Source: Paractinoplanes deccanensis (GTDB lineage Bacteria; Actinomycetota; Actinomycetes; Mycobacteriales; Micromonosporaceae). Taken from it: a stretch of 64,000 nt of DNA. Both the position numbers and the translations under genes were made by a program. The notes beneath the pieces are model-generated. The model ran no database searches. It was not told the origin of the DNA and worked only from the letters and a program-made list of their open reading frames with translations. Positions 1-64,000 of the stretch are shown piece by piece (position 1 is the stretch's first letter; each line of letters opens with the position of its first letter). The stretch spans positions 1-64,000 of the forward strand of contig NZ_BOMI01000115.1 of assembly GCF_016862115.1 (NCBI RefSeq), given 5' to 3'.

Positions 1-34
1 CCATGCGCCTAGGTCAAGGACGCGCCGGCGTGGC

Positions 35-679
35 TCAGGCGCGCAGGTAGCGCAGGACGGCCAGCACGCGGCGGTGGTCGGAGCGGTCGTGCGGCAGGTC
101 GAGCTTGGTGAAGATGGCCGTGACGTGCTTTTCGACGCTGCGTTCGGCCAGGTGGAGGGCCTCGGCGATGGCGACGTTGGAGCGGCCCTCGGCGAGCAGG
201 CCGAGGATCTCCCGTTCGCGGGTGGAGAGCCGGGCCAGGCCCGCGTCGGCCGCCGGGGCGGCGAGCAGGTGGCGCACCACCTCGGGGTCGAGGGCCGTGC
301 CGCCGGCGGCGACCCGGCGCAGCGCCTCGACGAAGTCGCCGGTGCTGACGATCCGGTCCTTGAGCAGGTAGCCGACGTGGCCGCTGTGTTCGGAGAGCAG
401 GCGGCGGGCGTAGCTCGTCTCGATCCACTGCGAGAAGACGAGCACCGCCACCCGGGGGTGGTCGGCGCGGATCGTCAGCGCCGCGCGCAGGCCCTCGTCG
501 GTGTGTGTCGGTGGCATTCGCACGTCCACCACCGCCGCGTCCGGCTGTGCGGCGGCGACCGCGTCGAGCAGTGCCGGCGCGTTGTCCACCGCGGCGGCGA
601 CCTCGATGCCGTGTTCGCGGAACAGCAGCGCGATGCCGTCGCGCAGCAGCGGGTTGTCCTCGGCTATGACGACGCGCAT
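35..679 (-). CDS. NarL/LuxR-family response regulator
   Basis: A 214-residue two-domain response regulator. The N-terminal receiver domain shows the acidic pocket (EDN near residue 7) and the phospho-acceptor Asp52 in VVDVRMPP. The C-terminal LuxR helix-turn-helix (about 147-200) begins LSTREREILGLLAEG. It is the last gene of a leftward four-gene operon: its ATG lies one base after the stop of the histidine kinase. It probably receives phosphate from that kinase and controls the adjacent ABC transporter genes; the target is not visible. Family assignment is secure, the regulated genes are inferred. Confidence 0.95.
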   Translation of the reverse strand: MRVVIAEDNPLLRDGIALLFREHGIEVAAAVDNAPALLDAVAAAQPDAAVVDVRMPPTHTDEGLRAALTIRADHPRVAVLVFSQWIETSYARRLLSEHSGHVGYLLKDRIVSTGDFVEALRRVAAGGTALDPEVVRHLLAAPAADAGLARLSTREREILGLLAEGRSNVAIAEALHLAERSVEKHVTAIFTKLDLPHDRSDHRRVLAVLRYLRA

Positions 680-680
680 C

Positions 681-1892
681 TCACTCCCGGGGGACGGTCA
701 GGGTGACGGTGGTGGGTCCGCCCACCGGCGAGCTGACGTGCAGGCGGCCGTCGAGGGCCTCGATGCGGCGGGCCAGTCCGCTGAGGCCGGTGCCGCCCGC
801 ATCGGTGGCCGCCCCGCCGCGGCCGTCGTCGTGCACGACCAGCGTGAGCCGGTCGTCCTCCTCGCGCAGGCGGATCTCGGCTCGGGTGGCGCGCGCGTGC
901 CGGGCGATGTTGGTGAGCAGTTCCGCCGCGGCGAAGTAGAGCGCCGACGCGGTGGCGCCGGGCGGAGGCGTGCGCAGGTCCACGGTGACCGACGCGGGCA
1001 CGGCGCTGCGGCCGGCCAGCGTGCTCAGCGCCACGCCGATACCGTCGTCGAGGGCCGGCGGGTGCATGCCGCGCACGATGTCGCGCAGCTCGGCCAGCGC
1101 CTCGGTCACGGTGCGCCGTGCGTCGGCGGCGACCTCCCGCACCGGTTGCTCGCTGGTGCGGTGCTCGATGCGCGACAAGGCCACGCCGAGCGCCACCAGC
1201 CGGGCCTGGGTGCCGTCGTGCAGGTCGCGTTCGACGCGGCGGAGCAGGGCCGCGGAGTCCTCGCGCAGGGCCGTGCGCGCCGCCTCCAACTCGGCGATGC
1301 GCCGGGCGGCCGCGGTCGGCTGGAGCAGGCCCCGTACCAGCAGACGGTCGACGGCGACGGTGAGGCGCACGAGCCACGGCGCGGCGAGCAGCAACAGCAG
1401 GCCCAGGGCGGCCTTGCCCCAGGTCTGCGGCCACGTGTGCGCGTCTGCGCCGAGCCCTCCGGGGTCGATGAACCACCAGGCCGGGTAGGTCGCCGCCGCC
1501 AGGCCGCTGCCGAGGGCGATCGCCGTGCCGTACGCGCCCGTGTAAAAGACCGGAAAGCTCAGGAAGCAGTACGCCAATGCGCGCCACGCCGTCGCGTCGC
1601 CGAAGAGTGCGAGGAATCGGCCCCACCCGGTCGGCGCCCGCAGCGGCTGCGGATCGGGCCAGTCCCAGCCGAGGATGCGGCGGGCCGGGACGCGTAGCCA
1701 GCGCGACGCGCGGCGGGCCAGCACGAGCACGGCGGCGAGCAGCACGAGCCCCAGGACCAGCACGGACAGGGCACACGCGACGATGCCGAGCAGCGCGAGC
1801 GCGAACGCCGGAAGCCGGAGCGCCGCCGCGACGAGCACGTACAGCAGCTCCCGCCACGTGCGGCGGCTCGCCCAGACCCGCAGCAGGATCAC
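681..1892 (-). CDS. NarL-type sensor histidine kinase
   Basis: A 403-residue HisKA_3 kinase. Hydrophobic segments fall at about 15-60, 105-140 and 160-180, with no large extracellular domain, so it may sense within the membrane or through the neighbouring transporter. The phospho-acceptor is His225 in the motif RDLHDGTQARLVALG. The ATPase domain shows an N box (AAELLTNIARHA), DDGRGG and GTGLSGL. The start is a GTG at 1892 that overlaps the permease stop as GTGA, which fixes it well. The pairing with the response regulator at 35-679 is clear from gene order. The signal is unknown. Confidence 0.93.
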   Translation of the reverse strand: MILLRVWASRRTWRELLYVLVAAALRLPAFALALLGIVACALSVLVLGLVLLAAVLVLARRASRWLRVPARRILGWDWPDPQPLRAPTGWGRFLALFGDATAWRALAYCFLSFPVFYTGAYGTAIALGSGLAAATYPAWWFIDPGGLGADAHTWPQTWGKAALGLLLLLAAPWLVRLTVAVDRLLVRGLLQPTAAARRIAELEAARTALREDSAALLRRVERDLHDGTQARLVALGVALSRIEHRTSEQPVREVAADARRTVTEALAELRDIVRGMHPPALDDGIGVALSTLAGRSAVPASVTVDLRTPPPGATASALYFAAAELLTNIARHARATRAEIRLREEDDRLTLVVHDDGRGGAATDAGGTGLSGLARRIEALDGRLHVSSPVGGPTTVTLTVPRE

Positions 1893-3184
1893 CCGGCCAC
1901 CTCGATCGGCGGCCGGCGCAGCCCGGCCGCGGCCGGCGCGACCATACCCGCGAAGACCAGGGCGGCGGCCGCCGTGACACCGGCCACCAGCCAGGACACC
2001 GGCAGCCACGGGCGCCACGTGCCGAGCGCGGTGTGCAGGAGCGGCAGGAGGGTCGTCGCGGCCACCACCGCCCCGGCCGCCAGCGCTGTGCTCGTCACGA
2101 TCAGAGCCTCGCAGACAACGACCGCCAGTGTGCGCCCGCGGGTGCCGCCGGCCAGCCGCATGACGGCCAGGTCGCGCCGCCGCGCGTGCATGACGGTCAG
2201 CAAGGTGTTCACCGCCGCGATCGCCGCGAACGCGGTGTAGGCGCCGGTTCCGGAATACTCCAGCCAGCGGTCGGCGGACGGCGTCGCGACGCCGGTGACG
2301 TGCGCGACGGTGGTGCCCCGCACGATCGTGAACGCCGCGAAGGCCACCGCCAGGGTGAGCGGCACCAGGGCGCCCGACAGCGACCGGGCATGGGCGGTCA
2401 CCGAGTCCGCCGCCAGGGTGCCGATCGGGCCGAGCCGCCGGGCCACGAGCGCCGCGGCGCGCAACAGCACCGGCCCGAGCAGGCCCGTCCCGACGCACAT
2501 GGCGAGCATGACGAAGAGCCCCGCCTGGTCGGCCGTCGCGGCGTCGAGGTCGCTGATCACCACGGCGAGAGCGACGCCGCCGGCGACGAGGAGCAGGCCC
2601 AGTGGCGTACGCACGCGGCCCGTGCCCCGCCGCGGCACCGCCGCCTCCGTCAGCGCCACCGCGGGCCGCAGCCGCGACGGCCGGATCGCCGCGGCCATCG
2701 CGCCGAGCAGGGAGGTGCCGACCGTCACCGCGTACGCGATCGGCACCGTGCCGCCGTGCACCCGGAAGGCGACGCCGGCCGGCACCACCCCGCTGCCGGC
2801 GAGCCCGTGCAGCCACGCCTGCCCGGCCAGCAGCCCCAGCGGGATGCCGAAGGCCGTGGCGGGCAGCGCGACCAGGACGGCCTGCGCGGCGATCGCCCGC
2901 CGGACCCGCCCCGGGGTGGCGCCGACCGTGCGTGTCAGGGCGATGTCGCGGGCCTGGCCGGCGATGGCGGTGCCCATGGTGACGCCGACGATGAGCACCG
3001 CGAGGTAGACCGACGAGATGGTGAAGATGAGCCCGATGTCCGCGACGTCGCTGTCGCCCAGCCGGGCGCCGTCGAAGGAGGCCACCAGGCACAGCCCGGT
3101 CGTGACGAGCGCGGCGGCGAGGGCCTGCGTGGCGGCCGGGCCGAGGAAGGCCCAGGGGTTCGCCCGCAGCGCCTGGCGGATCAC
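1889..3184 (-). CDS. FtsX-type ABC transporter permease
   Basis: A 431-residue membrane protein of the FtsX/MacB permease superfamily, with N-terminal, central and C-terminal hydrophobic segments and the usual GATPGRVRR and GGTRGRTLAV cytoplasmic loops. It starts at GTG 3184, overlapping the ATPase stop by four bases, and ends overlapping the kinase start by four bases, so the three genes are translationally coupled. With the ATPase it would form a transporter of the type that often works with a two-component system in cell-envelope or antimicrobial-peptide response. Substrate cannot be read from sequence. Confidence 0.92.
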   Translation of the reverse strand: MIRQALRANPWAFLGPAATQALAAALVTTGLCLVASFDGARLGDSDVADIGLIFTISSVYLAVLIVGVTMGTAIAGQARDIALTRTVGATPGRVRRAIAAQAVLVALPATAFGIPLGLLAGQAWLHGLAGSGVVPAGVAFRVHGGTVPIAYAVTVGTSLLGAMAAAIRPSRLRPAVALTEAAVPRRGTGRVRTPLGLLLVAGGVALAVVISDLDAATADQAGLFVMLAMCVGTGLLGPVLLRAAALVARRLGPIGTLAADSVTAHARSLSGALVPLTLAVAFAAFTIVRGTTVAHVTGVATPSADRWLEYSGTGAYTAFAAIAAVNTLLTVMHARRRDLAVMRLAGGTRGRTLAVVVCEALIVTSTALAAGAVVAATTLLPLLHTALGTWRPWLPVSWLVAGVTAAAALVFAGMVAPAAAGLRRPPIEVAG

Positions 3185-3900
3185 GCGGCCACCGCCGAGA
3201 CGCCGCGCAGCCGCTCGGCGATCTCCGCCGCGCCCGGCGCCGCCCGGTCGTCCGCCACGGCCCCCTCGCGCAGCAGCACCAGACGGTCGCTCCACGCGGC
3301 GGCGGCCGGGTCGTGCGTCACCATCAGGACGGTCACCCCGTCGCGGTCCGCCGCCGTGCGCAGCAACCCGAGGATCTGCGATCCGGTCGCCGGGTCCAGC
3401 GCGCCCGTCGGCTCGTCCGCGAAGATCACCGCCGGCGCCGTGACCAGCGCCCGGGCCACCGCGACCCGCTGCCGCTGCCCGCCGGAGAGCTCGCCCACCG
3501 GGCGCTCGCCGAGCCCGCCCAGCCCCACCTGGCCGAGCACCTCGTCGACGGTGCGGGCGCGCGGCCCGCCGAGGCGCACCGGCAGGGCCACGTTCTGCCG
3601 GACCGTCAGCTCGGAGAGCAGGTTGTACGACTGAAAGACGAACCCGGCCCGATCGCGCCGCAGCCGGGTGAGCCGCGCCTCCCGCATCCGGGTGATGTCC
3701 TGCCCGGCGAGCCGCACCCGCCCGCCCGTCGGCCGGTCCAGCCCGGCGGCACAGTGCAGCAGGGTGCTCTTGCCCGATCCGGTCGCGCCCATGACGGCGG
3801 CGAACTGCCCGGCCGGTACGTCCAGCGACACGTCCCGCAGCGCGCACACGCCCCGGGGATAGCGCCGCGACACCGCGTCCAGCGAGATCACGAAGTCCAT
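3181..3900 (-). CDS. ABC transporter ATP-binding protein (MacB/LolD type)
   Basis: A 239-residue ATPase with Walker A GATGSGKST, Q-loop FVFQSYNLLSELTV, signature LSGGQRQRVA, Walker B VIFADEPTGALD and the H-loop MVTHD. The ATG at 3900 is preferred because the protein starts MDFVISLDAV, as the family does. An upstream in-frame ATG at 3933 is possible. First gene of the leftward ATPase-permease-kinase-regulator operon. It powers the FtsX-type permease encoded next to it. Confidence 0.94.
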   Translation of the reverse strand: MDFVISLDAVSRRYPRGVCALRDVSLDVPAGQFAAVMGATGSGKSTLLHCAAGLDRPTGGRVRLAGQDITRMREARLTRLRRDRAGFVFQSYNLLSELTVRQNVALPVRLGGPRARTVDEVLGQVGLGGLGERPVGELSGGQRQRVAVARALVTAPAVIFADEPTGALDPATGSQILGLLRTAADRDGVTVLMVTHDPAAAAWSDRLVLLREGAVADDRAAPGAAEIAERLRGVSAVAA

Positions 3901-3983
3901 GTGTCCACTCTGGCCACCGGCCGGCCCGGGCACATCCGTGCGAGCCGTCCCCGCGAGGTGCGGTTACCCGCACCCGTGCGGCG

Positions 3984-6707
3984 TCAGCGGGCCGTCGTGC
4001 TCAGGGCGGCGGCCAGCTGGCGGCGGCCGCTCACGCCGAGGCGGGGGTAGATGCGGTAGAGGTGGGCGCCCACGGTGCGGTGCGAGATGAACAGGCGCTG
4101 GCCTATCTCGCGGTTCGTCAGGCCCTCGGCGGCCAGTGCGGCGATCTGCATCTCCTGGGCGGACAGCTTGTCGCTCAGGTTCTCGTGGCGGCGGCCGCTG
4201 GACTCGCCGGTGGCCCGGAGCTGGTCGCGGGCCAGCTCGGCCCAGGGGCGGGCGCCGAGGCGGTCGAACTCGTCGCGGGCGGTGCGCAGCGGGGCTCGCG
4301 CGTCGAGCTGGCGACGCTGGCGGCGCAACCAGCGGCCATGGTTGAGGTGCAGGCGGGCGCGGACGAGCTGGAGCGAGGCGGGCAGGGTGGCGAACGCCTC
4401 GGCGTAGCGGTTCTCGGCGTCGTCGTCCGGTGCCAGGACGGCGCTCGTGTACGCGTACGCCATCGTCATCATCTCGGTCGGCAGGCGCCGTGCCAGCGAC
4501 GGCAGCTCGGCCACCAGCTCGCGGGCCTGCTCGACCGTGCCCGCGGCGAGCGCGGCGTCGGCGAGGTCGGGGGCGACGAGCCAGCGGCTCACCGAGTGGA
4601 AGTGCGGGTCGGCCGGGTCGAAGACGCGCGCCAGCTGGTCGTACGCCTCGTCGGCGCGGCCGCCGAACAGCGCGAGCAGGCCCTCCACCTGGAGCGTGAT
4701 GGATGACGCGAACGGCATGCCCATGAGCAGCGGGTCGGCGCGCAGGTCGCGCACCATCTCCTCGGCCGGGCCGGGCTCGCCGCGGGTCACCGCCACCAGG
4801 CCCGCGACCGAGCGCACGCCGAGCGAGACGATCGCCTCGCCGGTCTCCTTCGCCAGCGCGACGCCCTCCGCCGCGTCCGTGCGGGCCTGGTCGAGCTGGC
4901 CGAGGTAGTAGCGCGGCCAGGCGCCGGCCAGCGCGCGGGCCAGCAGGCCGAGGCGGCCCTGGGCGCGCCAGATGGCGGCCGCCTGGGCCAGCCAGCGGGT
5001 GCTGTGGGTGAAGTCGCCGAAGCCCATCGCGCCGCTGCCGAGGTAGTGCAGGGTGCGGCCGTCGGCGCGGTCGGGGTCGAGCCGGTCGAGGTGGGCGAGC
5101 ACGTCGGCGCCCCGCTCGTACGGCTGCGCGTAGGCGCGCACGGTCAGCACGACCGGATCGTCCGGGCTCGCGTCCCAGCCGTCCGCGGCGGCGCCGAGCT
5201 CGGCGCGCGTGGCCGCGTCGCCGTCCTGGAAGAAGCAGCGGGCCGCGGCCCGCCAGAGCAGGTTGTCGGCGACGTCGCGGGCGCCGGCCGCGGCCGCACC
5301 CGAGGCGGCGGTGACCATGTCGTGGATGCGCCGGTGCGGCTCGTCGGGCTCGAACGCGGCGCTGTCGCTGACCAGGAGCAGCCGGGCGCGCTCCACCGGG
5401 CCCATCTCGCCCGGATCGGCGCCGGCGAGCAGCGCGCGGGTGCGGCGGCGGTCGCTCAGCTGACCGGACAGCTCGGCGGCGCGCACGAGGATGCCGGTGC
5501 GGCGGCGCGGATCCCGTACGAGCGAAGCGGCCTGTTGCAGGGCCGGAACCGCCGCGGCGACCTTGCCCCGCGCCTGGGCCGCGTCGGCGAAGCGCTCGAG
5601 CCGGCCGGCCAGCTCCTCGTCGGGGCCGATGGTGGCCGCCGCCTCGTGGAACAACTGCCGGTCGGGCCGGTCGGCGAGGACCGCGGCGAGGGCGCGGTGG
5701 GCGGCGAGCCGGTGGGTGACCCGGGCCCGGTTGTAGATCGCCGAGCGCATCAGCGGATGGCGGAACTCGGGCCCGTCGGCGGTCATCGTGACCAGGCCCG
5801 CGTCGACCGCCTCCTGGAGCGCGTCGATCGTCACGATCGAGCCGGTGACCTGCCCGGCCGCCTCCAGCAGACGGTCGAGCGGCGCGTGCGGCTCGGCCGC
5901 GAGCACGAGCAGCAGCGCCCGGCACGACGGGCTGGTGGAGTCGGTCCGTGCGGCGAACGCCGTCTCGAGGCGCTGCGTGAGCGGCAGGTCGTCGGTGCCG
6001 GCCGGCGTCGCCTGCACGGCCTTGGGCAGCTCGATCAGGGCGAGCGGGTTGCCGGCGGCACGGTCGAGGACGAGCGCGCGCAGCCGCGGGGACAGGCCGG
6101 GCGCGCCCGCGTCGAGCAGCTCGGCGGAGGCCGGCTCGTCGAGCGGGCCCAGCGCCAGCTCGGGTGTGTAGCCTCTGCCGACCCGCCCGGTGCCCTCGGG
6201 CCGGGTCGCGCCGAGCACCAGCAGGGCGTGCCCGTGTGCCCGCCGGGCCACGAAGAGCATCACGTCGCGGCTCGACGGGTCCATCCACTGGACGTCGTCG
6301 GCGACCGCCAGCACCGGCCGCTCGGTGGCGGCCTCGGCGAGCAGCTCGAGCACGGCCAGGCCGACCCGGTAGACGTCGGGCTCGGCGTCGTCGGCGCCGA
6401 ACGCGACCCGCAGCACCGAGCGGTGCGCGGCCGGCAGCCGGTCGATCTCGGCGAGCAGGGGCTGGAGCAGCAGGTGCAGGGCGGCGAAGGGGAACCAGCG
6501 CTCGGCCTCGATGCCGGCGGCCCGCAGCACGGTGAAGCCCCGGACGGTCGCCTCGGCGGCCACGGCGCGCAGCAGGGCTGTCTTGCCGACCCCGGCGGGG
6601 CCGTGGATCAGCAGGGCGGTGCCGTTGCCGGCCGCCGCCTCGTCGAGCAGCCCGCGGGCCATGCCGAGCTCGGCATCCCTGCCGATCATGCTCGCCACGC
6701 CCGTCAC
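3984..6707 (-). CDS. Large ATP-binding LuxR-family regulator (LAL/MalT-like)
   Basis: About 907 residues. An N-terminal AAA/NTPase domain carries Walker A GPAGVGKTALL and Walker B PVLAVADDVQWMD; a long alpha-helical TPR-like middle follows; the C-terminal LuxR helix-turn-helix starts LSAQEMQIAALAAEG. This is the LAL architecture, known for pathway-level activators in actinomycetes. The start is uncertain between GTG 6707 and ATG 6689, the latter beginning MIGRDAELG as many homologues do. It lies 9 bases downstream of the TetR gene in the same direction, so the two may be co-transcribed. Targets are unknown. Confidence 0.88.
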   Translation of the reverse strand: MTGVASMIGRDAELGMARGLLDEAAAGNGTALLIHGPAGVGKTALLRAVAAEATVRGFTVLRAAGIEAERWFPFAALHLLLQPLLAEIDRLPAAHRSVLRVAFGADDAEPDVYRVGLAVLELLAEAATERPVLAVADDVQWMDPSSRDVMLFVARRAHGHALLVLGATRPEGTGRVGRGYTPELALGPLDEPASAELLDAGAPGLSPRLRALVLDRAAGNPLALIELPKAVQATPAGTDDLPLTQRLETAFAARTDSTSPSCRALLLVLAAEPHAPLDRLLEAAGQVTGSIVTIDALQEAVDAGLVTMTADGPEFRHPLMRSAIYNRARVTHRLAAHRALAAVLADRPDRQLFHEAAATIGPDEELAGRLERFADAAQARGKVAAAVPALQQAASLVRDPRRRTGILVRAAELSGQLSDRRRTRALLAGADPGEMGPVERARLLLVSDSAAFEPDEPHRRIHDMVTAASGAAAAGARDVADNLLWRAAARCFFQDGDAATRAELGAAADGWDASPDDPVVLTVRAYAQPYERGADVLAHLDRLDPDRADGRTLHYLGSGAMGFGDFTHSTRWLAQAAAIWRAQGRLGLLARALAGAWPRYYLGQLDQARTDAAEGVALAKETGEAIVSLGVRSVAGLVAVTRGEPGPAEEMVRDLRADPLLMGMPFASSITLQVEGLLALFGGRADEAYDQLARVFDPADPHFHSVSRWLVAPDLADAALAAGTVEQARELVAELPSLARRLPTEMMTMAYAYTSAVLAPDDDAENRYAEAFATLPASLQLVRARLHLNHGRWLRRQRRQLDARAPLRTARDEFDRLGARPWAELARDQLRATGESSGRRHENLSDKLSAQEMQIAALAAEGLTNREIGQRLFISHRTVGAHLYRIYPRLGVSGRRQLAAALSTTAR

Positions 6708-6716
6708 GCGGGTATT

Positions 6717-7325
6717 TTAAGCCCGCCCGTAGACGAGCCGGGAGATCGCCTCCGTCAAGTCGTCGACGGCCTCGCGCAGCTCGTCGTCGGAGGCGCCGGC
6801 GAGCTGCTCGTAGCGGGCGTCGCGGATCGCCGAGATCATCTCGGCCAGCCGGTGGGCCGCGATGGCCGTGGTCGCTGTGCCGGCGGCCTGATCGCGGCGG
6901 ATCTTCTCGGCGGCGCGCTCGTCGTAGCGGGTCCGGACCCGGCCGACGAACTCGCGCAGCTCCGGCGAGGTGGCCATCGCGCTGGCGGCACACGACAGGA
7001 TGCCGGCGTTGTCGCGCCACAGCCGCGCCGAGGCGGCGAGCTGCTCACGGAGCAGGCCGGCGGCGGGGCCCTCGGCGTCGAACCAGACGTGCGACGCGGC
7101 CAGCTCGTCGCCGACCCGCGCCATCAGCGCGGTCAGCACGGCGGTCTTGGTGGGGAAGTAGAAGTAGAAGCTCGTGCGCGAGATGCCGGCGCCACCGGCC
7201 AGATCGTCGATGGTGATCGACTCGTACGGCCGCTCGGTGAACAGGGCTCGAGCGGCCTCGAGGATCGCGGCCTCCCGCAGATCGCCCTTGGACGGGCCGG
7301 TGCGGCGCCGTGTTACCTGACTCAT
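6717..7325 (-). CDS. TetR-family transcriptional repressor
   Basis: A 202-residue TetR regulator. The N-terminal helix-turn-helix (about 20-65) reads IDDLAGGAGISRTSFYFYF, the classic TetR recognition helix. The C-terminal ligand domain is not diagnostic. The ATG at 7325 gives MSQVTRRR; earlier starts would run into the promoter region. It is divergent from the MFS pump at 7402 across 76 bases that contain inverted repeats, so it very likely represses that pump and itself. Confidence 0.93.
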   Translation of the reverse strand: MSQVTRRRTGPSKGDLREAAILEAARALFTERPYESITIDDLAGGAGISRTSFYFYFPTKTAVLTALMARVGDELAASHVWFDAEGPAAGLLREQLAASARLWRDNAGILSCAASAMATSPELREFVGRVRTRYDERAAEKIRRDQAAGTATTAIAAHRLAEMISAIRDARYEQLAGASDDELREAVDDLTEAISRLVYGRA

Positions 7326-7350
7326 GTTTCCGATCATTCCCCATGTGATC

Positions 7351-7388
7351 ATCGACGCGGTGACCACAAAAATCGACACCGCGTCGAT
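7351..7388. promoter_or_regulatory. Inverted-repeat operator between tetR and MFS pump
   Basis: ATCGACGCGGTG at 7351-7362 is perfectly inverted as CACCGCGTCGAT at 7377-7388. A tighter palindrome, ATCGAC-N5-GTCGAT, lies at 7372-7388. The repeats fill the divergent gap directly before the GTG of the pump gene, where a TetR operator is expected. Confidence 0.65.
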
Positions 7389-7401
7389 AGTGTAGGCGGA
7401 C

Positions 7402-8847
7402 GTGACCACACCCCCACGCGCCGCTCGCCCGGGGCTGCTCCTCGTAGCCGCCGCGGCCGCCAGCTTCCTGCTGTCGCTCATCCAGTCCATCCCGGTCCCC
7501 GTGCTGCCGCAGATCGCCGCGCAGCTCGGCGCCGACGCGACGACGGTCGGGTGGGTCTCCACGGCGACCCTGCTCGCCGCCTCCGCCTGCACCCCGCTGC
7601 TCGGCCGGCTCGGACACGTCCTCGGCGTCAAGCCGGTCTTCGTGGCCACGCTCGTCGTCACCCTCGCCGGCAGCGTGCTCGCCGCCACGGTCCACGACAT
7701 CGGCTGGCTGATCGTCGCCCGCGTCCTGCAGGGCACCAGCTTCGCGCTCTTCCCGCTCGGCATCAGCCTGCTGCGTCACGAGCTGCCGCCGAGCAAGCTC
7801 ACCCACAGCATGGCCGTGGTCGCCTCGACCCTCGGCGTCGGCGGCGGTGTGGCGCTGGTCGCCTCCGGCCTGCTCACCCAGGGCGACGCCGACTACCGGC
7901 GCATCTTCTGGCTCTGCGTGGCGATGAGCGCGGTCGCCCTGGCGCTCGCCCTCACCCTGCCCCGGCGTGCCGGAGCGGGCGGCCGGGTGGACTTCGTCGG
8001 CGCGGCGGTCCTCTCCGCCGGACTCGTGAGCCTGCTGCTGCCGATCTCGCAGGGGCACACCTGGGGCTGGGGGTCGGCCCGCGTGCTGCTGCTCTTCGCC
8101 GCCGCCGTCGTGATCCTGGTCGGCTTCTACTTCCTCGAACGCCGTACGGCGGCCCCGCTCGTCTCCGTCGAGATGCTGCGCCACCGTCCGATCCTGGTGA
8201 CCAACCTGGCGGCCATGTCGGTCGGCTTCGCGATGTTCGCGCTCCAGCTCGCCACCAGCTACTTCGTGCAGAGCCCGGCCGCGTACACCGGCTTCGGCTT
8301 CAGCGCGACAGTGCTCGAGACGAGCCTCGTCTTCCTGCTGCCGGGCGCGGCGGCCAGCGTCGTGATCGGCCCCCTCGCGGGCGTGCTGGTCGGCAAGCTC
8401 GGCCCGCGCGTCGTTCTCGCCCTCGCCTGCGGCATCGGCGCGCTCGGCATGGCCTCGCTGACCTTCCTGCATGACAACAAGGTGGAGACGATCGCGGCGT
8501 TCGTCGTGGCCAGCTGCGCCATCGCGATGGCGTACGCGTCGATGCCGGCCCTGCTCGTCAGCCACGTCAAGCCGGCCGAGACGGGCATCGCCAACTCGGT
8601 CAACTCCATCATGCGCACGGTCGGCGGCACGATCGGCAGCGCGCTGGTCATCACGATCCTCGCCGGCCAGACCAAGCACGTCGGCGCGGCGGCTTTGCCG
8701 ACCGAGAACGCGTTCCGCATCAGCTACGCGCTCGGCGCCGTGGTCTTCGCGATCGGCGCGGCCCTGGTGCTGTTCTTCCTCGCGAGCGACCGCCCGGCGG
8801 CCAAGCACCGCGCGCCGGCGGCGGCACCGGAGCTCGTCGAGGCCTGA
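7402..8847 (+). CDS. MFS drug-efflux transporter
   Basis: A 481-residue integral membrane protein with many hydrophobic segments along its whole length, of the DHA-type major facilitator family. Conserved features include the GRLGHVLGVKPVF loop (motif A-like) after the second helix and ARVLQGTSFALFPLG. It begins with GTG 7402, very close to the putative operator, so the transcript may have little or no leader. Divergent control by the TetR gene at 6717-7325 suggests export of a toxic compound. Substrate unknown. Confidence 0.9.
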   Translation: MTTPPRAARPGLLLVAAAAASFLLSLIQSIPVPVLPQIAAQLGADATTVGWVSTATLLAASACTPLLGRLGHVLGVKPVFVATLVVTLAGSVLAATVHDIGWLIVARVLQGTSFALFPLGISLLRHELPPSKLTHSMAVVASTLGVGGGVALVASGLLTQGDADYRRIFWLCVAMSAVALALALTLPRRAGAGGRVDFVGAAVLSAGLVSLLLPISQGHTWGWGSARVLLLFAAAVVILVGFYFLERRTAAPLVSVEMLRHRPILVTNLAAMSVGFAMFALQLATSYFVQSPAAYTGFGFSATVLETSLVFLLPGAAASVVIGPLAGVLVGKLGPRVVLALACGIGALGMASLTFLHDNKVETIAAFVVASCAIAMAYASMPALLVSHVKPAETGIANSVNSIMRTVGGTIGSALVITILAGQTKHVGAAALPTENAFRISYALGAVVFAIGAALVLFFLASDRPAAKHRAPAAAPELVEA

Positions 8848-8916
8848 GGCCGGTGTCGGGCATCTGATCCTCCGCGGCCGTGGATCGCCGCGGTCCGGCG
8901 GGCCTAGCCTGGCGGG

Positions 8917-10416
8917 ATGGAGAGCCCGGACTGGAAAGGGCCGCTGGGCGTGGCCTTCGACCACGCCGCGGCCTACCTCGGCGGGCTGCCGGGTCGCCCG
9001 GTGCGGCCGGTGGCCTCGCTGGCGCAGATGCGAGCGGCGCTGGGCGGCCCGCTCCAGAAAGAGTCGCTCCGGCCGGAAAAGGTGGTGGCGGACCTGGTGG
9101 CGGCGGCCGAGCCGGGCGTGATGGCGTCGTCGAGCGGCCGCTTCTTCGGCTTCGTGGTCGGCGGGGCCACGCCGGCGGCGCTCGCGGCGGATTGGCTCAC
9201 GTCGACCTGGGACCAGAACGCCGGGCTGTACGTGCTGGGCCCGGCCGCGAGCGTGGTGGAGGAGACCGCGGGGGCCTGGCTGATCGACCTGCTCGGGCTG
9301 CCCGCGCGGTCGTCTGTCGGCTATGTCACGGGCGGCCAGATGGCCAACTTCACGGCGCTCGCCATCGCGGTCCGTGCGGTCCTGCGGCGCGAGGGCTGGG
9401 ACGTGGACGCGGACGGGCTGTGGGGCGCGCCGCGCGTGCGCGTCATCGTGGGGGAGGGGCGCCACGGCACGATCGACCGGGCGCTGCGCCAGCTCGGCAT
9501 GGGCACCGGTTCGCTGGTCACGGTCGCGATGGACGGCCAGGGCCGGATCGTCCCGGCCGCGTTGGCGCGGGCCCTGGCGGCGGAGGACGCCCCGACGATC
9601 GTCTGCGCCCAGGCGGGCAACGTGAACACCGGCGCCATCGACCCGATCTACGAAATTTCGGAAATGTCCGGAGTGGGAACCCAATGGGGGGCGGCTGCTG
9701 GGGCGAGCGGGGGCGGTGTCGGGTCGGGCGGTGTCAGGTCGGGCGGTGTCGGGCCGGGCGGTGTCGGGCTCGGAAGCGGGCGGCGGGGTGGCGCCGGACG
9801 GCGTGCGGCCTGGCTGCATGTTGATGGGGCCTTCGGGCTGTGGGCGGCGGCGAGCCCCCGGCTGCGGCCGCTGCTGGCGGGGATCGAGCGGGCCGACTCG
9901 TGGGCCACTGACGCGCACAAATGGCTGAATGTGCCGTACGACTCGGGGCTGGTGATCTGTGCCCATCCGGAGGCGCACCGCGCCGCGATGGGGGTGCGGG
10001 CGAGCTATCTCATGCACGCCGAGCAGGGGGAGCGGGACGCGCTCGACTACAACCCCGAGCATTCGCGGCGGGCGCGCGGGTTCGCGGTCTACGCGGCGAT
10101 GCGCCAGCTCGGCCGGGACGGGATCGCGGAGCTGGTCGAACGGTCGTGCGCGCTCGCCCGCCGCTTCGCCGAGCGGCTGTCGGCCGCCGGTGCCGAGGTG
10201 CTCAACGAGGTCGTGCTCAATCAGGTGCTGGTGCGCCTCGGCGACGACGACACGACCCAGCGGGCCCTGCGCCGCCTCCAGGACGAGGGGACGGCCTGGA
10301 TGAGCGGCACCACCTGGAACGGCGCCGCGGCCATCCGCGTCTCCGTGTCGAACTGGTCGACCGACGAGGCGGACGTCGACCGCACCGTGGACGCCGTCAT
10401 GGCGGCCCGCGGCTGA
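8917..10416 (+). CDS. PLP-dependent group II decarboxylase-like enzyme with a repeat insertion
   Basis: A 499-residue pyridoxal-phosphate enzyme of the glutamate/tyrosine decarboxylase fold. The cofactor-binding region is WLHVDGAFGLW and the Schiff-base lysine lies in DAHKWLNVPYDSG. Between AIDPIYEI and AAWLHVDGAFG, where related proteins run almost directly on, this protein has about 50 extra residues: a segment encoding SEMSGVG, then four copies of a Gly-rich pentapeptide. The insertion keeps frame. It sits just before the cofactor-binding Asp, so it may form a surface loop or impair activity. The substrate is unknown; some family members act on aromatic or acidic amino acids. Confidence 0.85.
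   Translation: MESPDWKGPLGVAFDHAAAYLGGLPGRPVRPVASLAQMRAALGGPLQKESLRPEKVVADLVAAAEPGVMASSSGRFFGFVVGGATPAALAADWLTSTWDQNAGLYVLGPAASVVEETAGAWLIDLLGLPARSSVGYVTGGQMANFTALAIAVRAVLRREGWDVDADGLWGAPRVRVIVGEGRHGTIDRALRQLGMGTGSLVTVAMDGQGRIVPAALARALAAEDAPTIVCAQAGNVNTGAIDPIYEISEMSGVGTQWGAAAGASGGGVGSGGVRSGGVGPGGVGLGSGRRGGAGRRAAWLHVDGAFGLWAAASPRLRPLLAGIERADSWATDAHKWLNVPYDSGLVICAHPEAHRAAMGVRASYLMHAEQGERDALDYNPEHSRRARGFAVYAAMRQLGRDGIAELVERSCALARRFAERLSAAGAEVLNEVVLNQVLVRLGDDDTTQRALRRLQDEGTAWMSGTTWNGAAAIRVSVSNWSTDEADVDRTVDAVMAARG
9655..9668 (+). repeat. Core of an in-frame palindromic element, copy 1
   Basis: The 14-mer ATTTCGGAAATGTC lies inside the PLP decarboxylase gene and encodes I-S-E-M-S. The same 14-mer occurs on the minus strand at 10747-10760 inside the patatin gene, again encoding I-S-E-M-S. 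It is unusually AT-rich for the surroundings. Confidence 0.75.
9711..9770 (+). repeat. Four tandem 15-bp repeats inside the decarboxylase gene
   Basis: Four units of the form GGGCGGTGTCGGGTC, with one or two substitutions each, encode a repeated Gly-Gly-Val-Gly-Ser-like pentapeptide. They start about 40 bases after the palindromic element and are in frame. Confidence 0.85.
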
Positions 10417-10427
10417 GACGCGGCACC

Positions 10428-10461
10428 CTCTCCGCTGCGAGTCGGCGCCCGCGGCGGAGAG
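10428..10461. terminator. Putative bidirectional terminator hairpin
   Basis: CTCTCCGC (10428-10435) pairs with GCGGAGAG (10454-10461) in the 65-base gap between two convergent genes. There is no U-tract, as is common in actinomycetes. Confidence 0.45.
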
Positions 10462-10481
10462 ACCCGCGCCCGTGAGCCGCG

Positions 10482-11699
10482 TCAGAGGGAGGCGTTGTCC
10501 AGGGCCCTCGTGGCCAGGGCGCGGCCCAGGGCGACCATGTCGGCGGCGCGGTGGAAGTCCATGACGCGGCAGGCGTTGACCGGCACGGCGATGTGGACGT
10601 CCGGCGGCAGGCCGGCCATCCGGTAGCGCGCGATCATGTCCTGCATGGCGTCCAGCGACGAGCCGAGGACGTCGGCGATGCGCAGGTTGGCGGGGAGCGG
10701 CACGGGATCGGCGGCACTCGGCCGGCTACTCGAGCCGCCTCTAACCGACATTTCCGAAATGTCGGTTAGGGTGCCGGGGGTGCCGGGGGTGCCGGCACTG
10801 CCGGGGAGGCCGGCACTGCCGGTGCCGGTGCCAGTGCCGGTGCCGGTGCCAGTGCCGGTGCCAGTGCCAGTGCGGCCGGTGGGCAGGCCGGCGGGCTCGG
10901 TACCGCGGCCGTCGCTGGGCAGGGCGGCGGCCGCCGCGCCGGGCAGGTCGAGCGGTGCCGCGGGGGGTGTGCCCGGCAGGTCGAGGGGCATGTCGACGGG
11001 CCCGTCGATGGCGTCGAGGGGGGCTTCGGCGGGGGCCGCGCGGCCGTTTCTGGTGTGGAAGACGTGGCGGAGGCGCTCGCGCCAGTCCTCGTACCAGTGT
11101 GGGGCCGCAGCCGCCCGCACCGGGGCCGCCGATTCGCCCTGGGGGCGTGGGGCCTGCAACGAGACGGCGATGGTCAGATCGGCGCCCGAGGCCGCGGTCG
11201 GCTCGATGGGTACGGGGTTGAGCAGTCCGCCGTCGGCGAGCAGGCGACCGTTGATCACGACGGGGGTGATCAGGCCGGGGATCGCGATGGAGGCCCGGAT
11301 CGCCGAGCGGAGCAGGCCGCGCTGGAACCACACCTCGCGCCGGGCGTTGATGTCGGTCGCCACCGCCGTGTACGGGATCGGCAGGTGCTCGATCTCGGCG
11401 TCGGCGAGGAAGTCGTTCAGGTGGTTGATCAGCCGATCCGCGGCCATCGCGCCGGGCAGCGCCCACTTCGGGTCGATCAGGCGCAGGATGTCGCGCTGCT
11501 TGAGCCGCACCGCCCAGTCCGTGAACTCCTTGAGCCGCCCGGTGGCCATCACCCCGCCGACCAGCGCGCCCATCGACGACCCCGCCACCGAGCAGACCTC
11601 GAAGCCACGCTCCTCGAGCACCTGCACGACCCCGATGTGCGCGAACCCCCGAGCACCCCCGGAGCCCAGCGCCAGCGCCACCCGCCGTCCCCCGGACAT
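10482..11699 (-). CDS. Patatin-like phospholipase with low-complexity expansion
   Basis: A 405-residue patatin-family serine hydrolase. The oxyanion-hole motif is GSGGARGFAH, the nucleophile elbow GSSMG and the catalytic Asp lies in DGGLLNPVP, so the Ser-Asp dyad is intact. After the catalytic core comes a Pro/Ala/Gly-rich linker containing a run of Thr-Gly dipeptides and an I-S-E-M-S segment encoded by a palindrome. A conserved-looking tail (NLRIADVLGSSLDAMQDMI) follows. The start at ATG 11699 gives the usual short lead into the first motif. It lies two bases downstream of the DUF302 gene, in the same direction. Confidence 0.92.
   Translation of the reverse strand: MSGGRRVALALGSGGARGFAHIGVVQVLEERGFEVCSVAGSSMGALVGGVMATGRLKEFTDWAVRLKQRDILRLIDPKWALPGAMAADRLINHLNDFLADAEIEHLPIPYTAVATDINARREVWFQRGLLRSAIRASIAIPGLITPVVINGRLLADGGLLNPVPIEPTAASGADLTIAVSLQAPRPQGESAAPVRAAAAPHWYEDWRERLRHVFHTRNGRAAPAEAPLDAIDGPVDMPLDLPGTPPAAPLDLPGAAAAALPSDGRGTEPAGLPTGRTGTGTGTGTGTGTGTGTGSAGLPGSAGTPGTPGTLTDISEMSVRGGSSSRPSAADPVPLPANLRIADVLGSSLDAMQDMIARYRMAGLPPDVHIAVPVNACRVMDFHRAADMVALGRALATRALDNASL
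10741..10769. repeat. Perfect 29-bp palindrome inside the patatin gene (copy 2)
   Basis: Fourteen-base arms CTAACCGACATTTC and GAAATGTCGGTTAG flank a single central C. Read on the coding (minus) strand it gives L-T-D-I-S-E-M-S-V-R in frame. It shares the 14-mer core with the element at 9655-9668 and lies beside a hexanucleotide repeat. Confidence 0.85.
10821..10874. repeat. Nine tandem hexamers inside the patatin gene
   Basis: Nine consecutive units of GGTGCC or AGTGCC (the last ending in G) encode an alternating Thr-Gly tract on the minus strand. Related trinucleotide-phase repeats of GGTGCC type continue from 10770 to 10820. Confidence 0.85.
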
Positions 11700-11701
11700 C
11701 C

Positions 11702-12226
11702 TCAGATGCTATCGGAGCCCGGATCCGCCGCGGCCCGCATCAAGGTCAAGACCTCGGTGTCCAGTTCGCGGGCCACCGCGAACGCCGGTTCACTTCCGTA
11801 CGGGGCGATCGAGCTTTCCATCGTGTCGTACGCGAGGTGCACCGCGCCGCCGTCCTCCCAGACCAGGATCGACACCGGGGCGTACGAGCCGGCCTCGGGC
11901 ACGTGGCGGGTCAGGCGCGCCATGGTGAGCGGGTTGCCCGCGATGATCCGTTCGAGGCGGCGCGGCGGCACGCCCGGGAGTTTCGCCAGCGCCGCGCCCT
12001 GGTCGAGCGGCAGGAACTGCATGAGACCCGACGGTCCCGCGGCCTCGGCGATCACCTTTTCGAACTCCTCGTACGAGGTCGCGCCGAGCCAGGCACGGGC
12101 GGCGGCCGCGATGTCGGGGCGCGAGATCCCCTCGTACAGGCTGGTGAGAACGTCGTCGAACGTACGCCCGGAGGTCAGGGTGATCCGCTCGACGGTCACC
12201 CTGCTCCGCGTCTCGTTGTAGGTCAT
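11702..12226 (-). CDS. DUF302-domain protein
   Basis: A 174-residue protein with no signal peptide or membrane segment. The C-terminal two thirds match the DUF302 pattern: APVSILVWEDGGAVHLAYD followed by an acidic stretch and a helix ending EVLTLM. The N-terminal part (about 1-75) is helical and not recognised. The function of DUF302 is not established. The patatin gene follows two bases downstream, so the two are probably co-transcribed. Confidence 0.75.
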   Translation of the reverse strand: MTYNETRSRVTVERITLTSGRTFDDVLTSLYEGISRPDIAAAARAWLGATSYEEFEKVIAEAAGPSGLMQFLPLDQGAALAKLPGVPPRRLERIIAGNPLTMARLTRHVPEAGSYAPVSILVWEDGGAVHLAYDTMESSIAPYGSEPAFAVARELDTEVLTLMRAAADPGSDSI

Positions 12227-12260
12227 GCCTCGACGCTAGGCAGCCGGGCGGCCGCCTTCA

Positions 12261-12758
12261 TCAGTCATCTGACTCGCCGCGCTTGTCGCGGTCGAGCGCC
12301 AGGTCGAGCGCGAGCACGCTGCCGATGATCAGCAGCGGGTCGGCGCCCTCGGCGACCTGCACCGCGTACGTGTCGCGGATGGTCAGCCAGCGCTTGGAGA
12401 CGGCAGCCACCTCGCGGCCGTCCTGCTCGATGACGTATTCGTGGTCGAGCAGGTTGCCCTTCATCTCCAGGTCGTCCGGGCCCGGCACGTCGATGGTGAA
12501 CTTGTCGCGGAAGGGCGTGAACAGCTTCTTGCGCACCTCGGCCGCCTTCTCGCCGCCGATCCTGATCTCGTACGTGGGCCGCAGCGCGACCAGGTGGCGG
12601 TGGACCGACGCGACCTCGTCGCCGTTCACGTCCTCGATGACGACCCGGTTACGGACGCTGAAGACCTTGCCGTCGACGTGGAACACGCGGTTGCCGTTCT
12701 CGTCCTCCACGTCGAAGTCGTCGCCGATGGAGAAGAACCGTTCCTTGATCACATACAT
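12261..12758 (-). CDS. LURP-one-related (DUF567) protein
   Basis: A 165-residue protein of the LURP-one-related family, with the tubby-like beta-strand pattern: MYVIKERFFSIGDDFDV, then GKVFSVRNRVVIED and EYVIEQDGREVAAVSKRW. Bacterial members are small soluble proteins of unknown function. The ATG at 12758 is the natural start because the motif begins at once. It lies about 35 bases before the DUF302 gene on the same strand and may lead that small operon. Confidence 0.8.
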   Translation of the reverse strand: MYVIKERFFSIGDDFDVEDENGNRVFHVDGKVFSVRNRVVIEDVNGDEVASVHRHLVALRPTYEIRIGGEKAAEVRKKLFTPFRDKFTIDVPGPDDLEMKGNLLDHEYVIEQDGREVAAVSKRWLTIRDTYAVQVAEGADPLLIIGSVLALDLALDRDKRGESDD

Positions 12759-12769
12759 GGTTCCAGTGT

Positions 12770-12807
12770 GCTGCGCGGCCCGCCGCGGCGAAAGCGGGCC
12801 GCGCAGC
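12770..12807 (-). terminator. Strong hairpin terminator after the chitinase gene
   Basis: Fourteen-base perfect arms, GCTGCGCGGCCCGC (12770-12783) and GCGGGCCGCGCAGC (12794-12807), flank a 10-base loop seven bases beyond the chitinase stop. Confidence 0.8.
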
Positions 12808-12814
12808 GTCCTCA

Positions 12815-14191
12815 CTAGGGGAGCACCCAGCGCTGGTTGGCGCCGGCGAAGCAGTCCCAGATCTGGAGCCGGGTGCCGTTGGCCGAGCTGTTGTTCGACG
12901 CGTCGAGGCACTTGTTGCTGACCGGGTTGAGCAGTGTGCCGTTCGACTGCGACCGCCATTGCTGCGCGCCGGTGCCGTTGCAGTCGTAGATCTGCACGAG
13001 CGAGCCGTTCGCGGTGCCCGCGGCGGCCACGTCGAGGCACTTGCCGAGGCCGCGGATCGTGCCGTCGGTGCCGACGGTCCAGTTCTGCGCGGTGGTGCCG
13101 TTGCAGTCGTACAGCTGGACGGCCGTGCCGTTGGCGCTGCTCGCGCCGGCGATGTCGACGCACTTGCCGGCGATGCCGGTGATGCGGCCGGTGCGGCCCG
13201 ACGGCGGCGGGGTGGTCGGGCCGCCACCGCCCATCACGGTCTCGTAGATGGCGCTGACCAGCGAGTTGGCGCCGGTGGCGTCCTGCGAGAGCTCCCAGTT
13301 CATGATGCCGCCGGCGTTCGCCAGCGCCCACTGGGTCTTGCGGCGGATCGTCGGCAGGCCGTTGTAGCACTCGCCGGACGGGGTGCAGTCGCGGTTCGCG
13401 TTGGCCGGGTCCTGCGCCACCAGCTGGGCGTACGTGAGGTAGCCGGGGCGGCTGTAGAAGGGCACCCCCAGCACGGTCTTCGCCTTGGGCAGGCCGCGGC
13501 CCTTCCAGAAGTTGGCGCTGGCGATCGCCCAGTCGTAGTTCGCGTGGGGGCTGCCGCCGTCGTACGCCATGATGTTGAGCCAGTCGACGTAGCCGAAGAC
13601 CGCGGGCTGGACGCCGTTGGCGGTGGTGCCCTCGCTGACGACCGCGGCGGTGAGCAGCTTGCCCTCGTTGTGCAGCGCGGTGCTGAGCTGCTGCATGAGC
13701 GCGGTGTAGTTGTTACCGGAGGTTCCGGGGTCGGGGTACTCCCAGTCGATGTCGACGCCGTCCAGGTTGTACTGGCGGACGGTGCTCATGACGGTGTTGA
13801 CGAACGTGGTGCGCGTGCCGGAGTTGGCGGCGAGCGACTCGAAGGCCGAGTCGTTGCCGTCGTTCCAGCCGCCGATCGCCAGCGAGACCTTGGTGTTGTT
13901 CTGGTGCCCCAGCGTGACGAGCTGCTGGAGCTTGGACGTGTTCTCGATCGGCTGGAGCGTGCCGTTGGCGTTGGGCAGCGCGAACGAGTAGTTGATGTGC
14001 GTCAGCTTCGAGTACTGGATGCTGGTGACGCTGCCGGCCCAGGACGGCATGTAGCCGACGCTCTTGAAGCCGTTCGGCAGGACGGCGGCCTCCGAGGTGC
14101 CCTGCACAGCGATCGCCGTGATCGTGCCGACCGCGGCGACGGTGAGCGCGGCGGCCGAGGCCGCCCACCTGCTTCTTCTCTTGATGGCCAT
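12815..14191 (-). CDS. Secreted GH18 chitinase with C-terminal ricin-type lectin domain
   Basis: A 458-residue exported enzyme. A signal peptide (about 1-36) has a KRRSRW basic head and a long Ala/Val core. The GH18 domain (about 40-320) contains the catalytic DGVDIDWE motif with Glu151 as acid and SLAIGGWND as the second family motif. A Gly/Pro linker leads to a ricin-type beta-trefoil (about 335-458) with repeated QxW-like motifs and paired cysteines. It would cleave chitin outside the cell, the trefoil binding polysaccharide. It is monocistronic, with a strong terminator downstream and an AT-rich promoter region upstream. Confidence 0.95.
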   Translation of the reverse strand: MAIKRRSRWAASAAALTVAAVGTITAIAVQGTSEAAVLPNGFKSVGYMPSWAGSVTSIQYSKLTHINYSFALPNANGTLQPIENTSKLQQLVTLGHQNNTKVSLAIGGWNDGNDSAFESLAANSGTRTTFVNTVMSTVRQYNLDGVDIDWEYPDPGTSGNNYTALMQQLSTALHNEGKLLTAAVVSEGTTANGVQPAVFGYVDWLNIMAYDGGSPHANYDWAIASANFWKGRGLPKAKTVLGVPFYSRPGYLTYAQLVAQDPANANRDCTPSGECYNGLPTIRRKTQWALANAGGIMNWELSQDATGANSLVSAIYETVMGGGGPTTPPPSGRTGRITGIAGKCVDIAGASSANGTAVQLYDCNGTTAQNWTVGTDGTIRGLGKCLDVAAAGTANGSLVQIYDCNGTGAQQWRSQSNGTLLNPVSNKCLDASNNSSANGTRLQIWDCFAGANQRWVLP

Positions 14192-14257
14192 GGGGATGGC
14201 GACCCTTCGTGTCCGGCGCGGGGGAGCGCCGTGGGGATGACTACGGGCGGGGAAATC

Positions 14258-14300
14258 TTAGGAAGGTTAACTAATATTCGTCAATATAGGACTTCATAAA
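14258..14300 (-). promoter_or_regulatory. AT-rich probable chitinase promoter/operator region
   Basis: Between the chitinase and the divergent GNAT gene an AT-rich island contrasts with its GC-rich surroundings. It holds an imperfect inverted repeat, TTAGGAAGGTTAACTAA (14258-14274; outer four bases paired), and ATATTCGTCAATATAG beyond it. The position fits control of the secreted chitinase; the regulator is unknown. Confidence 0.4.
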
Positions 14301-14339
14301 AGCCCTGAGCCGATGGACAGCGGATGATCTACTAGCGCG

Positions 14340-14993
14340 GTGAGTGATCTTCGGGAGCTTGTTGTCCGGTGGCAGCGGGGATGGGGAGTCGCGCGCGGAC
14401 TCCCGGCGGCCGATGATCTCGGCTCGGGGCTGCGGGTCCGGTGCCTTCAGATCGGGCGGGACGTCGAATACGTGGCGCTCGACGGGGTGGCGTCCGTCGC
14501 CGGGCTGGCCGGGCTGGTCCGGCGCGAACAGGAAGTAACGTGGCTGACCGTGCCGACCGTCGAGCCCGGCCGGGCGGCCGCGGCGATCGAGGCGGCCGGG
14601 CTGGTGGTGCTCAAGCGCTCGGAGAAGCTCATGACGGTCGAGCTGGGCGAGCAGCCGCGCAGCGCGCCGCCGCCGGGCTATCGGGTCGAGTCGCGCGTCG
14701 AGGACTCGGTCGTCCGGGTGGAGGTGCTCGACCGCGAGGGCGACGTGGGCGCGCGGGGCACCATGGGCGTCGTGGGGGACGACGGCATCGCCGACCGGAT
14801 CGAGACGCTGCCCGCCCACCGGCGCCGCGGGCTGGGCAGCGCCGTCATGAGCGCGCTCGCCGAGGCCGCGCCGGCCCGGCACGGGCTGCTCATCGCCAGC
14901 GAGGACGGCCAGCGCCTCTACGCGAGGCTCGGCTGGCGGACGGTCGCCGATGTGCTGATCGCGTCGACGCCCGGCGTCACGTACCCGGAGTGA
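14340..14993 (+). CDS. GNAT-family N-acetyltransferase
   Basis: A 217-residue protein whose C-terminal half has the GNAT fold: the acetyl-CoA loop is [17 protein letters not shown] (residues about 160-176) followed by a strand and the YARLGWR motif near the end. The N-terminal half is divergent. GTG 14340 starts directly after the promoter region. The substrate is unknown. Its last 17 bases overlap the end of the convergent GyrI-like gene. Confidence 0.8.
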
Positions 14994-15507
14994 CCCCGTA
15001 CCGGATGATGGTCCTGAGCCGCTCGGGGGCCGTGCGCCGAGGGTCGCTCAGGTAGATCTCGTGATGGCGGCCGGTCACCTCGCGGCCGTGCTCCCGGGCG
15101 AAGGCGAGCAGGCGGCCGATCGCGGCGGTCTCCCGGTTGTATGGGCCCACGTGCAGGACCTGCACCGACGGCCCCTCCTCGAAGGTCTCCAGCCGCACGC
15201 CCGCGGGCATCTCGACCGGCGACGGGGGCGCGCCCAGCGGCAGGAGCAGCATCATGGTCCATTTCCAGCCGGTACGGTCGCCGAGCCCGTCGCCGACGTC
15301 CGTCCACAACCCCTCCAGCGGCGGCACCTTGTACACCTCGCCGCGCGCCTTGAAGACGGCGCGGATGCGGTACGCCGTGCGGTACAAGCGCTGCACCGCG
15401 TCCACATAGGCCGGTCCATTGGGGTCGCCGGCACCGTCGACCATCAGGTAGGCCAGCGCCGGCACGTCGACGAAAGCCGGCGATGTCCTCGCCGTGAAGA
15501 GCGTCAC
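14977..15507 (-). CDS. GyrI-like small-molecule-binding domain protein
   Basis: A 176-residue stand-alone GyrI-like (AraC effector-binding) domain. Recognisable stretches are [35 protein letters not shown] and [18 protein letters not shown]; the last two are typical of the family. The GTG start at 15507 follows a strong GAGGAG ribosome site and overlaps the stop of the upstream remnant as GTGA. Such proteins bind drugs or other small ligands. This one was probably the partner of the MerR-type gene whose wreck lies just upstream. Confidence 0.82.
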
Positions 15508-15814
15508 GACTCCTCCTCGACAGCAACCACGAGCCGCGTGACGAGCTGATCGGGCTCCGTCCCGAAGGCACCGACCGCGATGTGCATCTCGCCGCCCAGA
15601 TCGGCCGGGAATAGGCCCCACCGCGGCACCAGCCCCGCCCGCACCAGCCGCGCGGCGCAGGCTCCGACCGCCGCGCCGAGCTCCTCCTCGGTGGCCGTCG
15701 CGCGGTGGCCGGGTCGACCGCCGCGGGCTTGAGCAGCCCCACCTCGTCGTAGTGGCGCAGCTGTTTGACGCTCAGCCGGCAGAGCCGCGCGAAGCTTCCG
15801 ATGGTGAGCAGCAC
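15504..15814 (-). pseudogene. Remnant of a MerR-family regulator (internal deletion and frameshift)
   Basis: From GTG 15814 the reading gives an intact MerR helix-turn-helix start ([19 protein letters not shown], then [15 protein letters not shown]). After about 38 codons the sense continues in another frame: [17 protein letters not shown] and [20 protein letters not shown], ending at the TGA that overlaps the GyrI-like start. The middle of the regulator (the rest of the DNA-binding domain and the dimer helix) is missing. An internal deletion with change of frame is the simplest reading. A second-frame ORF of 298 codons across the area is a by-product. Confidence 0.7.
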
Positions 15815-15847
15815 CGCCTCATCCTGAACCCTCCCACAAGGGCAGGG

Positions 15848-16555
15848 TCAAATCCGGGCCACCGCGTCGAGGATGGTGCCGGCGACCTCGGCCGGGCGCG
15901 AGACGGGCAGGGCGTGCGAGGCGCCGGGGACCTCGTGGACGCCCTTGGCGCCGGCGCGGTCGGCCATGAAACGGTGCAGCGCCGGCGGCACCGCGCGGTC
16001 GGCGTCGCCGAAGACGAACCAGGACGGTGTCAACCGCCAGGCCGGGGTGGCCGCGAGCAGACCGGTGGCGAGGGCGGCCTGCGTGACGGGCCGCTGGGTC
16101 GCGCCCATGACGGTGGCGCGCTCGGCGGGCAGGTCGGCGGCGAAGTGCTCGTGGAAGGCCTCCGGGCGGACGGCGTGCTCGACGCCGCCGGCGGTGAGGT
16201 GGTAGGAGGTGAGGGCCGTGCCGAGCCTGCTGCCGGGGAACTTCGCGGTCAGGGCGAGCGCGGACTCGCCCTGGTCGGGCGCGAAGGCGCTCACGTAGAC
16301 CAGGGCCGCGACCGTGGGCAGGCGGGCCGCCGCCTCGGTGACGACCATGCCGCCGTAGGCGTGGCCGGCCAGCACCACCCGCGTGCCGAGGCCGGCGACG
16401 ACGTCGCGGACGTACGAGGCGTCGCCCGCGAGGCTGCGCAGGGGATTGGCGACGGCGACCACCGGCACGCCGTTCTCCTTGAGGTGTTCGACGACGCCGT
16501 TCCAGCTCGCCGATTCGGCGAAGGCTCCGTGCACGAGCACGACGGTCGGTGTCAT
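15848..16555 (-). CDS. Alpha/beta-hydrolase-fold protein lacking the catalytic serine
   Basis: A 235-residue protein close to the EstC/salicylate-esterase-like group of alpha/beta hydrolases: VVLVHGAFAESASWNGV at the N-terminus, PSWFVFGDADRAVP in the acid-residue region and GASHALPVSRP with the catalytic His. The nucleophile elbow, normally GHSYGG, reads GHAYGG here (Ala66, codon GCC). Everything else looks well preserved, so it is likely folded but not a normal serine hydrolase. The ATG at 16555 has a good AGGAAGG site upstream. It follows 20 bases after another serine-less hydrolase gene, probably in one operon. Confidence 0.85.
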   Translation of the reverse strand: MTPTVVLVHGAFAESASWNGVVEHLKENGVPVVAVANPLRSLAGDASYVRDVVAGLGTRVVLAGHAYGGMVVTEAAARLPTVAALVYVSAFAPDQGESALALTAKFPGSRLGTALTSYHLTAGGVEHAVRPEAFHEHFAADLPAERATVMGATQRPVTQAALATGLLAATPAWRLTPSWFVFGDADRAVPPALHRFMADRAGAKGVHEVPGASHALPVSRPAEVAGTILDAVARI

Positions 16556-16575
16556 GGCGCTGTCCTTCCTGGACG

Positions 16576-17316
16576 TCATTGCCGGCCGGGGTGAGAGGCG
16601 GAACGCAGGGCCCGGATCGCCCGCTCGACGGCGCCGGTGGCCGCGGGCGACGCGCGCAGCGCGTTGAGCATCATGAAGTGGGGCGGGGCACCCTCGTAGG
16701 TGACGGTCGTCGTGCGGACACCGGCCGCTCGGAGCCTGCCGGCGTAGGCAGCGCCCTCGTCGTCGCCACGCGCGACGACGAACGTCTCCGGCGACCGGGA
16801 CGGGTCCGCGACCTCGCGGAGGCCGCACGGGTAGTACAGCGACTGGTGGATGAAGGGGATGCCGGTCGCCGACAGCGCGGCCGCCAGGGCGCCGCCGGCC
16901 TCGTCGCCCGCGACGGAGATCCGGGCGCCGTCCAGCCCGGCGAACCGGCCCCGCGCCGCGATCCACCGCGCCACGGCGTACGACTGCTCCCAAGCCTCGG
17001 CGAAGGCGCCCTCGTGCTCGACGAAGGCGATCGCCACGTGCGCCCCGACGGCGAGCTCCCGCACGAGCCGGTCGTGGGTGCCGGCGTTGCCCATCACGAA
17101 GCCGCCGCCGTGCAGGTAGAGAACCGCCGGCAGCACCCGGGTGGCCCCGGGCGGGCGCACGATACGCACCGGCACGTCGCCCACCGTCACCCACGTCTCG
17201 TCGACGTCGAGCTTCGGCGCGGGGGCGGCCTGTGCGGCCTCCAGCGCTTGGCGAGCCGAGTCGTCGCCGCGGGCGCGGTCGTCGTTGCGGGTGCGGTCGC
17301 CGGGGAGAAGCATCAT
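16576..17316 (-). CDS. HSL-type alpha/beta hydrolase, shortened and lacking the catalytic serine
   Basis: About 246 residues, against roughly 300 for the hormone-sensitive-lipase family. The oxyanion motif LYLHGGGFVMG is intact, but the nucleophile motif GDSAGG reads GDEAGG (Glu139, codon GAG). The segment between this motif and YYPCGLREV is shorter than usual, and the acid-residue region (usually DPLRDEG) reads ARGDDEG. It is therefore unlikely to be an active esterase. ATG 17316 or 17313 is preferred: a TGTCACA-type promoter lies just upstream, which would give an almost leaderless transcript. Probably heads an operon with the hydrolase at 15848-16555. Confidence 0.8.
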   Translation of the reverse strand: MMLLPGDRTRNDDRARGDDSARQALEAAQAAPAPKLDVDETWVTVGDVPVRIVRPPGATRVLPAVLYLHGGGFVMGNAGTHDRLVRELAVGAHVAIAFVEHEGAFAEAWEQSYAVARWIAARGRFAGLDGARISVAGDEAGGALAAALSATGIPFIHQSLYYPCGLREVADPSRSPETFVVARGDDEGAAYAGRLRAAGVRTTTVTYEGAPPHFMMLNALRASPAATGAVERAIRALRSASHPGRQ

Positions 17317-17325
17317 GCCAGCCGA

Positions 17326-17352
17326 GACAGGACGGCCGTGGTTTCTGTGACA
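17326..17352 (-). promoter_or_regulatory. Putative ECF41-type promoter for the hydrolase pair
   Basis: On the minus strand TGTCACA (17352-17346) is followed after exactly 16 bases by TGTC (17329-17326). The -35 element matches the known ECF41 type (TGTCACA) and the -10 resembles CGTC. It also lies within a 13-base palindrome TTCTGTGACAGAA (17343-17355). Confidence 0.6.
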
Positions 17353-17392
17353 GAAGCTTGGTGATTGCCGCGGCACGGATCAGGATGGGCAG

Positions 17393-18262
17393 GTGACGAC
17401 GGATCTGGACGATGCCACGGCGGTCTTCCTCGGCGTGCGCCCGCGGCTGTTCGGCATCGCCTATCGGATGCTCGGCAGCGCCGGCGAGGCCGAGGACCTG
17501 CTCCAGGACGTCTGGCTGCGCTGGCAGGCGTACGACCGCAGCCAGGTCACGAATCCGGCCGCGTTCCTGGCGACCACGACCACCCGGCTCGCCATCAACG
17601 AGCTCCAGTCGGCGCGCGCCCGCCGCGAGACGTACGTCGGGCCCTGGCTGCCCGAGCCCGTCGACACGAGCGCCGATCCCTATCTGGGCGCCGAACGAGG
17701 CGAGGCGCTGGAATACGCGACCCTGCTGCTGATGGAGAGGCTCAAGCCCGCCGAGCGCGCCGCCTACGTGCTCCGGGAGGCGTTCGACTACCCGTACGCG
17801 CAGATCGCCGGCATCCTCCAGACCTCCGAGCCCGCCGTGCGCCAGCTCGTCAGCCGCGCCCGCAAGCACCTGACCGAGTCGCGGCGCACACCGGTGGCCG
17901 CCGACGAGCAAAAGAGGCTGCTGGCCGCGTTCCTCGAGGCCTCCCGCGGCGGCGACCTGAGCGCCCTCGAGAAGCTGCTCGCGCCCGGCGTGGTCAGCCT
18001 CTCCGACGGCAACGGCGCGCCCGGCGTCGCCCGCCGTCCGGTCGAGGGAGCGCTGCGGGTCGCGAAGTTCATGATGGCGCTCTCCGAGTGGATCTGGGAC
18101 GGTGCCGAGCTGCGGTGGCTGGCGAGCAACGGCCAGAGCGCGCTGCTCATCCGGCTGGCCGACGGCCGGACGGCCTACCTCACGGCCGGTGCGACGGCGG
18201 AGGGCATCGACCGCGTTCTCTGGCAGATGGTTCCCGAAAAACTGTCACAAACGCTGGGGTGA
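17393..18262 (+). CDS. ECF41-family RNA polymerase sigma factor with SnoaL-like extension
   Basis: A 289-residue ECF sigma factor. Region 2 covers about 10-75 (FGIAYRMLGSAGEAEDLLQD), the linker carries the ECF41 signature WLPEP (85-89), and region 4 covers about 105-160 (AEAQI-like helix plus SEPAVRQLVSRARK). A SnoaL-like domain follows from about 170. In ECF41 proteins this extension, not a separate anti-sigma factor, regulates activity. Here two of its signature motifs are altered: DGNG (205-208) for DGGG, and VPEKL (280-284) for the usual NPDKL. The gene is divergent from the hydrolase pair and followed by an oxidoreductase with a matching promoter. Confidence 0.92.
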   Translation: MTTDLDDATAVFLGVRPRLFGIAYRMLGSAGEAEDLLQDVWLRWQAYDRSQVTNPAAFLATTTTRLAINELQSARARRETYVGPWLPEPVDTSADPYLGAERGEALEYATLLLMERLKPAERAAYVLREAFDYPYAQIAGILQTSEPAVRQLVSRARKHLTESRRTPVAADEQKRLLAAFLEASRGGDLSALEKLLAPGVVSLSDGNGAPGVARRPVEGALRVAKFMMALSEWIWDGAELRWLASNGQSALLIRLADGRTAYLTAGATAEGIDRVLWQMVPEKLSQTLG

Positions 18263-18269
18263 TCCGGTC
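18243..18269 (+). promoter_or_regulatory. Putative ECF41-type promoter for the NDH-2-like gene
   Basis: TGTCACA (18243-18249), then 16 bases, then GGTC (18266-18269). The -35 lies within the last codons of the sigma factor gene. A start of transcription near 18276 would leave a leader of about 27 bases before ATG 18303. Confidence 0.65.
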
Positions 18270-18302
18270 TAAGGGGTGACTGCGAGAGAAACAGAGGACC
18301 CC

Positions 18303-19703
18303 ATGCGGACGATCCTGGTGGTGGGCGGCGGCTATGCCGGCTTCTACACGGCGTGGAAGCTGGAGAAGAAGCTCCGCCGTGACGAAGCGCGCGTCGTCGT
18401 GGTCGACCCTCGTCCCTACATGACCTACCAGCCGTTCCTCCCCGAGGTCGTGGCCGGCTCCGTCGAGGCCCGTCACGCCGCCGTGTCGATGCGCCGCCAC
18501 CTCACCAAGACCAGGATCATCGCCGGTACGGTGGTGAAGGTCGACCACGCGCACAAGACGGCCACGATCCGCCCCGCCGAGGGACCCGAGTACGCGTTCC
18601 CGTACGACATCATCGCCGTCACCGCGGGCGCCGTGACGCGCAAGCTCGACATCCCCGGCGTCACCGAGCACGCGATCGGCATGAAGCACGTCGAGGAGGC
18701 CGTGGCCATCCGCGACCGCCTGCTGACGAACTTCGACCGCGCCGCCACGCTCCCGCCCGGCCCGCAGCGCCGCCGGCTGCTGACCGTCACCTTCGTCGGC
18801 GGCGGCTTCTCGGGTGTGGAGGGCTTCGGCGAGCTGCTGTCGCTGGCGACCGCGCTGGCCCGCAGATATCCCGAGCTCGACCCGGCCGAGCTCTCCTTCC
18901 ACCTGGTCGAGGCGCGCGGCCGCATCCTGCCCGAGGTGACGGACAAGCCCGGCGAGTGGGTGGTGCGCTCGCTGGAGAAGCGCGGCGCGCACATCCACCT
19001 CAACGCGGTGCTCCAGTCGGCCGACGGCGGCCACGTGGTCCTGTCGACCGGCGAGGAGTTCGACTCGGACCTCATCGTGTGGACGGTCGGCAACGCGGCG
19101 AGCCCGCTCGTGCGCAACCACACCGACCTGCCGATCGACGGCCGCGGCATGCTGATGGTCCGCGCCGACCTGCGCGTGGGTGACGCGTCGTCGTTCGTGC
19201 CGGACGCGTGGGGCGCCGGCGACGACGCGGCCGTGCCCGACCTGGCGCTGGCCGGCGCCAAACCCGGCGCCGCGACGGTGCCGAACGCGCAGCACGCCGT
19301 CCGCCAGGGCAAGCTGCTGGCGAGGAACATCGTCGCGAGCCTGCGGGGCCGCGAGCCCAAGCAGTATTTGCACCACAGCCTCGGCGTGGTGGCGACGCTG
19401 GGCCTGGGGCGGGGCATCTTCCAGTACAAGGGAATCGTCATCAAGGGCTTCCCGGCGTGGGTGATGCACCGGGGCTATCACGTGCTCGCCGTGCCGAGCT
19501 GGGAGCGCAAGGTGCGCGTCCTGCTCGTCTGGGTGACGGCCGCGTTGTTCGGGCGCGACATCGTGTCGCTGGCGTCGGTGCAGCACCCGCGCCGCGCCTT
19601 CGTGACGGGCGGCGAGGTGCCGGCCGCGTCCGAGGAGCCGGCCGCGCACGAGGTGCAGGCGGTCTCCGCCGGAGCCTCGCGTGAGCATGCCCCCTCGGCA
19701 TGA
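18303..19703 (+). CDS. NDH-2-like NAD(P)/FAD-dependent oxidoreductase
   Basis: A 466-residue flavoprotein. The N-terminal FAD-binding motif is VVGGGYAGFYTAWKLE, a second dinucleotide motif is VTFVGGGFSGVEGFGEL, and the FAD-contact motif is WGAGDDAAVPD. A C-terminal hydrophobic stretch (KVRVLLVWVTAALFGRDIV) suggests membrane attachment, as in type II NADH dehydrogenases. ATG 18303 is chosen over an upstream GTG because of the AGAGGA site and the predicted promoter. Oxidoreductases of this kind are typical neighbours of ECF41 sigma genes. Its end overlaps the next gene by 23 bases. Confidence 0.88.
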   Translation: MRTILVVGGGYAGFYTAWKLEKKLRRDEARVVVVDPRPYMTYQPFLPEVVAGSVEARHAAVSMRRHLTKTRIIAGTVVKVDHAHKTATIRPAEGPEYAFPYDIIAVTAGAVTRKLDIPGVTEHAIGMKHVEEAVAIRDRLLTNFDRAATLPPGPQRRRLLTVTFVGGGFSGVEGFGELLSLATALARRYPELDPAELSFHLVEARGRILPEVTDKPGEWVVRSLEKRGAHIHLNAVLQSADGGHVVLSTGEEFDSDLIVWTVGNAASPLVRNHTDLPIDGRGMLMVRADLRVGDASSFVPDAWGAGDDAAVPDLALAGAKPGAATVPNAQHAVRQGKLLARNIVASLRGREPKQYLHHSLGVVATLGLGRGIFQYKGIVIKGFPAWVMHRGYHVLAVPSWERKVRVLLVWVTAALFGRDIVSLASVQHPRRAFVTGGEVPAASEEPAAHEVQAVSAGASREHAPSA

Positions 19704-20061
19704 CGACGCCGTGCGGAGGTTTCTGGCCGCCTGCCTGACGGGAGACACCGCGGCGCTGGGAGCCGCCCTGCACCAGGACGCCGTCGCCACGTGCGACGGC
19801 GGCGGGGCGGTCCTCGCGGCGCTCAATCCTGTGCACGGTGCGGAGAACGTCGCCGCCCTGGTGTCCGTGCTGCTGTGTGTGCCGGGCACCGAGCTCACCC
19901 TCGCGGCGGTCAACGGCCGCGCCGGCCTGGCCCTGCGCCGCGCCGGCCGCGCCGAGGCCGTCGTCGCCACCGATTGCGCCGGCGACCTCGTGGCGGCGCT
20001 GTGGATAGTGCTCAACCCCGCGAAGCTGTCCCGTTGGCATGTCACCACAGAACATGGTTAA
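19681..20061 (+). CDS. Stand-alone SnoaL-like protein resembling the ECF41 sigma regulatory domain
   Basis: A 126-residue soluble protein consisting of one SnoaL-like (NTF2-fold) domain. It aligns by eye with the C-terminal extension of ECF41 sigma factors: RRFLAACLTGDTAAL, then CDGGGAV (DGGG at 39-42), GAENVAAL, AVNGRAGLAL and ALWIVLNPAKLSRW (NPAKL at 112-116). These motifs are closer to the ECF41 consensus than those of the sigma factor at 17393. No sigma region 2 or 4 is present. It starts at GTG 19681 (or ATG 19687) inside the oxidoreductase gene, so it is translationally coupled to it. Confidence 0.85.
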   Translation: MSMPPRHDDAVRRFLAACLTGDTAALGAALHQDAVATCDGGGAVLAALNPVHGAENVAALVSVLLCVPGTELTLAAVNGRAGLALRRAGRAEAVVATDCAGDLVAALWIVLNPAKLSRWHVTTEHG

Positions 20062-20077
20062 CAGCCCTTCGCCGCGC

Positions 20078-20098
20078 GAACGTTGAGGCACCACGTTC
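20078..20098. promoter_or_regulatory. Inverted repeat upstream of the SDR gene
   Basis: GAACGT (20078-20083) is inverted as ACGTTC (20093-20098) with a 9-base spacer, just before the ribosome site of the SDR gene. It could be the operator of the XRE-type regulator that follows that gene. Confidence 0.35.
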
Positions 20099-20112
20099 CA
20101 CAGGGAGTAATC

Positions 20113-21045
20113 GTGAGAAAAGTTAGCCTCGATTCGCAGAATCTCACCGGCCGGCTGGCCCTCGTCACCGGCGCCAACAGCGGTGTCGGCCTCGGCCTCG
20201 CCACCCGCCTGGCCGCCGCCGGCGCCGAAGTGCTCCTCGCCGTCCGCGACACCGCCAAAGGCGAGTCGGCCCTCGTCCGCATCCGTGACGAGGTGCCCGC
20301 CGCCAAGCTCTCGCTCCGCCCTCTCGACCTGGCCTCGCTCGAGTCCGTGCACGCCCTCATCGACGGCCTGCTGACCGCGGGGAGGCCCGTCGACATCCTC
20401 GTCAACAACGCCGGGGTGATGGCCCCCGCCACGCGGCACACCACCGCCGACGGCCTGGAGCTCCAGTTCGGCACCAACTTCGTCGGCCATGCCGTGCTCA
20501 CCCAGCGCCTGCTGCCGCTGCTGCGCGAGGCGAAGGCCCGCGTCACCACCGTGACGAGCAGCGCCGCGCGCCAGGGCCGGCTCGACTTCGATGACCTCCA
20601 GGCCGAGCGCCGCTATTCGCCGGTCAAGGCGTACAACAACTCCAAGCTGGCCGACCTGCTCCTCGCGCTGGAGCTCGACCGCCGCAGCCGCGCCGAGGGC
20701 TGGGGCATCGTCAGCAACGCCGCACACCCCGGCACCACGCTGACCGGCCTCTACGCCGCCGGCCCGAACCTGGGGCGCCCCAAGCCCGCACCCCACGAGG
20801 CCGTCATGACCCGGTTGGCGCGCTGGGGAATCCTGGTCCAGGCCGTCCCCCAGGGCGTCCTGCCGATCCTGTACGCGGCCACGAGCCCGCATGCCGAGGG
20901 CGGCCGCCTCTACGGCCCCGACGGCTTCGGCCAGTTCACGGGCGGCCCGGCGGAGCTCACCGTCTACAAGTCCGCGCGGGACGAGGCCGCCGCCGCGCGC
21001 CTGTGGGACTACGCCGCCGGCGTACCGCAGCGAACGAAGGGCTGA
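20113..21045 (+). CDS. Short-chain dehydrogenase/reductase (SDR)
   Basis: A 310-residue classical SDR. The nucleotide-binding motif is [12 protein letters not shown], the NNAG motif lies in ILVNNAGVM, and the catalytic set is Ser (VTSSAARQG) with YNNSK in place of the usual YxxxK pattern. It resembles the retinol/protochlorophyllide-reductase-like group. GTG 20113 is preferred because GGGAG stands eight bases before it. The XRE-type regulator gene begins one base after its stop, a pairing common in actinomycetes where the regulator controls the SDR. Confidence 0.88.
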
Positions 21046-21046
21046 G

Positions 21047-21898
21047 ATGGACCGCGCGAGACTGGCCGAATATCTGCGCACGCGCCGGGAAGCGCTTCAG
21101 CCCGAGGATGTGGGGCTTCCGCGCGGGCAGCGGCGGCGGACCCGTGGCCTGCGCCGCGAGGAGGTGGCGGTGCTCAGCGACATGTCGATCGACTACTACA
21201 GCCGGCTCGAGCAGCCGCGCGGGCCGCATCCGTCCGAGCAGATGCTCACCGCTCTCGCGCGCGGGCTGCGGCTGTCGATGGAGGAGCGCGACCACCTCTT
21301 CGAGCTGGCGGGATATGCGACGCCGCGCCGGTCGGTCGACAGCGAGCACGTGAATCCGGGCATGCTGCGCATCTTCGACGGGCTGGCCGACGCGCCGGCG
21401 ATGGTTGTGTCCTCACTGGGCGAGACGTTGCTGCAGACGCGGCTCGCGGTGGCGCTGCTGGGCGACGAGAGCATCTACAGCGGGCTCGACCGGAGCAAGC
21501 ACTACCGCTGGTTCACCGACCCGGCGACACGAGCGCCGCACCCGCGCGAGGAGTGGGACGAGCAGAGCCGGCTGATCGTGGCGGACCTGCTCCAGTCGTA
21601 CACCCGCGACGGCGCGGACTCGCGGGCCGGCGCTCTGCTCGAGGCGCTGCTGCCGGCCAGCCCGTCGTTCGCGGCGCTGTGGAAGCAGCATCCGGTCGCC
21701 GGGCCCTACTGCGGGCCGGTGCGGCTGCTGCACCCGGAGGTCGGGCCGCTGGAGCTGGACTGCCAGCGGCTCCTCGACCCGGACCGGTCGCAGCAGCTCG
21801 TCGTCTACACGGCGAAACCCGGCTCCCTCTCCCAGGAACGGCTCCAGCTCCTGTCGATCATCGGCTCGACACCCACTCCTGATAGGTCGTCCTCGTGA
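21047..21898 (+). CDS. XRE-family regulator with MmyB-like ligand-binding domain
   Basis: A 283-residue regulator. The N-terminal XRE helix-turn-helix (about 1-80) contains RTRGLRREEVAVLSDMSIDYYSRLEQPR in two parts typical of this group (RGLRREEVA and YYSRLEQ). The C-terminal part matches the MmyB-like ligand-binding domain (FDGLADAPAMVVSSLGETL, then FAALWKQHPV and HPEVGPLEL). The ATG at 21047 follows the SDR stop by one base. It probably controls the SDR gene. Its 3' end overlaps the convergent NmrA-like gene by 41 bases. Confidence 0.9.
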   Translation: MDRARLAEYLRTRREALQPEDVGLPRGQRRRTRGLRREEVAVLSDMSIDYYSRLEQPRGPHPSEQMLTALARGLRLSMEERDHLFELAGYATPRRSVDSEHVNPGMLRIFDGLADAPAMVVSSLGETLLQTRLAVALLGDESIYSGLDRSKHYRWFTDPATRAPHPREEWDEQSRLIVADLLQSYTRDGADSRAGALLEALLPASPSFAALWKQHPVAGPYCGPVRLLHPEVGPLELDCQRLLDPDRSQQLVVYTAKPGSLSQERLQLLSIIGSTPTPDRSSS

Positions 21899-22598
21899 TG
21901 ACCGCGCCGTCCCGGGCGATGATGGCGTCGCCGTGCACCGCCGCGAAGAGGCCGGCGCTCTCGTCGACGACGACGGGGCGCCGGTCGCCCTGGAAGGCCA
22001 GCGTGATGCGCCCGAGCTCGTCGAGCGGAAAGACCTCGGGGCCGGCGTAGTCGCGCACCCCCATGAGCGGCTCACCGGCCGCGACCTGCGCGACGGCGTT
22101 GGCCACCTCGGCCGAGGCCATCGGCTGCACGAGCGTCGACGGCAGGCGCACCGCGGTGTCGTCGGAGGTCCACGACATCACCGCGGTGACGAACTCGAAG
22201 AACTGCGTGGCCCGCACGATCGAGTACGGGATCTTCTCCTGCTCGGCGAGCAGCGTCTCCTGGAGCACCTTGGCCCGGTAGTAGGCGAGGTCCGGCACCC
22301 GGTCGGCGCCGACGATCGACAGGATGACGATGTGCTCGGTGCCGGCGTCCTCGGCCTCGTCGATCAGGTTCTCCATGGTCTCCCGGAAGAACACCGCGGA
22401 GGCGTCGTCGAAGGTCGGCGAGTTCGTCAAGTTGATGACCGTTTGCGCGCCCTTGATGGCCTCCGCGACGCCCTTGCCGCTGCTCAGGTCGACGCCGTTG
22501 GAGAGCGAGTAGGGCGCCGCCTCGTGCCCCTGAGCGTTGAGGAGCTTGACGACCTGCGAGCCGATCAGCCCGGTGCCGCCGATGACAGCGATCTTCAT
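21858..22598 (-). CDS. NmrA-like NAD(P)-binding oxidoreductase
   Basis: A 246-residue atypical SDR: the dinucleotide motif is IGGTGLIGSQVVKLL, followed by INLTNSPTFDD, HIVILSIVGADRV and YSIVRATQFFEFV, which are characteristic of the NmrA-type oxidoreductases commonly found beside ECF41 sigma genes. ATG 22598 has a GGAAGG site about ten bases upstream. A TGTCACA-N16-GGTC promoter lies 28 bases or so before it, linking it to the sigma factor at 17393 despite the SDR and XRE genes between them. Confidence 0.9.
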   Translation of the reverse strand: MKIAVIGGTGLIGSQVVKLLNAQGHEAAPYSLSNGVDLSSGKGVAEAIKGAQTVINLTNSPTFDDASAVFFRETMENLIDEAEDAGTEHIVILSIVGADRVPDLAYYRAKVLQETLLAEQEKIPYSIVRATQFFEFVTAVMSWTSDDTAVRLPSTLVQPMASAEVANAVAQVAAGEPLMGVRDYAGPEVFPLDELGRITLAFQGDRRPVVVDESAGLFAAVHGDAIIARDGAVITRTTYQEWVSSR

Positions 22599-22632
22599 GG
22601 TCCTGTGCCTTCCGTGGTCGTGTTTCCCCAAG

Positions 22633-22659
22633 GACCACGGGGCCCGGCCGGATGTGACA
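22633..22659 (-). promoter_or_regulatory. Putative ECF41-type promoter for the NmrA-like gene
   Basis: On the minus strand TGTCACA (22659-22653), 16 bases, then GGTC (22636-22633). The expected transcription start near 22626 leaves a leader of about 28 bases, nearly the same geometry as at 18243-18303. Confidence 0.65.
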
Positions 22660-22670
22660 CCGGCCGGGCC
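22641..22670 (-). terminator. Hairpin after the glycosidase gene, with a promoter element in its loop
   Basis: GGCCCGGCCGG (22641-22651) pairs perfectly with CCGGCCGGGCC (22660-22670) around the 8-base loop ATGTGACA. It follows the GH106-like stop by five bases. The loop is the -35 element of the next gene's putative promoter. Confidence 0.65.
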
Positions 22671-22675
22671 GCGCC

Positions 22676-25297
22676 TCAGCGGTACCACCTCAGCGAGACC
22701 GGCCCGAGCAGCCCGTAACCCTGCCGGGCGGCGATGCCGAACACCTCCGGGCTGGTGGTGCGCAGCCGGTTGAGCAGGGTGGTGGCCACCTCGACCTCGA
22801 TGGTGTTGCGCCCCGCTCGCAGCGCCACGTCGGCGACCGGCTGGAGCACGTCGATCGGCGGGAGCGGACGGCCGTTCACCCGCACGCGGCAGGTGTCGAC
22901 CACCTTGCCCAGCGTCAGCAGCGCCCGTCCCGCCTTCTCGGCCGTGACCGTGGTCCGGTAGGTCCCGATGCCCGACACGTCGGCCAGCTCGGGGATGGAC
23001 GACCACGGCAGCAGCTCGGTGAGCGTCAGCTCGTGCCGGGTCACCCCGCTCGGCTGCCAGTCCTCGACGGACAGCTCCCAGCCGGTCAGGGCGAGCGGCG
23101 GGTCCACGAAGGCCCGGACCGGGATGTCCGCGCGGCCCCGCTGGAAGGCGAGCAGCATCGACTGGCCGGGCTGCAACGTCGCCCGCACCCGCACCCGGTT
23201 GCCCTCCCGGGTGTACGCCACGCCGGTGCGCTCGCCGGTCCACGCGTCGATCCGCACCGGCACGCTCCACCGGGACGTCGTGGTGAGCCACACGTCCTGG
23301 TCGATCGCCGTGATGGTCCGGTTCTCCGCGTGCCGGGCGTTGGCCAGGTAGTAGTAGTCCGCGTCGCCGTCGACCCGGTGCACGGTCATCAGCGACGACC
23401 GCTCGTACTCGACGTCGCGCCGGACGCCGAGCGCCTCCAGCGCCGCCGGGATGCCGGTCTGGTCCGCGGCGACGCGGGTCTTCGGCGCCGCCAGCAGGTC
23501 CGCGACGATCGGCTTCAGCGGTGCCGGGTGCACGTCCGACCAGTCGCCGACCACGACGACGGGCAGCCCGGCCCGGGCGAGCGCCACGAGCTGGTGCGCC
23601 GCCCGTACCGACAGCGTGTGGTCCTTGCCCCGGAAGACGTCGCCGTCGAGGATCAGCGCCTTGTAGCGCGGCGGTCCGAGCCGCCCGTCGCGCACCTTCG
23701 CGGCCGGCAGCGCCAGCGACGCCTCGTCGGCGAAGCCGTGCGTCCAGCCGATCGGGATGCCGTCGTTGGTGGCCCACGGCGCGCCGATACCGGTCGCCGT
23801 CCACCCCTTCTGCCGGAAGAAGACGAGGTCGGCACGCGCCGTGCCGGTCTGCAGCACCTTCTGGGTGCGGGCGAACCAGCCCGCCACGTCGCCCACGTGC
23901 CGCCACGTCGGCTGCCGCGGGCCCCACGCCTCGGCATAGCCGATCCCGTTGCCGTTGTAGGGCGAGAACGCGGCGAACCCGGGCCACGCCGCGCCCGGGG
24001 CCTGCTTGTAGGCGAAGCCGTGCAGCACCGCCTGGTTCACGCCGCCGGCGAAGACGCTGCCCATGGTCTGCAGCACCTTGTTCCACGTGGTGCTGTAGGC
24101 GCCGTTCGCGTACGCGGCCGACTCGCACGACAGGATCCGCTTGCCGGCCATGTCGCGGGCCGAGGCGAGCACCCGGTAGTCGTCCAGGTTCTTGAAGCCG
24201 AGCGATTCGCCCTCGGCCACGTCGAGCAGGGTGGCGCTGCGGATCGCGTCGGTGTTCAGCCCGTACGGCTGGGCCCGCAGCTGGAGCCCGAGCCGGTGCG
24301 CGAAATCGCGCAGCGGCACGAGGTGGTGCTCGTGGTAGAGGTCGGACAGCACCTGGTCGGCCGCGTCACGCACGTGGTTCGTGGTGTCGCTGTCGAAGGC
24401 GTACAGGAACTTGCCCTTGGGGCGCAGCAGGATGGGCAGCACCGAGAAGAGATCGGTGCCGGTCCGGCGGGTGAACTCCGCGGGGAAGTCCGGCGTCCAC
24501 AGGGTCCAGTCGGTCTCCAGCTCGATGGAGTCCTCGAAGAGGTCGCCGCCCGCCTCGCGCAGCAGCTGCCGGATCGGCCTTGTGAGCACGAGCCGGTCCC
24601 ACGTGTCGACGATCGCCCGGGTGCCGGCCGCGCTGAAGTGGTCGACGACGTAGGACGCCGGGACGGTGTGCGGGCCGCCCTCGGGCTCCTGCCCGGATCC
24701 GCGCACCTTGTAGGTGAACAGCAGCCACGACCCCTCCGGCACGGTCACCTCGACCTGGCCGCCGGCGGGCGTCAGCGTCCGCACCGAGGCCGGGTCGAGC
24801 ACGTTGGCCGAGACGAGACGCGCGATCTGCACGGCGAGGACGTCCGGGTCCACCGGCGCGGTGATGCCGCCGGTGAAGGGCGTGACCGTGTGCACGAGCT
24901 CCTTGGCGGCGGCCGGGTCGTCCGGCGTGATGCCCGGCACGGCGGCGGGCCAGCTCGGGCCGACGGCGATGTCGATGGTCAGGCCACGCCTCTTCGCCTG
25001 GCGCAGCGCCGACTCGACGGCGTCGCGCCACGGCTTGGTGCCCCAGCCGTGCCCCGCGGCGTCGAGGTCGGCGCGGACGCTGTGGTGCACGTCCTGGATC
25101 TCCGCGCCGGCGAAGCCCGCGTCGGCCATCTGGTCGATCTCCCGCGCGATCTCGGCCGGGTCGACGAGGCCGTGCGGCCACCACCAGCGGAACTTCGCGC
25201 CGGTGTTGCTGGCCTTCAGCGGCGTGGCTTCGGCGGCGGCGGAGGGCCACGGCAGCGCCGCCGCGGCGCCGAGGGCAAGGACGGTACGGCGTTTCAT
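22676..25297 (-). CDS. Secreted GH106-like glycosidase (alpha-L-rhamnosidase type)
   Basis: An 873-residue exported protein. It starts MKRRTVLALGAAAA, a Tat-like or Sec signal, and is followed by FRWWWPHGLVDPAEI and the MADAGFAGAEI segment typical of GH106 and related families. The C-terminal part (about 760-873) looks like a beta-sandwich (GIGTYRTTVTAEKAG, AGRNTIEVEVATTL). Expected role is release of rhamnose or a related deoxy sugar from plant polysaccharide. ATG 25297 has a GGAGG site and overlaps the stop of a small upstream ORF as ATGA. LacI-type operators stand upstream. Confidence 0.8.
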   Translation of the reverse strand: MKRRTVLALGAAAALPWPSAAAEATPLKASNTGAKFRWWWPHGLVDPAEIAREIDQMADAGFAGAEIQDVHHSVRADLDAAGHGWGTKPWRDAVESALRQAKRRGLTIDIAVGPSWPAAVPGITPDDPAAAKELVHTVTPFTGGITAPVDPDVLAVQIARLVSANVLDPASVRTLTPAGGQVEVTVPEGSWLLFTYKVRGSGQEPEGGPHTVPASYVVDHFSAAGTRAIVDTWDRLVLTRPIRQLLREAGGDLFEDSIELETDWTLWTPDFPAEFTRRTGTDLFSVLPILLRPKGKFLYAFDSDTTNHVRDAADQVLSDLYHEHHLVPLRDFAHRLGLQLRAQPYGLNTDAIRSATLLDVAEGESLGFKNLDDYRVLASARDMAGKRILSCESAAYANGAYSTTWNKVLQTMGSVFAGGVNQAVLHGFAYKQAPGAAWPGFAAFSPYNGNGIGYAEAWGPRQPTWRHVGDVAGWFARTQKVLQTGTARADLVFFRQKGWTATGIGAPWATNDGIPIGWTHGFADEASLALPAAKVRDGRLGPPRYKALILDGDVFRGKDHTLSVRAAHQLVALARAGLPVVVVGDWSDVHPAPLKPIVADLLAAPKTRVAADQTGIPAALEALGVRRDVEYERSSLMTVHRVDGDADYYYLANARHAENRTITAIDQDVWLTTTSRWSVPVRIDAWTGERTGVAYTREGNRVRVRATLQPGQSMLLAFQRGRADIPVRAFVDPPLALTGWELSVEDWQPSGVTRHELTLTELLPWSSIPELADVSGIGTYRTTVTAEKAGRALLTLGKVVDTCRVRVNGRPLPPIDVLQPVADVALRAGRNTIEVEVATTLLNRLRTTSPEVFGIAARQGYGLLGPVSLRWYR

Positions 25298-25536
25298 CGG
25301 GTGGCCTCCAGCTTGGCGGTGCGGACGGCGCTCGGCCGCAGGGTGACGGGGCCGGCCAGTCCGGACGGCAGGACTTTGTTGCGGGAGTTGGCGAGCGTGT
25401 TGGTCACCTGGGCCGCCGGAAGGGTGCCGTCGGTGAGGTGAGGCTGGTCCCGGCCGTCGCGGAGGGCGACACCGTGGGCGGGCGTCCCCAGGACAACGGT
25501 GATCGGAGGTGCGGCGGTGACGAGCTTGCGTCGCAA
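25294..25536 (-). pseudogene. Short ORF, probable remnant of a secreted hydrolase gene
   Basis: An 80-codon ORF from TTG 25536 with a good AGGAG site just upstream. The first ten codons (MRRKLVTAAP) resemble the head of a signal peptide, but no hydrophobic core follows. The sequence passes directly into a beta-rich stretch (PITVVLGTPAHGVALRDG) that looks like the tail of a larger protein. A large internal deletion that kept frame would explain this. It ends ATGA, overlapping the glycosidase start, so it now serves at least as a leader for that gene. It might instead be a genuine small protein. Confidence 0.45.
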
Positions 25537-25551
25537 AGCGGCTCCTGTCGC

Positions 25552-25562
25552 GAAATCGTTTC
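25552..25562 (-). promoter_or_regulatory. LacI-type operator half-palindrome, site 1
   Basis: GAAATCGTTTC lies within the leader of the glycosidase operon, 15 bases before the TTG start. It has the GAAA-N3-TTTC symmetry of actinomycete LacI-family operators. Confidence 0.45.
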
Positions 25563-25649
25563 AACTCACGACGAGCCAGCGGTTCGACTAAAGAACCGCC
25601 AAATTCTCGGCGCAAGCAGTGACCAGCGACAATCGCGGGGGAGCGCGAT

Positions 25650-25686
25650 TGTGAAACGTTTTAACACGGTGGTAACGATCACGTTA
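25650..25686 (-). promoter_or_regulatory. LacI-type operator site 2 and adjacent palindrome
   Basis: GTGAAACGTTTTAACA with the 8-base palindrome AAACGTTT at 25654-25661, followed by TAACG-ATCA-CGTTA at 25673-25686. This AT-rich stretch is the probable promoter of the glycosidase operon. No LacI gene is present in the window. Confidence 0.45.
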
Positions 25687-26191
25687 ATATGGCGTCATCA
25701 ATCACGTCAATAGCCCCGGAATGGATGCGCGCGGCCTGGCCGTGTGTCGGAGGCGTGGCCGCGCTTGACCGGTTCGTCCCGCGCGGCCCTGGCGCCCCAG
25801 CTTCCCGCCCAGCGACGCCGCGTCCGGCTTCTCCCTCCAGGCTCATGCCCTGTCAACCCCCACGGCGCTCGGTGGGCGACCCGCGACGGGCCTGGCGGCC
25901 GTGCAGGTCGGGTAGCCTGCGGAGTCGCTGTCCTCCTCGGTCAGGCGCGACGGCGGCCGGTCGGCAAATCCTCGAACTTCACGACGCTGCAAGCTCGTCG
26001 TCGAACCGAGCCGCACGGTCGCGCCGGTTGGGACGTGTATGCGCAGCGGGCCGGCCTGCTCGCGGTTCGCCGCGTTGGAGACGGGTGCGTCGTTCCGCGT
26101 CCACACCTGGTGTTTGTATCCAGGAGGAGCGCGCCGCCGCGGCGCCGAAGCTGGTGGAACCCCTACCGAGCGTGTCCCCGGGCGCCGCGCT
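25687..26191. other. About 500 bases with no supportable gene
   Basis: Open frames cross this stretch in several phases, but their translations are Arg/Ala/Pro-rich, show no domain, and lack ribosome sites. It may be decayed coding sequence or an untranslated region. No RNA structure could be recognised by eye. Confidence 0.5.
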
Positions 26192-26878
26192 TCACCGGGC
26201 TGGGTGGGTGCGGCGGGCTCGGGGTGGCAGTTGCACGCCGCGAAGGGTGTGCAGGGCTGCCTGGGCCCGCGGGCGGCGGCGGTCCGGCCGAGGGCGCGGG
26301 TGCACTTGGAGGTCGATGGTCATCTTGGTCTGTGATGCCGTGGCGGGAGCCGGCCGCCGGTACAGCTCGTCGGCCTCGTCGAACGCGGGCGCGAAGTCCG
26401 TGGGGAACGCCTGCTGCGGCAGGGGAGCCGGCTCGAAAGGTGCGAAGGAAGGGTCCTTGGCGGTGAGGAAGGCGTAGGCGGCGAGCAGGTTGGCGAGCCC
26501 GAAGACCGCGGCCAGCAGGACGATCTCGGTGTGCCACATCAGCAGCGACACGAGCACGCCGGCGACGCCCGCGCCGAGGGCGGCGGTGGCTCCGGCGAGG
26601 CGGGCGAAACGGGTGGAGCTCCTGGCGAGGACGAAGGCGGCGGCCGTCGTCCCGGCGCCGCTCACGCAGGCGATGACCCAGGTGCCGACGTACGGCCAGA
26701 GGCGCTGCCAGGTGCCGGACTCGTCGGCGAAGACGAACATCAGGAACGGCACGCCGGCGACGGCCACCACCACGAACAGGGCGGCGTCGACGCTCACCGT
26801 GACCGCGGCCGCCATGACCGGATCGATCCGGCGGCGCGCCTCCGGCAGCTCGTTCACCTCGATGACGTCGACCATCAC
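26192..26878 (-). CDS. Four-helix membrane protein of unknown function
   Basis: A 228-residue protein with four hydrophobic segments at about 22-50, 62-85, 90-115 and 118-140, then a soluble tail of about 85 residues rich in Pro and Arg. I do not recognise a family; the layout resembles small actinomycete DUF membrane proteins. The start is ATG 26878 or 26875. The last 35 residues are very Arg/Pro-rich and may be a frame-changed or neutral tail. It is monocistronic on the minus strand. Confidence 0.6.
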   Translation of the reverse strand: MMVDVIEVNELPEARRRIDPVMAAAVTVSVDAALFVVVAVAGVPFLMFVFADESGTWQRLWPYVGTWVIACVSGAGTTAAAFVLARSSTRFARLAGATAALGAGVAGVLVSLLMWHTEIVLLAAVFGLANLLAAYAFLTAKDPSFAPFEPAPLPQQAFPTDFAPAFDEADELYRRPAPATASQTKMTIDLQVHPRPRPDRRRPRAQAALHTLRGVQLPPRARRTHPAR

Positions 26879-26942
26879 CCATGTCCCCTCGTCCGTTGAT
26901 CAGGGACCGTAACGTATCGACGCCAACGGCGACGCCCGGCGA

Positions 26943-28520
26943 TCAGACGCGCTGCCCCCACGCGCCCGAGTCGTGTGCCCCGGCGCTGCCCGGCTGGGCA
27001 GAGTCCACGCCGGCTGGCTCGGCAGGGCCGGGGTTGCCCGGCTGCGAGGGCTCGGGGCCGGCGGGGACGAGGCGCCACGCCAGGGCGCCGGCCACGACCA
27101 GGAGGGCCGCGGCCACCAGGGACGTCGCCTCCATGGCGTGGGCGAAGGCCGAGCGGGCGCCGTCGAGCAGGGTGTTGCCGTGCAGGGCCTGGGTTGCGGT
27201 GGCCAGCGACTCGGTGACGGCGTTCCGGACGTTGGTGGGCAGGGTGGACAGGTCGGGAAGCGATGCGCGGTAGAGGACCGTGTGCAGCGTTCCCAGCAGG
27301 GCGATGCCGGTGGCCACGCCTAGCTCGTACGCCATCTCGGAGACCGCCGAAGCGGAACCCGCGCGCTGGGGCGGGACCGAGGCGAGGACCGCGTCCGTCG
27401 CGGCGGTGAACGCGACGCCCACGCCGAGGCCGATGACGACCAGGCCGACGGCGAGCACGGTGTAACCGGACGCGCCTTCGCCGGCGGTCAGGACCGCGAA
27501 ACCCGCGGCGGTGACGAGCAGGGAGAGGCCGAGGGCGCGGCCGACGCCGAGCCGGTTCATCACGCGGACGGCGATGAGGACCACGGCGATCGAGGCCAAA
27601 GTCAACGGGAGTTCGCGCAAGCCCGCCTGGAGCGGCGAGTAGCCGCGGACCAGCTGGAGGTACTGCGAGAAGAAGAACAGCAGGCCGCTGAAGGCGAAGA
27701 TCGCGATGACGCTGGCGGCGACCGTGCCGCTGAACGCGGGGCGGGCGAAGAGGGTGACGTCGATCAGCGGGGTGGTGAGGCGGCGCTGGCGGCGCACGAA
27801 CCAGGTGCCGGCGGCGAGGCCGAGGAGCGCGGCGGTAAGTGAAGCGGTGTTCGCGCCGGAGTGGGCCGCGTGCTTGATCGCCCAGACCAGCGGCACGATC
27901 GCGGCGACCGACAGCAGGGCGCTCACCGGGTCGAAGCGGCCGGGCGCGGGGTCGCGCGACTCGGGCACGAGCGCGGCCACGGCGAGCAGCACCAGCAGCA
28001 TGATCGGCACGTTGATGACGAAGACCGAGCCCCACCAGAAGTGCTCCAGCAGGACGCCGCCGACAAGCGGGCCGAGCGCCGCGCCGCCCGAGGCGCCGGC
28101 GGACCAGATCGCGATGGCGCGGGTGCGCGGGCGCGGCTCGGGGAAGATGTTGCGCACCAGCGACAGCGTCGACGGCATGAGCGTCGCCCCGGCCACGCCG
28201 AGCAGGGCGCGGGCCGCGATGAGCCAGCCGGCGCTGGGCGCGAAGGCCGCCAGCAGCGACGCGGCGCCGAAGCCGGTCACGCCGAGCAGCAGCAGCCGCT
28301 TTCGGCCGATGCGGTCGGCCAGGGTGCCCATGCTGATGAGCAGCCCGGCCAGCGCGAACGAGTAGACGTCGCCGATCCACAGCAGCTGGTTGCTGGTCGG
28401 CGACAGGTCGGCGGTGAGCGCGGGCACCGCCAGCGCGAGAACCGTGCCGTCCACCGCCAGCAGCGTCACCGCCAGCGTCAGGGCGGCGAGCGCGCCCCAG
28501 CGGCGTCCGTTCGTCATCAT
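26943..28520 (-). CDS. DHA2-type MFS multidrug transporter (14 helices)
   Basis: A 525-residue transporter of the EmrB/QacA group. The first helix carries the LAVDGTVLALAVPAL motif (D1 signature), motif A is GTLADRIGRKRLLL, and motif C-like ALLGVAGATLMPS follows. The last 45 residues form a hydrophilic Pro/Gly/Ala tail. It is divergent from a TetR gene across 68 bases that hold twin palindromes, so it is almost certainly controlled by that repressor. Drug or biocide export is expected; the substrate is unknown. Confidence 0.93.
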   Translation of the reverse strand: MMTNGRRWGALAALTLAVTLLAVDGTVLALAVPALTADLSPTSNQLLWIGDVYSFALAGLLISMGTLADRIGRKRLLLLGVTGFGAASLLAAFAPSAGWLIAARALLGVAGATLMPSTLSLVRNIFPEPRPRTRAIAIWSAGASGGAALGPLVGGVLLEHFWWGSVFVINVPIMLLVLLAVAALVPESRDPAPGRFDPVSALLSVAAIVPLVWAIKHAAHSGANTASLTAALLGLAAGTWFVRRQRRLTTPLIDVTLFARPAFSGTVAASVIAIFAFSGLLFFFSQYLQLVRGYSPLQAGLRELPLTLASIAVVLIAVRVMNRLGVGRALGLSLLVTAAGFAVLTAGEGASGYTVLAVGLVVIGLGVGVAFTAATDAVLASVPPQRAGSASAVSEMAYELGVATGIALLGTLHTVLYRASLPDLSTLPTNVRNAVTESLATATQALHGNTLLDGARSAFAHAMEATSLVAAALLVVAGALAWRLVPAGPEPSQPGNPGPAEPAGVDSAQPGSAGAHDSGAWGQRV

Positions 28521-28531
28521 GGCCTCGACGA

Positions 28532-28574
28532 TAGCCGACCATCCGGTCGGTAGTACAGACCAAATGGTCGGCTA
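28532..28574. promoter_or_regulatory. Twin TetR operators between the DHA2 pump and tetR
   Basis: Two palindromes, CCGACC-ATCC-GGTCGG (28535-28550) and GACC-AAAT-GGTC (28558-28569), have centres 21 bases apart, two helical turns. Taken together, TAGCCGACCAT (28532-28542) is perfectly inverted as ATGGTCGGCTA (28564-28574). Confidence 0.75.
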
Positions 28575-28588
28575 CTAATGTGATCCGT

Positions 28589-28777
28589 ATGCCACCGAAG
28601 GACCGTGACACCGGCGCGCCGCCGAGGGGACGTGACGCCGGCGTGCCGCCGAGGGGACGGGATGCCGGCGTGCCGCCGAAGGACCGCGACGCCGGGGCGC
28701 CGCCGAGGGGACGGGATGCCGGCGTCCCGCCGAAGGACCGCGACGCCGGCGCGCCGCTGAAAGGGCGGGATACCGCC
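28589..28777 (+). repeat. Seven tandem 27-bp repeats at the start of a tetR gene
   Basis: Seven 27-base units beginning xTGCCGCCG or similar, each coding nine residues. Units alternate between PPRG-type and PPKD-type, giving a 54-base higher-order repeat. The start codon is part of the first unit. Confidence 0.9.
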
Positions 28778-29317
28778 CGCACCCGGCGAGCGGTGCTCGA
28801 CGCCGCCGCGCGCACCGTGGCGCGGCAGGGCGCCGGCGTGAGCCTCGACGTCATCGCGCGGGAGGCCGGGGTGTCCAAGAGCGGGCTGCTGCACCACTTC
28901 CGCAGCCGCGACGAGCTCCTGCGCGCGCTCACCCAGGACCAGGTCGACAGGTTCGTGGCGGACGTGCGGGCGGCCGTCGACCCGGCCGATCACGCGCCGG
29001 GGCGGCTCGTCCGGGCGTACGTGAAAGTGATCTTCGAAGATCTGGACGACGAGGCGGTGGTCTCGGAGCACCTGCTGCTGGCCGCCGCCCTGTCGACCGT
29101 GCCCGGGGTCGCCGGGATCCTTCAGGAGGACGCACGGCAGTGGGAATCGGCGTTCACCGCCGACGGCCTTCACCCCGACCGGGTGCTGCTGATCACGAAG
29201 GCCGCCGACGGTGCCTCGCTGGCGACTCTCTACGAGGGAGGCAGCAATCCCGCGGCTCTGGAGCGCACCCGCGACCTCCTGCTCTCGCTGAGCCGGGGCG
29301 AAGGCCCGTTCACCTGA
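28589..29317 (+). CDS. TetR-family repressor with an N-terminal repeat tract
   Basis: A 242-residue protein. The first 63 residues are seven 9-residue repeats of the type PPKGRDAGV, charged and probably disordered. The TetR domain begins near residue 64 (ARTRRAVLDAAARTVARQ) with the recognition helix in AGVSKSGLLHHF. TetR proteins usually have only a short head before this domain. ATG 28589 opens the first repeat; several GTG codons within later repeats could serve as starts. It is divergent from the DHA2 pump and probably its repressor. The last 8 bases overlap the convergent peroxidase gene. Confidence 0.88.
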   Translation: MPPKDRDTGAPPRGRDAGVPPRGRDAGVPPKDRDAGAPPRGRDAGVPPKDRDAGAPLKGRDTARTRRAVLDAAARTVARQGAGVSLDVIAREAGVSKSGLLHHFRSRDELLRALTQDQVDRFVADVRAAVDPADHAPGRLVRAYVKVIFEDLDDEAVVSEHLLLAAALSTVPGVAGILQEDARQWESAFTADGLHPDRVLLITKAADGASLATLYEGGSNPAALERTRDLLLSLSRGEGPFT

Positions 29318-30629
29318 CGATGAGGTCGGTCAACGTGAACGACCCTTCGCGCGCCGGCAGCACGGGCTGCCAGTCCGGCTCCAGGCTCAGGTAGCTCGCC
29401 GGGTCGGCGCGCAGCAGACCGATGAGCACCTCGGCGACGATGCGGCCGCCGACCGGGCCGAGGCGGTCGCCGCCGCCGAGCAGCTCGGACTCCTTGAGGA
29501 TGTAGAACCACAGCGGCGTGCCGTGCGGCCAGCCGTCGAGCGCGGGCGGCTCCACGCCGAGCTCGCGCGCCACCGCCTCGCCGCTCGGCAGGCCCGTGCT
29601 CTCGCCGCGCAGCAGATCCCGTACGGCGAGAGAGTGGTAGGCCTCGGTGTCCACGGCGCCGGTCACCTGCACGGGCAGGCCGATGAGGCTGGACGCCAGC
29701 CGCCCGTCGAGTCGCTTCGCGCGCTGCGCGGGCGGGCGGCCGGGCACGTCGAAGATCTGTGCGAGGTCGATGCGCCGGCCGGCCCCGAGCGGCCCGAAGC
29801 CGACCAGGTCGGGAAAGAGCGGCACCTCCGGGCCGCCCTCGACCAGGCGGTAGGTGTGCCGGATCTGGCCGTGCCCGTAGCGGAACGCGGCGTCGGCGAA
29901 CTCGAGCGGGATGTACCCGCGCCCCGGCTCGGGCGCGAACCAGCGGCCGCCGTTGGCGAGCACGTCGTCGACCATGGCGGCGCCGACCAGGCGGGGCAGG
30001 AAGTCGTGCACGACGATCCACTGGTAGTGCCACGTGAGCGTGATGCGCGAACGCTCGTAAACATCGGTCTCGGGGGCGCCGCCGTCGCGGAGCCGGTCGA
30101 CGATGCGGTTGTGCGCGTGCAGCAGCGCCACGTGCAGGGTCAGCGCGAACCGGTGGACGTCGTTGCGCGGATCGCCGATGAGCGCGACACCCTGGGAGTT
30201 GCGCGGCACGTCGCCGCCGTCGACGAGGAACTTCGCGGGGTCGTTCACATCGAAGAGGTACGGGGATCCGACCGGCCCGTCGGAGTACAGCATCTCCAGG
30301 TTGAGCTTGGGCGCGCGGGCGTTCTTCAGCGCCTCGGGGTCGACGCCGCCGGCCAGGGGAGAGCGGTCGGCTGTGATGTCGTGAGCGATCAGCTGGCCGA
30401 AGAACGGCCAGCCCGCGGCCTCGGTCGCGTCGTCGCCGCCGGCGTTCAGCCGGTCGAGCAGCGGCGCCGCGTCGCAGATGCCGCCGGTGTCGCCGGCGCG
30501 CATCAGCAGCTTCGGGTCGCCGCCGAGGGGCTCCAGGCCGGGGAACATGCGGCCGTAACGGGCCGCGCCGGTGGGCCGGTCCACGGCGCGGACGAGGCTG
30601 AGGCAGTGGTCGCGGGTGGGAAGGGTCAT
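29310..30629 (-). CDS. Animal-type haem peroxidase family protein
   Basis: A 439-residue protein of the animal-haem-peroxidase (peroxidase-cyclooxygenase) superfamily. The distal histidine lies in FGQLIAHDIT, the family signature HAHNRIVDRL follows, and the proximal histidine is in AFRYGHGQIRHTY. No signal peptide is seen, so it is probably cytoplasmic. Bacterial members oxidise halides, phenols or lipids; the substrate here is unknown. It follows a TetR gene by 22 bases on the same strand and is probably co-transcribed with it. Confidence 0.85.
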   Translation of the reverse strand: MTLPTRDHCLSLVRAVDRPTGAARYGRMFPGLEPLGGDPKLLMRAGDTGGICDAAPLLDRLNAGGDDATEAAGWPFFGQLIAHDITADRSPLAGGVDPEALKNARAPKLNLEMLYSDGPVGSPYLFDVNDPAKFLVDGGDVPRNSQGVALIGDPRNDVHRFALTLHVALLHAHNRIVDRLRDGGAPETDVYERSRITLTWHYQWIVVHDFLPRLVGAAMVDDVLANGGRWFAPEPGRGYIPLEFADAAFRYGHGQIRHTYRLVEGGPEVPLFPDLVGFGPLGAGRRIDLAQIFDVPGRPPAQRAKRLDGRLASSLIGLPVQVTGAVDTEAYHSLAVRDLLRGESTGLPSGEAVARELGVEPPALDGWPHGTPLWFYILKESELLGGGDRLGPVGGRIVAEVLIGLLRADPASYLSLEPDWQPVLPAREGSFTLTDLIVR

Positions 30630-30651
30630 GCCCTGGTGACCGCGCGGCCGC

Positions 30652-31173
30652 CTATTTCGTGACGAGCGTGATGAGCGCCTCGACGTCGTCGTCGGCCATC
30701 GGCTCGCCGGTCATGCCCATGCGGTGCAGCAGGGTGCCGACGACCACGTCGATGATGAAGAGCACCTCCCGTTCCGGCAGGCCCAGGGCCTTTTCCACGG
30801 CGATCCGGTACGGGTCCTGGAGCTGGGCCGACAGGATCACCCGCAGCTCGGGGTCGTTGACCGCGTCGGTGAAGACACCGGCGAAGGCGGCACCGATGCC
30901 GGGCTCGCCGATCTTCGCCGCGATCCAGCGGATCGCCGTCGCCAGGATCTCGGTGCGGCTCGCCCCGGTCAGCGGCGCCGGCCCGAACGCGTCGACCAGG
31001 GCCGCCGTCAGCAGCGCTCCCTTGGACGGCCAGCGGCGATAGATCGTTGTCTTCGCGATGCCGGCCTCGGCGGCGATGCGGTCGACCGTGGCCCGGGCGT
31101 ACCCGAGCTCGTGCACCGTCTTGAGGGTCGCGGCGAAGACTTCGGCGTCGATGCCGGAACGGGGTCTGGCCAT
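30652..31173 (-). CDS. TetR-family repressor
   Basis: A 173-residue TetR regulator with the helix-turn-helix at about 15-60 (VDRIAAEAGIAKTTIYRRWPSK in two halves; the WPSK ending is typical of a large subgroup). It is the first gene of a leftward pair with the haem peroxidase and divergent from the esterase-dienelactone hydrolase pair. It probably represses one or both units through the palindrome at 31208-31224. Confidence 0.92.
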   Translation of the reverse strand: MARPRSGIDAEVFAATLKTVHELGYARATVDRIAAEAGIAKTTIYRRWPSKGALLTAALVDAFGPAPLTGASRTEILATAIRWIAAKIGEPGIGAAFAGVFTDAVNDPELRVILSAQLQDPYRIAVEKALGLPEREVLFIIDVVVGTLLHRMGMTGEPMADDDVEALITLVTK

Positions 31174-31207
31174 GCCGCCACCCTAGCAGTTACGCTACTG
31201 CCAGTTT

Positions 31208-31224
31208 CGATACCGCTAGTATCG
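31208..31224. promoter_or_regulatory. Palindromic operator between tetR and the esterase gene
   Basis: CGATAC-N5-GTATCG sits 16 bases before the esterase start codon. A looser relative (GTTACGCTACTG) lies at about 31189-31200. Both are in the divergent promoter gap. Confidence 0.6.
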
Positions 31225-31239
31225 TTATGGAGGTGGCCC

Positions 31240-32208
31240 ATGCTGGGCTTGCGCATCTTGGCCGCGGTGCGGAAGGAGCCGGACTGGACGGCGATGACGC
31301 CCGATCGGCTCGCGACCCTGCGCGACGCGGAGAACCGCCGGCGATCGTCGCCGCTGATCCGGGTCGTCACCGGCTTTCCCGCACGCGGCGTGCGGATCGG
31401 GTGGCGGGACGTCGCGCTGCCCGACCGCGTGGTGCGAACCCGCGTTTACCGTCCATCGGCAGAGGCTGATGCGGTACGGGGTGGTCGCCCGCTCGTTCTG
31501 CACGTGCACGGCGGCGGGTTCGTCGGCACCGCCGTACAGAGTGATTGGATCAACAGCCACATCGCCGCGAGGCTGCGGGCCCTCGTCGTGTCGGTCGAGC
31601 ACCGGCTCCTGTCGTTCGACACCCCGCTGGCCGCGATGGTCGAGGACGGCTGGGACGTGCTGCGCCACGTGCTGACGTGGGACGAGGTCGATCCCGGGCG
31701 GGTCGCGGTCTTCGGGGAGAGCGCCGGCGGAACGGTGGCCGCGATGGCCGCCCTGCGCGCGGGCCCGGCGATCCGGGCGCAGGTGCTGGTCAACCCGTGC
31801 GTCGACGTGACGCCGTCGGCGCTCGGCTATCCGTCGATGAGGGAGCACGCCGACAGTCCCACCCTCACGCTGCCGCAGATGACGTTCTTCCTGCGCCTGG
31901 CCGTTCCGGAAGGCGCGGACCCGCGGGCCGTGTCGCCCCTGTACGCCGGGGACGCCGACGACCTGGCCCCGGCGCTCGTCGTGGTGCCGACGCTCGACCC
32001 GGTCGCCGATCAGGGATGGGCGTACGCACGGCGGCTGCGCGACGCGGGCGTGCCGGTGAACGTCGCTGAACATCCCGGGGCGCCGCACGCGTTCGTCAGC
32101 ACCCCGGGCCTGGTGTCGCGGGCCAGGGTCGCCCGTGCCGAGATCATCGACTTTCTGCGGGCCCGCCTGGGCGCCCAGCGGCCGCAGGTACGAAGATCGG
32201 GAGCATGA
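31240..32208 (+). CDS. HSL-family alpha/beta hydrolase (esterase/lipase)
   Basis: A 322-residue esterase with an intact catalytic set: oxyanion HVHGGGFVG, nucleophile FGESAGG, acid in PTLDPVADQG and His in GAPHAF. It is useful as a contrast to the serine-less relative at 16576-17316. ATG 31240 has a GGAGGTG site. The next gene overlaps it as ATGA. Probably hydrolyses short acyl esters; regulated with its neighbour by the divergent TetR. Confidence 0.9.
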   Translation: MLGLRILAAVRKEPDWTAMTPDRLATLRDAENRRRSSPLIRVVTGFPARGVRIGWRDVALPDRVVRTRVYRPSAEADAVRGGRPLVLHVHGGGFVGTAVQSDWINSHIAARLRALVVSVEHRLLSFDTPLAAMVEDGWDVLRHVLTWDEVDPGRVAVFGESAGGTVAAMAALRAGPAIRAQVLVNPCVDVTPSALGYPSMREHADSPTLTLPQMTFFLRLAVPEGADPRAVSPLYAGDADDLAPALVVVPTLDPVADQGWAYARRLRDAGVPVNVAEHPGAPHAFVSTPGLVSRARVARAEIIDFLRARLGAQRPQVRRSGA

Positions 32209-32966
32209 CCGAGCTGTCCGCCATCCACCAGAACCTCGTCGACACCGTGCCGGCCGGCGCGGGCGCCCGCATCGAGGACGAGACCGTCGCCTACGAGCAC
32301 GACGGGCAAGCCCTCGAGGGGTACGCGGTGCACGACGCCGCCATCACCGACCGCAAGCCCGCGGTGATCGTCATCCACGACTGGTCGGGCCTGCGCGAGT
32401 ATCCGAAGGCCCGCGCGCAGATGATCGCCCGCCTCGGTTACTTCGCGTTCGCCGCCGACGTCTACGGCGCCGGCGTCACCTTCGACAACGACGAGCAGTC
32501 GTCCGCCGAGGCCGGCAAGTACTACGCCGACCTGCCGCTGCTGCGCGCCCGGGTCCAGGCGGCGTACGACCTCGTCGCCCGCGACCCGCGCGTCGACCCG
32601 GACCGCATCGTGGTCATCGGCTACTGCTTCGGCGGCAGCGCGGCCCTGGAGTTCGCCCGATCCGGTGCCCCGCTCGCCGGCACGGTCTCCTTCCACGGCG
32701 GCCTGGTCACCCACGACCCGGCCGACGTGGCGGCCATCACCGGCCCGCTGCTCATCCTCACCGGCGCGGCCGACCCGGTCGTCCCCGACGAGGCGGTCGT
32801 CGCGTTCGCCGATGAGCTGCGCACCCGCGAGGACCTCGACTGGCAGATCACGCTCTACTCCGGCGCCCCGCACGCCTTCACGCTGCCCGGCATCCCGCTC
32901 TACCACGAGAAGGCCGACAAGCGCAGCTGGCGAGAGTTCGTGAACTTCCTCGACGAGGTCTTCTGA
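32205..32966 (+). CDS. Dienelactone hydrolase family protein
   Basis: A 253-residue alpha/beta hydrolase with the Cys nucleophile of dienelactone hydrolases (VIGYCFGG), the acid region TGAADPVVP and His in GAPHAF. The N-terminal region HDWSGLREYP matches the family. It is translationally coupled (ATGA) to the esterase gene. Together they may open a lactone or ester of an aromatic or xenobiotic compound; the actual substrate is not evident. Confidence 0.9.
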   Translation: MTELSAIHQNLVDTVPAGAGARIEDETVAYEHDGQALEGYAVHDAAITDRKPAVIVIHDWSGLREYPKARAQMIARLGYFAFAADVYGAGVTFDNDEQSSAEAGKYYADLPLLRARVQAAYDLVARDPRVDPDRIVVIGYCFGGSAALEFARSGAPLAGTVSFHGGLVTHDPADVAAITGPLLILTGAADPVVPDEAVVAFADELRTREDLDWQITLYSGAPHAFTLPGIPLYHEKADKRSWREFVNFLDEVF

Positions 32967-32973
32967 CCGCAGG

Positions 32974-33006
32974 CCGGGCCGGGGGCTTCGTGAGCCCTCG
33001 GCCCGG
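32974..33006. terminator. Bidirectional hairpin terminator
   Basis: CCGGGCCG then GGGCT pair with AGCCC then CGGCCCGG, with one G-T pair between the two stems, in the 46-base gap between convergent genes. Confidence 0.7.
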
Positions 33007-33012
33007 GCGCCC

Positions 33013-33645
33013 TCACGCGACGAACGCCTTGGCCAAGTCGCGGGCCTGTTCGTGGGCGAGGCGGCGCCCGGTGGCCGCGTCGGCGGTGACCAGGTTGGGA
33101 CGGAAGTGGACGGCGCGGACGTCGCCGACGCCGGCCCAGCGCAGCCAGTTTTCGAAGTAGGGCGCCTGGAAGTCGGCGCCGAACTCGGGCCCGCGCCCCG
33201 GCCCGTAGACGGCGCTGGTGTAGATGACCGCGGCCCGCTTGCCGCGCAGCAGCCCGGTGTAGCCCGCGTCCGGGTCGAAGCCGAACACCAGGCCCGGCTG
33301 GCTGATCACATCGATGAACTGCTTGAGGATGTACGGAATGCCGGCGTTCCACATGGGCACGCTGAACAGGTAGCGGTCGGCCGCGTCGAAGCGCCGGAAC
33401 GTGGCGATCGCCGCCTCCCAGGCCTCGGCGGCCTTGCCCTGCGGCTGCTCACCGGCGAAGACGGCCATCTTGGCCGCCGCCGCGTCCGGCCCGAACGCCG
33501 GCAGCGTGCCGTCCCAGAGGTCGTACTCCTCGACGGCGGCGCGGTCGTCCAGCGAATCCCGGACCACCTCCAGGAACGTGCCGGCGAGCGCCAGCGACTC
33601 CGAGCGCGGCCCGCGGGGCGAGGCGGAGATGTGCAGGACCTTCAT
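33013..33645 (-). CDS. azoR: FMN-dependent NADH:quinone/azo reductase (AzoR type)
   Basis: A 210-residue flavodoxin-fold enzyme. The FMN phosphate loop is ISASPRGPRSES, and further motifs are FSVPMWNAGIPYILKQFID and YTSAVYGPG, matching AzoR family proteins. It would reduce quinones and azo compounds with NADH, giving protection against thiol or electrophile stress. It is divergent from a MarR gene across a 346-base region holding five near-identical palindromes, so regulation by that MarR protein is very likely. Confidence 0.92.
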   Translation of the reverse strand: MKVLHISASPRGPRSESLALAGTFLEVVRDSLDDRAAVEEYDLWDGTLPAFGPDAAAAKMAVFAGEQPQGKAAEAWEAAIATFRRFDAADRYLFSVPMWNAGIPYILKQFIDVISQPGLVFGFDPDAGYTGLLRGKRAAVIYTSAVYGPGRGPEFGADFQAPYFENWLRWAGVGDVRAVHFRPNLVTADAATGRRLAHEQARDLAKAFVA

Positions 33646-33991
33646 GGTGCCTCCAAACAGTCGTTAACTTCCGCATGCGCGCGCACGCACGTAAGGGGAA
33701 GCGTCGGCAGTGAGGTGGGTGTTGCTTATGCGCGCGCACGCACATAAGCGGAAGCGGTGGCAGTGCGTTGGGTGGATGAGGATGGGTGCTTATGCGCGCG
33801 CACGCACATAAGCGGAAGCAGTAGTGCGGTGGGCTGGGTGGATGGGGGTGCGCGGGCCCGCGCACCCGCGCACCCGCCGATGCCCGGGATGTGGCCGACC
33901 GCATCGCGCGGCAGGCGAGACGATGATGCGTGTGCACGCACATTTCTACGCCGATGCGTGCGCACGCACAAGAGGTGGCTATGGTGCGGTG
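33646..33991. promoter_or_regulatory. Array of five palindromic operators between azoR and marR
   Basis: Five 14-mers of the form TGCGYGYGCACGCA lie at 33676-33689, 33729-33742, 33793-33806, 33927-33940 and 33955-33968. The last is a perfect palindrome. The first three sit in longer degenerate repeats of about 53-64 bases that also share GGAAGC and GGCAGTG-like tracts; the second and third add flanking CTTATG/CATAAG arms. A separate 18-base palindrome GTGCGCGGGCCCGCGCAC lies at 33848-33865. No coding sequence is supported here. Confidence 0.85.
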
Positions 33992-34447
33992 ATGAGCGAC
34001 ACCGATGCGGCCGCCTGGGCGGCTCTCCTGCGGGTGCATGCCGCCCTGGTCCCGCGCCTCGACAAGGAGCTTCAGGCGAGCTGCGGGTTGCCGTTGACCT
34101 GGTACGACGTGCTGCTGGAGCTGAACTCGGCGCCGGGGCGCAAGCTGAGCATGGGCGAGCTGGGGGAGGTGGCCGTGGTGAGCCGCACCCGGGCCAGCCG
34201 GGTGGTGGACAGTCTGGCCGACGCCGGCCTGGTGGTCCGCGAGACGAACCCCGACGACAAGCGTTCCGCCTACGCCACCATCACGGAGGAGGGGCGCCGG
34301 CGCCTGCGCGAGGCGGCCCCGGTCTACCTGGACGGCATCCACCGCCACTTCACGTCCCGCATGACCGCGAACGAGGCCCGCACCGTCGCGCGGGCCCTGG
34401 AGAAGGTCCTGGAGCCAGGCCCGCCACCGACGCGCGGTGAACGCTGA
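33992..34447 (+). CDS. MarR-family transcriptional regulator
   Basis: A 151-residue MarR protein. The winged helix spans about 45-110: LSMGELGEVAVVSRTRASR is the recognition region and the wing contains NPDDKRSAYATIT, the conserved D-x-R motif. ATG 33992 lies 23 bases after the last operator palindrome. It likely represses the divergent azoreductase and its own gene, responding to quinones or similar compounds. Confidence 0.93.
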   Translation: MSDTDAAAWAALLRVHAALVPRLDKELQASCGLPLTWYDVLLELNSAPGRKLSMGELGEVAVVSRTRASRVVDSLADAGLVVRETNPDDKRSAYATITEEGRRRLREAAPVYLDGIHRHFTSRMTANEARTVARALEKVLEPGPPPTRGER

Positions 34448-34554
34448 CCGCAGGGAGACCGGCGCCGGCCCAATCGAGCGCCACCGCCCCGAGCGCCGGC
34501 CCACCTGAGCGCCGGCCCGAGCCAGGGCCGGCCAACCGCCGGCCCGAGTCGGCG

Positions 34555-35457
34555 TCAGCTCCAGGCCAGGCCCGCCCGGCGCGCCCAGTATTCGCCCGGT
34601 GGCTCCGCCAGCTCGGCGAAGGACTCCGCGTCCACCGGCATCGTCAGGGCGCGCAGGTTGGACTCGAGCTGGCCGGCCGTCGCCGCGCCCGAGAGCACCA
34701 CGTTCGCCCACGGCTGGGCCAGGGCCGCGGCCAGGGCCACCGCGTCCGGGGCCTCGCCCAGGGAGCGGAGGGCGGCCAGGCGCCCGTTCGCCATGGCCTC
34801 CTTCACGATCACCAGGCAACCCGCGTCGTGGGCCTCCGCGAGCGCCGGGCCGGCCGAGGGCTCCAGCAGGTTCCATGTGGCCTGGACGCTGCGGAACAGC
34901 GGTTCGCCGTCGACCCGTACCGCCAGAGCCTCTCGGATCGCCGCCGCCTGGGACGGGCCGCTTGTCGAGAGGCCGACCACCACGCCCTGCGCCGCCAGGC
35001 CGGCGAGGCGGCGGTGCAGCACCCGGTCGGTCAGCGCGGGGCTCTCCGGCGTCACCGAGTGGATGTGGTAGATGTCGAGCCGGTCGCCGAGCAGGTCCTG
35101 CGTCTCGCCGATCTGGCGGTCGAACGTGGCGACGCCGTGGTCCTTCACCTCGTGCACCTCGGCGTCGACGCGCCACTCCGCCGTGTACGTGTAGCCCCAT
35201 TTGCTGCCCACCACCGCGTCGTCGTGGGCGTGCTTGCGGAGCCAGTCGGCGAGAAACTGCTCGGCGCGGCCGTACGAGCGGGCCACGTCGAAGTAGCGCA
35301 CCCCTCGGGCGTACGCGTCGTCGAGCAGCTCGAAGACCCGGGCGCGCAGCGCCTCCACCGTGCGCTCGGCCGGCAGGTCGGCGTCGCGGCCGAGGTTGAT
35401 GTACCCGGGGCGGCCGACGGCGGCCAGCCCCAGGCCGATGCCGCGGACCGAGATCAA
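34555..35457 (-). CDS. Aldo/keto reductase
   Basis: A 300-residue AKR-fold oxidoreductase. Catalytic residues appear in YFDVARSYGRAEQFL (Asp and Tyr), GSKWGY (Lys) and the His of IYHIHSV. The cofactor end is ANVVLSGAATAGQLESNL. The start is a TTG at 35457 overlapping the upstream stop as TTGA; no ATG or GTG fits as well. NADPH-dependent reduction of a carbonyl or sugar substrate is expected, without further detail. Confidence 0.82.
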   Translation of the reverse strand: MISVRGIGLGLAAVGRPGYINLGRDADLPAERTVEALRARVFELLDDAYARGVRYFDVARSYGRAEQFLADWLRKHAHDDAVVGSKWGYTYTAEWRVDAEVHEVKDHGVATFDRQIGETQDLLGDRLDIYHIHSVTPESPALTDRVLHRRLAGLAAQGVVVGLSTSGPSQAAAIREALAVRVDGEPLFRSVQATWNLLEPSAGPALAEAHDAGCLVIVKEAMANGRLAALRSLGEAPDAVALAAALAQPWANVVLSGAATAGQLESNLRALTMPVDAESFAELAEPPGEYWARRAGLAWS

Positions 35458-35960
35458 CGGCTGGAGGCGGTACGGGCGGCGATCATCTGGGCGGCCGTCA
35501 TGCGGTCGGCGGGCACCGAGGCGCTCGGGCGGCGGCCCGCGCGGCGGAAGCCGTCGTCCGTGCGGGGCGCGATCAGCTCGGCGCTCTCGATCTTTGTCGG
35601 GGCTCCGGCCTGCGGGGACGGCGTCGAGAGGTCGGGATACCGTGCCTCCCACGCTTGGCGTACGCGATCGGGAATGTGCAGGTGACGCCAGAGCCGGCGG
35701 AGCAGGCCCGGGTGCAACAGGTCGTTGATCTCGCAGCAGTCGGCGGCCTGGCAGAGCACGGTCTGGTAGGCCAGGCGCTGCTGGGCCGGGTTCTCCAGGT
35801 CGAAGATCCGGCGTGACTTGTGGCCGGCGGCCATGTGGTGCGGGAGCTCCAGCACCCCTACGCTGTGGCCGCGCAGGTCGTCGAGTCGTTCGGGGACGGA
35901 GGGTGCCCGATCCTGAGGGCCGCGCTGCCGGCGGCCGTCGCGGGCGGCGACGTACGGCAT
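35454..35960 (-). CDS. Hypothetical protein
   Basis: A 168-residue soluble protein with no signal or membrane segment. The central part (VGVLELPHHMAAGHKSRRIFDLENPAQQRLAYQTVL in two blocks, then RLWRHLHIPDRVRQAWEARYP) looks conserved and matches a pattern I associate with uncharacterised actinomycete proteins. The last 45 residues are Arg/Ala-rich and poorly conserved in appearance. It overlaps the aldo/keto reductase start by four bases. No function can be assigned. Confidence 0.6.
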   Translation of the reverse strand: MPYVAARDGRRQRGPQDRAPSVPERLDDLRGHSVGVLELPHHMAAGHKSRRIFDLENPAQQRLAYQTVLCQAADCCEINDLLHPGLLRRLWRHLHIPDRVRQAWEARYPDLSTPSPQAGAPTKIESAELIAPRTDDGFRRAGRRPSASVPADRMTAAQMIAARTASSR

Positions 35961-35969
35961 GGGCCCAGG

Positions 35970-37151
35970 CTAAGCCCGGGGACGCGCGCCGGGTACCCGC
36001 TCGGCCGGATCGGTTACGCGGGTGCCGAAAGTGACCGTGTTCCGCAAACGCCGTTTCACGCCGCCCGCCGCCCGGTTCCGCAGGCGGATGAACGGGTTCA
36101 CCGGCGGCGGCTCGACCGGCCGGTCGAGTGACTCGGCGTGACCGAGCATGCCGACGATCGTGTCGATCGCCGCCTCCAGCACCTTTGTCTCCGGCAGCTG
36201 GTCCGGGGTCGGCCCGTCCGCCGGGATCGCCACCGGCCGCAGCTCCTCGAGATCGCCGGCGACCTGGCAGGGGTACGCGCGCAGCGTCTCGATCTGCTGC
36301 TCGGCGACCGCCATCACCCACGCCGCCCGGTCCGCCCCGATGCCGAAGCGCAGCGCGTTCGCCCGCTGCTTGAGGACCGCGTCGACCAGGTGTTTCTGCA
36401 CGACCCGCTGGTACGGGACCCGGTGCGGGTACAGGTCGCCGAGGGCCTGGTTGACGCGGCGCAGGAGCTCGACCTCGGCCGCGCCGAGCGACACGTTCGC
36501 GGTCGGCGCGGCCACCGTGCAGAGCCCGTCCGGGATGCCGGTGACCCCGGCGAAGCGCTGCCAGAGCGTGTCGTGCGGGGCCCCGGCGGGCGGCACGGTG
36601 ATGAGGTGGCGCTGCGTGGGCGGCACCAGGTCGCCCCACCGGCGCAGCATCCGGTCGGCCGTGTGCTCGTCCCAGAACGCCTGGTAGCGGCCGTGCTCGA
36701 CGGCGGACAGGAAGTCCTCGAAGCGCCAGGTGCTGCGGCCGCGGATGCTCTGCTGCCACATCGACGGCAGCGTGCGCCACAGGTCGCGCCCGGCCACGAT
36801 GATGTGCACCTCGGCGCCGCCCAGCGACGCGACCGCCCGCGCGGCCTGCTCGCTCGTGGCCGCGCCCAGCCCCTCGCTGCTGATCACCACGTCGCCGGGC
36901 CAGGCCACGGCCATCGCCGCGAGCCGGTCCCACGTCCAGCCGGAGTCCGGGTCGTGCCAGGCAACGCCGCGCAGGTCCGCCATCGCCTGGTCGTGCGCGT
37001 AGAGCGAGTGCGGCACCAGCACGCCGGCGCGGTCACGCAGGGTGTCCGCGTTGCCCCACAGGACGTTCTGGATGTAGGTGCTGCCGGTCTTGGGCGCACC
37101 GATGTGCAGGAAAACTCGCTGGGCCAATGCTGCCGCCTCCCCAGGTGTCAC
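35970..37151 (-). CDS. Sulfotransferase-like protein
   Basis: A 393-residue protein whose N-terminus (FLHIGAPKTGSTYIQN) is the 5'-phosphosulfate-binding loop of PAPS-dependent sulfotransferases; VHIIVAGRDLWRTLPSMWQQ fits the 3'-phosphate-binding region. The C-terminal 130 residues have no recognised motif. It probably transfers sulfate to a glycan, lipid or secondary metabolite. It lies nine bases upstream of the hypothetical gene at 35454-35960 and may be the first gene of a three-gene leftward unit. Confidence 0.8.
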   Translation of the reverse strand: MTPGEAAALAQRVFLHIGAPKTGSTYIQNVLWGNADTLRDRAGVLVPHSLYAHDQAMADLRGVAWHDPDSGWTWDRLAAMAVAWPGDVVISSEGLGAATSEQAARAVASLGGAEVHIIVAGRDLWRTLPSMWQQSIRGRSTWRFEDFLSAVEHGRYQAFWDEHTADRMLRRWGDLVPPTQRHLITVPPAGAPHDTLWQRFAGVTGIPDGLCTVAAPTANVSLGAAEVELLRRVNQALGDLYPHRVPYQRVVQKHLVDAVLKQRANALRFGIGADRAAWVMAVAEQQIETLRAYPCQVAGDLEELRPVAIPADGPTPDQLPETKVLEAAIDTIVGMLGHAESLDRPVEPPPVNPFIRLRNRAAGGVKRRLRNTVTFGTRVTDPAERVPGARPRA

Positions 37152-37283
37152 GCGCGCACCCGTCGGGGGTGGTCAAAGGAAGATGGCACCATCTGATCAA
37201 AGTCGACTGGGAAAGTCGTAAAACACTCCCAGGAGTTCGCCCAAGAGGCGTAATAGCCGCATCCCGGGGTGAAGTTCGCGCGT

Positions 37284-38477
37284 TCAGCTGACGGCCGGTG
37301 TCAACGCGGGTACGCGGCGCAGGTAGCCGGCGAGCACGCCGCCGATGCCGGCGAAGACCGAGGCGAGCGCGACGACGGCCGGCCACGAGCCCAGTGACCA
37401 GGCCGTGCCGGCGAGGCTGCCGAAGACCGACGAGCCCGCGTAGTACGCGAAGAGGTAGAGCGACGCGGCCTGCCCCGCCGGCACCCCGCCCGCGTGTGCG
37501 CGCACCGGCACCCAGCCGCTGGCCACGCCGTGCACGCAGAAGAACCCGGCGGTCATCACGGCCAGCCCCACGACCATCACCGGCAGGCTGTCGGGCAGGG
37601 TGAGCAGCAGGCCCGCGGCGGTCAGGACGCAGCCGAACGGCATGACGGCGCGCCGCCCGTACCGGTCGGCCAGCCGCCCCGAGACCGCCGAGCTGAGCGT
37701 GCCCACCGGGTAGACCAGGAAGACCGCGCCGGCCGCGCCCGCGCCGAGCAGGAACGGCGCGCTGGTGAGCCGGAAGCCCATCGCGTTGTAGACCGAGACG
37801 AACGCGCCCATCGAGCACGCCCCGATCGCGTACAGGCTGAGCAGGGCCGGATCGGTCAGCGCCCGCCGGGTCGTCGCCGCGCGCGGCCGGGGCACGAAGT
37901 TGCGCGAGGCCGGCAGCAGCAGCGCGACCACGATCGCGCAGGCCACCCCGACGAGCGCCACCACTGCCATGGCCCATCGCCAGCCGTACGCCTCCGCCAC
38001 CCAGCCGGTGATCAGCCGCCCCGCCATGCCGCCGAGCGCGGTGCCGCCGATGTAGAGGCCCGCGGCGCGTGCGTGCGTGTCCGGGTGCAGTTCCTCCCGC
38101 AGGTAGGCGGTGGCGACCGCCGGCAGCCCGGCGAGCGTCACGCCCTGGAGCAGTCGCAGCCCCAACAGCACATGCCAGCCGGGTGCGAGCGCGCAGGCGA
38201 GCCCCACCGCGGCGGAGAGCGCCAGCGACAGGTGGATCAGGCGGGTGCGGCCCAGCCTCTCCGAGAGCGGCCCGGTGATCAACAGCGCCACGCCGAGGCC
38301 GATCGTGGCCAGCGACAGCGACCAGGCGCTCTGGGCGGGCGTCAGGCCGAACGCCGTCGCGAGGTCGGGCAGCAGCGCCTGGGTGCTGTAGAGCAGTGCG
38401 AACGTCGCCACGCCCGCGGCGAACAGGGCGAGGCAGATCCGGCGGTAGCCGGGCGTCCCGGCGCGGTGGGTGCTCAC
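37284..38477 (-). CDS. MFS transporter (YnfM-like)
   Basis: A 397-residue, 12-helix major facilitator protein. The opening LLYSTQALLPDLATAFG, loop GPLSERLGRTRLIHLS and LRLLQGVTLAGLPAVATAYL match the YnfM/arabinose-efflux-like group. GTG 38477 has a GAAAGG site; longer starts would extend into the divergent promoter. It is divergent from a LysR gene, the usual partner of this transporter type. Confidence 0.9.
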   Translation of the reverse strand: MSTHRAGTPGYRRICLALFAAGVATFALLYSTQALLPDLATAFGLTPAQSAWSLSLATIGLGVALLITGPLSERLGRTRLIHLSLALSAAVGLACALAPGWHVLLGLRLLQGVTLAGLPAVATAYLREELHPDTHARAAGLYIGGTALGGMAGRLITGWVAEAYGWRWAMAVVALVGVACAIVVALLLPASRNFVPRPRAATTRRALTDPALLSLYAIGACSMGAFVSVYNAMGFRLTSAPFLLGAGAAGAVFLVYPVGTLSSAVSGRLADRYGRRAVMPFGCVLTAAGLLLTLPDSLPVMVVGLAVMTAGFFCVHGVASGWVPVRAHAGGVPAGQAASLYLFAYYAGSSVFGSLAGTAWSLGSWPAVVALASVFAGIGGVLAGYLRRVPALTPAVS

Positions 38478-38548
38478 ACGATCGACCTTTCGCCGGCGTA
38501 CGGCATGCGTCCAATGCATGGAAACCATGGCCCTCATGCGCCGGACGT

Positions 38549-39451
38549 ATGATCGGAGGAGTGCTGATCGAGGATCTCCGCGCGCTGCTGGCGCTGGGTG
38601 AGCATCGCCACGTCACCGAGGCCGCCGCCGCCCTGGGCACCACCCAGCCGACCCTCTCGCGGCTGCTGTCCCGGGTCGAGGCCGAGGTGGGGGCACGGCT
38701 GTTCGAGCGTGACGCCCGCGGCGTGCACCCGAACCCGCTTGGTGAGGTCACCCTGGCCGCCGCCCGCGACATCGTGGACCGGCACGACCGGCTGCGGCGC
38801 GACCTGGCCGGCCTGCTCGACCCGGAGTCGGGGACGGTCCGGCTCGCGTTCCTCGACTCGATGGCCACCTCGCTGGTGCCGCGCATTCTCCGGGACGTAC
38901 GCCGGCGAGCGCCGCACATGCGCATCGAGCTGCGCCAGGAGCCGGGTCACGAGATGCTGCGCGACCTGGACGCCGGGGTCTCCGAGCTGGCGATGCTCTC
39001 GCCGCGCCCGTCCGGGCCGTACGGCTGGGTGGCCCTGCAGACGCAAAGCCTGGCCCTGATCGTGCCGCCGGGCCACCGCTGGGTCGCGCGCAGCCGGGCC
39101 GTGCCGCTCGCTGAGGTGGCGCGCGAGGACTTCGTGACGATCCCCTCGGGGTTCGGCTTCCGGCGGCTGGTCGACGACCTGTTCGCGGCGGCCGGCGTGA
39201 CCCCGCGGATCGCGTTCGAGATCGGCGACCTGGCGACGATCGAGGGCCTGGTCGGCGCGGGCCTGGGCGTGGCGCTGGTGCCGGAGCAGTTCGTGGGCGC
39301 GTCCGGCACGGTCGGCCTCGCGCTCGCCGCGCCGGGCGCCGAACGGGTGGTCGGCCTGACCTGGCGAACCGACCGCCGGCTCGGCCCGGCGGCGGCGCGC
39401 TTCCGCGACTTCGTGGAACGGGCCGCGCCGTACGGGTTAACGAGTGGTTAA
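38549..39451 (+). CDS. LysR-family transcriptional regulator
   Basis: A 300-residue LysR protein. The helix-turn-helix spans about 5-65 (VTEAAAALGTTQPTLSRLLSR) and the effector domain follows (GTVRLAFLDSMATSLVP). The start at ATG 38549 is the only ATG near; GTG 38561 is also possible but too close to its GGAGGA. It probably controls the divergent MFS gene; repeated CATGCG/ATGCAT motifs in the gap may be its binding sites. Confidence 0.9.
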   Translation: MIGGVLIEDLRALLALGEHRHVTEAAAALGTTQPTLSRLLSRVEAEVGARLFERDARGVHPNPLGEVTLAAARDIVDRHDRLRRDLAGLLDPESGTVRLAFLDSMATSLVPRILRDVRRRAPHMRIELRQEPGHEMLRDLDAGVSELAMLSPRPSGPYGWVALQTQSLALIVPPGHRWVARSRAVPLAEVAREDFVTIPSGFGFRRLVDDLFAAAGVTPRIAFEIGDLATIEGLVGAGLGVALVPEQFVGASGTVGLALAAPGAERVVGLTWRTDRRLGPAAARFRDFVERAAPYGLTSG

Positions 39452-39486
39452 CGCAGGGTGGCCACTCGTCGGGTACGGTTGTCCGG

Positions 39487-40224
39487 GTGACTTCAAGATC
39501 TTCCATGGGGGGCTACTGGCAACCCGCGTCGGACCAGGCCGACGACGTGCGGGTGCTGACCCGCAACGCCGACCTGGTGGAGCTCAAGCTCCTGGTGCCC
39601 GACGGCGGCCCCGTGCGCGGCCAGGCGCGGAAGGTCTATTTCCTCGACACCCCTGAGCTCGACCTCAAACACCACGGCATCGTCGTCCGCGTCCGCGAGC
39701 GCGCCGGCCGACCCGACGACGTGGTCGTCAAGCTGCGCCCGATGCACACCCGCACGGTCCCCGGCTGGCTCCGGCGGGCCCCCGGCTTCCACGTCGAGGT
39801 CGACGCGATGCCCGGCCGCTACGTGTGCTCGGGCGCGCTGAAGAGGCGGCTCGACAAGGGCAGCGTCGCGCGGGCGCTGGCCGAGGGCAAACCGCTGACA
39901 AGCCTGCTCTCCGCGCGGCAGCGCCGGCTGCTCGCCGCGTACGCCCCGCGCGAGCTCGGCGACCTGACCACGTTCGGCCCGGTGGAGGCCCGCAAGCGCC
40001 GGGTGAGGGTCCGCGACGTCACGCTGGCGGCCGAGCGCTGGGTCTACCCGGACGGCTCGGCGCTGCTCGAGCTCTCCACCAAGTGCCCGGTCGACGAGGC
40101 CGCGGCGGTGTCGGCGCGGGTCTCGCGCGCGCTGCGCAAGGACGGCATCGAGCCGGCCGAGATCCAGCACACCAAGACCGAGCTGGCCCTGGCGGGAGCC
40201 GCGGCGGGCACGTCGGCGGCCTGA
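39487..40224 (+). CDS. CYTH/triphosphate-tunnel-like protein
   Basis: A 245-residue protein with the CYTH pattern: VELKLLV at the N-terminus (degenerate ExExK), VYFLDTPELDLKHHGIVVRVRER, DDVVVKLRP, and a later LLELSTKCP strand. The family includes inorganic triphosphatases and class IV adenylate cyclases and binds triphosphates in a barrel lined by Glu/Lys/Arg. The first motif lacks the canonical second and third acidic residues, so activity is uncertain. GTG 39487 is the start. Confidence 0.65.
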   Translation: MTSRSSMGGYWQPASDQADDVRVLTRNADLVELKLLVPDGGPVRGQARKVYFLDTPELDLKHHGIVVRVRERAGRPDDVVVKLRPMHTRTVPGWLRRAPGFHVEVDAMPGRYVCSGALKRRLDKGSVARALAEGKPLTSLLSARQRRLLAAYAPRELGDLTTFGPVEARKRRVRVRDVTLAAERWVYPDGSALLELSTKCPVDEAAAVSARVSRALRKDGIEPAEIQHTKTELALAGAAAGTSAA

Positions 40225-40235
40225 GCGGCGGCCGC

Positions 40236-40802
40236 TCAGGCGACGCGGACGCCGGCCGGGATGGCGAGGCGCGAGACGACGCGCTGCACGGCGGCGCGCA
40301 GCATCGGGGCGCGCCGGGAGTGCACGGCCGCGTTGGGTGAGCCGGGGCCGTGGCGGCGCAGCATGTCGGCCATGCGCTCTTCGAAGTCCATGCTGCGCCC
40401 GTACGGGCCGACGGTCTGATCGGCATATGTCAGGCCGTCGCTGACCGGCGTGCTCTCCTGCGGGAACTCGGCGAGCGCCGCGCCGAGGCCCCGGACGTGC
40501 GCGACGCAGATCGCGCCCGAGTGGTGGGCGACCAGGCCGGCGATGCGCAGGGGCCAGGCCAGGTCGCGCAGGTGCCGGGCACCGTCGATCGGGTGGAAGC
40601 CGGTGTCGTGGAGCGCCTCGGCGTAGCCGATGTCGTGCAGCCAGGCCGCCGCCACCAGGACGTCGGCCTCGCCGGCCGGCACGGTCGCGCTGATCTGCCC
40701 GGCCCGCTCGGCGACCCCGACGGTGTGCTGCCATCGCTCGGGCAGGTCCGTGAGCAGCCGTTCGGCGAGATCGCGGGCGTCGGCGACGAGCGGGCGGATC
40801 AT
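40236..40802 (-). CDS. HD-domain protein
   Basis: A 188-residue HD-superfamily protein. The metal-binding residues appear in HTVGVAERAG (His), AAWLHDIGYAEAL (HD) and AHHSGA. HD proteins are metal-dependent phosphohydrolases acting on nucleotides or similar phosphates; this group (HTVGV...WLHDIGY) is often annotated only as HD domain protein. It is convergent with the CYTH gene, 11 bases away. Confidence 0.82.
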   Translation of the reverse strand: MIRPLVADARDLAERLLTDLPERWQHTVGVAERAGQISATVPAGEADVLVAAAWLHDIGYAEALHDTGFHPIDGARHLRDLAWPLRIAGLVAHHSGAICVAHVRGLGAALAEFPQESTPVSDGLTYADQTVGPYGRSMDFEERMADMLRRHGPGSPNAAVHSRRAPMLRAAVQRVVSRLAIPAGVRVA

Positions 40803-40863
40803 GCAACAAACGTAAACCCGCCAAGGTGAACATCGGATGACGAGCGGGCGTACGTTGGGTGCG

Positions 40864-41318
40864 CTACGCGCTCGGCTCCTCCCGGTCGCGGCGGAAGACC
40901 GTCAGGGCCGCCGGGCCGGCCGTGTCGACCGTGGTGAAGCGGAAACCCGCCGGCGTTCCCCCGTCGAAGAGGCGGTCACCCCGGCCGAGCACCTCCGGAA
41001 TCGTGATCAGGCGGTACTCGTCGACCAGGTCCGCGGCGGACAGGGCGCGCACCAGGCTCAGGCTGCCGATGACCACGATGTCCCGCGGCTCGCTCCTGAC
41101 CCACGTGAGCGGATCGGTGTCCAGGGCCGCCGAGTTCGGCCACGCGGCTACAGCTGAACGCCCTGCTCCATCACCTCGCCCAGGCGGAACTTGTCGTCGC
41201 CCACGGGGCCCGGGCCGTGGCGGAACGCCCAGCCGCCGTGGTCGGTGCCCCAGCGGCCGTCGGGGTCGGAGACCACGCCGTCGAGGGTGCTGAACTGGAT
41301 GACGTGGCTGCACCGCAT
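40864..41318 (-). pseudogene. Broken dihydrofolate-reductase-like (RibD C-terminal) gene
   Basis: Reading leftward from 41318 gives a typical family N-terminus (HVIQFSTLDGVVSDPDG, DDKFRLGEVMEQG) that stops at TAG 41148-41150. The family C-terminus continues in another frame: SEPRDIVVIGSLSLVRAL, then LVDEYRLITIPEVLGRGDRLF, ending at 40864. The middle part of the enzyme is missing. A deletion with frameshift has destroyed the gene. Its 5' end abuts and overlaps a truncated sigma factor gene on the other strand. Confidence 0.8.
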
Positions 41319-41838
41319 CGCCACCAACGTCTGCCTGACCGCGCTGGAGGGCCGCGCGCGACGGCCCCTGCCGAGCGGCCTGGGAGCCGCCGGTGACCCG
41401 GCCGGCGCCGTCCAGCAGCGCGCCGCGCTCCGGCTCGCCTTCGTCGCCGCCCTCCAGCTGCTTCCCGCGCGGCAGCGGGCCGCCCTGGTGCTGCGCGAGG
41501 TGCTCCAGCTGACGGCCGCCGAGGTGGCCGAGGCGCTGGACAGCAGCGTCGCCTCCGTCAACAGCAGCCTGCAACGGGCCCGGGCGGCGCTGGCGGCCGC
41601 CGGCCCGGTCCTCGACGAGGTGCGGGAGCCGGCCGATCCGGGCGAGCGGGCGGCCGTCGAGCGCTACGCCGCGGCGTTCGAGGCGGCCGACGTGCCCGCG
41701 CTGACCCGGTTGCTCGCCGACGACGTCGCGCATTCGCTTCAGGTCTTCGCCGTGCGGGCCGGTCTCGTCCGGCGCTGCGTCACGTTCGCCGACCCGGGCC
41801 TGTTCCCGGCGTTCGGCCTCCCGCCGCGGCTGTCCTGA
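41299..41838 (+). pseudogene. Truncated ECF sigma factor (SigG-like) gene
   Basis: The reading begins abruptly with WLHRIATNVCLTALEGRARR, which is the end of sigma region 2, and continues through a good region 4 (LPARQRAALVLREVLQL, then AEVAEALDSSVASVNSSLQR) into a SnoaL-like tail. That tail is also shortened: LLADDV joins directly to HSLQVFAVRAGLVRR and the usual ending DPGLFPAFGLP. Region 2, needed to bind the -10 element and core enzyme, is absent and no start codon with a ribosome site is present. It overlaps the head of the broken reductase gene, so both were cut by the same rearrangement. Confidence 0.78.
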
Positions 41839-41885
41839 CGGTAATCGGGTTGCCGATTTCGCTCGGCCGGGCAGACTCGGATCAC

Positions 41886-42776
41886 GTGACACAGGTATCC
41901 ATCGAGGAACATCCGGTGCCCGGCGGTCCCTACGCGCTCGCGGCCGGCCCCGGCAACGGGCTCTGGTTCACGCTGGTGGACAGCGGCCGCATCGGGCGGC
42001 TCGACCCGGCGGCGGCCTTCGAGGCCGGGCCGTCCGCCCGGCCGACGATCGTCACGGCCGGCCCGGACGGCGCGATGTGGTTCACCGCGTACGGCACCCA
42101 TCGCATCGGGCGCGTCACCACGGCCGGCGAGGTGACCGATTTCGCGCTGCCCACCCCGGAGTGCGGCCCGTTCGGCATCGCGGCGGGACCGGACGGGGCG
42201 CTGTGGTTCACCGAGACCACCGCCGACCGGCTCGGCCGCATCACGACCGACGGCGAGGTGACCGAGTTCCCGCCGCTGGTCGCCGGCTCGTTCCCCTCCG
42301 CCGTCACGGCCGGCCCCGACGGCGCGATGTGGTTCACCCTCAACCAGGGCAACGCGATCGGCCGCATCGACCTCGACGGCACCACCAGCCTGCATCCGCT
42401 GCCGACCGAGGGCGCCGCGCCGGTGGGCATCACCGCCGGTCCGGACGGGGCCCTCTGGTTCGTCGAGATCGGCGCGGGCCAGATCGGCCGCATCACCCCC
42501 GACGGCGCCGTCACCGAGTTCCCGCTGCCGGACCGCGCCGGCCGCCCGCACGCCATCACCACCGGCCCGGACGGCCGCCTCTGGTTCACCGAGTGGGCCG
42601 GCAACCGCATCGGCGCCATCGCCCCGGACGGCACGATCGAGTCGTACGCCCTGCCGACGGCCCGCAGCGAGCCGCACGGCATCACGACCGGCCCGGACGG
42701 CGCGGTTTGGGCGGCCCTCGAGATCGGCGCCCTGGTCCGTGTCGAGGTGCGGCACGGGTACGCTGCGCGGGCATGA
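41886..42776 (+). CDS. vgb: Virginiamycin B lyase (Vgb)-like beta-propeller
   Basis: A 296-residue protein built of seven repeats of about 42 residues containing GPDGAxWFT, the beta-propeller of streptogramin B lyases. The region RPHAITTGPDGRLWFTEW carries the His and Glu expected at the active site. Vgb linearises type B streptogramins by elimination. Many actinomycete homologues are of unproven activity. GTG 41886 gives the usual short N-terminus (a longer ATG start at 41850 is less likely). It is coupled by ATGA to the LLM reductase gene. Confidence 0.8.
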   Translation: MTQVSIEEHPVPGGPYALAAGPGNGLWFTLVDSGRIGRLDPAAAFEAGPSARPTIVTAGPDGAMWFTAYGTHRIGRVTTAGEVTDFALPTPECGPFGIAAGPDGALWFTETTADRLGRITTDGEVTEFPPLVAGSFPSAVTAGPDGAMWFTLNQGNAIGRIDLDGTTSLHPLPTEGAAPVGITAGPDGALWFVEIGAGQIGRITPDGAVTEFPLPDRAGRPHAITTGPDGRLWFTEWAGNRIGAIAPDGTIESYALPTARSEPHGITTGPDGAVWAALEIGALVRVEVRHGYAARA

Positions 42777-43615
42777 GGCCGAAGATCGACGCCGTGATGT
42801 GGCCGGACGGCCCGTGGCCGCAGCTGCGGCGCGAGTGGGAGCACGCCGAGCGCCTCGGCATCGGCCGCGGCTGGCTCTGGGACCATCTGGTGCTCGGCGG
42901 CCGGCCGGTCTGGCACGACGCGTACGCGATCCTCGCCGCCGCGGCCGCCTCGACGAGCACGATCGGCGTCGGCACCATGGTGACCGCGCCGAACTTCCGG
43001 CATCCCGTCACCACCGCCAAGGCGGCCCTCGCGCTCGACGAGGTGAGCGGCGGCCGTTTCGTGCTCGGGCTGGGCGCGGGCGGTGCCGGGGCCGACGCCG
43101 AGGCCCTGGGCACGCCACCGCTCACGCCGGCCGAGCGGGCACGGCGGTTCGCCGAGTTCACCGAGCACGTGCACACCCTGCTCACCCGGCCCGCGCCGAC
43201 GCTGGAAGGGGAATGGTTCACCGCCCGGGCGGCGGAGCTCGGCGGCGGTCTTCCCCGCCGGCCGCCCCTCGCCGTCGCCGCCACCGGGCCGCGCGGCATC
43301 GCGCTCGCGGCCGAGCGCGCCGACTGGTTCGTCACGCAGGACATCGTCAGAACGGCCGCCACGCCGTACGCCGAGGTCGCCCGCCAGTTCGCGATGCTGC
43401 GTGAGGCGTGCTCGCGGACCGGCCGCGCGACACCGTCCAGTGTGGTCGTCCTGGGGTACGGCGGTGAGCGGCCGCTCGACTCGGTGGAGGCGCTGCACGA
43501 CTGCGTAGGCCGCTATGCCGAGCTGGGCGCGACCCGCGTCGCGGTGCTGTGGCCGCGCGGCGACGAGGCGGCCCGGCAGCTCGCGGTGCTGGAGAAAGCC
43601 GAGTTTACGGCGTAG
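42773..43615 (+). CDS. LLM-class F420-dependent oxidoreductase
   Basis: A 280-residue luciferase-like TIM-barrel oxidoreductase. Characteristic stretches are WLWDHLVLGG, IGVGTMVTAPNFRHP and GGRFVLGLGAGG, typical of F420-dependent members such as those acting on glucose-6-phosphate or enoyl substrates. It begins at ATG 42773 within the stop of the Vgb-like gene, so both are made from one message. Substrate unknown. Confidence 0.85.
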   Translation: MRPKIDAVMWPDGPWPQLRREWEHAERLGIGRGWLWDHLVLGGRPVWHDAYAILAAAAASTSTIGVGTMVTAPNFRHPVTTAKAALALDEVSGGRFVLGLGAGGAGADAEALGTPPLTPAERARRFAEFTEHVHTLLTRPAPTLEGEWFTARAAELGGGLPRRPPLAVAATGPRGIALAAERADWFVTQDIVRTAATPYAEVARQFAMLREACSRTGRATPSSVVVLGYGGERPLDSVEALHDCVGRYAELGATRVAVLWPRGDEAARQLAVLEKAEFTA

Positions 43616-43766
43616 AAACCTCCGATACTTCTCGCGGTATCACGCCGTCCTTAGTTTCTTCTCAGCTTGAGTCTCGCGGGCCATTCCTCGTATTCGCCTC
43701 GCACGGTTCTCCGGCTCCATCGACGATTTCCATCTGTCTGGAGACCGCTATGTCAGGACTGTTCGC

Positions 43767-44558
43767 ATGAGCGGAGAGATCCGCGTCACCGGAGTGCGCC
43801 GGGTCTACGACATCGGCGCGGGAAACTCCCTCGTCGCCCTCGACGACGTCGATCTCACCGTCGAGACCGGCACCTTCGTCAGCGTCATCGGGCCCAGCGG
43901 CTGCGGCAAGTCCACGCTGCTGCGGGCGGTCGCGGGCCTGGAGAAGCCGGACGCGGGCCACATCACGGTCGGCGGGCTCACGCCCCAGCGGGCCGCCGCC
44001 GACAAGATGCTCGGCCTGGTGCCGCAGACCCCGGCGCTGCTGCCGTGGCTGTCGGTCCTCAAGAACGTGTCGCTGCCCAAGAAGGTGAACCGCCGGAAGG
44101 GCCGCAGCACCGCCGACATGCCCGACCTGTTGCGCAAGGCCGGGCTGGGCGACGTCATGCACAAGCTGCCGTCGCAGATCTCGGGTGGCATGCAGCAGCG
44201 GGCCGCGATCGTGCGCGCGTTCGGGCTGCATCCCGACGTGCTGCTGATGGACGAGCCGTTCTCGGCGCTCGACGAGTTCACCCGCGAGGCCCTCCAGGAG
44301 CAGCTGCTCGACCTGTGGGACGAGCTCAAGGCGACCGTCCTGTTCATCACCCACTCGGTGAGCGAGGCCGTCCGGCTCTCCGACCGCATCGTCGTCATGG
44401 CGCCGCGGCCGGGCCGCATCACCGACGTCATCGACATCGATCTGCCCCGCCCGCGCGGGCAGGCACTGCTCAAGACCCCCGAGTTCCACGCGTACGAGGA
44501 CCTCGTGCGCGACAGGTTGCGGGGCGCCTTCCACCACGCGAACGCGATCGCGTCATGA
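43767..44558 (+). CDS. NitT/TauT-type ABC transporter ATPase
   Basis: A 263-residue ATPase with Walker A GPSGCGKST, signature ISGGMQQRAA, Walker B VLLMDEPFSALD and H-loop FITHSVSEA, the pattern of the nitrate/sulfonate/taurine/pyrimidine-precursor importers. First gene of a rightward cluster. The 151-base upstream gap is moderately AT-rich and should hold the promoter; no operator was recognised. The permease gene overlaps it as ATGA. Confidence 0.94.
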   Translation: MSGEIRVTGVRRVYDIGAGNSLVALDDVDLTVETGTFVSVIGPSGCGKSTLLRAVAGLEKPDAGHITVGGLTPQRAAADKMLGLVPQTPALLPWLSVLKNVSLPKKVNRRKGRSTADMPDLLRKAGLGDVMHKLPSQISGGMQQRAAIVRAFGLHPDVLLMDEPFSALDEFTREALQEQLLDLWDELKATVLFITHSVSEAVRLSDRIVVMAPRPGRITDVIDIDLPRPRGQALLKTPEFHAYEDLVRDRLRGAFHHANAIAS

Positions 44559-45403
44559 CGGTGACCGAGCCGGAGGTGATTGCGGAGGCGCGCAAGCTGA
44601 TCGCGCCGCCGCGCCCGGCGAGGAAAGTGAGCCTGTCGTTCCTGCACCCCGCGAAGTGGCTGCCGCTGGTGCTGATGCTCGCGGTGCTCGGCGCGCTGTG
44701 GCAGTGGGGCGCCGGCCGCATGCCGTACCTGTTGCCGCCGCTCGGCGACATCGGGCGGACGCTCACCGAGGACGCCGGCTACTACGTCGAGAACGCTCTG
44801 GTGACGCTGCGGGAGGCGCTGGGCGGGCTCGCGATCGGCACGGCGGTGGCCTTCGTGCTCGCGGTCGTCGTCAGCGAGTTCACGCTCGCCCGGCGGGCCA
44901 TCATGCCGGTCGCGGTGATCCTCAACGTCACCCCGCTGGTGGCGATCGCGCCCGCGCTGGTGGTGGCCTTCGGCTTCGGCGCGGCGCCCAAGCTGATCGT
45001 GACCGGGCTGATCTGCTTCTTCCCGGTGCTGATCAACATGTCGATGGGCCTGCGCGCGGTGCCCGTGCCGGTGTTGCAGGTGTATCAGACCATGCACGCC
45101 TCGCGGCTCGAGACGCTCTGGTACATCCGGGTGCCCAGCGCGCTGCCGTACCTCTTCGCCGCCCTGCGCATCGTCTTCCCGCTCTCCGTCGTGGGCGCGG
45201 TGGTCGCGGAGCTCTCGGCCGCGGGTTCCTCCGCCGGCCTGGGTACGGCGATCAGCCTCGCCTCGTCGATGAACCGGCTCGCCGCCGTCTACGCCTCGAT
45301 CGCCATCCTTGCCGTGCTGGGCGCGCTGCTGCTGCTCGTGGTCACCCTGCTGGAGCGCCGTCTCCTGCACTGGCACGAGACCCGCCAGGGCGCTTCCAAG
45401 TAA
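44555..45403 (+). CDS. NitT/TauT-type ABC transporter permease
   Basis: A 282-residue membrane protein with six predicted helices and the EAA-like loop (MHASRLETLWYIRVPSALPYLFAAL) that contacts the ATPase. It belongs to the SsuC/TauC family. Coupled to the ATPase gene and followed after 91 bases by the binding-protein gene, giving a complete importer. Confidence 0.93.
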   Translation: MTVTEPEVIAEARKLIAPPRPARKVSLSFLHPAKWLPLVLMLAVLGALWQWGAGRMPYLLPPLGDIGRTLTEDAGYYVENALVTLREALGGLAIGTAVAFVLAVVVSEFTLARRAIMPVAVILNVTPLVAIAPALVVAFGFGAAPKLIVTGLICFFPVLINMSMGLRAVPVPVLQVYQTMHASRLETLWYIRVPSALPYLFAALRIVFPLSVVGAVVAELSAAGSSAGLGTAISLASSMNRLAAVYASIAILAVLGALLLLVVTLLERRLLHWHETRQGASK

Positions 45404-45494
45404 AGCGCCCTTCCTTCGAAGCGCCGGCGGATCGCTCCCCGGTGCCCTCACGAACACCCCTTTACTAGTAGCCCGCCCGATCTGGGAGGAATCA

Positions 45495-46580
45495 ATGAGA
45501 ATTCGCCATGTTGTGGCGGTCGTTGCGGCGGCCGCACTTCTGAGTACGGCCGCGGCCTGTGGATCGTCGGACGACGACGCGGCGCCCGCGGCCGCCGCGG
45601 GCACTGCCATCTCCGCGGACCGGTGCGCCGCGAACAAGGCGGCCGGGAAGATCACGTACCTGTCGGGCTACCAGTGGCAGGCGTCGGCGTCGATCCTCGA
45701 ATACGCGGCCGCCGAGAAGCTCGGCTACTTCGACTCGCTCTGCCTCGACGTCGCGATGCAGCCGGGCACCGGCGACACCAGCCAGAACACCAAGCTGCTG
45801 GCCAGCGGCAAGGTCACGTTCAGCCCGGTGAGCCAGCAGGACGTGCTCTCCGCGAACGCCAACGGCATCAAGGTCACGGGCATCTCCTCGTACTCGAACG
45901 TGGGTCTCGAGGTCCTGATGACCAAGACCGACGTGACGGACCTGAAGCAGCTCGACGGCACCACGCTCGGGCAGAAGGGCGCGATGCCGGTCGGCGTGCA
46001 GGCGATGCTCGTGCAGGCGGGCGCCGACTTCGGCTCCATCAAGCAGGTGACGGTGGGCTACGACCCGTCCGTGCTGACCCGTGGCCAGGTCAAGTCGCTC
46101 ACCGGGTTCATCTCCAACGAGCCCAACCAGCTCAAGGCCGCCGGCACGCCGGTGACGGTGTGGCGGCCGTACGACTACAAGGTCCCGGGCTCGCTGGGCG
46201 CGATGGCCGTCAACCCGGACTTCGCCGCGAAGAACCCGACCGCGGTGCAGGACTTCCTGCGCGCGGGCCTGCACGCCTTCGCCTACTGCGAGAGCAACGC
46301 CGAGGAGTGCGTGAAGGCGGCCGCGGACCTGACCGGCGCCGGCTACGACGAGAAGCAGAACCTCACGGTGTGGCAGACCGAGGACAAGGTCGTGCGCGAC
46401 AGCCTCAAGGCGGGGACGCCGCTGGGCACCATCGACACCGCCAACGTCACCGCGCTCGCCGAGATGCTGAACACGTACACGAAGACCTCGATCTCCCCCG
46501 CGCAGGCGACGAGCGAATTCGACCCGTCGTTCCTCTCCGCCATCTACTCGGGTGACAAGCTCATCTGGCCGGCACCGTAA
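45495..46580 (+). CDS. Substrate-binding lipoprotein of the importer
   Basis: A 361-residue periplasmic-type binding protein. A lipoprotein signal ends in LSTAAACGSS, so it is anchored to the outer face of the membrane. The mature part has the NMT1/SsuA-like pattern: ITYLSGYQWQASASILEYAAAEK, GYFDSLCLDVAMQPG and the QNTKLLASGKVTF stretch. It is expected to deliver the small organic substrate to the permease. ATG 45495 has a GGGAGGA site. Ligand unknown; the downstream enzymes suggest an N-heterocycle or related compound. Confidence 0.9.
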   Translation: MRIRHVVAVVAAAALLSTAAACGSSDDDAAPAAAAGTAISADRCAANKAAGKITYLSGYQWQASASILEYAAAEKLGYFDSLCLDVAMQPGTGDTSQNTKLLASGKVTFSPVSQQDVLSANANGIKVTGISSYSNVGLEVLMTKTDVTDLKQLDGTTLGQKGAMPVGVQAMLVQAGADFGSIKQVTVGYDPSVLTRGQVKSLTGFISNEPNQLKAAGTPVTVWRPYDYKVPGSLGAMAVNPDFAAKNPTAVQDFLRAGLHAFAYCESNAEECVKAAADLTGAGYDEKQNLTVWQTEDKVVRDSLKAGTPLGTIDTANVTALAEMLNTYTKTSISPAQATSEFDPSFLSAIYSGDKLIWPAP

Positions 46581-46597
46581 CGCGAACGGGGATTCAC

Positions 46598-47656
46598 ATG
46601 GGTACCAAGGAATACGGCGTGTTCCTGCCGATCGGCAACGGCGGCTGGATGATCTCGTCCACCGCTCCGCACCCCGAGGCGACGTACGCCTACAACCGCC
46701 GGGTCGCGGTCGACGCCGAGCGGATCGGCCTCGACTTCATCATGTCGATGGCGAAGTGGAAGGGCTTCGGCGGCACCACCGACCACTGGGGACAGACGCT
46801 CGAGTCGATGACGATGATGTCGGCGCTCGCCGAGGCCACGTCCACGGTGAAGATCTGGGCGACCATGCACGCCAACATCCATCACCCCGCGATCGCGGCG
46901 AAGATGTTCACGACCCTCCAGGACGTCTCGGCGGGCCGCGCCGGCATGAACATCGTCAACGGCTCGTACGCCGCCGAGTTCGAGCAGATGGGCCTCTGGG
47001 ACGCGGAGCTGTCGCACGCCGACCGCTACCGGATGACCGAGGAGTGGACGCAGGCCGTCACCCGGCTGTGGACCGAGGACGTCGTCACGATGAAGAGCGA
47101 CTTCTTCACCCTCGACGCCTGCGAGTCGCGCCCGCACCCCGCGACGCGGCCCACCATCATCAGCGCCGGCCGCTCGGCCGCGGGCCGGGACTTCCAGGCC
47201 AGGTACGCCGACGGCGCGTTCCTGAGCGCCGACAACCTCGACCAGATGCGCGAGTTCTCGCGGTACGTCCACGACAAGGGCGCCGAGCACGGCCGCCAGG
47301 TGAAGACGTACTCGATGCTGACGGTCGTGCTCGACGAGACCGACGCCGCGGCCGAGGCGAAGGCGGCCCGCTACGGCGAGGGCCTCGACAGGGAGGCGCT
47401 GATCGGCATGCGCACGTCCTGGGGCATCCCGGCGGACACGGCCCGGGCGTGGGCCGAGGGCGCGACCGGCTCGGAGGCGTTCCAGACGCCGTACGTGACG
47501 GGCGGGCCGCAGAAGGTCCTCGAGCACATCCAGCAGATCACGAGCGAGGCGGAGCTGGACGGGCTGATGCTCATCTTCCCGGACTACCACGCGGACATGC
47601 TGCCGTTCGGCGAGGCCGTGCTGCCCGCCCTGCGCGCCGCGGACGGCACCGAGTGA
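46598..47656 (+). CDS. RutA-like flavin-dependent (LLM) monooxygenase
   Basis: A 352-residue luciferase-family monooxygenase. FLPIGNGGWMISSTAPHPEAT, SMAKWKGFGGTTDHWGQTLES and GRAGMNIVNGSYAAEFEQMGLW follow RutA, which uses FMNH2 and oxygen to open the uracil ring. Identity with true RutA cannot be judged, and other Rut genes (C, D, G) are absent, so a related cyclic amide is as likely. The following gene encodes a RutB-like cysteine hydrolase, supporting a ring-opening and hydrolysis sequence. Confidence 0.85.
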   Translation: MGTKEYGVFLPIGNGGWMISSTAPHPEATYAYNRRVAVDAERIGLDFIMSMAKWKGFGGTTDHWGQTLESMTMMSALAEATSTVKIWATMHANIHHPAIAAKMFTTLQDVSAGRAGMNIVNGSYAAEFEQMGLWDAELSHADRYRMTEEWTQAVTRLWTEDVVTMKSDFFTLDACESRPHPATRPTIISAGRSAAGRDFQARYADGAFLSADNLDQMREFSRYVHDKGAEHGRQVKTYSMLTVVLDETDAAAEAKAARYGEGLDREALIGMRTSWGIPADTARAWAEGATGSEAFQTPYVTGGPQKVLEHIQQITSEAELDGLMLIFPDYHADMLPFGEAVLPALRAADGTE

Positions 47657-48366
47657 TGGCGGCGTCGCGCGAGGACCGGCCTGCGGAGCTGCGTGAGGGC
47701 CGGCCTGCGGAGCTGCGTGAGGGCCGGCCGGTGGCGCTGCACGAGGCTCAGCTGGCGGCTCTTCGAGGGATGGAGCCGGCGCTGATCGTCGTCGACGTTC
47801 AGCGGTCGTTCGCCGACCCGGAGATGATCGCGGACTACGAGCCGGATTTCGACGCGGTGGCGGCGGCCGTCAAGGCCACCGGCGCGCTCGTGAACGCGGC
47901 CCGGGCGGCCGGGGTCACGGTGGCCTGGGTGGAGCTGGGCAGCGACCCGGCGCAGCCGTGGCGGGCGAGTCAGTGGCTGCGCACCGGTGATCCCGCCGCC
48001 CCGTACGGCCCGGAGGAACCCTGTGTCGCCGGCACGCCGGGGGCGCAGTGGTACGGCACCGGCCCCGCCGACGGGGAGATCCGCGTGGTGAAGCGGGGTT
48101 ACAGCGGCTTCCTGGGCACGGACCTGGAGGCGGCGCTGCGGGAGGCGGGCATCGGATGGGTCGCGGTCTGCGGGCTCACCACCGAGTGCTGTGTGGCGGC
48201 GACGGCCACGGACGCGTTCCAGCTCGGCTGGCCGGTGCTGCTGCCGGTCGACGCCGTGGCGGCGTACCAGAGAGAAGTTCATGAGAGTTCGCTCAGCGCG
48301 CTGGCGATGAACGTCGCGGTGCTCACCGGCGGCGACGAGCTCGCGGATCTGTGGGTGACGGCATGA
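47656..48366 (+). CDS. Isochorismatase-family cysteine hydrolase (RutB-like) with repeat head
   Basis: A 236-residue protein. The catalytic set of the family is present: Asp in LIVVDVQRSF, Lys in VVKRGYSGFLGTDL and Cys in GLTTECCVAATATDAF. In the RutA/RutB pathway the partner hydrolyses the ring-opened ureido product. The first 38 residues are an extra segment made of three 8-residue repeats (ExRPAELR) before the normal start of the domain at MEPALIVVD. ATG 47656 overlaps the preceding stop by one base; ATG 47770 is the alternative start that would omit the repeats. Confidence 0.88.
   Translation: MAASREDRPAELREGRPAELREGRPVALHEAQLAALRGMEPALIVVDVQRSFADPEMIADYEPDFDAVAAAVKATGALVNAARAAGVTVAWVELGSDPAQPWRASQWLRTGDPAAPYGPEEPCVAGTPGAQWYGTGPADGEIRVVKRGYSGFLGTDLEAALREAGIGWVAVCGLTTECCVAATATDAFQLGWPVLLPVDAVAAYQREVHESSLSALAMNVAVLTGGDELADLWVTA
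47671..47742 (+). repeat. Three tandem 24-bp repeats at the head of the cysteine hydrolase gene
   Basis: Units of the form GAGGGCCGGCCTGCGGAGCT plus GCGT at 47671-47694, 47695-47718 and (diverged) 47719-47742, each coding eight residues in frame. Confidence 0.85.
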
Positions 48367-49706
48367 GCGGCATGCATCTCGCCTTCGACCTGTCGTTCAC
48401 GCACACCGAGGGACGCTGGGCGCGGCGCGGCTCGTGGGTGGGCCGCGACTTCCCGGACCCGCGGATGTACATGGAGCTGGCCCAGACCGCCGAGCGCGCC
48501 GGCATCGGCCTGCTCTTCTTCGGCGACGGCACCGGCATCCCCGACACGTGGCGCGGCTCGATCGACGCGGCCGTGGAGTGGGGCGTGCAGTGGCCCCGGC
48601 ACGACATGAGCCCCATCATCGCGGCGATGTCGACGGTCACCTCGCACATCGGGTTCGGGCTGACGTACTCGTCGACGTTCATGCACCCGTTCTACGTGGC
48701 CCGGCTGCTGAACTCGCTCGACCACGTCACCGGCGGCCGGATCGCCTTCAACGTGGTCGCGTCGACCCGCGGGGCGGACGCGGCGAACTACGGCTTCGAC
48801 CAGCTCATGGCGCACGACATGCGCTACGAGCGGATGGAGGAGTTCATCGACGTCTGTCAGGCGCTGTGGCAGTCGGTCGACCCGGACGCCATCGTCCGCG
48901 ACCGGGAGACGGGCCGCTTCGCCGACCCGGCCAAGGTGCGGGCCATCCACCACCACGGGAAGTTCTTCGACGTTCGCGGCCCGCTGCCGAGCGTGCCGAG
49001 CCCGCAGGTCGCGCCGATGCTGGTGCAGGCCGGCAACTCGCCGCGGGGCATCGCCGCGTCGGCCCGCTTCGCCGACCTGGTCTTCGGCTTCGGCGGCAGC
49101 CTGCCGTCGCAGCGGCGGCACCGCACGATGCTGGACGCGGCGCTGCGCGAGCAGGGCCGCGACCCGGCCACGGTGGGCATCCTGTGGGCCACCCAGGTGA
49201 TCGTCGGCCGGACGATGGACGAGGCGAGAGCACGCCGCGACGAGGTGCTCAGCTTCTGGAGCGAGGAGGCGGTCGGCGCGTTCCTGTCGCACAACGCCGG
49301 CATCGACTTCTCGAAGCTGCCGTCGTCGTTCCCGCTCGGCGAGCTGCGGCGCCAGGCCGCGCAGGCGCAGGCCACCCCCGGCGGCCTGATCGGCACGCTG
49401 CTGGCCGAGCACGGCGAGGACTACCAGATGAGCCGGACGGAGTTCTTCGAGCACGGCTGGAGCAGCGCCACCGGCATGGACCACACGGTCCTCGGCGACC
49501 CGCCCACCGTGGCGGACGCGCTGCAGGAGAACTTCGAGGCGACCGGATCGCGCGGCGGCTACATGCTGTCGAGCCCGCTGGCGATGCCGTCCGGCCTGGC
49601 CGACCTCGCCGAGCTCCTGGCGCCCGAGCTGCGCAGGCGCGGTGCGCTGGCGCCACGCTACGCGGGCCGAACCTTGCGAGAGAACCTTGCGGTCACCGGC
49701 GGCTGA
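48363..49706 (+). CDS. NtaA/SnaA/DszA-family FMNH2-dependent monooxygenase
   Basis: A 447-residue luciferase-like monooxygenase of the nitrilotriacetate/dibenzothiophene-sulfone group: HLAFDLSFTHTEGRWARRGS opens the barrel, and HPFYVARLLNSLDHVTGGR and VQAGNSPRGIAASARFADL are family hallmarks. Such enzymes need a separate flavin reductase; two are encoded 2 kb downstream. ATG 48363 overlaps the hydrolase stop as ATGA. Probably attacks the imported compound or a product of the RutA-like enzyme. Confidence 0.9.
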   Translation: MSGMHLAFDLSFTHTEGRWARRGSWVGRDFPDPRMYMELAQTAERAGIGLLFFGDGTGIPDTWRGSIDAAVEWGVQWPRHDMSPIIAAMSTVTSHIGFGLTYSSTFMHPFYVARLLNSLDHVTGGRIAFNVVASTRGADAANYGFDQLMAHDMRYERMEEFIDVCQALWQSVDPDAIVRDRETGRFADPAKVRAIHHHGKFFDVRGPLPSVPSPQVAPMLVQAGNSPRGIAASARFADLVFGFGGSLPSQRRHRTMLDAALREQGRDPATVGILWATQVIVGRTMDEARARRDEVLSFWSEEAVGAFLSHNAGIDFSKLPSSFPLGELRRQAAQAQATPGGLIGTLLAEHGEDYQMSRTEFFEHGWSSATGMDHTVLGDPPTVADALQENFEATGSRGGYMLSSPLAMPSGLADLAELLAPELRRRGALAPRYAGRTLRENLAVTGG

Positions 49707-50910
49707 GCAGACCGTGCTGGTCTGCGCGCTGATCGGCACGGCGCAGATGACGTGGGGCGTCACGGTGCCGATAATGCCGTTGTACTTGGACAGCTACGGC
49801 ATGGCCGTCGGCCTGCTCGGACCGCTGGTGGCGGCCTTCGCCGTGGGGCGAATCGTCGCTAACATCCCGGCCGGGCTGGCGCTGCGCCGCCTCCCCGCCC
49901 GTGCCTACCTGCGGACGGTCCTGCTGGCGCTGGCGGCCGTGACGGCGCTGACCGGCCTGGCCACCTCGGCGCCCGCTCTGCTCGCTTTTCGCCTGGCGGC
50001 CGGCGTGCTCGGCGGCGCGGCCGTCACGGTGGGCTTCGCCCTGCTCGTGGCGGGCGCGCCGGCCGAGCGCCGGGGCGCGGCGATGGCCACGGCCACGGTC
50101 GTGCAGATGAGCACGGCCGGCGCGGGCGCGCTGCTCGGCGGCGCGGTGGTCGGGCTGGTCGGCCCGGCCTGGACGTTCGCGGTGGCGGCGCTGCCGGTGC
50201 TGGCGTGCCTGCTGTGGGACGCTGCCCGGCCGGCGGCGCGCTACTGGTCCTTCGGGACAACGGCCGATCGTGGGACACACCGGCCGCTGCCGGGGCGGCG
50301 ATTCGGGGCGAGGCCGAGCTGGCTGCTCCTGGCCCTGTGCGCGGAGGCGTTCGCGACGTTCTTCGTGCGGTTCGCGGGGGAGCAGGGCCTCGTTCCGGTC
50401 CTGGCCTACGAGAGCGGCGGCCTGGAGCCGTTCACCCTGGGCCTCGCGACGGCGGCCGGCACGGTGGCGAGCCTCGTGGCCATGCCGTTCATCGCCAGGT
50501 GGGTCGATGCGGGCGCTCGGGTGGCTCTGTTGGTGCCGGCCGGCACCGCCGGGGCGGTGGCGTTCCTGTGCCTGCCGTTCCTGCACGTGCCGATGGGGTT
50601 CGCGGCCGCGATCGTCGCGTATTCGCTGGCGACCGGCGTCATCGGCGTGCTGCCGGGTGTCATCACCGGCGATGCCTACCCGCCCGCGGCGGCCGGGGGA
50701 GTCATCGGGTTCACCCGCACGGCGGGAGACCTCGGCGCCGCGCTGGGGCCGCTCGCGGTCTTCGCGGTTGCCGGGTTCGCGGGGTACGAGGCCGCCTGCG
50801 CCGTGCTCGCCACCCTCTTCGTGGTCGCGGCGGGCGGTCTGGTGGCGGCTCTGCTGCGCCACCGCTCCCTCGCCACCACCACGGCCGCCGCCTTGGCGGC
50901 CGCGCGGTGA
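49687..50910 (+). CDS. MFS transporter
   Basis: About 407 residues with 12 hydrophobic segments, a major facilitator protein. The start is uncertain: TTG 49687, inside the preceding gene with a GAGAG site, or GTG 49714 just after its stop. The first helix begins almost at once either way (VCALIGTAQMTWGVTVPIM). Position in the catabolic cluster suggests uptake of a related compound or export of a product. Confidence 0.85.
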   Translation: MRSPAAEQTVLVCALIGTAQMTWGVTVPIMPLYLDSYGMAVGLLGPLVAAFAVGRIVANIPAGLALRRLPARAYLRTVLLALAAVTALTGLATSAPALLAFRLAAGVLGGAAVTVGFALLVAGAPAERRGAAMATATVVQMSTAGAGALLGGAVVGLVGPAWTFAVAALPVLACLLWDAARPAARYWSFGTTADRGTHRPLPGRRFGARPSWLLLALCAEAFATFFVRFAGEQGLVPVLAYESGGLEPFTLGLATAAGTVASLVAMPFIARWVDAGARVALLVPAGTAGAVAFLCLPFLHVPMGFAAAIVAYSLATGVIGVLPGVITGDAYPPAAAGGVIGFTRTAGDLGAALGPLAVFAVAGFAGYEAACAVLATLFVVAAGGLVAALLRHRSLATTTAAALAAAR

Positions 50911-50939
50911 CAGGAAAGACGACATGGAAGGGGAAGGGG

Positions 50940-51440
50940 ATGCGGATCCTCACGGCGCTACGGGAACACCCGGCGATGACCCCGGGCGAACTCGGCGCCC
51001 GTACGCTGTTGACCATGGATGACGACGCCGAGGAGCGTGGCTGGCGGCGGTTCGGGCCGGACAGCATCGAGCGCGCCATGCTGCTCGCCCTCAGCGCCGA
51101 GCTCGGCGTCGAGCTGCGGCCCCGTTCGATCGACCTCGGCGACGGCACCCGGCTCGAGATCGAGGGCGCCGACGAGGGGCATCGCCTGCTCGTGCAGATG
51201 GTCGGCAACCAGGGGACCTTCCGTTCCCTGCACCGCAACAAGGTGATGGCCGACATGTTCAAGCTCACCTGGCTGCGGTCCTCGATGTTCCCCGACAGCC
51301 GCATCGTGCTCTGTGTCAGCGAGACCGTCGCCCAGGTCTTCTCCCCGTCGGGCTGGACCACCCGCGCCGCCCGCGACCTCGGCATCGAGGTCCTGCTCTA
51401 CGACGCCGACGGCAAGCTGGGCACGCTCGTCCAGCCCTGA
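50940..51440 (+). CDS. Hypothetical protein
   Basis: A 166-residue soluble protein without signal or membrane segment. The ATG at 50940 follows a GGAAGGGG site; GTG 50907, overlapping the MFS stop, is an alternative. The middle (RLEIEGADEGHRLLVQMVGNQG, then HRNKVMADMFKLTWL) and the C-terminus (IEVLLYDADGKLGTLVQP) suggest a small alpha/beta nuclease-like or restriction-like fold, but no motif is decisive. No function is assigned. It closes the run begun at 43767. Confidence 0.6.
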   Translation: MRILTALREHPAMTPGELGARTLLTMDDDAEERGWRRFGPDSIERAMLLALSAELGVELRPRSIDLGDGTRLEIEGADEGHRLLVQMVGNQGTFRSLHRNKVMADMFKLTWLRSSMFPDSRIVLCVSETVAQVFSPSGWTTRAARDLGIEVLLYDADGKLGTLVQP

Positions 51441-51559
51441 GGCCGTACCCCCGAAAAAGATCTCCGCAGACGGCCGGTCTCATCCCTGATGTGCCTGGCG
51501 ACCATTCCGGACTGCTCCGCGGTGGCTGATGTTCCGTGCTAGTGAAGGAGTGCGCAGCC

Positions 51560-52057
51560 ATGCGAATCACTGTTCTCGTGGGCAATCCCAAGCCCCTGTC
51601 CCGTACGCGCCTGACCGCCGAGTCCGTCGCGGACCACTTCCCGGGCGAGGACCGCCTCGTCGTCGACCTCGCCGACCACGCGAGCCGCCTGTTCACCTGG
51701 CCCGATCCCGAGCTCGACGAGCTCACCGCCCGCGTCGCCGCCTCCGACGTGCTGATCGTGGCCTCGCCGACCTACAAGGCCACCTACACCGGGCTTCTCA
51801 AGGCCTTCCTGGACCGGTACGGGTCCAACGGCCTCGCCGGTGTCGTCGCCGTCCCGGTGATGACCGGCGCCGCCCCCGACCACGCCCTCGCGGTGGAAAC
51901 CTATCTGCGCCCCCTGCTCGTGGAGCTGGGCGCGACCGTGCCGACCCGCGGCCTCTACATGGTGATGTCCCGCATGGAGTCGCTCGCCGAGATCACCGAG
52001 GAGTGGGCCAAGGCGCACGCCGGCGTCCTGAGCGAGCTGGGGGCACGCCGTGCCTGA
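51560..52057 (+). CDS. NAD(P)H-dependent FMN reductase
   Basis: A 165-residue flavodoxin-fold reductase. VLVGNPKPLSRTRLTAES is the FMN phosphate loop and VASPTYKATYTGLLKAFLDRY matches the SsuE/FMN-reductase family. ATG 51560 has an AAGGAG site nine bases upstream. It can supply FMNH2 to the two LLM monooxygenases of the preceding cluster. Its last eight bases overlap the second reductase gene. Confidence 0.9.
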   Translation: MRITVLVGNPKPLSRTRLTAESVADHFPGEDRLVVDLADHASRLFTWPDPELDELTARVAASDVLIVASPTYKATYTGLLKAFLDRYGSNGLAGVVAVPVMTGAAPDHALAVETYLRPLLVELGATVPTRGLYMVMSRMESLAEITEEWAKAHAGVLSELGARRA

Positions 52058-52544
52058 CACCGCCATCGCGAGCCGCGAGTTCCGCCGCGTCCTGGGCGGC
52101 TTCGCCTCGGGCATCACCGTGGTGACCGCCGTCGTCGACGGCGCGCCGGTCGGCATGACCTGCCAGTCGTTCTTCAGCCTGTCGCTCGATCCGCCGCTGA
52201 TCGCCTTCTCGCCGTCGCGGGCGTCGGTGTCCTATCCGCGGATCCGCAGCGCCGGCGCGTTCTGCGTGAACATCCTGGAGGCGGGCCAGGAGCAGTTGTG
52301 CGACCAGTTCGCGCGTACCGGCACGGACAAATGGCGTGGCGTGAGCTGGCGGCCCGGCAGCACCGGAAGCCCGGTCCTGGACGGGGTTCTCGCCTCGATC
52401 GACTGCACGCTGGAGCAGGAGCACGAGACCGGCGACCACTACCTGACGATCGGGCGGGTGGTGGCGCTGGAGAGCCACCCGGACCGGCACCCGCTGCTCT
52501 ACTTCAACGGCGGCTACGAACGCCTGCACCGCCCGGCGGCCTGA
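52050..52544 (+). CDS. Flavin reductase domain protein (RutF/HpaC-like)
   Basis: A 164-residue split-barrel flavin reductase. FRRVLGGFASGITVVTA and GMTCQSFFSLSLDPPLIAFSP are hallmarks of the family, and the C-terminal HYLTIGRVV and PLLYFNGGY complete it. It starts at GTG 52050 within the end of the FMN reductase gene. RutF-type proteins regenerate reduced flavin for RutA-type monooxygenases, so this is the likely partner of the enzyme at 46598-47656. Confidence 0.92.
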   Translation: MPDTAIASREFRRVLGGFASGITVVTAVVDGAPVGMTCQSFFSLSLDPPLIAFSPSRASVSYPRIRSAGAFCVNILEAGQEQLCDQFARTGTDKWRGVSWRPGSTGSPVLDGVLASIDCTLEQEHETGDHYLTIGRVVALESHPDRHPLLYFNGGYERLHRPAA

Positions 52545-52545
52545 G

Positions 52546-53025
52546 TCAGCGCACGCGGGCCCGGTGGTCCTTCGCGAGGCCGTGCAGCTCGCACGGCTCG
52601 CGGGGCGCGCGGGGGCAGAGGACCCACAGGTCGCTCACCGAGGCGCGATAGAGCCGGTACCCGGACGGGGCGGTCACGTCGTCGCGGGTCAGCAGCGTGA
52701 CGTCGCGGCCGTCCCGCCGGGGATAGAGCGCCAGCGCCCGCTCGACGTCGCCGGCGGGCACCTCGACGGCTTCCGCGTCCGCATAGACGGCGCGCCCGTG
52801 ATAGGGCTCCACCGCGGAGTCGAAGACGGCGAAGCTGACCCGGGGCCGCTCGGCCAGGTTGACCGAGTGCCGCGCGGTCGTCTCGGAGGCCCAGAGGAAG
52901 TCGCGCTCGCCCGCCGGCGCGAAGTAGACGGGCGAGGTCCACGGCCGCCCGTCCGCGTCGACGGTGCTCAGCACCAGGTACAGGTTGGACTCGATGATGT
53001 CCCGTGCGTGCGAGGCGAGCGACAT
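52546..53025 (-). CDS. Pyridoxamine-5'-phosphate-oxidase-like split-barrel protein
   Basis: A 159-residue PNPOx-like flavin- or F420-binding protein: YLVLSTVDADGRPWTSPVYF opens the barrel, and SVNLAERPRVSFAVFD follows. No catalytic assignment is possible; the family includes F420-dependent reductases and haem-binding proteins. ATG 53025 is the natural start. It is convergent with the flavin reductase gene with one base between stops. The upstream 222-base gap holds no firm gene (only an unstarted 35-codon frame at about 53043-53160, minus strand). Confidence 0.8.
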   Translation of the reverse strand: MSLASHARDIIESNLYLVLSTVDADGRPWTSPVYFAPAGERDFLWASETTARHSVNLAERPRVSFAVFDSAVEPYHGRAVYADAEAVEVPAGDVERALALYPRRDGRDVTLLTRDDVTAPSGYRLYRASVSDLWVLCPRAPREPCELHGLAKDHRARVR

Positions 53026-53247
53026 CGTTCGATTGTGCCCCGTCAGTCCGCGGCCCGCCCGAGCCCGGCGAACGCGTCGGCCGGCTCCGGGTGGGACGCC
53101 GTCGCGGCGCGGATGACGGCGCGCCTGCGGTCGGCGGGGTCGTGTTGCAAAGCATCGGTGCGGCCCGCAACGGTTGAACGGACAGCAATATTTTGAACAA
53201 TCCCTCACGGTCTCGCCATTTTTGCCCTTGTACGGCACCATGCTCGG

Positions 53248-54138
53248 GTGCAACGAACCCAACTCGTCTCGTTGATCATTGCAGTGGTGGTGGCCGCCGG
53301 CGGTGGCACCCTGATCTATCAGGGGCTGTCGGGCAGCGAAGACTCCGCGGGGTCACCGGCCTCGCGCGGCCCGTCACCGACGCGCAGCACCGTCGATCCG
53401 GCGGTCGCCCTGCGCGCTCAGCGCCGCAAGCAGCTCACCGCGGCGCTCACGAAGCTGGCCCCGACGGTGCCCGAGTTCTCCGTCGCGGTGCTCGACCGCA
53501 AGACCGGTGAGCGGTTCGAGTTCAAGGGCACCGAGAAGTTCGACACCGCCAGCGTCGTCAAGGCGTCGATCCTCGCCTGCACGCTGCTCCAGGCTCAGGA
53601 CGACGACCGCAAGCTCACGGCGTCCCAGCGCCAGCTGACCGCCAAGTCGATCCAGAACAGCGACAACGACGCCACCACCGCGCTCTTCACCGCCCTGGGC
53701 AAGGTCTCCGGCCTGACCGCCTGCAACAAGCGCCTCGGCCTGACCCAGACCGTCGTGAACAGCGCGTGGGGCCTGACCCGCACCACCGCCGACGACCAGG
53801 TGCGCCTGCTCAGCGAGTTCGTCGACCCCAAGAGCCCGCTGTCGGTCAACTCCCGGCAGTACGCGTTCCAGCTGATGACCACCGTCGCGGAGGACCAGGA
53901 CTGGGGCGTGCCGGTCGTCGCCAAGGCCGGTGAGACCGCCACCGTCAAGAACGGCTGGGACACCCGCCAGGCCGACGGCGGCCTGTGGGCCGTCAACACG
54001 ATCGGCCGCGTCACCTCCGCCGACAAGAAGACCGACGTCTCGATCGCGGTGCTCTCCCACAACAACCAGACGTACGAGGACGGCATCGCCCTCGTCGAAA
54101 AGGTCGCCACGCTGACGAGGCAGTACCTGAAGTACTGA
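53248..54138 (+). CDS. Class A beta-lactamase-fold serine hydrolase, membrane-anchored
   Basis: A 296-residue exported protein. An N-terminal hydrophobic anchor (about 6-26) is followed by a Ser/Pro linker. The domain carries the SxxK motif (ASVVKASIL), SDN (NSDNDAT) and KNG in place of KTG (TVKNGWD), the third element of the fold. It may be a beta-lactamase or a related penicillin-binding-type esterase; the Glu of the omega loop was not confidently placed, so lactamase activity is uncertain. GTG 53248 is the start. Confidence 0.78.
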   Translation: MQRTQLVSLIIAVVVAAGGGTLIYQGLSGSEDSAGSPASRGPSPTRSTVDPAVALRAQRRKQLTAALTKLAPTVPEFSVAVLDRKTGERFEFKGTEKFDTASVVKASILACTLLQAQDDDRKLTASQRQLTAKSIQNSDNDATTALFTALGKVSGLTACNKRLGLTQTVVNSAWGLTRTTADDQVRLLSEFVDPKSPLSVNSRQYAFQLMTTVAEDQDWGVPVVAKAGETATVKNGWDTRQADGGLWAVNTIGRVTSADKKTDVSIAVLSHNNQTYEDGIALVEKVATLTRQYLKY

Positions 54139-54719
54139 TGAGCGCCGCCGTCATCGGGCAGGCGATCGGCCTGTTCGCGGTCACCAACGTCGACGACCTC
54201 CTGCTCCTCGCGCTGTACTTCGCGCAGGGCTCCGGCCGGCCGCATACGGCCCACGCCATCGCGCTCGGGCAATACCTGGGCTTCGCCGGCATCCTGGCCG
54301 TCGCGGTGGCGGCCGGGTTCGGCGCCGGCCTCCTGCCCGACGCCGTCCTCCCGTGGCTGGGCCTGCTGCCGTTGGCCCTCGGCGTCAAGGCCGCCGTCCA
54401 GTCATGGCGGCACCGCCACGACGACGAGGGCGAGTCGGAGCGGCGTCAGAACGGCCCGCGGGCGCTCGAGGTGGCCGCGGTGACCTTCGCCAACGGCGGC
54501 GACAACATCGGCGTGTACGTGCCGGTCTTCGCCACCGCGGGTGCCAGCGGCACGGCCGTCTACGCGACGGTCTTCCTCGTGCTGGTCGGGGTCTGGGTGG
54601 CGGCGGGCCGCTTCCTCGCCACCCGCCCGGTCATCGCCAGGGCGCTCAGCCGCTGGGGCCACATCGTGCTGCCCGTGGTCCTGATCGGGGTCGGGCTGCT
54701 GATCCTCCTGGAAGCCTAG
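54138..54719 (+). CDS. CadD-like cadmium-resistance family transporter
   Basis: A 193-residue membrane protein with five or six helices. VTNVDDLLLLALYFAQ and FANGGDNIGVYVPVFA are the two diagnostic motifs of the CadD family. Known members confer cadmium resistance or act on quaternary amines. ATG 54138 overlaps the preceding stop by one base. It is convergent with the GH18-like lipoprotein gene, overlapping by four bases. Confidence 0.85.
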   Translation: MSAAVIGQAIGLFAVTNVDDLLLLALYFAQGSGRPHTAHAIALGQYLGFAGILAVAVAAGFGAGLLPDAVLPWLGLLPLALGVKAAVQSWRHRHDDEGESERRQNGPRALEVAAVTFANGGDNIGVYVPVFATAGASGTAVYATVFLVLVGVWVAAGRFLATRPVIARALSRWGHIVLPVVLIGVGLLILLEA

Positions 54720-55702
54720 GTCCCGAAGGCCGCGAAGAGCGACGTGAACGCGTAGTCCGTCTGCGCGATGCCGCTGCACGAGCTGCTGACCGTGCCGTCG
54801 GCGCAGCCGTCGTTGTCGCGGTTGACCGACCAGAAGCGGACGTAGCCCAGCTCCTTCTCCTCGGCGTAGCCGAGCAGCGTCTGTGCGTTCGCGACCGTGG
54901 TGGTGGCGCCGCTGTCGTTCACGCCGATCATCGGAGTGACGCCGAGCATCGCGTACACGTCGGCGTCGCTCAGGCCGGTCCAGACGGCCGCCACGTCGTC
55001 GCGCACCGACTCGGCGGCGCCGGTCATGGCGGTGCCCCAGTCGCCGGAGCCCTCGAAGTTCATGGTCATGACGTTCACGGTGACGTCGACGCCGGCGCTC
55101 TTCATGCTCTTCAGTAGCGCGACGGCGTCGCCGGTCAGGCCGTCGCCGTCCTCCGCGACCGGCACGGTGATCGACACGACGGTGTCCCGCGCGTCCTGCA
55201 CGGCCTGCAGCGCGGTGGCCACCGTCGCCGCCGTGACCTGCTGGCCGTCGCCGATGAGGATGTCCACGTCCAGGCGGTTGCTGCCGGCGGCGTCCAGGGC
55301 TTTCTCGTACGCGGTGGCGAGCTCCGCGGCGGTGCAGACCGCCTCGAGGTACGTCCCGTCGGCCCCGCCGGTCGCCACCGTGATCTGCCCGCCCAGGTCC
55401 GCGATCGCGTCCAGGCCGGCCTGCACGTCGCTGTCGTCGAGCGCCGCCGAGCCGCCCCACGTCGCCGTGCAGTCGCCCGCGCCGTTCGCCACCACGAACG
55501 CGACCGTGTAGTCCGCCTGCCCGGTCGCCTCGGCGATGGCCGTGACGTCCGCCGTGCCGCTCTCGAGGTCGAGGTAGGGCGAGACGCGGTGGTTGCCGGT
55601 CACCGACACGCTCGGCGCCGGTGCGGCCGCGTCGTCGCCGGCGCCCGCGCATCCCGCGGCGAGCAGCAGCACGCCGGCCGCCAGACAGGACAGGACCCGC
55701 AT
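54716..55702 (-). CDS. GH18-like lipoprotein lacking the catalytic glutamate
   Basis: A 328-residue lipoprotein (signal ending LLLAAGCAG, lipid-anchored Cys18). The fold pattern follows a GH18 chitinase subgroup: VSPYLDLESG, YTVAFVVANGAGDCTATWGG, then the motif NRLDVDILIG where active members have DFDIEG. The acid/base Glu is replaced by Leu, while the Asp residues remain. ELGYVRFWSVNRDN near the end is typical. It is therefore probably a chitin-binding or otherwise non-hydrolytic surface protein. It is a single gene with its own ATG 55702. Confidence 0.8.
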   Translation of the reverse strand: MRVLSCLAAGVLLLAAGCAGAGDDAAAPAPSVSVTGNHRVSPYLDLESGTADVTAIAEATGQADYTVAFVVANGAGDCTATWGGSAALDDSDVQAGLDAIADLGGQITVATGGADGTYLEAVCTAAELATAYEKALDAAGSNRLDVDILIGDGQQVTAATVATALQAVQDARDTVVSITVPVAEDGDGLTGDAVALLKSMKSAGVDVTVNVMTMNFEGSGDWGTAMTGAAESVRDDVAAVWTGLSDADVYAMLGVTPMIGVNDSGATTTVANAQTLLGYAEEKELGYVRFWSVNRDNDGCADGTVSSSCSGIAQTDYAFTSLFAAFGT

Positions 55703-55767
55703 GTCCCCATCGTCCCATCCGCCCGTCCCCGGAACCCGGCGAATCGGCGGAGCCGGGCGGACGCGCA

Positions 55768-55794
55768 GCGGCCCGGGAGAACCTCCCGGGCCGC
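55768..55794 (-). terminator. Hairpin terminator after subtilase 1
   Basis: Twelve-base perfect arms, GCGGCCCGGGAG (55768-55779) and CTCCCGGGCCGC (55783-55794), around a three-base loop, 15 bases beyond the stop. Confidence 0.85.
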
Positions 55795-55809
55795 GTTACC
55801 GAGGAATGG

Positions 55810-58608
55810 TCAGCGCGTGGCGCCGATGGTCGCCGTGCCCACCCACGTGGCCGTGTTGCCGGCCTTGTCGGTGGCGGTCGCCGTCAGCGTGTAGGTGCCG
55901 CGGAGCTTGCTGGTGATCCACTGCATGCTCCAGGGCGCCCTGGTCGTGGAGAGCGTCGTGACGTGCGCGCCGCTCTCGTCGGTCACCGCGATGGTGACCT
56001 TCGTGACCGCGAGGTTGTCGCTCACCGCGGTGGTGATCTTGGCGAGGGACGGGTACGCCGCCGGCAGGGTGACGTCGATCGCCGGCGCCTCGTTGTCGAC
56101 GGCGAACGTGCGGTCCAGGGTGGTGACGTTGCCGAGCCGGTCGGTCGCGCGCAGGGTCAGCACCTGCGTCGGCGCGAGCGAGGTCGTGTCGATCTCGATC
56201 TGGTACGGGGCGGCGGTGTCCTCGCCGAGCACCTGCCCGTCGGCGAGCACCTCGACCGACGCGATCCCGGCGCTGTCGACGGCGGACATGGTCGCGAGGA
56301 CCGTGCCGCGCAGCGGGACCGACACGATCGGGTTGGGCCACGCCACCTTCGGCCCGGTCACGTCGACGGCGACCTTGCGCGTGGTGCTCGCGGTGTTGCC
56401 CACCTGGTCGGTGGTGCGGACCGTCAGGGTGTACGAGGCGGAGCTCGCCGGCGTCCACTCGACCGCCCAGGGTGCCGACTCGGTGCTCCCGGCGGTCCTG
56501 CCGTTGACGAGCAGCTCCATCCGGGCGGTGTCGCCGGACGGGTCGCTCAGCTCGACCGTCACCGGGCCGCCGATGACGGCCGGCACCTGGGCGGCGGCCG
56601 ACGGCGCGGCGTTGTCCACCTCGACGGGCGTCGAGACGGTCGCCGTGTTGCCAGTGGTGTCGGTCGCGATCAGATCGAGGGTGTACGTGCCGGCGAGCTT
56701 GCCGGTGTTCCAGGTGAGCGTCCACGGGGCCCGCGTGGCGACCGTGGTCATGACCGTCTTGCCGTCGCCGTCCGTGGCGACCGCGCGGACCTGCTTCACC
56801 GCGACGTCGTCCTCGGCGGTCGGATTGATCTTCACGGTGCCGCGAAGCACGTCCGGCACCGAGACCTCGACGGTCGGCGCGCCGTTGTCCACGGTGACGC
56901 CGCGGGCGATCGTGGTCTCGTTGCCGAGCGTGTCGGTGGCGCGCAGCGTGAGGGTGTCGCCGCTGCTCAGTGCGGTGGTGTCGACCGCGATCTGGTACGG
57001 CGCCGCGTCGTCGGCGCCGATCACGTCGCCGCCGGCCAGCACGTCGACCGAGGTGACACCGCTGAGGTCGGAGGCCGTGGCGGCGACGGTGACGGTGCCG
57101 CGCAGGCCGCCCTTGGCGGACGGGCTGACCCACTTGAGCGACGGCCCGTTGTTGTCGACGGTGACCGTGACGCTGGAGGCCGTGATGGCGTTGCCGGACG
57201 TGTCGGTGACGCGCACCTTGACGGCCCGCGTGCCGCTGAGGCCGGTGGTGTCCCAGTCGATCGTCCAGGGCGCCGACGTCGTGGCGGCCACGAGCTTGTC
57301 GGCGACGAGGAGCTCCAGGCGGGCGGTGTCGTCCGACGGGTCGGTGAGGCTGACCGGGGTGGTGCCGGCGACCGCCGCGGCGACGCTGAACGCTGTCGAC
57401 GGGGGAGTGGAGTCCCGGACGTCCGGGGCGGGAACGACGCCACCGGTGATCGCCTCGAGGGCCGCCTGCGCGTCGACGCGGCCTTTGGCCACCCACGCGC
57501 CGACCGGCTCGGCGGTGCTCTCGATCGCGGCGCGCACCTCGTCGGCGGTGGCGGACGGCTGCGCGGCGCGGGCCAGCGCGGCCACCCCGGCCACGATCGG
57601 GGCCGCGGAGCTCGTGCCCGCGTACCAGAAGAACTTGTTGTCGGTGTTCTGCGAGTAGTTCTGGCCCGGGGCGGTCACGTCGACCCATGGGTTGCCGGCG
57701 CCGTTGTAGTTGGACCAGGTGAAGCGGGCGTCCTTGCTGTCCGACCCGGCGACGGCCACGGCGCCGGCGACGGCCGCGGGGAAGCGCTCGCTCGTCTGGC
57801 CGTCGTTGCCGGCCGAGGCGACCACGACGACGTCGTGGTCGGCCGCGTAGGCGAGCGCGTCGCGCACGACCTGCGTGTCGGTGGGCGTGCCGAGCGACAG
57901 GTTGATGACGTCGGCGTCGTGGTCGACGGCGTAGACGATGCCCTTGGCGATCACGTCGGTGGTGCCCTTGCCGTCGGCGCCCATCGCCTTCACCGGCAGG
58001 ATCTTGCAGGTCCAGCAGACGCCGGCGATGCCCGTGGCGTTGTCGCCGGCGGCGGCGATGACCGAGGCGGCCTTCGTGCCGTGGCCGTTGTCGTCGGCCG
58101 GGCTGGAGTCGTCGTTGACGAAGTCGTAGCCGGGCAGCAGCCGGCCGGCGAGCTCGCTGATCGCGCTGACGCCGGTGTCGACGACCGCGACCACGACGCT
58201 GTTGCCGGTGGTGTAGGCCCAGGCGCCGGAAGCCTTGATCTTGTCGAGGCCCCACTGCTGGCCGTAGAGCGGGTCGCTCGGGCTCGCGGTGGAGGTCACC
58301 GTGGCGACGGCGCCGGCCTCGACGTAGGTGACGTCCGGGTTGGCCCGCAGCGCCGCGACGGCGTCGGCCCGGTCCGCGGCGGGCACGGTGACGGTGAGGC
58401 TGTCGAGGGCGGGCGTCGTGTCGCTGGCGAGCACGCTGACGTCCGGGTCGGCGTTCAGGGCGCTGACGGTGGCGGCCGCGGCACTGTCCGAGCGCAGGCC
58501 CACCACCAGCGAGGACGGGGCAGGGCCGGTCTCCGCCGCGAGAGCCGGCGCGGCGGTGACGGCGGTCAGCGAGGCGGTCGCGAGGACCGCGGCGGCTGCT
58601 GTCTTCAT
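55810..58608 (-). CDS. Secreted subtilisin-like protease with Ig-like repeats (paralogue 1)
   Basis: A 932-residue exported S8 protease. Signal peptide about 1-25; an I9-type propeptide (about 30-105); catalytic Asp144 (VVAVVDTGV), His176 (DNGHGT) and Ser333 (AGTSSAAP). A CWTC pair lies near residue 199. From about 395 to the end run six bacterial Ig-like modules of about 90 residues, each ending in a VDN-type joint and alternating two subtypes. The start is ATG 58608 or GTG 58620. It is a close tandem paralogue of the gene at 58764-61541, each with its own terminator. Expected role: extracellular protein degradation with substrate or wall attachment by the repeats. Confidence 0.93.
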   Translation of the reverse strand: MKTAAAAVLATASLTAVTAAPALAAETGPAPSSLVVGLRSDSAAAATVSALNADPDVSVLASDTTPALDSLTVTVPAADRADAVAALRANPDVTYVEAGAVATVTSTASPSDPLYGQQWGLDKIKASGAWAYTTGNSVVVAVVDTGVSAISELAGRLLPGYDFVNDDSSPADDNGHGTKAASVIAAAGDNATGIAGVCWTCKILPVKAMGADGKGTTDVIAKGIVYAVDHDADVINLSLGTPTDTQVVRDALAYAADHDVVVVASAGNDGQTSERFPAAVAGAVAVAGSDSKDARFTWSNYNGAGNPWVDVTAPGQNYSQNTDNKFFWYAGTSSAAPIVAGVAALARAAQPSATADEVRAAIESTAEPVGAWVAKGRVDAQAALEAITGGVVPAPDVRDSTPPSTAFSVAAAVAGTTPVSLTDPSDDTARLELLVADKLVAATTSAPWTIDWDTTGLSGTRAVKVRVTDTSGNAITASSVTVTVDNNGPSLKWVSPSAKGGLRGTVTVAATASDLSGVTSVDVLAGGDVIGADDAAPYQIAVDTTALSSGDTLTLRATDTLGNETTIARGVTVDNGAPTVEVSVPDVLRGTVKINPTAEDDVAVKQVRAVATDGDGKTVMTTVATRAPWTLTWNTGKLAGTYTLDLIATDTTGNTATVSTPVEVDNAAPSAAAQVPAVIGGPVTVELSDPSGDTARMELLVNGRTAGSTESAPWAVEWTPASSASYTLTVRTTDQVGNTASTTRKVAVDVTGPKVAWPNPIVSVPLRGTVLATMSAVDSAGIASVEVLADGQVLGEDTAAPYQIEIDTTSLAPTQVLTLRATDRLGNVTTLDRTFAVDNEAPAIDVTLPAAYPSLAKITTAVSDNLAVTKVTIAVTDESGAHVTTLSTTRAPWSMQWITSKLRGTYTLTATATDKAGNTATWVGTATIGATR

Positions 58609-58711
58609 TCGGTGGGCCACGAGCTTGTTGTTCGGTCGGCCGCCGCCGAACGCGTGAACTATTCGTCCGGACCGTGCCGCCGAAAGGACCATCTGGCATC
58701 GACCGAAAGGG

Positions 58712-58748
58712 GGAACGCCGCCCGGGAGAGCCTCCCGGGCGGCGTTCC
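58712..58748 (-). terminator. Very strong hairpin terminator after subtilase 2
   Basis: Seventeen-base perfect arms, GGAACGCCGCCCGGGAG (58712-58728) and CTCCCGGGCGGCGTTCC (58732-58748), around AGC, 15 bases beyond the stop. It shares the CCCGGGAG core with the hairpin at 55768. Confidence 0.9.
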
Positions 58749-58763
58749 GCGGCGATGCCGCTG

Positions 58764-61541
58764 TCAGGGCGTGTTGTCCACCTCGGCCGGCCCCGTCCAG
58801 GTGCCGGTGTTGCCGGCCCGGTCGGTGACGGTCACCGTGATCGTGTACTCGCCGGTCAGCCGGCCCGTGCTCCACGGCACGGTCCACGGGCTGCGGGTCG
58901 AGCCCAGCGTGGCGACGGCCCGGCCGGTGGCGTCCGTGACGACCACCCGGACCTGCTTGACCCCGACGTTGTCGGCCACGTCCGGCGCGAGCGTCACGGT
59001 GCCGGACAGGGTGCCCGGCAGGGTCAGGTCGGCCGTCGGGGCCTCGTTGTCGACCGTGTAGGTGCGCGCCAGGGTCGTCACGTTGCCCAGCCGGTCGGTG
59101 GCACGCAGCTCGAGCTCCTGGCTCTGCGCCAGGTCGGCGGTGTCGAGCGGGATCGCGTACGGGGAGGTCAGGTCCTCGCCGACGACCTGGCCGTCGGCGA
59201 GCAGCTCGACCTTCGCCACCCCGGCCGGGTCCGTCGCGCTCGCGGCGACGGTGACCGTGCCGCGCAGCAGCGTCGTGGCGGCCGGCGCCGACCAGGTCAG
59301 CCGCGGGCCGGTCGTGTCGACCATGACCCGCCGCGTCGAGCCGGCGACGTTGCCGGCGGTGTCGGTGGTGCGCACCACGAGGGTGTACGCCCCGGCGGCC
59401 GACGGCGTCCACTCGATCGCCCACGGCCCCGCCGAGACGGTGTCGACGACCTGGTTGTTGACGAGCAGCACCATGGTCGCGGTGTCGGCGGACGGCGCGT
59501 CGAGCTCGACGGTGAGCGCACCCGCGGTCATGGCCGGCACGGTGGCGGCCGCGGACGGGGCGGTGTTGTCGACCTCGGCGGTGAGGTTCTCCGTGGTGGT
59601 GTTGCCGGTCGTGTCGGTCGCCGTCAGGGCGACGTCGTAGGTGCCGGTGAGCTTGCCGGTGTTCCACGTGAGCACCCACGGGGCCTTGGTGGCGCTCAGC
59701 GTGGTGACGACCCGGCCGGTGGCGTCGGTGACGACGGCCTTCACCTGCTTGACCGCGACGTTGTCGGTGACCGCCGGGGTGATCCGGACGGTGCCGCGCA
59801 GCGTGTCCGGCAGGGTCACGGCCACGGCCGGGGCCTCGTTGTCGACGGTGACGGTGCGGGCGATCGACGTGACGTTGCCGAGGTTGTCGACGGCGCGCAG
59901 GGTCAGGGCCTGGCTGTCGTCGAGCGCGGTGGTGTCGACGGTCATCGCGTACGGCGACGTGAGGTCCTCGGCGATGAGCTCGTCGTCGGCGAGCAGCTCG
60001 ACCGTGGCCACGCCGTTCAGGTCGGTGGCCGTCGCGGTGACGCTCACGGTGCCGCGCAGGGCCGCGGTGGCGCCCGGGGCGGTCCACCGCAGCACCGGCC
60101 CGGTGTTGTCGAGCGCGACGGTGCGGGCGGCCGAGGTGGTCACGTTCCCGGCGCTGTCGGTGACGCGTACCTTGATGGACTTGTTGCCGTTGAGGCCGGT
60201 GGTGTCCCAGTCGATCGTCCACGGCGCCTCGGTGGCCGTCGCGGCGACCCGGTCGGCGACCAGCAGCTCCATCAGGACGGTGTCGTCCGCCGGGGCGGTC
60301 AGGGTCACCGGCACGGTGCCGGAGGCGGGCGAGGTGACGCCGAACGCGGCCGACGGCGGCGTGGAGCCGCCGGTGATCAGCTTCTGGAGGGTGCCCTCGG
60401 CGTCCACGCGGCCCTTGGCGACCCAGGAGCCGACCGGGTCGGCCTGGCCCTCCATCGCGGCGCGGATCTGCGCGGCGGTGGCGGTGGGCTTGGCGGCGCG
60501 GGCCAGCGCGGCGACACCGGCGACGACCGGGCCGGCGGAGCTGGTGCCGACGTACCACCCGTAGGCGAAGGTCGGGCCCTGGGCGTAGTTGCTGCCCGGC
60601 GCGGCGAGGTCGACCCACGCGTCCTGCGCGCTGTTGTAGTTGGACCAGTTGTAGCGCAGGTCGCTCGGGTCGGAGCCGGCCACGGCGACCGCCTCGGTGT
60701 AGGCGGCGGGGTAGAAGCGGGTGGTCACCCCGTCGTTGCCGGCGGAGGCGACCACGACGACGTCGTGGTCGGCGGCGTAGCGCACCGCGTCCTGGAGGAC
60801 CTGGGTCGCGGTGTCCGAGCCGAGCGAGAGGTTGACGACGTCGGCGCCGTGGTCGACGGCGTAGACGATGCCCTGGGCGATGACGTCGGAGTAGCCGACG
60901 CCGTCGGAGCCCATCACCTTCACCGGCAGGATCTCGCAGTCCCAGCAGACACCGGCGATGCCGGTCGCGTTGTCGCCCTTGGCGGCGACGACGGTCGCGG
61001 CCCGGGTGCCGTGGCCGTTGTCGTCGGAGGGGTCGGCGTCGCCGTTGACGAAGTCGTATCCGGGCAGGACGCGCCCGGCGAGCTCGTTGGTGGCGGTGAC
61101 GCCGGTGTCGACGACCGCCACCACGACGCCGTCGCCGGACGACGAGGGCCAGGCGGCGGGTGCCTTGATCTTGGAGAGGCCCCACTGCTGGGCGTAGTAG
61201 GGGTCGGTCGGTGCCGCTGTGCTGACGACGGACGCCTCGACCTTCGGCTCGACGTACGTGACGTCGGGGTTGGCCCGCAGCGCCGCGATCGCGTCCGCGC
61301 TGTCGGCGGCCGGGACCGTGACGGTGACGGCGTCGAGCGCCGGCCGCGCGGTGCTGGCCAGGACGCTGACGTCGGGGTCGGCGTCCAGGGCGCTGACGGT
61401 GGCGGCCACGGCACTGTCGGTCCGCAGGCCTACCACGAGCGAGGACGGGGTTTGACTGGTCGAGGGCGCGGCGAGAGCCGGCGCGGCGGTCACGGCGGTC
61501 AGTGAGGCCGTCGCGAGGGCCGCGGCGGCAACAGTCTTCAT
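58764..61541 (-). CDS. Secreted subtilisin-like protease with Ig-like repeats (paralogue 2)
   Basis: A 925-residue protein with the same order of parts as its neighbour: signal peptide, I9-type propeptide, catalytic Asp (VVAVVDTGV), His (DNGHGT) and Ser (VGTSSAGP), CWDC pair, then six Ig-like modules. The signal peptides of the two are almost the same (MKTVAAAALATASLTAVTAA here), and the leader just upstream is conserved, so duplication is recent or under constraint. Start ATG 61541, or GTG/ATG slightly upstream. It has its own promoter region of about 190 bases shared with the divergent peroxidase gene. Confidence 0.93.
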   Translation of the reverse strand: MKTVAAAALATASLTAVTAAPALAAPSTSQTPSSLVVGLRTDSAVAATVSALDADPDVSVLASTARPALDAVTVTVPAADSADAIAALRANPDVTYVEPKVEASVVSTAAPTDPYYAQQWGLSKIKAPAAWPSSSGDGVVVAVVDTGVTATNELAGRVLPGYDFVNGDADPSDDNGHGTRAATVVAAKGDNATGIAGVCWDCEILPVKVMGSDGVGYSDVIAQGIVYAVDHGADVVNLSLGSDTATQVLQDAVRYAADHDVVVVASAGNDGVTTRFYPAAYTEAVAVAGSDPSDLRYNWSNYNSAQDAWVDLAAPGSNYAQGPTFAYGWYVGTSSAGPVVAGVAALARAAKPTATAAQIRAAMEGQADPVGSWVAKGRVDAEGTLQKLITGGSTPPSAAFGVTSPASGTVPVTLTAPADDTVLMELLVADRVAATATEAPWTIDWDTTGLNGNKSIKVRVTDSAGNVTTSAARTVALDNTGPVLRWTAPGATAALRGTVSVTATATDLNGVATVELLADDELIAEDLTSPYAMTVDTTALDDSQALTLRAVDNLGNVTSIARTVTVDNEAPAVAVTLPDTLRGTVRITPAVTDNVAVKQVKAVVTDATGRVVTTLSATKAPWVLTWNTGKLTGTYDVALTATDTTGNTTTENLTAEVDNTAPSAAATVPAMTAGALTVELDAPSADTATMVLLVNNQVVDTVSAGPWAIEWTPSAAGAYTLVVRTTDTAGNVAGSTRRVMVDTTGPRLTWSAPAATTLLRGTVTVAASATDPAGVAKVELLADGQVVGEDLTSPYAIPLDTADLAQSQELELRATDRLGNVTTLARTYTVDNEAPTADLTLPGTLSGTVTLAPDVADNVGVKQVRVVVTDATGRAVATLGSTRSPWTVPWSTGRLTGEYTITVTVTDRAGNTGTWTGPAEVDNTP

Positions 61542-61728
61542 TCGGTAGGCCACGGGCATGTCGATCGGTCGGCGCGTGCCGGACTGGACCGGAGAAAGGC
61601 GGAACCGCCCTCGTCCGAACGGCCGATGGGTGCGCCGCCGCCGCTGGCAGATTTAGGACAGCCGGGCCGAAACGGCGATCATCTGCGGCATCCTCCGGTG
61701 TGCAGAACCCGACCCGGAGGGGACCATC

Positions 61729-63156
61729 GTGCCGATCCTTGCCGACGCACCCACGATCCAGGGCAACATCCTGCTGCCCTTCGGCGGCCGCTACCAGGCC
61801 TTCCTGACCCTGTCGTTCCGCAGCGACCGGGACGGCGCCCGGAGGTGGCTGCGCGAGGCGGCCGGCCGGGCCTCCGGCACCGACGATGTCGAGCGCGCCC
61901 TCGACGGCGACGACGACGGCCAGGGCCGCGCGCGCCGGGGCCGGCGCATCCAGAGCTCGGCCTCGCTGCTCAACATCGGCCTCACCGCCACCGGCCTGGT
62001 GCTGCTGCGCGCCGAGGTGGCCGGCGACCTCGTGCCCTACGAGGCGTTCTGGCGCGGCCCGCTCGGCGCGCGGCTCGACGAGGCCGGGCAGCTCACGACC
62101 GCGCCCGCCCTGCTGGGCGACATCGGCGACAGCGACCCCGGCAACTGGGTCGTCGGCAAGCCCGCGGGCGCGCCCGTCGACGCGCTGCTCACCCTCGCCG
62201 CCGACGACGACGAGACGCTGACCGCCGCGCTGCGCGCCGAGAGCCGGGCCGCGACCGATGCCGGCCTCGAGGTCCTCTGGTCCGAGCGGGGTGAGGTGCG
62301 GCGCAACGCCGCCCACCGCCGGGTCGAGCACTTCGGCTTCACCGACGGCATCTCCCAGCCGGGCATCCGCGGCTTCAGCGACCCCGACCAGGTCAACAAG
62401 CTGATCGCGGCCGGCGAGTTCGTCCTCGGTTACCCCGGCGAGCGCCGCCCGGCCAACTGGGCGCCGCGGCCCACCCCCGCCCCGTGGATGCGCGGCGGCT
62501 CGTTCCAGGTGTTCCGCCGGATGAACCAGGACGCGGCGGGCTGGTGGCGGCACATGGGCGGCAACGGCGACGACGCCGAGTCCGCGGCGGCCAAGGCGCT
62601 CGGCCGCTCCCTCGACGGCACGCCCCTCGAGCCCGGCGCCACACCCCAGGACCAGAACGACTTCTCGTACGGCAGCGACGAGTCCGGCCGGCACACGCCG
62701 CTCTACGCGCACATCCGCAAGATGAACCCGCGCGCCGACGACGTCTTCCGCGACCGCGGCCACAAGATGCTGCGCCGCGGCATCACCTTCGGCCCCGCGT
62801 TCGACCGGGAGAATCCCGACGACCGCGAGCGGGGCATCCTCTTCAACGCGTACATGGCGAGCATCGAGGACCAGTTCGAGTTCCTGCTGCGCCACTGGGC
62901 GAACGATCCGAAGTTCCCGACCAGCACGCTCAACGCGTACGGCCGCAGCCTCGCCGACCGCGACCGGGTCGACGGCCTCGACCCCGTCGTCGGCCTGAGC
63001 GAGCGGCAGGCACGCGAGCGCCTGCCGAAGGAGGTCGTCGACCGCATCCCGCGGCAGGCCTTCGGCGGGTTCGTGACGACCACCGGCGCGGTGTACGCCT
63101 TCGCGCCCTCGCTGCCCGCGCTCAGCCTGCTGGCGGGCGAGGACCCGCTGGGCTGA
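61729..63156 (+). CDS. DyP-type haem peroxidase
   Basis: A 475-residue dye-decolourising peroxidase. The family motif with the distal Asp is HFGFTDGISQPGI (GxxDG) and the proximal haem ligand is the His of PLYAHIRKMNPR; RRGITFG follows as in the family. No signal peptide is seen, and the length fits the larger intracellular type. GTG 61729 is the start. It oxidises bulky organic substrates with hydrogen peroxide. Its end overlaps the convergent TPR gene by 35 bases. Confidence 0.93.
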   Translation: MPILADAPTIQGNILLPFGGRYQAFLTLSFRSDRDGARRWLREAAGRASGTDDVERALDGDDDGQGRARRGRRIQSSASLLNIGLTATGLVLLRAEVAGDLVPYEAFWRGPLGARLDEAGQLTTAPALLGDIGDSDPGNWVVGKPAGAPVDALLTLAADDDETLTAALRAESRAATDAGLEVLWSERGEVRRNAAHRRVEHFGFTDGISQPGIRGFSDPDQVNKLIAAGEFVLGYPGERRPANWAPRPTPAPWMRGGSFQVFRRMNQDAAGWWRHMGGNGDDAESAAAKALGRSLDGTPLEPGATPQDQNDFSYGSDESGRHTPLYAHIRKMNPRADDVFRDRGHKMLRRGITFGPAFDRENPDDRERGILFNAYMASIEDQFEFLLRHWANDPKFPTSTLNAYGRSLADRDRVDGLDPVVGLSERQARERLPKEVVDRIPRQAFGGFVTTTGAVYAFAPSLPALSLLAGEDPLG

Positions 63157-64000
63157 CCGGCCCGTCGATGCGCCGCAGCAGCGTCACCAGGTCCGGGCCG
63201 CTCTCCGCGGCGATCCACTCCGGCAGCTCGGGCAGCGGCGGCCCGGGCGGCAGGAGCACGCCCGTGAGCCGGCGGTACGCCTCGCGGTACTCGACGCTGG
63301 GCGCCCGCTCGTACAGCTCGCGGTAGATACCGGCGGCGGTGTCGCGCGCGCCCGTGTCGTCGGGGTCGGCCTGCCACACCGCGTCCAGCAGGATGGCCGC
63401 CTCGTGCGGCTCGCTCCACTGCTTGACCGCCTCGCGCAGCATCGCGGCCGCCCGCGCGGAGTCGATCTCGCCGGCGGCCGCGCGCAGGCGCACCGACAGC
63501 ACGAAGGCGTGCACCAGGGTGTCGCGCTCGCTGTGCTCCTGGGCCACGGCGAGCGCCTCCTCGTTGAGCCGCCGGGCCGCCGCGGGGCGGTCCGCGGCCA
63601 GGTGCAGGCTCGCGAGCCGGTGGAGCCCCGCGCAGAGGTAGTACGGGGCGTCGAGGTCGCGGGCCAGCTCGATCGCGCGCTCCAGCAGGCGCTGCGCCTC
63701 GCCCGGGCGCCCCTCGGCCGCGGTGATCAGGCCGAGCCCGGCCACCAGGTCGGCGACGCTGGAGGCGTCACCCAGCTCGACGGCCACCCGCAGCGAGTGC
63801 ATCACGCAGACGCGCGCCCGCCGATAGTCGCCCTGATCGCGGTAGATCTCGCTCATGTTGCCGACGATGACCGCGCCGGTGTGCCGGGCGCCGATGTCGC
63901 GGGCCACCGCCAGGGCCTGCCGGTACGACGCGATCGCCTGCACGTGGTCGGCGCCGCGCAGCGAGGCCCAGCCGAGGTTGTTGGCCGCGTGCAGGATCCA
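63122..64000 (-). CDS. C-terminal part of a TPR-repeat regulator (runs off the window)
   Basis: The frame is open to the window edge; about 293 residues are visible. They consist of tetratricopeptide-like helical repeats (AIASYRQALAVARDIGARHTG, ARVCVMHSLRVAVELGD, AQRLLERAIELARDLDAPYY), as in AfsR/SARP or NB-ARC-type actinomycete regulators. The last 30 residues are Pro-rich. The N-terminal domains that would define the type lie outside the window. Confidence 0.75.
   Translation of the reverse strand, partial: WILHAANNLGWASLRGADHVQAIASYRQALAVARDIGARHTGAVIVGNMSEIYRDQGDYRRARVCVMHSLRVAVELGDASSVADLVAGLGLITAAEGRPGEAQRLLERAIELARDLDAPYYLCAGLHRLASLHLAADRPAAARRLNEEALAVAQEHSERDTLVHAFVLSVRLRAAAGEIDSARAAAMLREAVKQWSEPHEAAILLDAVWQADPDDTGARDTAAGIYRELYERAPSVEYREAYRRLTGVLLPPGPPLPELPEWIAAESGPDLVTLLRRIDGPVSPAGPRPPAG

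Follow-up and report, generated by a model that had tools for sequence, protein, structure and literature searches.

The 64,000-nucleotide stretch of Paractinoplanes deccanensis DNA analysed here (the window) carries, on the plus strand at 17393-18262, a gene for an ECF41 sigma factor composed of sigma2, a YVGPWLPEP linker, sigma4 (PF04542/PF08281) and a C-terminal SnoaL-like domain. On one side of it lies a minus-strand unit of two alpha/beta hydrolase genes, the first encoding an Abhydrolase_3 protein (16576-17316; PF07859, E 5.9e-23) and the second an Abhydrolase_6 protein (15848-16552; PF12697, E 1.3e-21). On the other side follow plus-strand genes for an NDH-2-like pyridine nucleotide-disulphide oxidoreductase (18303-19703; PF07992, E 4.2e-34), a free-standing homologue of the ECF41 C-terminal SnoaL-like regulatory domain (19687-20061, with a possible GTG start at 19681), an SDR oxidoreductase (20113-21045; PF00106, E 2.3e-23) and an XRE/MmyB-like regulator (21047-21898; PF17765, E 5.8e-42, and PF13560). 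An NmrA-like NAD(P)-binding protein, of the epimerase/NmrA class of ECF41 targets, is encoded beyond these on the minus strand (21858-22598; PF13460, E 3.4e-10; PF05368, E 4.8e-07). The SnoaL-like ORF, which was overlooked in the first reading of the sequence, overlaps the end of the NDH-2-like gene by 17 nt, and the SDR gene starts about 50 bp past it, possibly on the same transcript. The preliminary description held that the SDR/XRE pair now separates the sigma factor from the NmrA-like gene; the pair does lie between them, but it is part of a conserved cluster, since the order sigma factor, NDH-2, SnoaL, SDR, XRE, NmrA recurs in several Actinoplanes relatives (loci L060, L062 and L067).

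Assignment of the sigma factor to ECF41, as made in that description, was confirmed. The protein scored 324.7 bits against NCBIfam TIGR02957 (cut-off 323.25), covering positions 3-279 of the 281 in the model, and a C-terminal extension of approximately 100 residues follows its sigma2 and sigma4 domains. The WLPEP of the linker is kept in nearly all orthologues, while the place of the NPDKL-like motif near the C-terminus reads VPEKL in the window protein and NPxKL/I in most orthologues. The nearest solved structure was SigJ (PDB 5xe7, E 1e-45); the structure model of the sigma factor itself was poor (pLDDT 73, pTM 0.46). ECF41 genes are recognised by neighbours encoding a carboxymuconolactone decarboxylase, an oxidoreductase or an epimerase/NmrA protein, and here both a Pyr_redox_2 and an NmrA gene are found, the NDH-2-like gene falling in the oxidoreductase class. 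The promoter of the group, TGTCACA followed by a spacer of 16+/-1 and an NGTC or NGTT -10 element, is also present, with G/T-GTC at -10. As a TGTT -10 has been verified in Bacillus licheniformis (PMC3426412), CGTC is not itself defining for ECF41. The domains, the linker motif, the promoter and the neighbouring genes are those of ECF41, and the regulon is thus of a known kind.

Three ECF41-type promoters of identical N16 spacing were found exactly where they had been described, namely TGTCACA-N16-TGTC on the minus strand at 17326-17352 before the hydrolase pair, TGTCACA-N16-GGTC on the plus strand at 18243-18269 before the NDH-2-like gene, and TGTCACA-N16-GGTC on the minus strand at 22633-22659 before the NmrA-like gene. 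The start codons fit this placement, with 9 nt from the end of the -10 to the ATG at 17316, 33 nt to the ATG at 18303 and 34 nt to the ATG at 22598. As the longest-ORF start at 17376 lies upstream of the -35, the hydrolase gene probably begins at 17316, and its transcript would then be leaderless or nearly so. The 3' end of the sigma gene contains the -35 of the NDH-2-side promoter, a position also seen in orthologues. A scan of the window for TGTCACA-N15-17-NGTC returned these three matches and no others, as had been judged by eye, and allowing one mismatch added none. The pattern is also as rare by chance as had been supposed, with 0.27 matches expected in the window and none of 100 shuffles reaching three. 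Housekeeping sigma-70-type promoters were sought across 15.7-22.8 kb and none was found. A scan of the whole genome (10.6 Mb) gave 19 matches against 8 in the reversed control; isolated matches thus occur elsewhere too, but the presence of three correctly oriented sites inside 5.3 kb is exceptional. The TGTCACA -35 stands as described, but the CGTC-like -10 does not, the actual -10 elements being TGTC, GGTC and GGTC.

Conservation of the promoter was analysed at the loci of 80 named sigma-gene orthologues from other genomes (1.29 Mb). TGTCACA followed by GTC at the exact N16 spacing occurred 102 times in these loci, and in a permuted-heptamer control TGTCACA was the best of 630 heptamers (next 16, median 0). 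All other spacings gave seven occurrences or fewer, except N11, where the peak is generated by the extended -10 itself. Most conserved sites lie 30-60 bp before NmrA-like, NDH-2-like or hydrolase genes; the genes downstream comprised 67 NmrA, 12 NDH-2, 7 hydrolase and 6 sigma genes, counts that include near-duplicate loci and the window. The -10 of this subgroup is extended to CTGyCC[G/T]GTC-tTAGCTGG, the base before GTC being G in 60 cases, T in 41, A in one and C in none. The textbook ECF41 -10 is CGTC, and the subgroup of 17393 uses the extended element instead. A weight matrix trained on the other genomes only, with the window left out, ranked the three window sites top, at 33.0 bits for the hydrolase site, 28.1 bits for the NDH-2 site and 17.6 bits for the NmrA site. 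A chance origin of the sites was ruled out by the shuffles, the permuted heptamers and this ranking.

The earlier proposal that the 17393 sigma factor controls the three units is supported by the same promoter preceding orthologues of the three target kinds across Actinobacteria. The sigma factor would guide RNA polymerase to three or more promoters in the neighbourhood of its own gene and would so switch on the alpha/beta-hydrolase pair, the NDH-2-like flavoprotein unit and the NmrA-like NAD(P)-binding protein. We consider this regulon, together with the identity of the free-standing domain and leaving the action of that domain aside, to be likely. The NmrA-side site could alternatively be dead or dying, with the present regulon reduced to the hydrolase and NDH-2 units. 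Its score is the lowest of the three, below even the fifth percentile of the training sites (22.8 bits), and most of the extended -10 and the discriminator have been lost; its -35, spacing and GTC are perfect, however, it is well placed before its ATG, and among the targets in other genomes the orthologous position is the best conserved, so that we regard a two-unit regulon as unlikely.

The genome encodes about nine other ECF41-like genes, at least one of which might drive the three promoters besides, or in place of, the 17393 sigma factor. Of the 16 remaining genome matches, four adjoin ECF41 paralogues (C77, C90, C160 and C165). Most of these paralogue-side sites carry a CGTC -10 and some have N17 spacing, whereas the 102 sites at 17393 orthologues are almost all G/T-GTC with N16, and the promoter travels across genera together with the 17393 orthologue, before the same target kinds. 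We infer that the three promoters are recognised by the 17393 sigma factor rather than by a paralogue, and a share for the paralogues appears rather improbable. Another of the 16 matches (C202) precedes another NmrA-like gene and is possibly a regulon member outside the window. The extended pattern, with up to two mismatches, was at background in the rest of the genome (9 matches against 9 in the reversed control), and we therefore claim no genome-wide regulon, only the sites in the window and possibly C202. A further site scoring 19.5 bits (C181) falls on the antisense strand where an ATPase-like ORF ends and was taken as chance.

The free-standing ORF is 37% identical to the C-terminal domain of the sigma factor (E 6e-11) and matches positions 164-279 of the TIGR02957 model (E 3.2e-22); its only match among sequences of solved structure was SigJ 5xe7, residues 174-297. 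It scored 21.5 bits against SnoaL_2 (PF12680), where the gathering cut-off is 27. Its AF2 model (pLDDT 92.8) has the cone-shaped alpha+beta fold of SnoaL/NTF2-like proteins, and the best PDB folds were the SnoaL domains of SigG1 (Z 12.3) and SigJ (Z 10.7). DGGG and NPxKL motifs are kept. Relatives were present at 22 of the 80 named loci, and at 14 of these they stand directly behind the sigma gene on the same strand, within 250 bp and in some cases overlapping it. Pairwise dN/dS values of 0.2-0.7 between related copies indicate purifying selection, and in a quick tree the free-standing domains form a group apart from the fused ones (SH-aLRT 95). A test for faster divergence of the fused domain at loci with a free copy yielded only a weak signal (p 0.013), with no correction for phylogeny, and the idea of coupled decay was set aside for these reasons; the NPDKL motif showed no signal against presence of the free copy (p 0.32).

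Docking of the C-terminal domain on the linker has been reported for ECF41 elsewhere, and we propose that the fused SnoaL-like domain here would likewise dock on YVGPWLPEP and hold the sigma factor inactive. The NDH-2 unit would also yield the free-standing copy of this domain, which may act in trans, either by docking on the sigma factor or through pairing with the domain fused to it, and on accumulating would adjust or shut off the response in an anti-sigma-like feedback. ECF41 activity increases 20- to 120-fold when the fused domain is truncated in part and is lost when the domain is removed altogether (PMC3426412), so that there is an evident surface on which a second copy of the domain could act. 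From gene order, homology and fold we tentatively put forward a trans-acting feedback modulator, at slightly less than an even chance. Alternatively, the free-standing protein might make no contact with the sigma factor and bind or convert a small molecule sensed by the fused domain, as a ligand sink or enzyme. Many enzymes have NTF2/SnoaL folds, the fold search lists ketosteroid isomerases and epoxide hydrolases behind the sigma-factor domains, and the protein is encoded beside redox enzymes. Its closest folds and only solved-sequence match are nevertheless sigma-factor domains, it retains DGGG and NPxKL, the latter tied to linker contact, and the gene found consistently next to it is the sigma gene rather than that of one enzyme; this reading is possible but doubtful. 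That the ORF is what remains, without function, of a duplicated ECF41 gene in decay, as suggested by a sigma2-like part before the domain at some related loci (L073, L120, L137, L160) and a sigma4-side remnant at another (L148), is very improbable given an intact ORF with invariant residues across many genera, the dN/dS values, the high-confidence fold and sigma2-like N-termini that are themselves 50-72% identical between genera.

The system resembles those of ECF41 in B. licheniformis and Rhodobacter sphaeroides (Wecke et al. 2012, PMC3426412) in the fused C-terminal domain and WLPEP linker, the TGTCACA -35 with N16 spacing, the oxidoreductase and NmrA/epimerase targets that neighbour the sigma gene, and the lack of a classical anti-sigma gene. 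In contrast to the single target described there, it has three promoters, and it differs further in its G/T-GTC -10 with conserved extension on both sides, in its hydrolase targets and in the free-standing regulatory-domain copy within a target unit. In Mycobacterium tuberculosis SigJ, the nearest solved relative of the sigma factor and the only solved-sequence match of the free-standing domain, the SnoaL_2 domain is fused, and we found no separate copy described, though the ECF classification literature may mention one. According to the available parts of its description, SigG1 of Streptomyces tsukubaensis, whose SnoaL domain was the top fold match, is a SnoaL-fused ECF56 factor whose co-transcribed RsfG acts as an anti-sigma factor (PMC7730460, PDB 7qh5). 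SigG1-RsfG pairs a SnoaL-fused factor with a regulator gene, as is proposed here, but SigG1 belongs to ECF56 and has no NPDKL motif; RsfG, set beside 19687-20061 by description only, is not presented as a SnoaL-domain copy in those parts.

Two findings extend the first reading, the subgroup-specific extended -10 and the conserved free-standing regulatory domain; the regulon itself is ordinary for ECF41. ECF41 is a widespread group described as having neither a partner protein nor an anti-sigma gene, and we know of no signal that it senses. The conserved arrangement suggests a previously unreported feedback control. A free copy of the inhibitory domain, genetically linked to the sigma gene across many genera of actinobacteria, offers a handle on whether ECF41 is set in trans and, if it is, would give the group the partner protein that it is held to lack. 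The extended -10 gives a testable account of how a single genome with about ten ECF41-like factors could keep their promoters separate, and orthogonal promoter/sigma pairs have practical value as tools.

It is conceivable, though we would not favour it outright, that duplicated ECF41 genes lost their DNA- and polymerase-binding parts and became trans-acting regulators of the intact sigma factor, made from its own inhibitory domain. The remnant is often SnoaL alone and sometimes a sigma2-like part with SnoaL, and in some loci the regulator would be produced by the target operon of the sigma factor itself.

The product of the gene at 17393-18262 (plus strand; 289 amino acids) has sigma2 and sigma4 and carries YVGPWLPEP as its linker motif. 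It passed the TIGR02957 (NCBIfam) cut-off (324.7 versus 323.25 bits), narrowly missed the SigJ subfamily model NF007214 (263 versus 271), and SigJ (5xe7) is its nearest solved relative. Wecke et al. define ECF41 by these protein features and by TGTCACA-N16-CGTC promoters, which stand before carboxymuconolactone decarboxylase, oxidoreductase or epimerase/NmrA genes (PMC3426412). The assignment to ECF41 made in the preliminary description therefore now rests on tests made here of domains, linker motif, TIGR02957 and SigJ relation.

The regulon proposed for this factor was supported, and is mostly ordinary for ECF41. All three TGTCACA-N16-NGTC sites were present as originally placed and spaced, at 17326-17352 (minus) before the hydrolase pair, 18243-18269 (plus) before the NDH-2-like gene and 22633-22659 (minus) before the NmrA-like gene. 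They were the sole matches in the window (three versus 0.27 expected; none of 100 shuffles reached three), within which no near misses of the pattern were found. A scan of the 10.6 Mb genome (260 contigs) gave 19 matches versus eight for a reversed control; of the 16 outside the window, four adjoin other ECF41-like genes and one precedes another NmrA-like gene.

Window genes and motif were mapped onto orthologue neighbourhoods (20 from the genus and its order; 80 named loci), the nearest relatives searched being Actinoplanes and kin. In the 80 named loci TGTCACA was followed by GTC at N16 102 times, with other spacings at most seven except N11 (49, the TGTC within the extended -10) and other permutations of the heptamer at most 16 at N16 (median 0). 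The base preceding GTC was G in 60 cases, T in 41, A in one and C in none. Downstream genes were NmrA-like (67), NDH-2 (12), hydrolases (seven) and the sigma gene itself (six), counts that include near-duplicate loci and the window; site-to-start distances were mostly 30-60 nt, and 8 nt in some orthologues, which are leaderless. The consensus was TGTCACA-N10-CTGyCC[G/T]GTC-tTAGCTGG. Its downstream part does not belong to the NmrA gene as such: among 59 promoters that precede other genes, 23 matched it at six or more of nine positions (background 0.7%). The tTAGCTGG element lies directly 3' of the -10, across the expected start site, and is conserved before different genes (loci L055-L075, L092-L171).

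A 36-bp matrix, with training confined to the named loci (training sites: median 36, 5th percentile 22.8) scored the window sites at 33.0 (hydrolase), 28.1 (NDH-2) and 17.6 bits (NmrA), with nothing above 8 bits in the rest of the window. Judged against this background and training range, the predicted hydrolase and NDH-2 promoters are convincing; the NmrA-side site, its core perfect and its extension lost, is fairly likely to be a real promoter. The extended pattern with two mismatches was at background level genome-wide, and thus no larger regulon is claimed. A second NmrA-like gene (L017:719-1456, contig C202 of this genome) has an ECF41-type TGTCACA-N16-CGTC 44 bp upstream (14538-14564, minus; 22.9 bits); no ECF41 gene was found on C202, and this gene is a possible trans target. 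In the window, the genes for the XRE regulator and the NmrA-like protein run towards each other, with an overlap of 41 bp at their 3' ends (21858-21898).

Control by one of about nine other ECF41-like genes in the genome has to be weighed. Sites adjacent to these paralogues were mostly CGTC (contigs C90, C160 and C165, and four sites in L090), with TGTC, not CGTC, on C77 and N17 spacing at some; the G/T-GTC -10 of the 17393 orthologues therefore looks like a subgroup mark, by which control of the window promoters by 17393 is favoured, though not proven. L090 (genome G002, C29:455668-465997) is an ECF41 array: three ECF41-like sigma genes in tandem, accompanied by two free-standing SnoaL-like ORFs and these four CGTC-type TGTCACA sites. 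At L086 (contig C122 of this genome) the same alpha/beta hydrolase pair (58% and 42% identity) adjoins another ECF41 paralogue; a single internal TGA was reported in its sigma frame.

The new element is a conserved free-standing regulatory domain; the subgroup-specific promoter extension comes second. The domain is encoded by an ORF absent from the preliminary description (19687-20061, plus), which begins within the end of the NDH-2 gene (18303-19703). Over 117 aa it is 37% identical to the sigma factor's own C-terminal domain (E 6e-11), and it retains two motifs of the fused domain, DGGG and NPAKL. Its AlphaFold2 model is a confident NTF2-like fold (pLDDT 92.8), best matched in the PDB by SigG1 (Z 12.3) and SigJ (Z 10.7); general NTF2-like proteins rank closely behind. 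No description of a free-standing copy was found in the literature searched, a set exclusive of the 2021 ECF re-classification.

Of the 80 named loci, 22 carried domain-only ORFs, a count biased because loci were chosen around the sigma gene; these loci belong to Actinoplanes/Paractinoplanes, Asanoa, Saccharothrix, Kutzneria, Kribbella, Acrocarpospora, Agromyces, Williamsia, Streptomyces, Leifsonia, Microbacterium and others. At 14 of the 22 the ORF shared the strand of the sigma gene and followed it by no more than 250 bp, and several of these ORFs overlapped the sigma stop; in other cases, the window among them, it followed NDH-2. As an unbiased check, the free domain by itself served as query within the same genus: of the eight best matches outside the window, seven were no more than 2 kb from the sigma orthologue, and the eighth shared a short contig with NDH-2 and NmrA. 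Class-wide, three of the four best matches outside the window (G189, G131, G115) had a sigma orthologue no more than about 8 kb away, although such an orthologue is present in only 22 of 198 genomes sampled.

In ECF41 factors elsewhere the fused domain touches the linker and restrains the factor (PMC3426412; reviewed in PMC8999054); partial truncation raised activity 20- to 120-fold, complete removal abolished it, and the authors concluded that signalling presumably proceeds without a second protein (PMC3426412). Of the two motifs retained by the free copy, NPAKL is the one tied to the linker contact (PMC7730460). The main rival reading gives the free domain a ligand-binding or enzymatic role. 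The most economical reading makes the free copy a modulator acting in trans; in the window, its production from a target unit of the sigma factor itself would close a feedback loop. Among ECF factors fused to SnoaL, the nearest precedent for a partner made from the same transcript is ECF56 SigG1-RsfG, RsfG being an anti-sigma factor (PMC7730460).

In a quick tree on a short alignment, free copies grouped apart from fused domains with SH-aLRT 95, although one paralogue fell among them. Most carry a signature of their own, NPxKLxxW, and their pairwise dN/dS, which NG86 estimates only roughly at this GC content, was 0.2-0.7. A longer form that joins a sigma2-like N-terminus to SnoaL and has neither linker motif nor sigma4 occurs at L073:6964-8448, L120:12158-13072, L137:12373-13275 and L160:7982-9490 (stop-to-stop ORFs); these N-termini share 50-72% identity and are conserved across genera, and the L148 copy retains a sigma4-side stretch. 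From these forms, a duplicated ECF41 gene looks to have been reduced stepwise to its regulatory domain, in an order of events that we infer.

Follow-up and report, generated by a model that had tools for sequence, protein, structure and literature searches.

On balance, we favour the reading that a small free-standing SnoaL protein of Paractinoplanes deccanensis serves the ECF41 sigma factor encoded next to it as a dedicated regulatory subunit acting in trans, probably exerting an inhibitory feedback. Profile matches and a domain tree show that this protein originated as the C-terminal SnoaL domain of a second ECF41 sigma factor, the sigma part of which was lost, and a comparison of genomes shows that it is co-inherited with sigma factors of the type found here. 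The locus lies in a window of 64,000 nucleotides, which is the whole stretch of DNA analysed; the features considered are the following.

17393-18262 (+): ECF41 sigma factor with sigma2, YVGPWLPEP linker, sigma4 and fused SnoaL domain (TIGR02957, Sigma70_r2, r4_2)
17633-17659 (+): YVGPWLPEP linker motif, sigma residues 81-89, proposed docking site (sequence)
17921-18250 (+): fused (cis) SnoaL domain of the sigma factor with DGNG and VPEKL, the latter at 18230-18244 (sequence, alignment)
18243-18269 (+): ECF41-type promoter TGTCACA-N16-GGTC before the NDH2-SnoaL-SDR operon (motif search)
18276-19703 (+): NDH2-like FAD oxidoreductase, first operon gene, likely start ATG 18303 (Pyr_redox_2, E 4e-34; sequence)
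19681-20061 (+): free-standing ECF41-type SnoaL protein, 126 aa (sequence, profile matches, tree, structure search)
19795-19806 (+): DGGG motif of the free protein, D39-G42 (sequence)
20014-20028 (+): NPAKL motif (residues 112-116), at which the C-terminal helix of the free protein begins (sequence; model)
20083-21045 (+): SDR oxidoreductase, last operon gene, likely start GTG 20113 (PRK05854, 428 bits; adh_short)
21858-22598 (-): NmrA-like / NAD(P)H-binding gene 3' of the second promoter, likely regulon member (gene position, motif)
22633-22659 (-): second ECF41-type promoter TGTCACA-N16-GGTC (motif search)

The free protein is an ECF41-type SnoaL domain

An initial annotation had described a SnoaL-only product of 126 residues with the signatures DGGG and NPAKL, coupled to the preceding gene, and the reading frame at 19681-20061 (+) is as described. 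The gene starts with GTG at 19681, about 7 nt downstream of a GGAG. This start lies inside the 3' end of the NDH2-like gene, whose stop is at 19703; because of this overlap, the proposed translational coupling of the two genes is plausible. DGGG stands in the context CDGGG, and in an AlphaFold2 model a helix comprising residues 113-119 is located at NPAKL.

The top NCBIfam matches are exclusively C-terminal parts of sigma-factor models, namely positions 164-279 of TIGR02957 (SigX4; E 3e-22) and 171-291 of PRK09636 (SigJ; E 1.5e-21). In Pfam, the generic SnoaL_2 match stays under the cut-off (21.5 versus 27 bits) and no Sigma70 match is found, the protein consisting of a SnoaL domain only. Among solved structures, the best match is the SnoaL domain of Mycobacterium tuberculosis SigJ (5xe7, residues 176-298; E 2e-13), and ketosteroid isomerase is not significant (E 0.43). 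The profile search that had been proposed as a check came out in favour of the annotation: in NCBIfam and among solved structures the closest matches are sigma-factor domains, and none is better to SnoaL enzymes. Being devoid of sigma2 and sigma4, the protein is not a member of the ECF41 sigma factors proper; it has what marks their regulatory domain, i.e. sigma-factor SnoaL domains as nearest relatives, DGGG and NPxKL. For an enzyme of the SnoaL/ketosteroid-isomerase type, it misses the family cut-off and carries Phe or Leu at the position of the catalytic Tyr. The ketosteroid isomerase-type fold is nevertheless shared: The model is NTF2-like and confident (pLDDT 89), and a fold search gave as top structural match the SnoaL domain of sigma factor SigG1 (Z 12.6). 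SigJ reached Z 10.1, a value tied by several enzymes, and 30% identity, the highest among the matches listed; many ketosteroid isomerases and related enzymes were also returned.

Two cysteines of the free protein, Cys18 (19732-19734) and Cys38 (19792-19794), are missing from the domain of the neighbouring sigma factor. In the alignment of 41 free proteins, Cys18 is found in 39 and Cys38 in 36 cases; of 141 fused domains in the comparison, none has Cys38; Cys18 is shared by 13 of 50 other ECF41 domains. A redox role of these residues is possible.

The neighbouring sigma factor and its predicted regulon

The free SnoaL gene is located 1.4 kb 3' of a sigma gene to which the initial annotation had assigned the motifs DGNG and VPEKL; both are present in the sequence at 17393-18262. 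Sigma2, sigma4, a SnoaL-type extension and the linker WLPEP identify this protein as an ECF41 member, and its TIGR02957 score of 324.7 bits is above the cut-off of 323.25. Its linker YVGPWLPEP is intact, the WLPEP core being found in all of 91 aligned sigmas, and the promoter TGTCACA-N16-GGTC before the NDH2-like gene deviates by one base from the ECF41 -10 consensus CGTC. DGNG, here in the context SDGNG, had been interpreted as an altered version of the motif. As a sign of a hand-over to the free protein this fails, because DGNG is found throughout the clade, whether or not a sigma has a partner. Nor is the arrangement a plain split of the usual one-protein design, as had been suggested, since the sigma factor retains its own fused SnoaL domain.

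Promoters of the form TGTCACA-N16-CGTC have been described for ECF41 at COE (oxidoreductase/epimerase) genes (PMC3426412). The exact pattern TGTCACA-N16-GGTC has four matches in the 10.6-Mb genome, two of them in the window, and the reversed-pattern control has none. For the clade at large, an ECF41-type motif was detected upstream of 20 of 23 NDH2 genes following the sigma gene (16 perfect) and before 5 of 17 SnoaL genes directly following it; the background in random 250-nt stretches is 2.4% (perfect: 1.1%). In contrast to the published consensus CGTC, the -10 element is here mostly GGTC or TGTC. The motif is also present just upstream of a relocated free SnoaL gene, or of its NDH2-SnoaL operon, in four genomes (Asanoa ishikariensis, Phytohabitans flavus, G074, and A. 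liguriensis). Taken together, these motifs make the free protein a very probable member of the sigma factor's own small regulon. Linkage and predicted promoter also agree with one of the traits that define the anti-sigma class, a gene linked to the sigma factor and under its control. A promoter directly ahead of the sigma gene itself was seen in 5 of 80 cases, which is not convincing.

On the opposite strand, TGTCACA-N16-TGTC occurs at 17326-17352 (-), ahead of a divergent alpha/beta-hydrolase gene (16576-17376, -) and at a short distance from its start codon; this gene may be a further regulon member.

The pair recurs in actinobacteria

Sigmas of the window type (E <= 1e-70) occur in 112 of 300 Micromonosporaceae genomes, and 80 clade sigmas from this family were compared together with their surroundings. 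In 33 of them, a free SnoaL gene lies no more than about 3.5 kb away and has the same orientation. NDH2 is near in 18 of these pairs and SDR in 12; since 11 pairs have neither, gene neighbourhoods tie the free protein more to the sigma factor than to the enzymes. The remaining 47 sigmas have no adjacent free partner, and the free protein is therefore dispensable to the basic mechanism.

A free-protein profile gave matches of 124-187 bits in 36 of the family genomes; below a gap follow, at 114 bits or less, fused sigma domains and divergent copies of genome G002. Each of the 36 family genomes with a strong match also has a window-type sigma (hypergeometric P ~6e-18, with the sigma in 112 of 300). 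A sample of the phylum, in which no strong free match was found outside the family, suggested that the pair is restricted to Micromonosporaceae; a scan of named genomes revealed this as a sampling artefact. The pair also occurs in Kibdelosporangium, Saccharothrix, Amycolatopsis, Labedaea, Catenulispora, Nocardiopsis (MAG), Actinopolymorpha, Nonomuraea, and Actinomadura, and dozens of actinobacterial genomes have both sigma and free SnoaL protein. Absence of the pair in relatives, which the initial annotation had named as a finding that would speak against it, is not what we observed: the pair is widespread in Micromonosporaceae and other actinobacteria.

Genome G002 has a different arrangement: at L048:10531-14298, a divergent free SnoaL gene is followed by ECF41 sigma genes from another subgroup, three in tandem. 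L048 has another divergent free SnoaL gene, which adjoins NDH2 and is not close to any sigma of the window type; in this locus, TGTCACA-N16/17-CGTC motifs occur several times.

Origin by domain loss

In a tree of 182 SnoaL domains, whose single forks are weak because the domain offers few columns, the free proteins form one clade of 40 rows (SH-aLRT 92), with L051 as the only outlier. The sister of this clade (support 91) consists of fused domains from a different subgroup of ECF41, and the fused domains of window-type sigmas are placed elsewhere. The protein had been regarded as a copy of the ECF41 regulatory domain, and a tree containing it and the neighbour's domain had been recommended. 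The profiles bear out a free-standing ECF41-type domain, but the tree sets it apart from the neighbour's own domain and assigns it to a different subgroup.

Several partners carry a sigma-region-2-like domain N-terminal to SnoaL (L040, L230, L245, L248, L258, L260, and the more distant L266); L245, L248, L258, L260, and L266 are loci outside Micromonosporaceae. Such partners, which lack WLPEP and a sigma4 match, occur in Actinopolymorpha, Nonomuraea, Actinomadura, and Streptomyces. For five of them tested against Pfam, Sigma70_r2 was found in all cases (in L248 over the cut-off, in the others weakly) and sigma4 in none. They align to SigJ across sigma2 and SnoaL, the linker with WLPEP and sigma4 being missing; the full-length sister sigma L023 has both. 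In the SnoaL tree, L040 and L230 are separate branches outside the SnoaL-only forms. Because some relatives keep a sigma-2-like part without WLPEP linker and sigma4, the free protein is what remains of a paralogous sigma factor after decapitation. The simplest history is that an ECF41 paralogue lost linker and sigma4 first and sigma2 later. Note that the free ORFs of L237/L238 were left out, as they resemble frameshifted sigmas. The outlier L051:5676-6119 (G039, same order, another family) is a free ECF41-like SnoaL protein with no sigma in 12 kb around it and is possibly an independent case.

In Micromonosporaceae, four sigmas that belong to the clade or are close to it (G167, Asanoa ishikariensis, G308, and G316) end just inside their SnoaL domain, as does the one of Actinomadura physcomitrii (L248); downstream of these five genes, no remnant was seen. 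A free partner exists in the same genome in G167, A. ishikariensis, and L248; with the free-protein profile, G308 and G316 gave no strong match. Judged by gene content, three relatives are in a split-like state, in which the sigma factor's own domain is shortened and a free partner is present.

Two of these regions contain further genes. At L230:10759-11688 (-), a window-type sigma is cut inside SnoaL and the next ORF resembles, by eye, a PP2C/SpoIIE-type phosphatase. At L248:216-1193, the shortened sigma of A. physcomitrii is followed by a WhiB-like ORF (by eye), a hydrolase-like match and the sigma2-SnoaL partner.

Conservation and selection

The NPxKL helix is the most conserved part of the free protein: K115 and L116 are present in 41 of 41 sequences, P113 in 40. 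Pooled dN/dS rises from 0.10 in the sigma core to 0.31 in the fused domain and 0.45 in the free protein; compared with the sigma core, the free protein evolves at a higher rate. Across the compared pairs, its values are between 0.28 and 0.52, and every pair is below 0.6, which signals purifying selection. Sigma cores and free proteins show correlated distances (p 2e-4), r being 0.37 over 48 pairs and 0.51 when only the family is taken; this is evidence of co-inheritance, but it also mirrors the common history of the species, perhaps largely so.

The final L of NPxKL is found in 12 of 53 paired but 39 of 53 unpaired sigmas (Fisher p 2e-7); this set contains duplicates of two Saccharothrix/Labedaea genomes (L246/L285, L250/L286), and its paired loci outside the family were located via their SnoaL gene. 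Raw Fisher p-values for the erosion of NPxKL in paired sigmas range from 1e-3 to 2e-7. Corrected for relatedness, sign tests on independent contrasts were not significant, with about 2-3 informative pairs, nearly all in the expected direction. Because the contrasts are too few, erosion was dropped as proof; the more frequent loss in paired sigmas is suggestive.

Proposed mechanism and alternatives

In the mechanism we propose, the neighbouring sigma factor would switch on the NDH2-SnoaL-SDR operon and in this way produce the free SnoaL protein. The C-terminal NPxKL...W helix of the latter would dock in trans on the WLPEP linker of the sigma factor, mimicking the contact made in cis by fused ECF41 domains; for these, an NPDKL-linker contact has been described (PMC7730460). 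The docked protein would hold the sigma factor in a low-activity state and close a feedback loop, from which a ligand or redox signal, involving the conserved Asp39 or Cys18/Cys38, may release it. NPxKL persists in the partners although their own WLPEP is gone, so that it would be expected to dock on another protein; the neighbouring sigma factor always has the site required. The sign of control is the least certain step: judged by the truncations of the fused domain that have been published, the free protein more likely inhibits. A part of the ECF41 extension is required, and deleting the whole extension abolishes activity (PMC3426412); a domain acting in trans could therefore also activate. 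With somewhat less assurance, we suggest that the domain of a decapitated ECF41 paralogue, first with and then without the sigma-2 remnant, may constitute a new class of regulator that docks on the WLPEP of another sigma factor, and that in some lineages a true split may have arisen.

The main alternative is that the protein could be an effector of the regulon, an enzyme or ligand carrier of small size and NTF2 fold, which was recruited from a sigma domain and cooperates with NDH2 and SDR. It shares one operon with two oxidoreductases under the sigma factor's predicted promoter, the free gene is sometimes accompanied by NDH2 away from the sigma gene (L234, L039), and the enzymes returned by the fold search would fit, as would the alignment, which places Asp39 of DGGG near the catalytic loop of ketosteroid isomerase. 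We nevertheless consider this role unlikely: the sequence relatives are sigma-factor domains only, the gene is kept beside the sigma gene without both enzymes in 11 of 33 pairs, the ketosteroid isomerase Tyr is replaced by Phe or Leu, and the best conserved part, the NPxKL helix, is in the fused domain a docking and not a catalytic motif.

NTF2-fold proteins commonly dimerise, and the free protein might act on the fused SnoaL domain of the sigma factor, as heterodimer or by shared ligand sensing, or might be an activator that supplies the needed part of the extension. The partial requirement of the extension (PMC3426412) and the three genomes pairing a shortened sigma domain with a free partner are compatible with this idea. 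We regard it as quite improbable, as conservation is centred on the NPxKL helix, which contacts the linker in fused ECF41, and the shortened sigmas of G308 and G316 come without a strong free-SnoaL match. That the protein is a functionless, decaying relic of a tandem sigma gene is very improbable: its derivation from a sigma factor by domain loss, its patchy distribution (18-23 changes on trees), and its faster evolution compared with the sigma core would agree with decay, but purifying selection acts in all compared pairs, the motifs are invariant over several actinobacterial families, and the promoter is upstream even of relocated genes.

Relation to known systems

ECF41 is among the widest groups of sigma factors and has been described as needing no second protein (PMC3426412). 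The members with fused SnoaL domain (Ecf41Bli, Ecf41Rsp, and SigJ of M. tuberculosis) share with the system considered here the SnoaL family, NPxKL, the WLPEP of the sigma factor, the TGTCACA-N16 promoter and COE targets (PMC3426412); here, in contrast, an extra SnoaL domain is a separate protein stemming from another ECF41 paralogue. The ECF56 system SigG1-RsfG of Streptomyces tsukubaensis likewise combines a SnoaL-bearing ECF sigma factor with a co-encoded small regulator (PMC7730460), and it is the SnoaL domain of SigG1 that matches our model best; however, RsfG lacks Pfam domains according to its description, whereas the free protein is the ECF41 SnoaL domain itself. Two looser precedents are SigO-RsoA and PhyR (PMC8103513). 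SigO-RsoA also distributes sigma function over two co-encoded proteins, but separates sigma2 from sigma4, whereas the part set apart here is the regulatory domain. In alphaproteobacterial PhyR, a degenerate sigma-like domain is reused as a regulator, which is reminiscent of the sigma-2-bearing partners; unlike the free SnoaL protein, PhyR acts via an anti-sigma factor, carries a receiver domain and belongs to an unrelated lineage. A free-standing ECF41 SnoaL regulator is not described in the literature searched, which covers the central ECF41 papers incompletely.

If the free protein is indeed a trans-acting subunit of its neighbouring sigma factor, a conserved free regulatory domain would show that the ECF41 switch can also work in trans, and its relatives would provide natural intermediates between fused and split control. 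A domain that can be added separately would moreover offer a two-component handle for finding the signal to which ECF41 responds.
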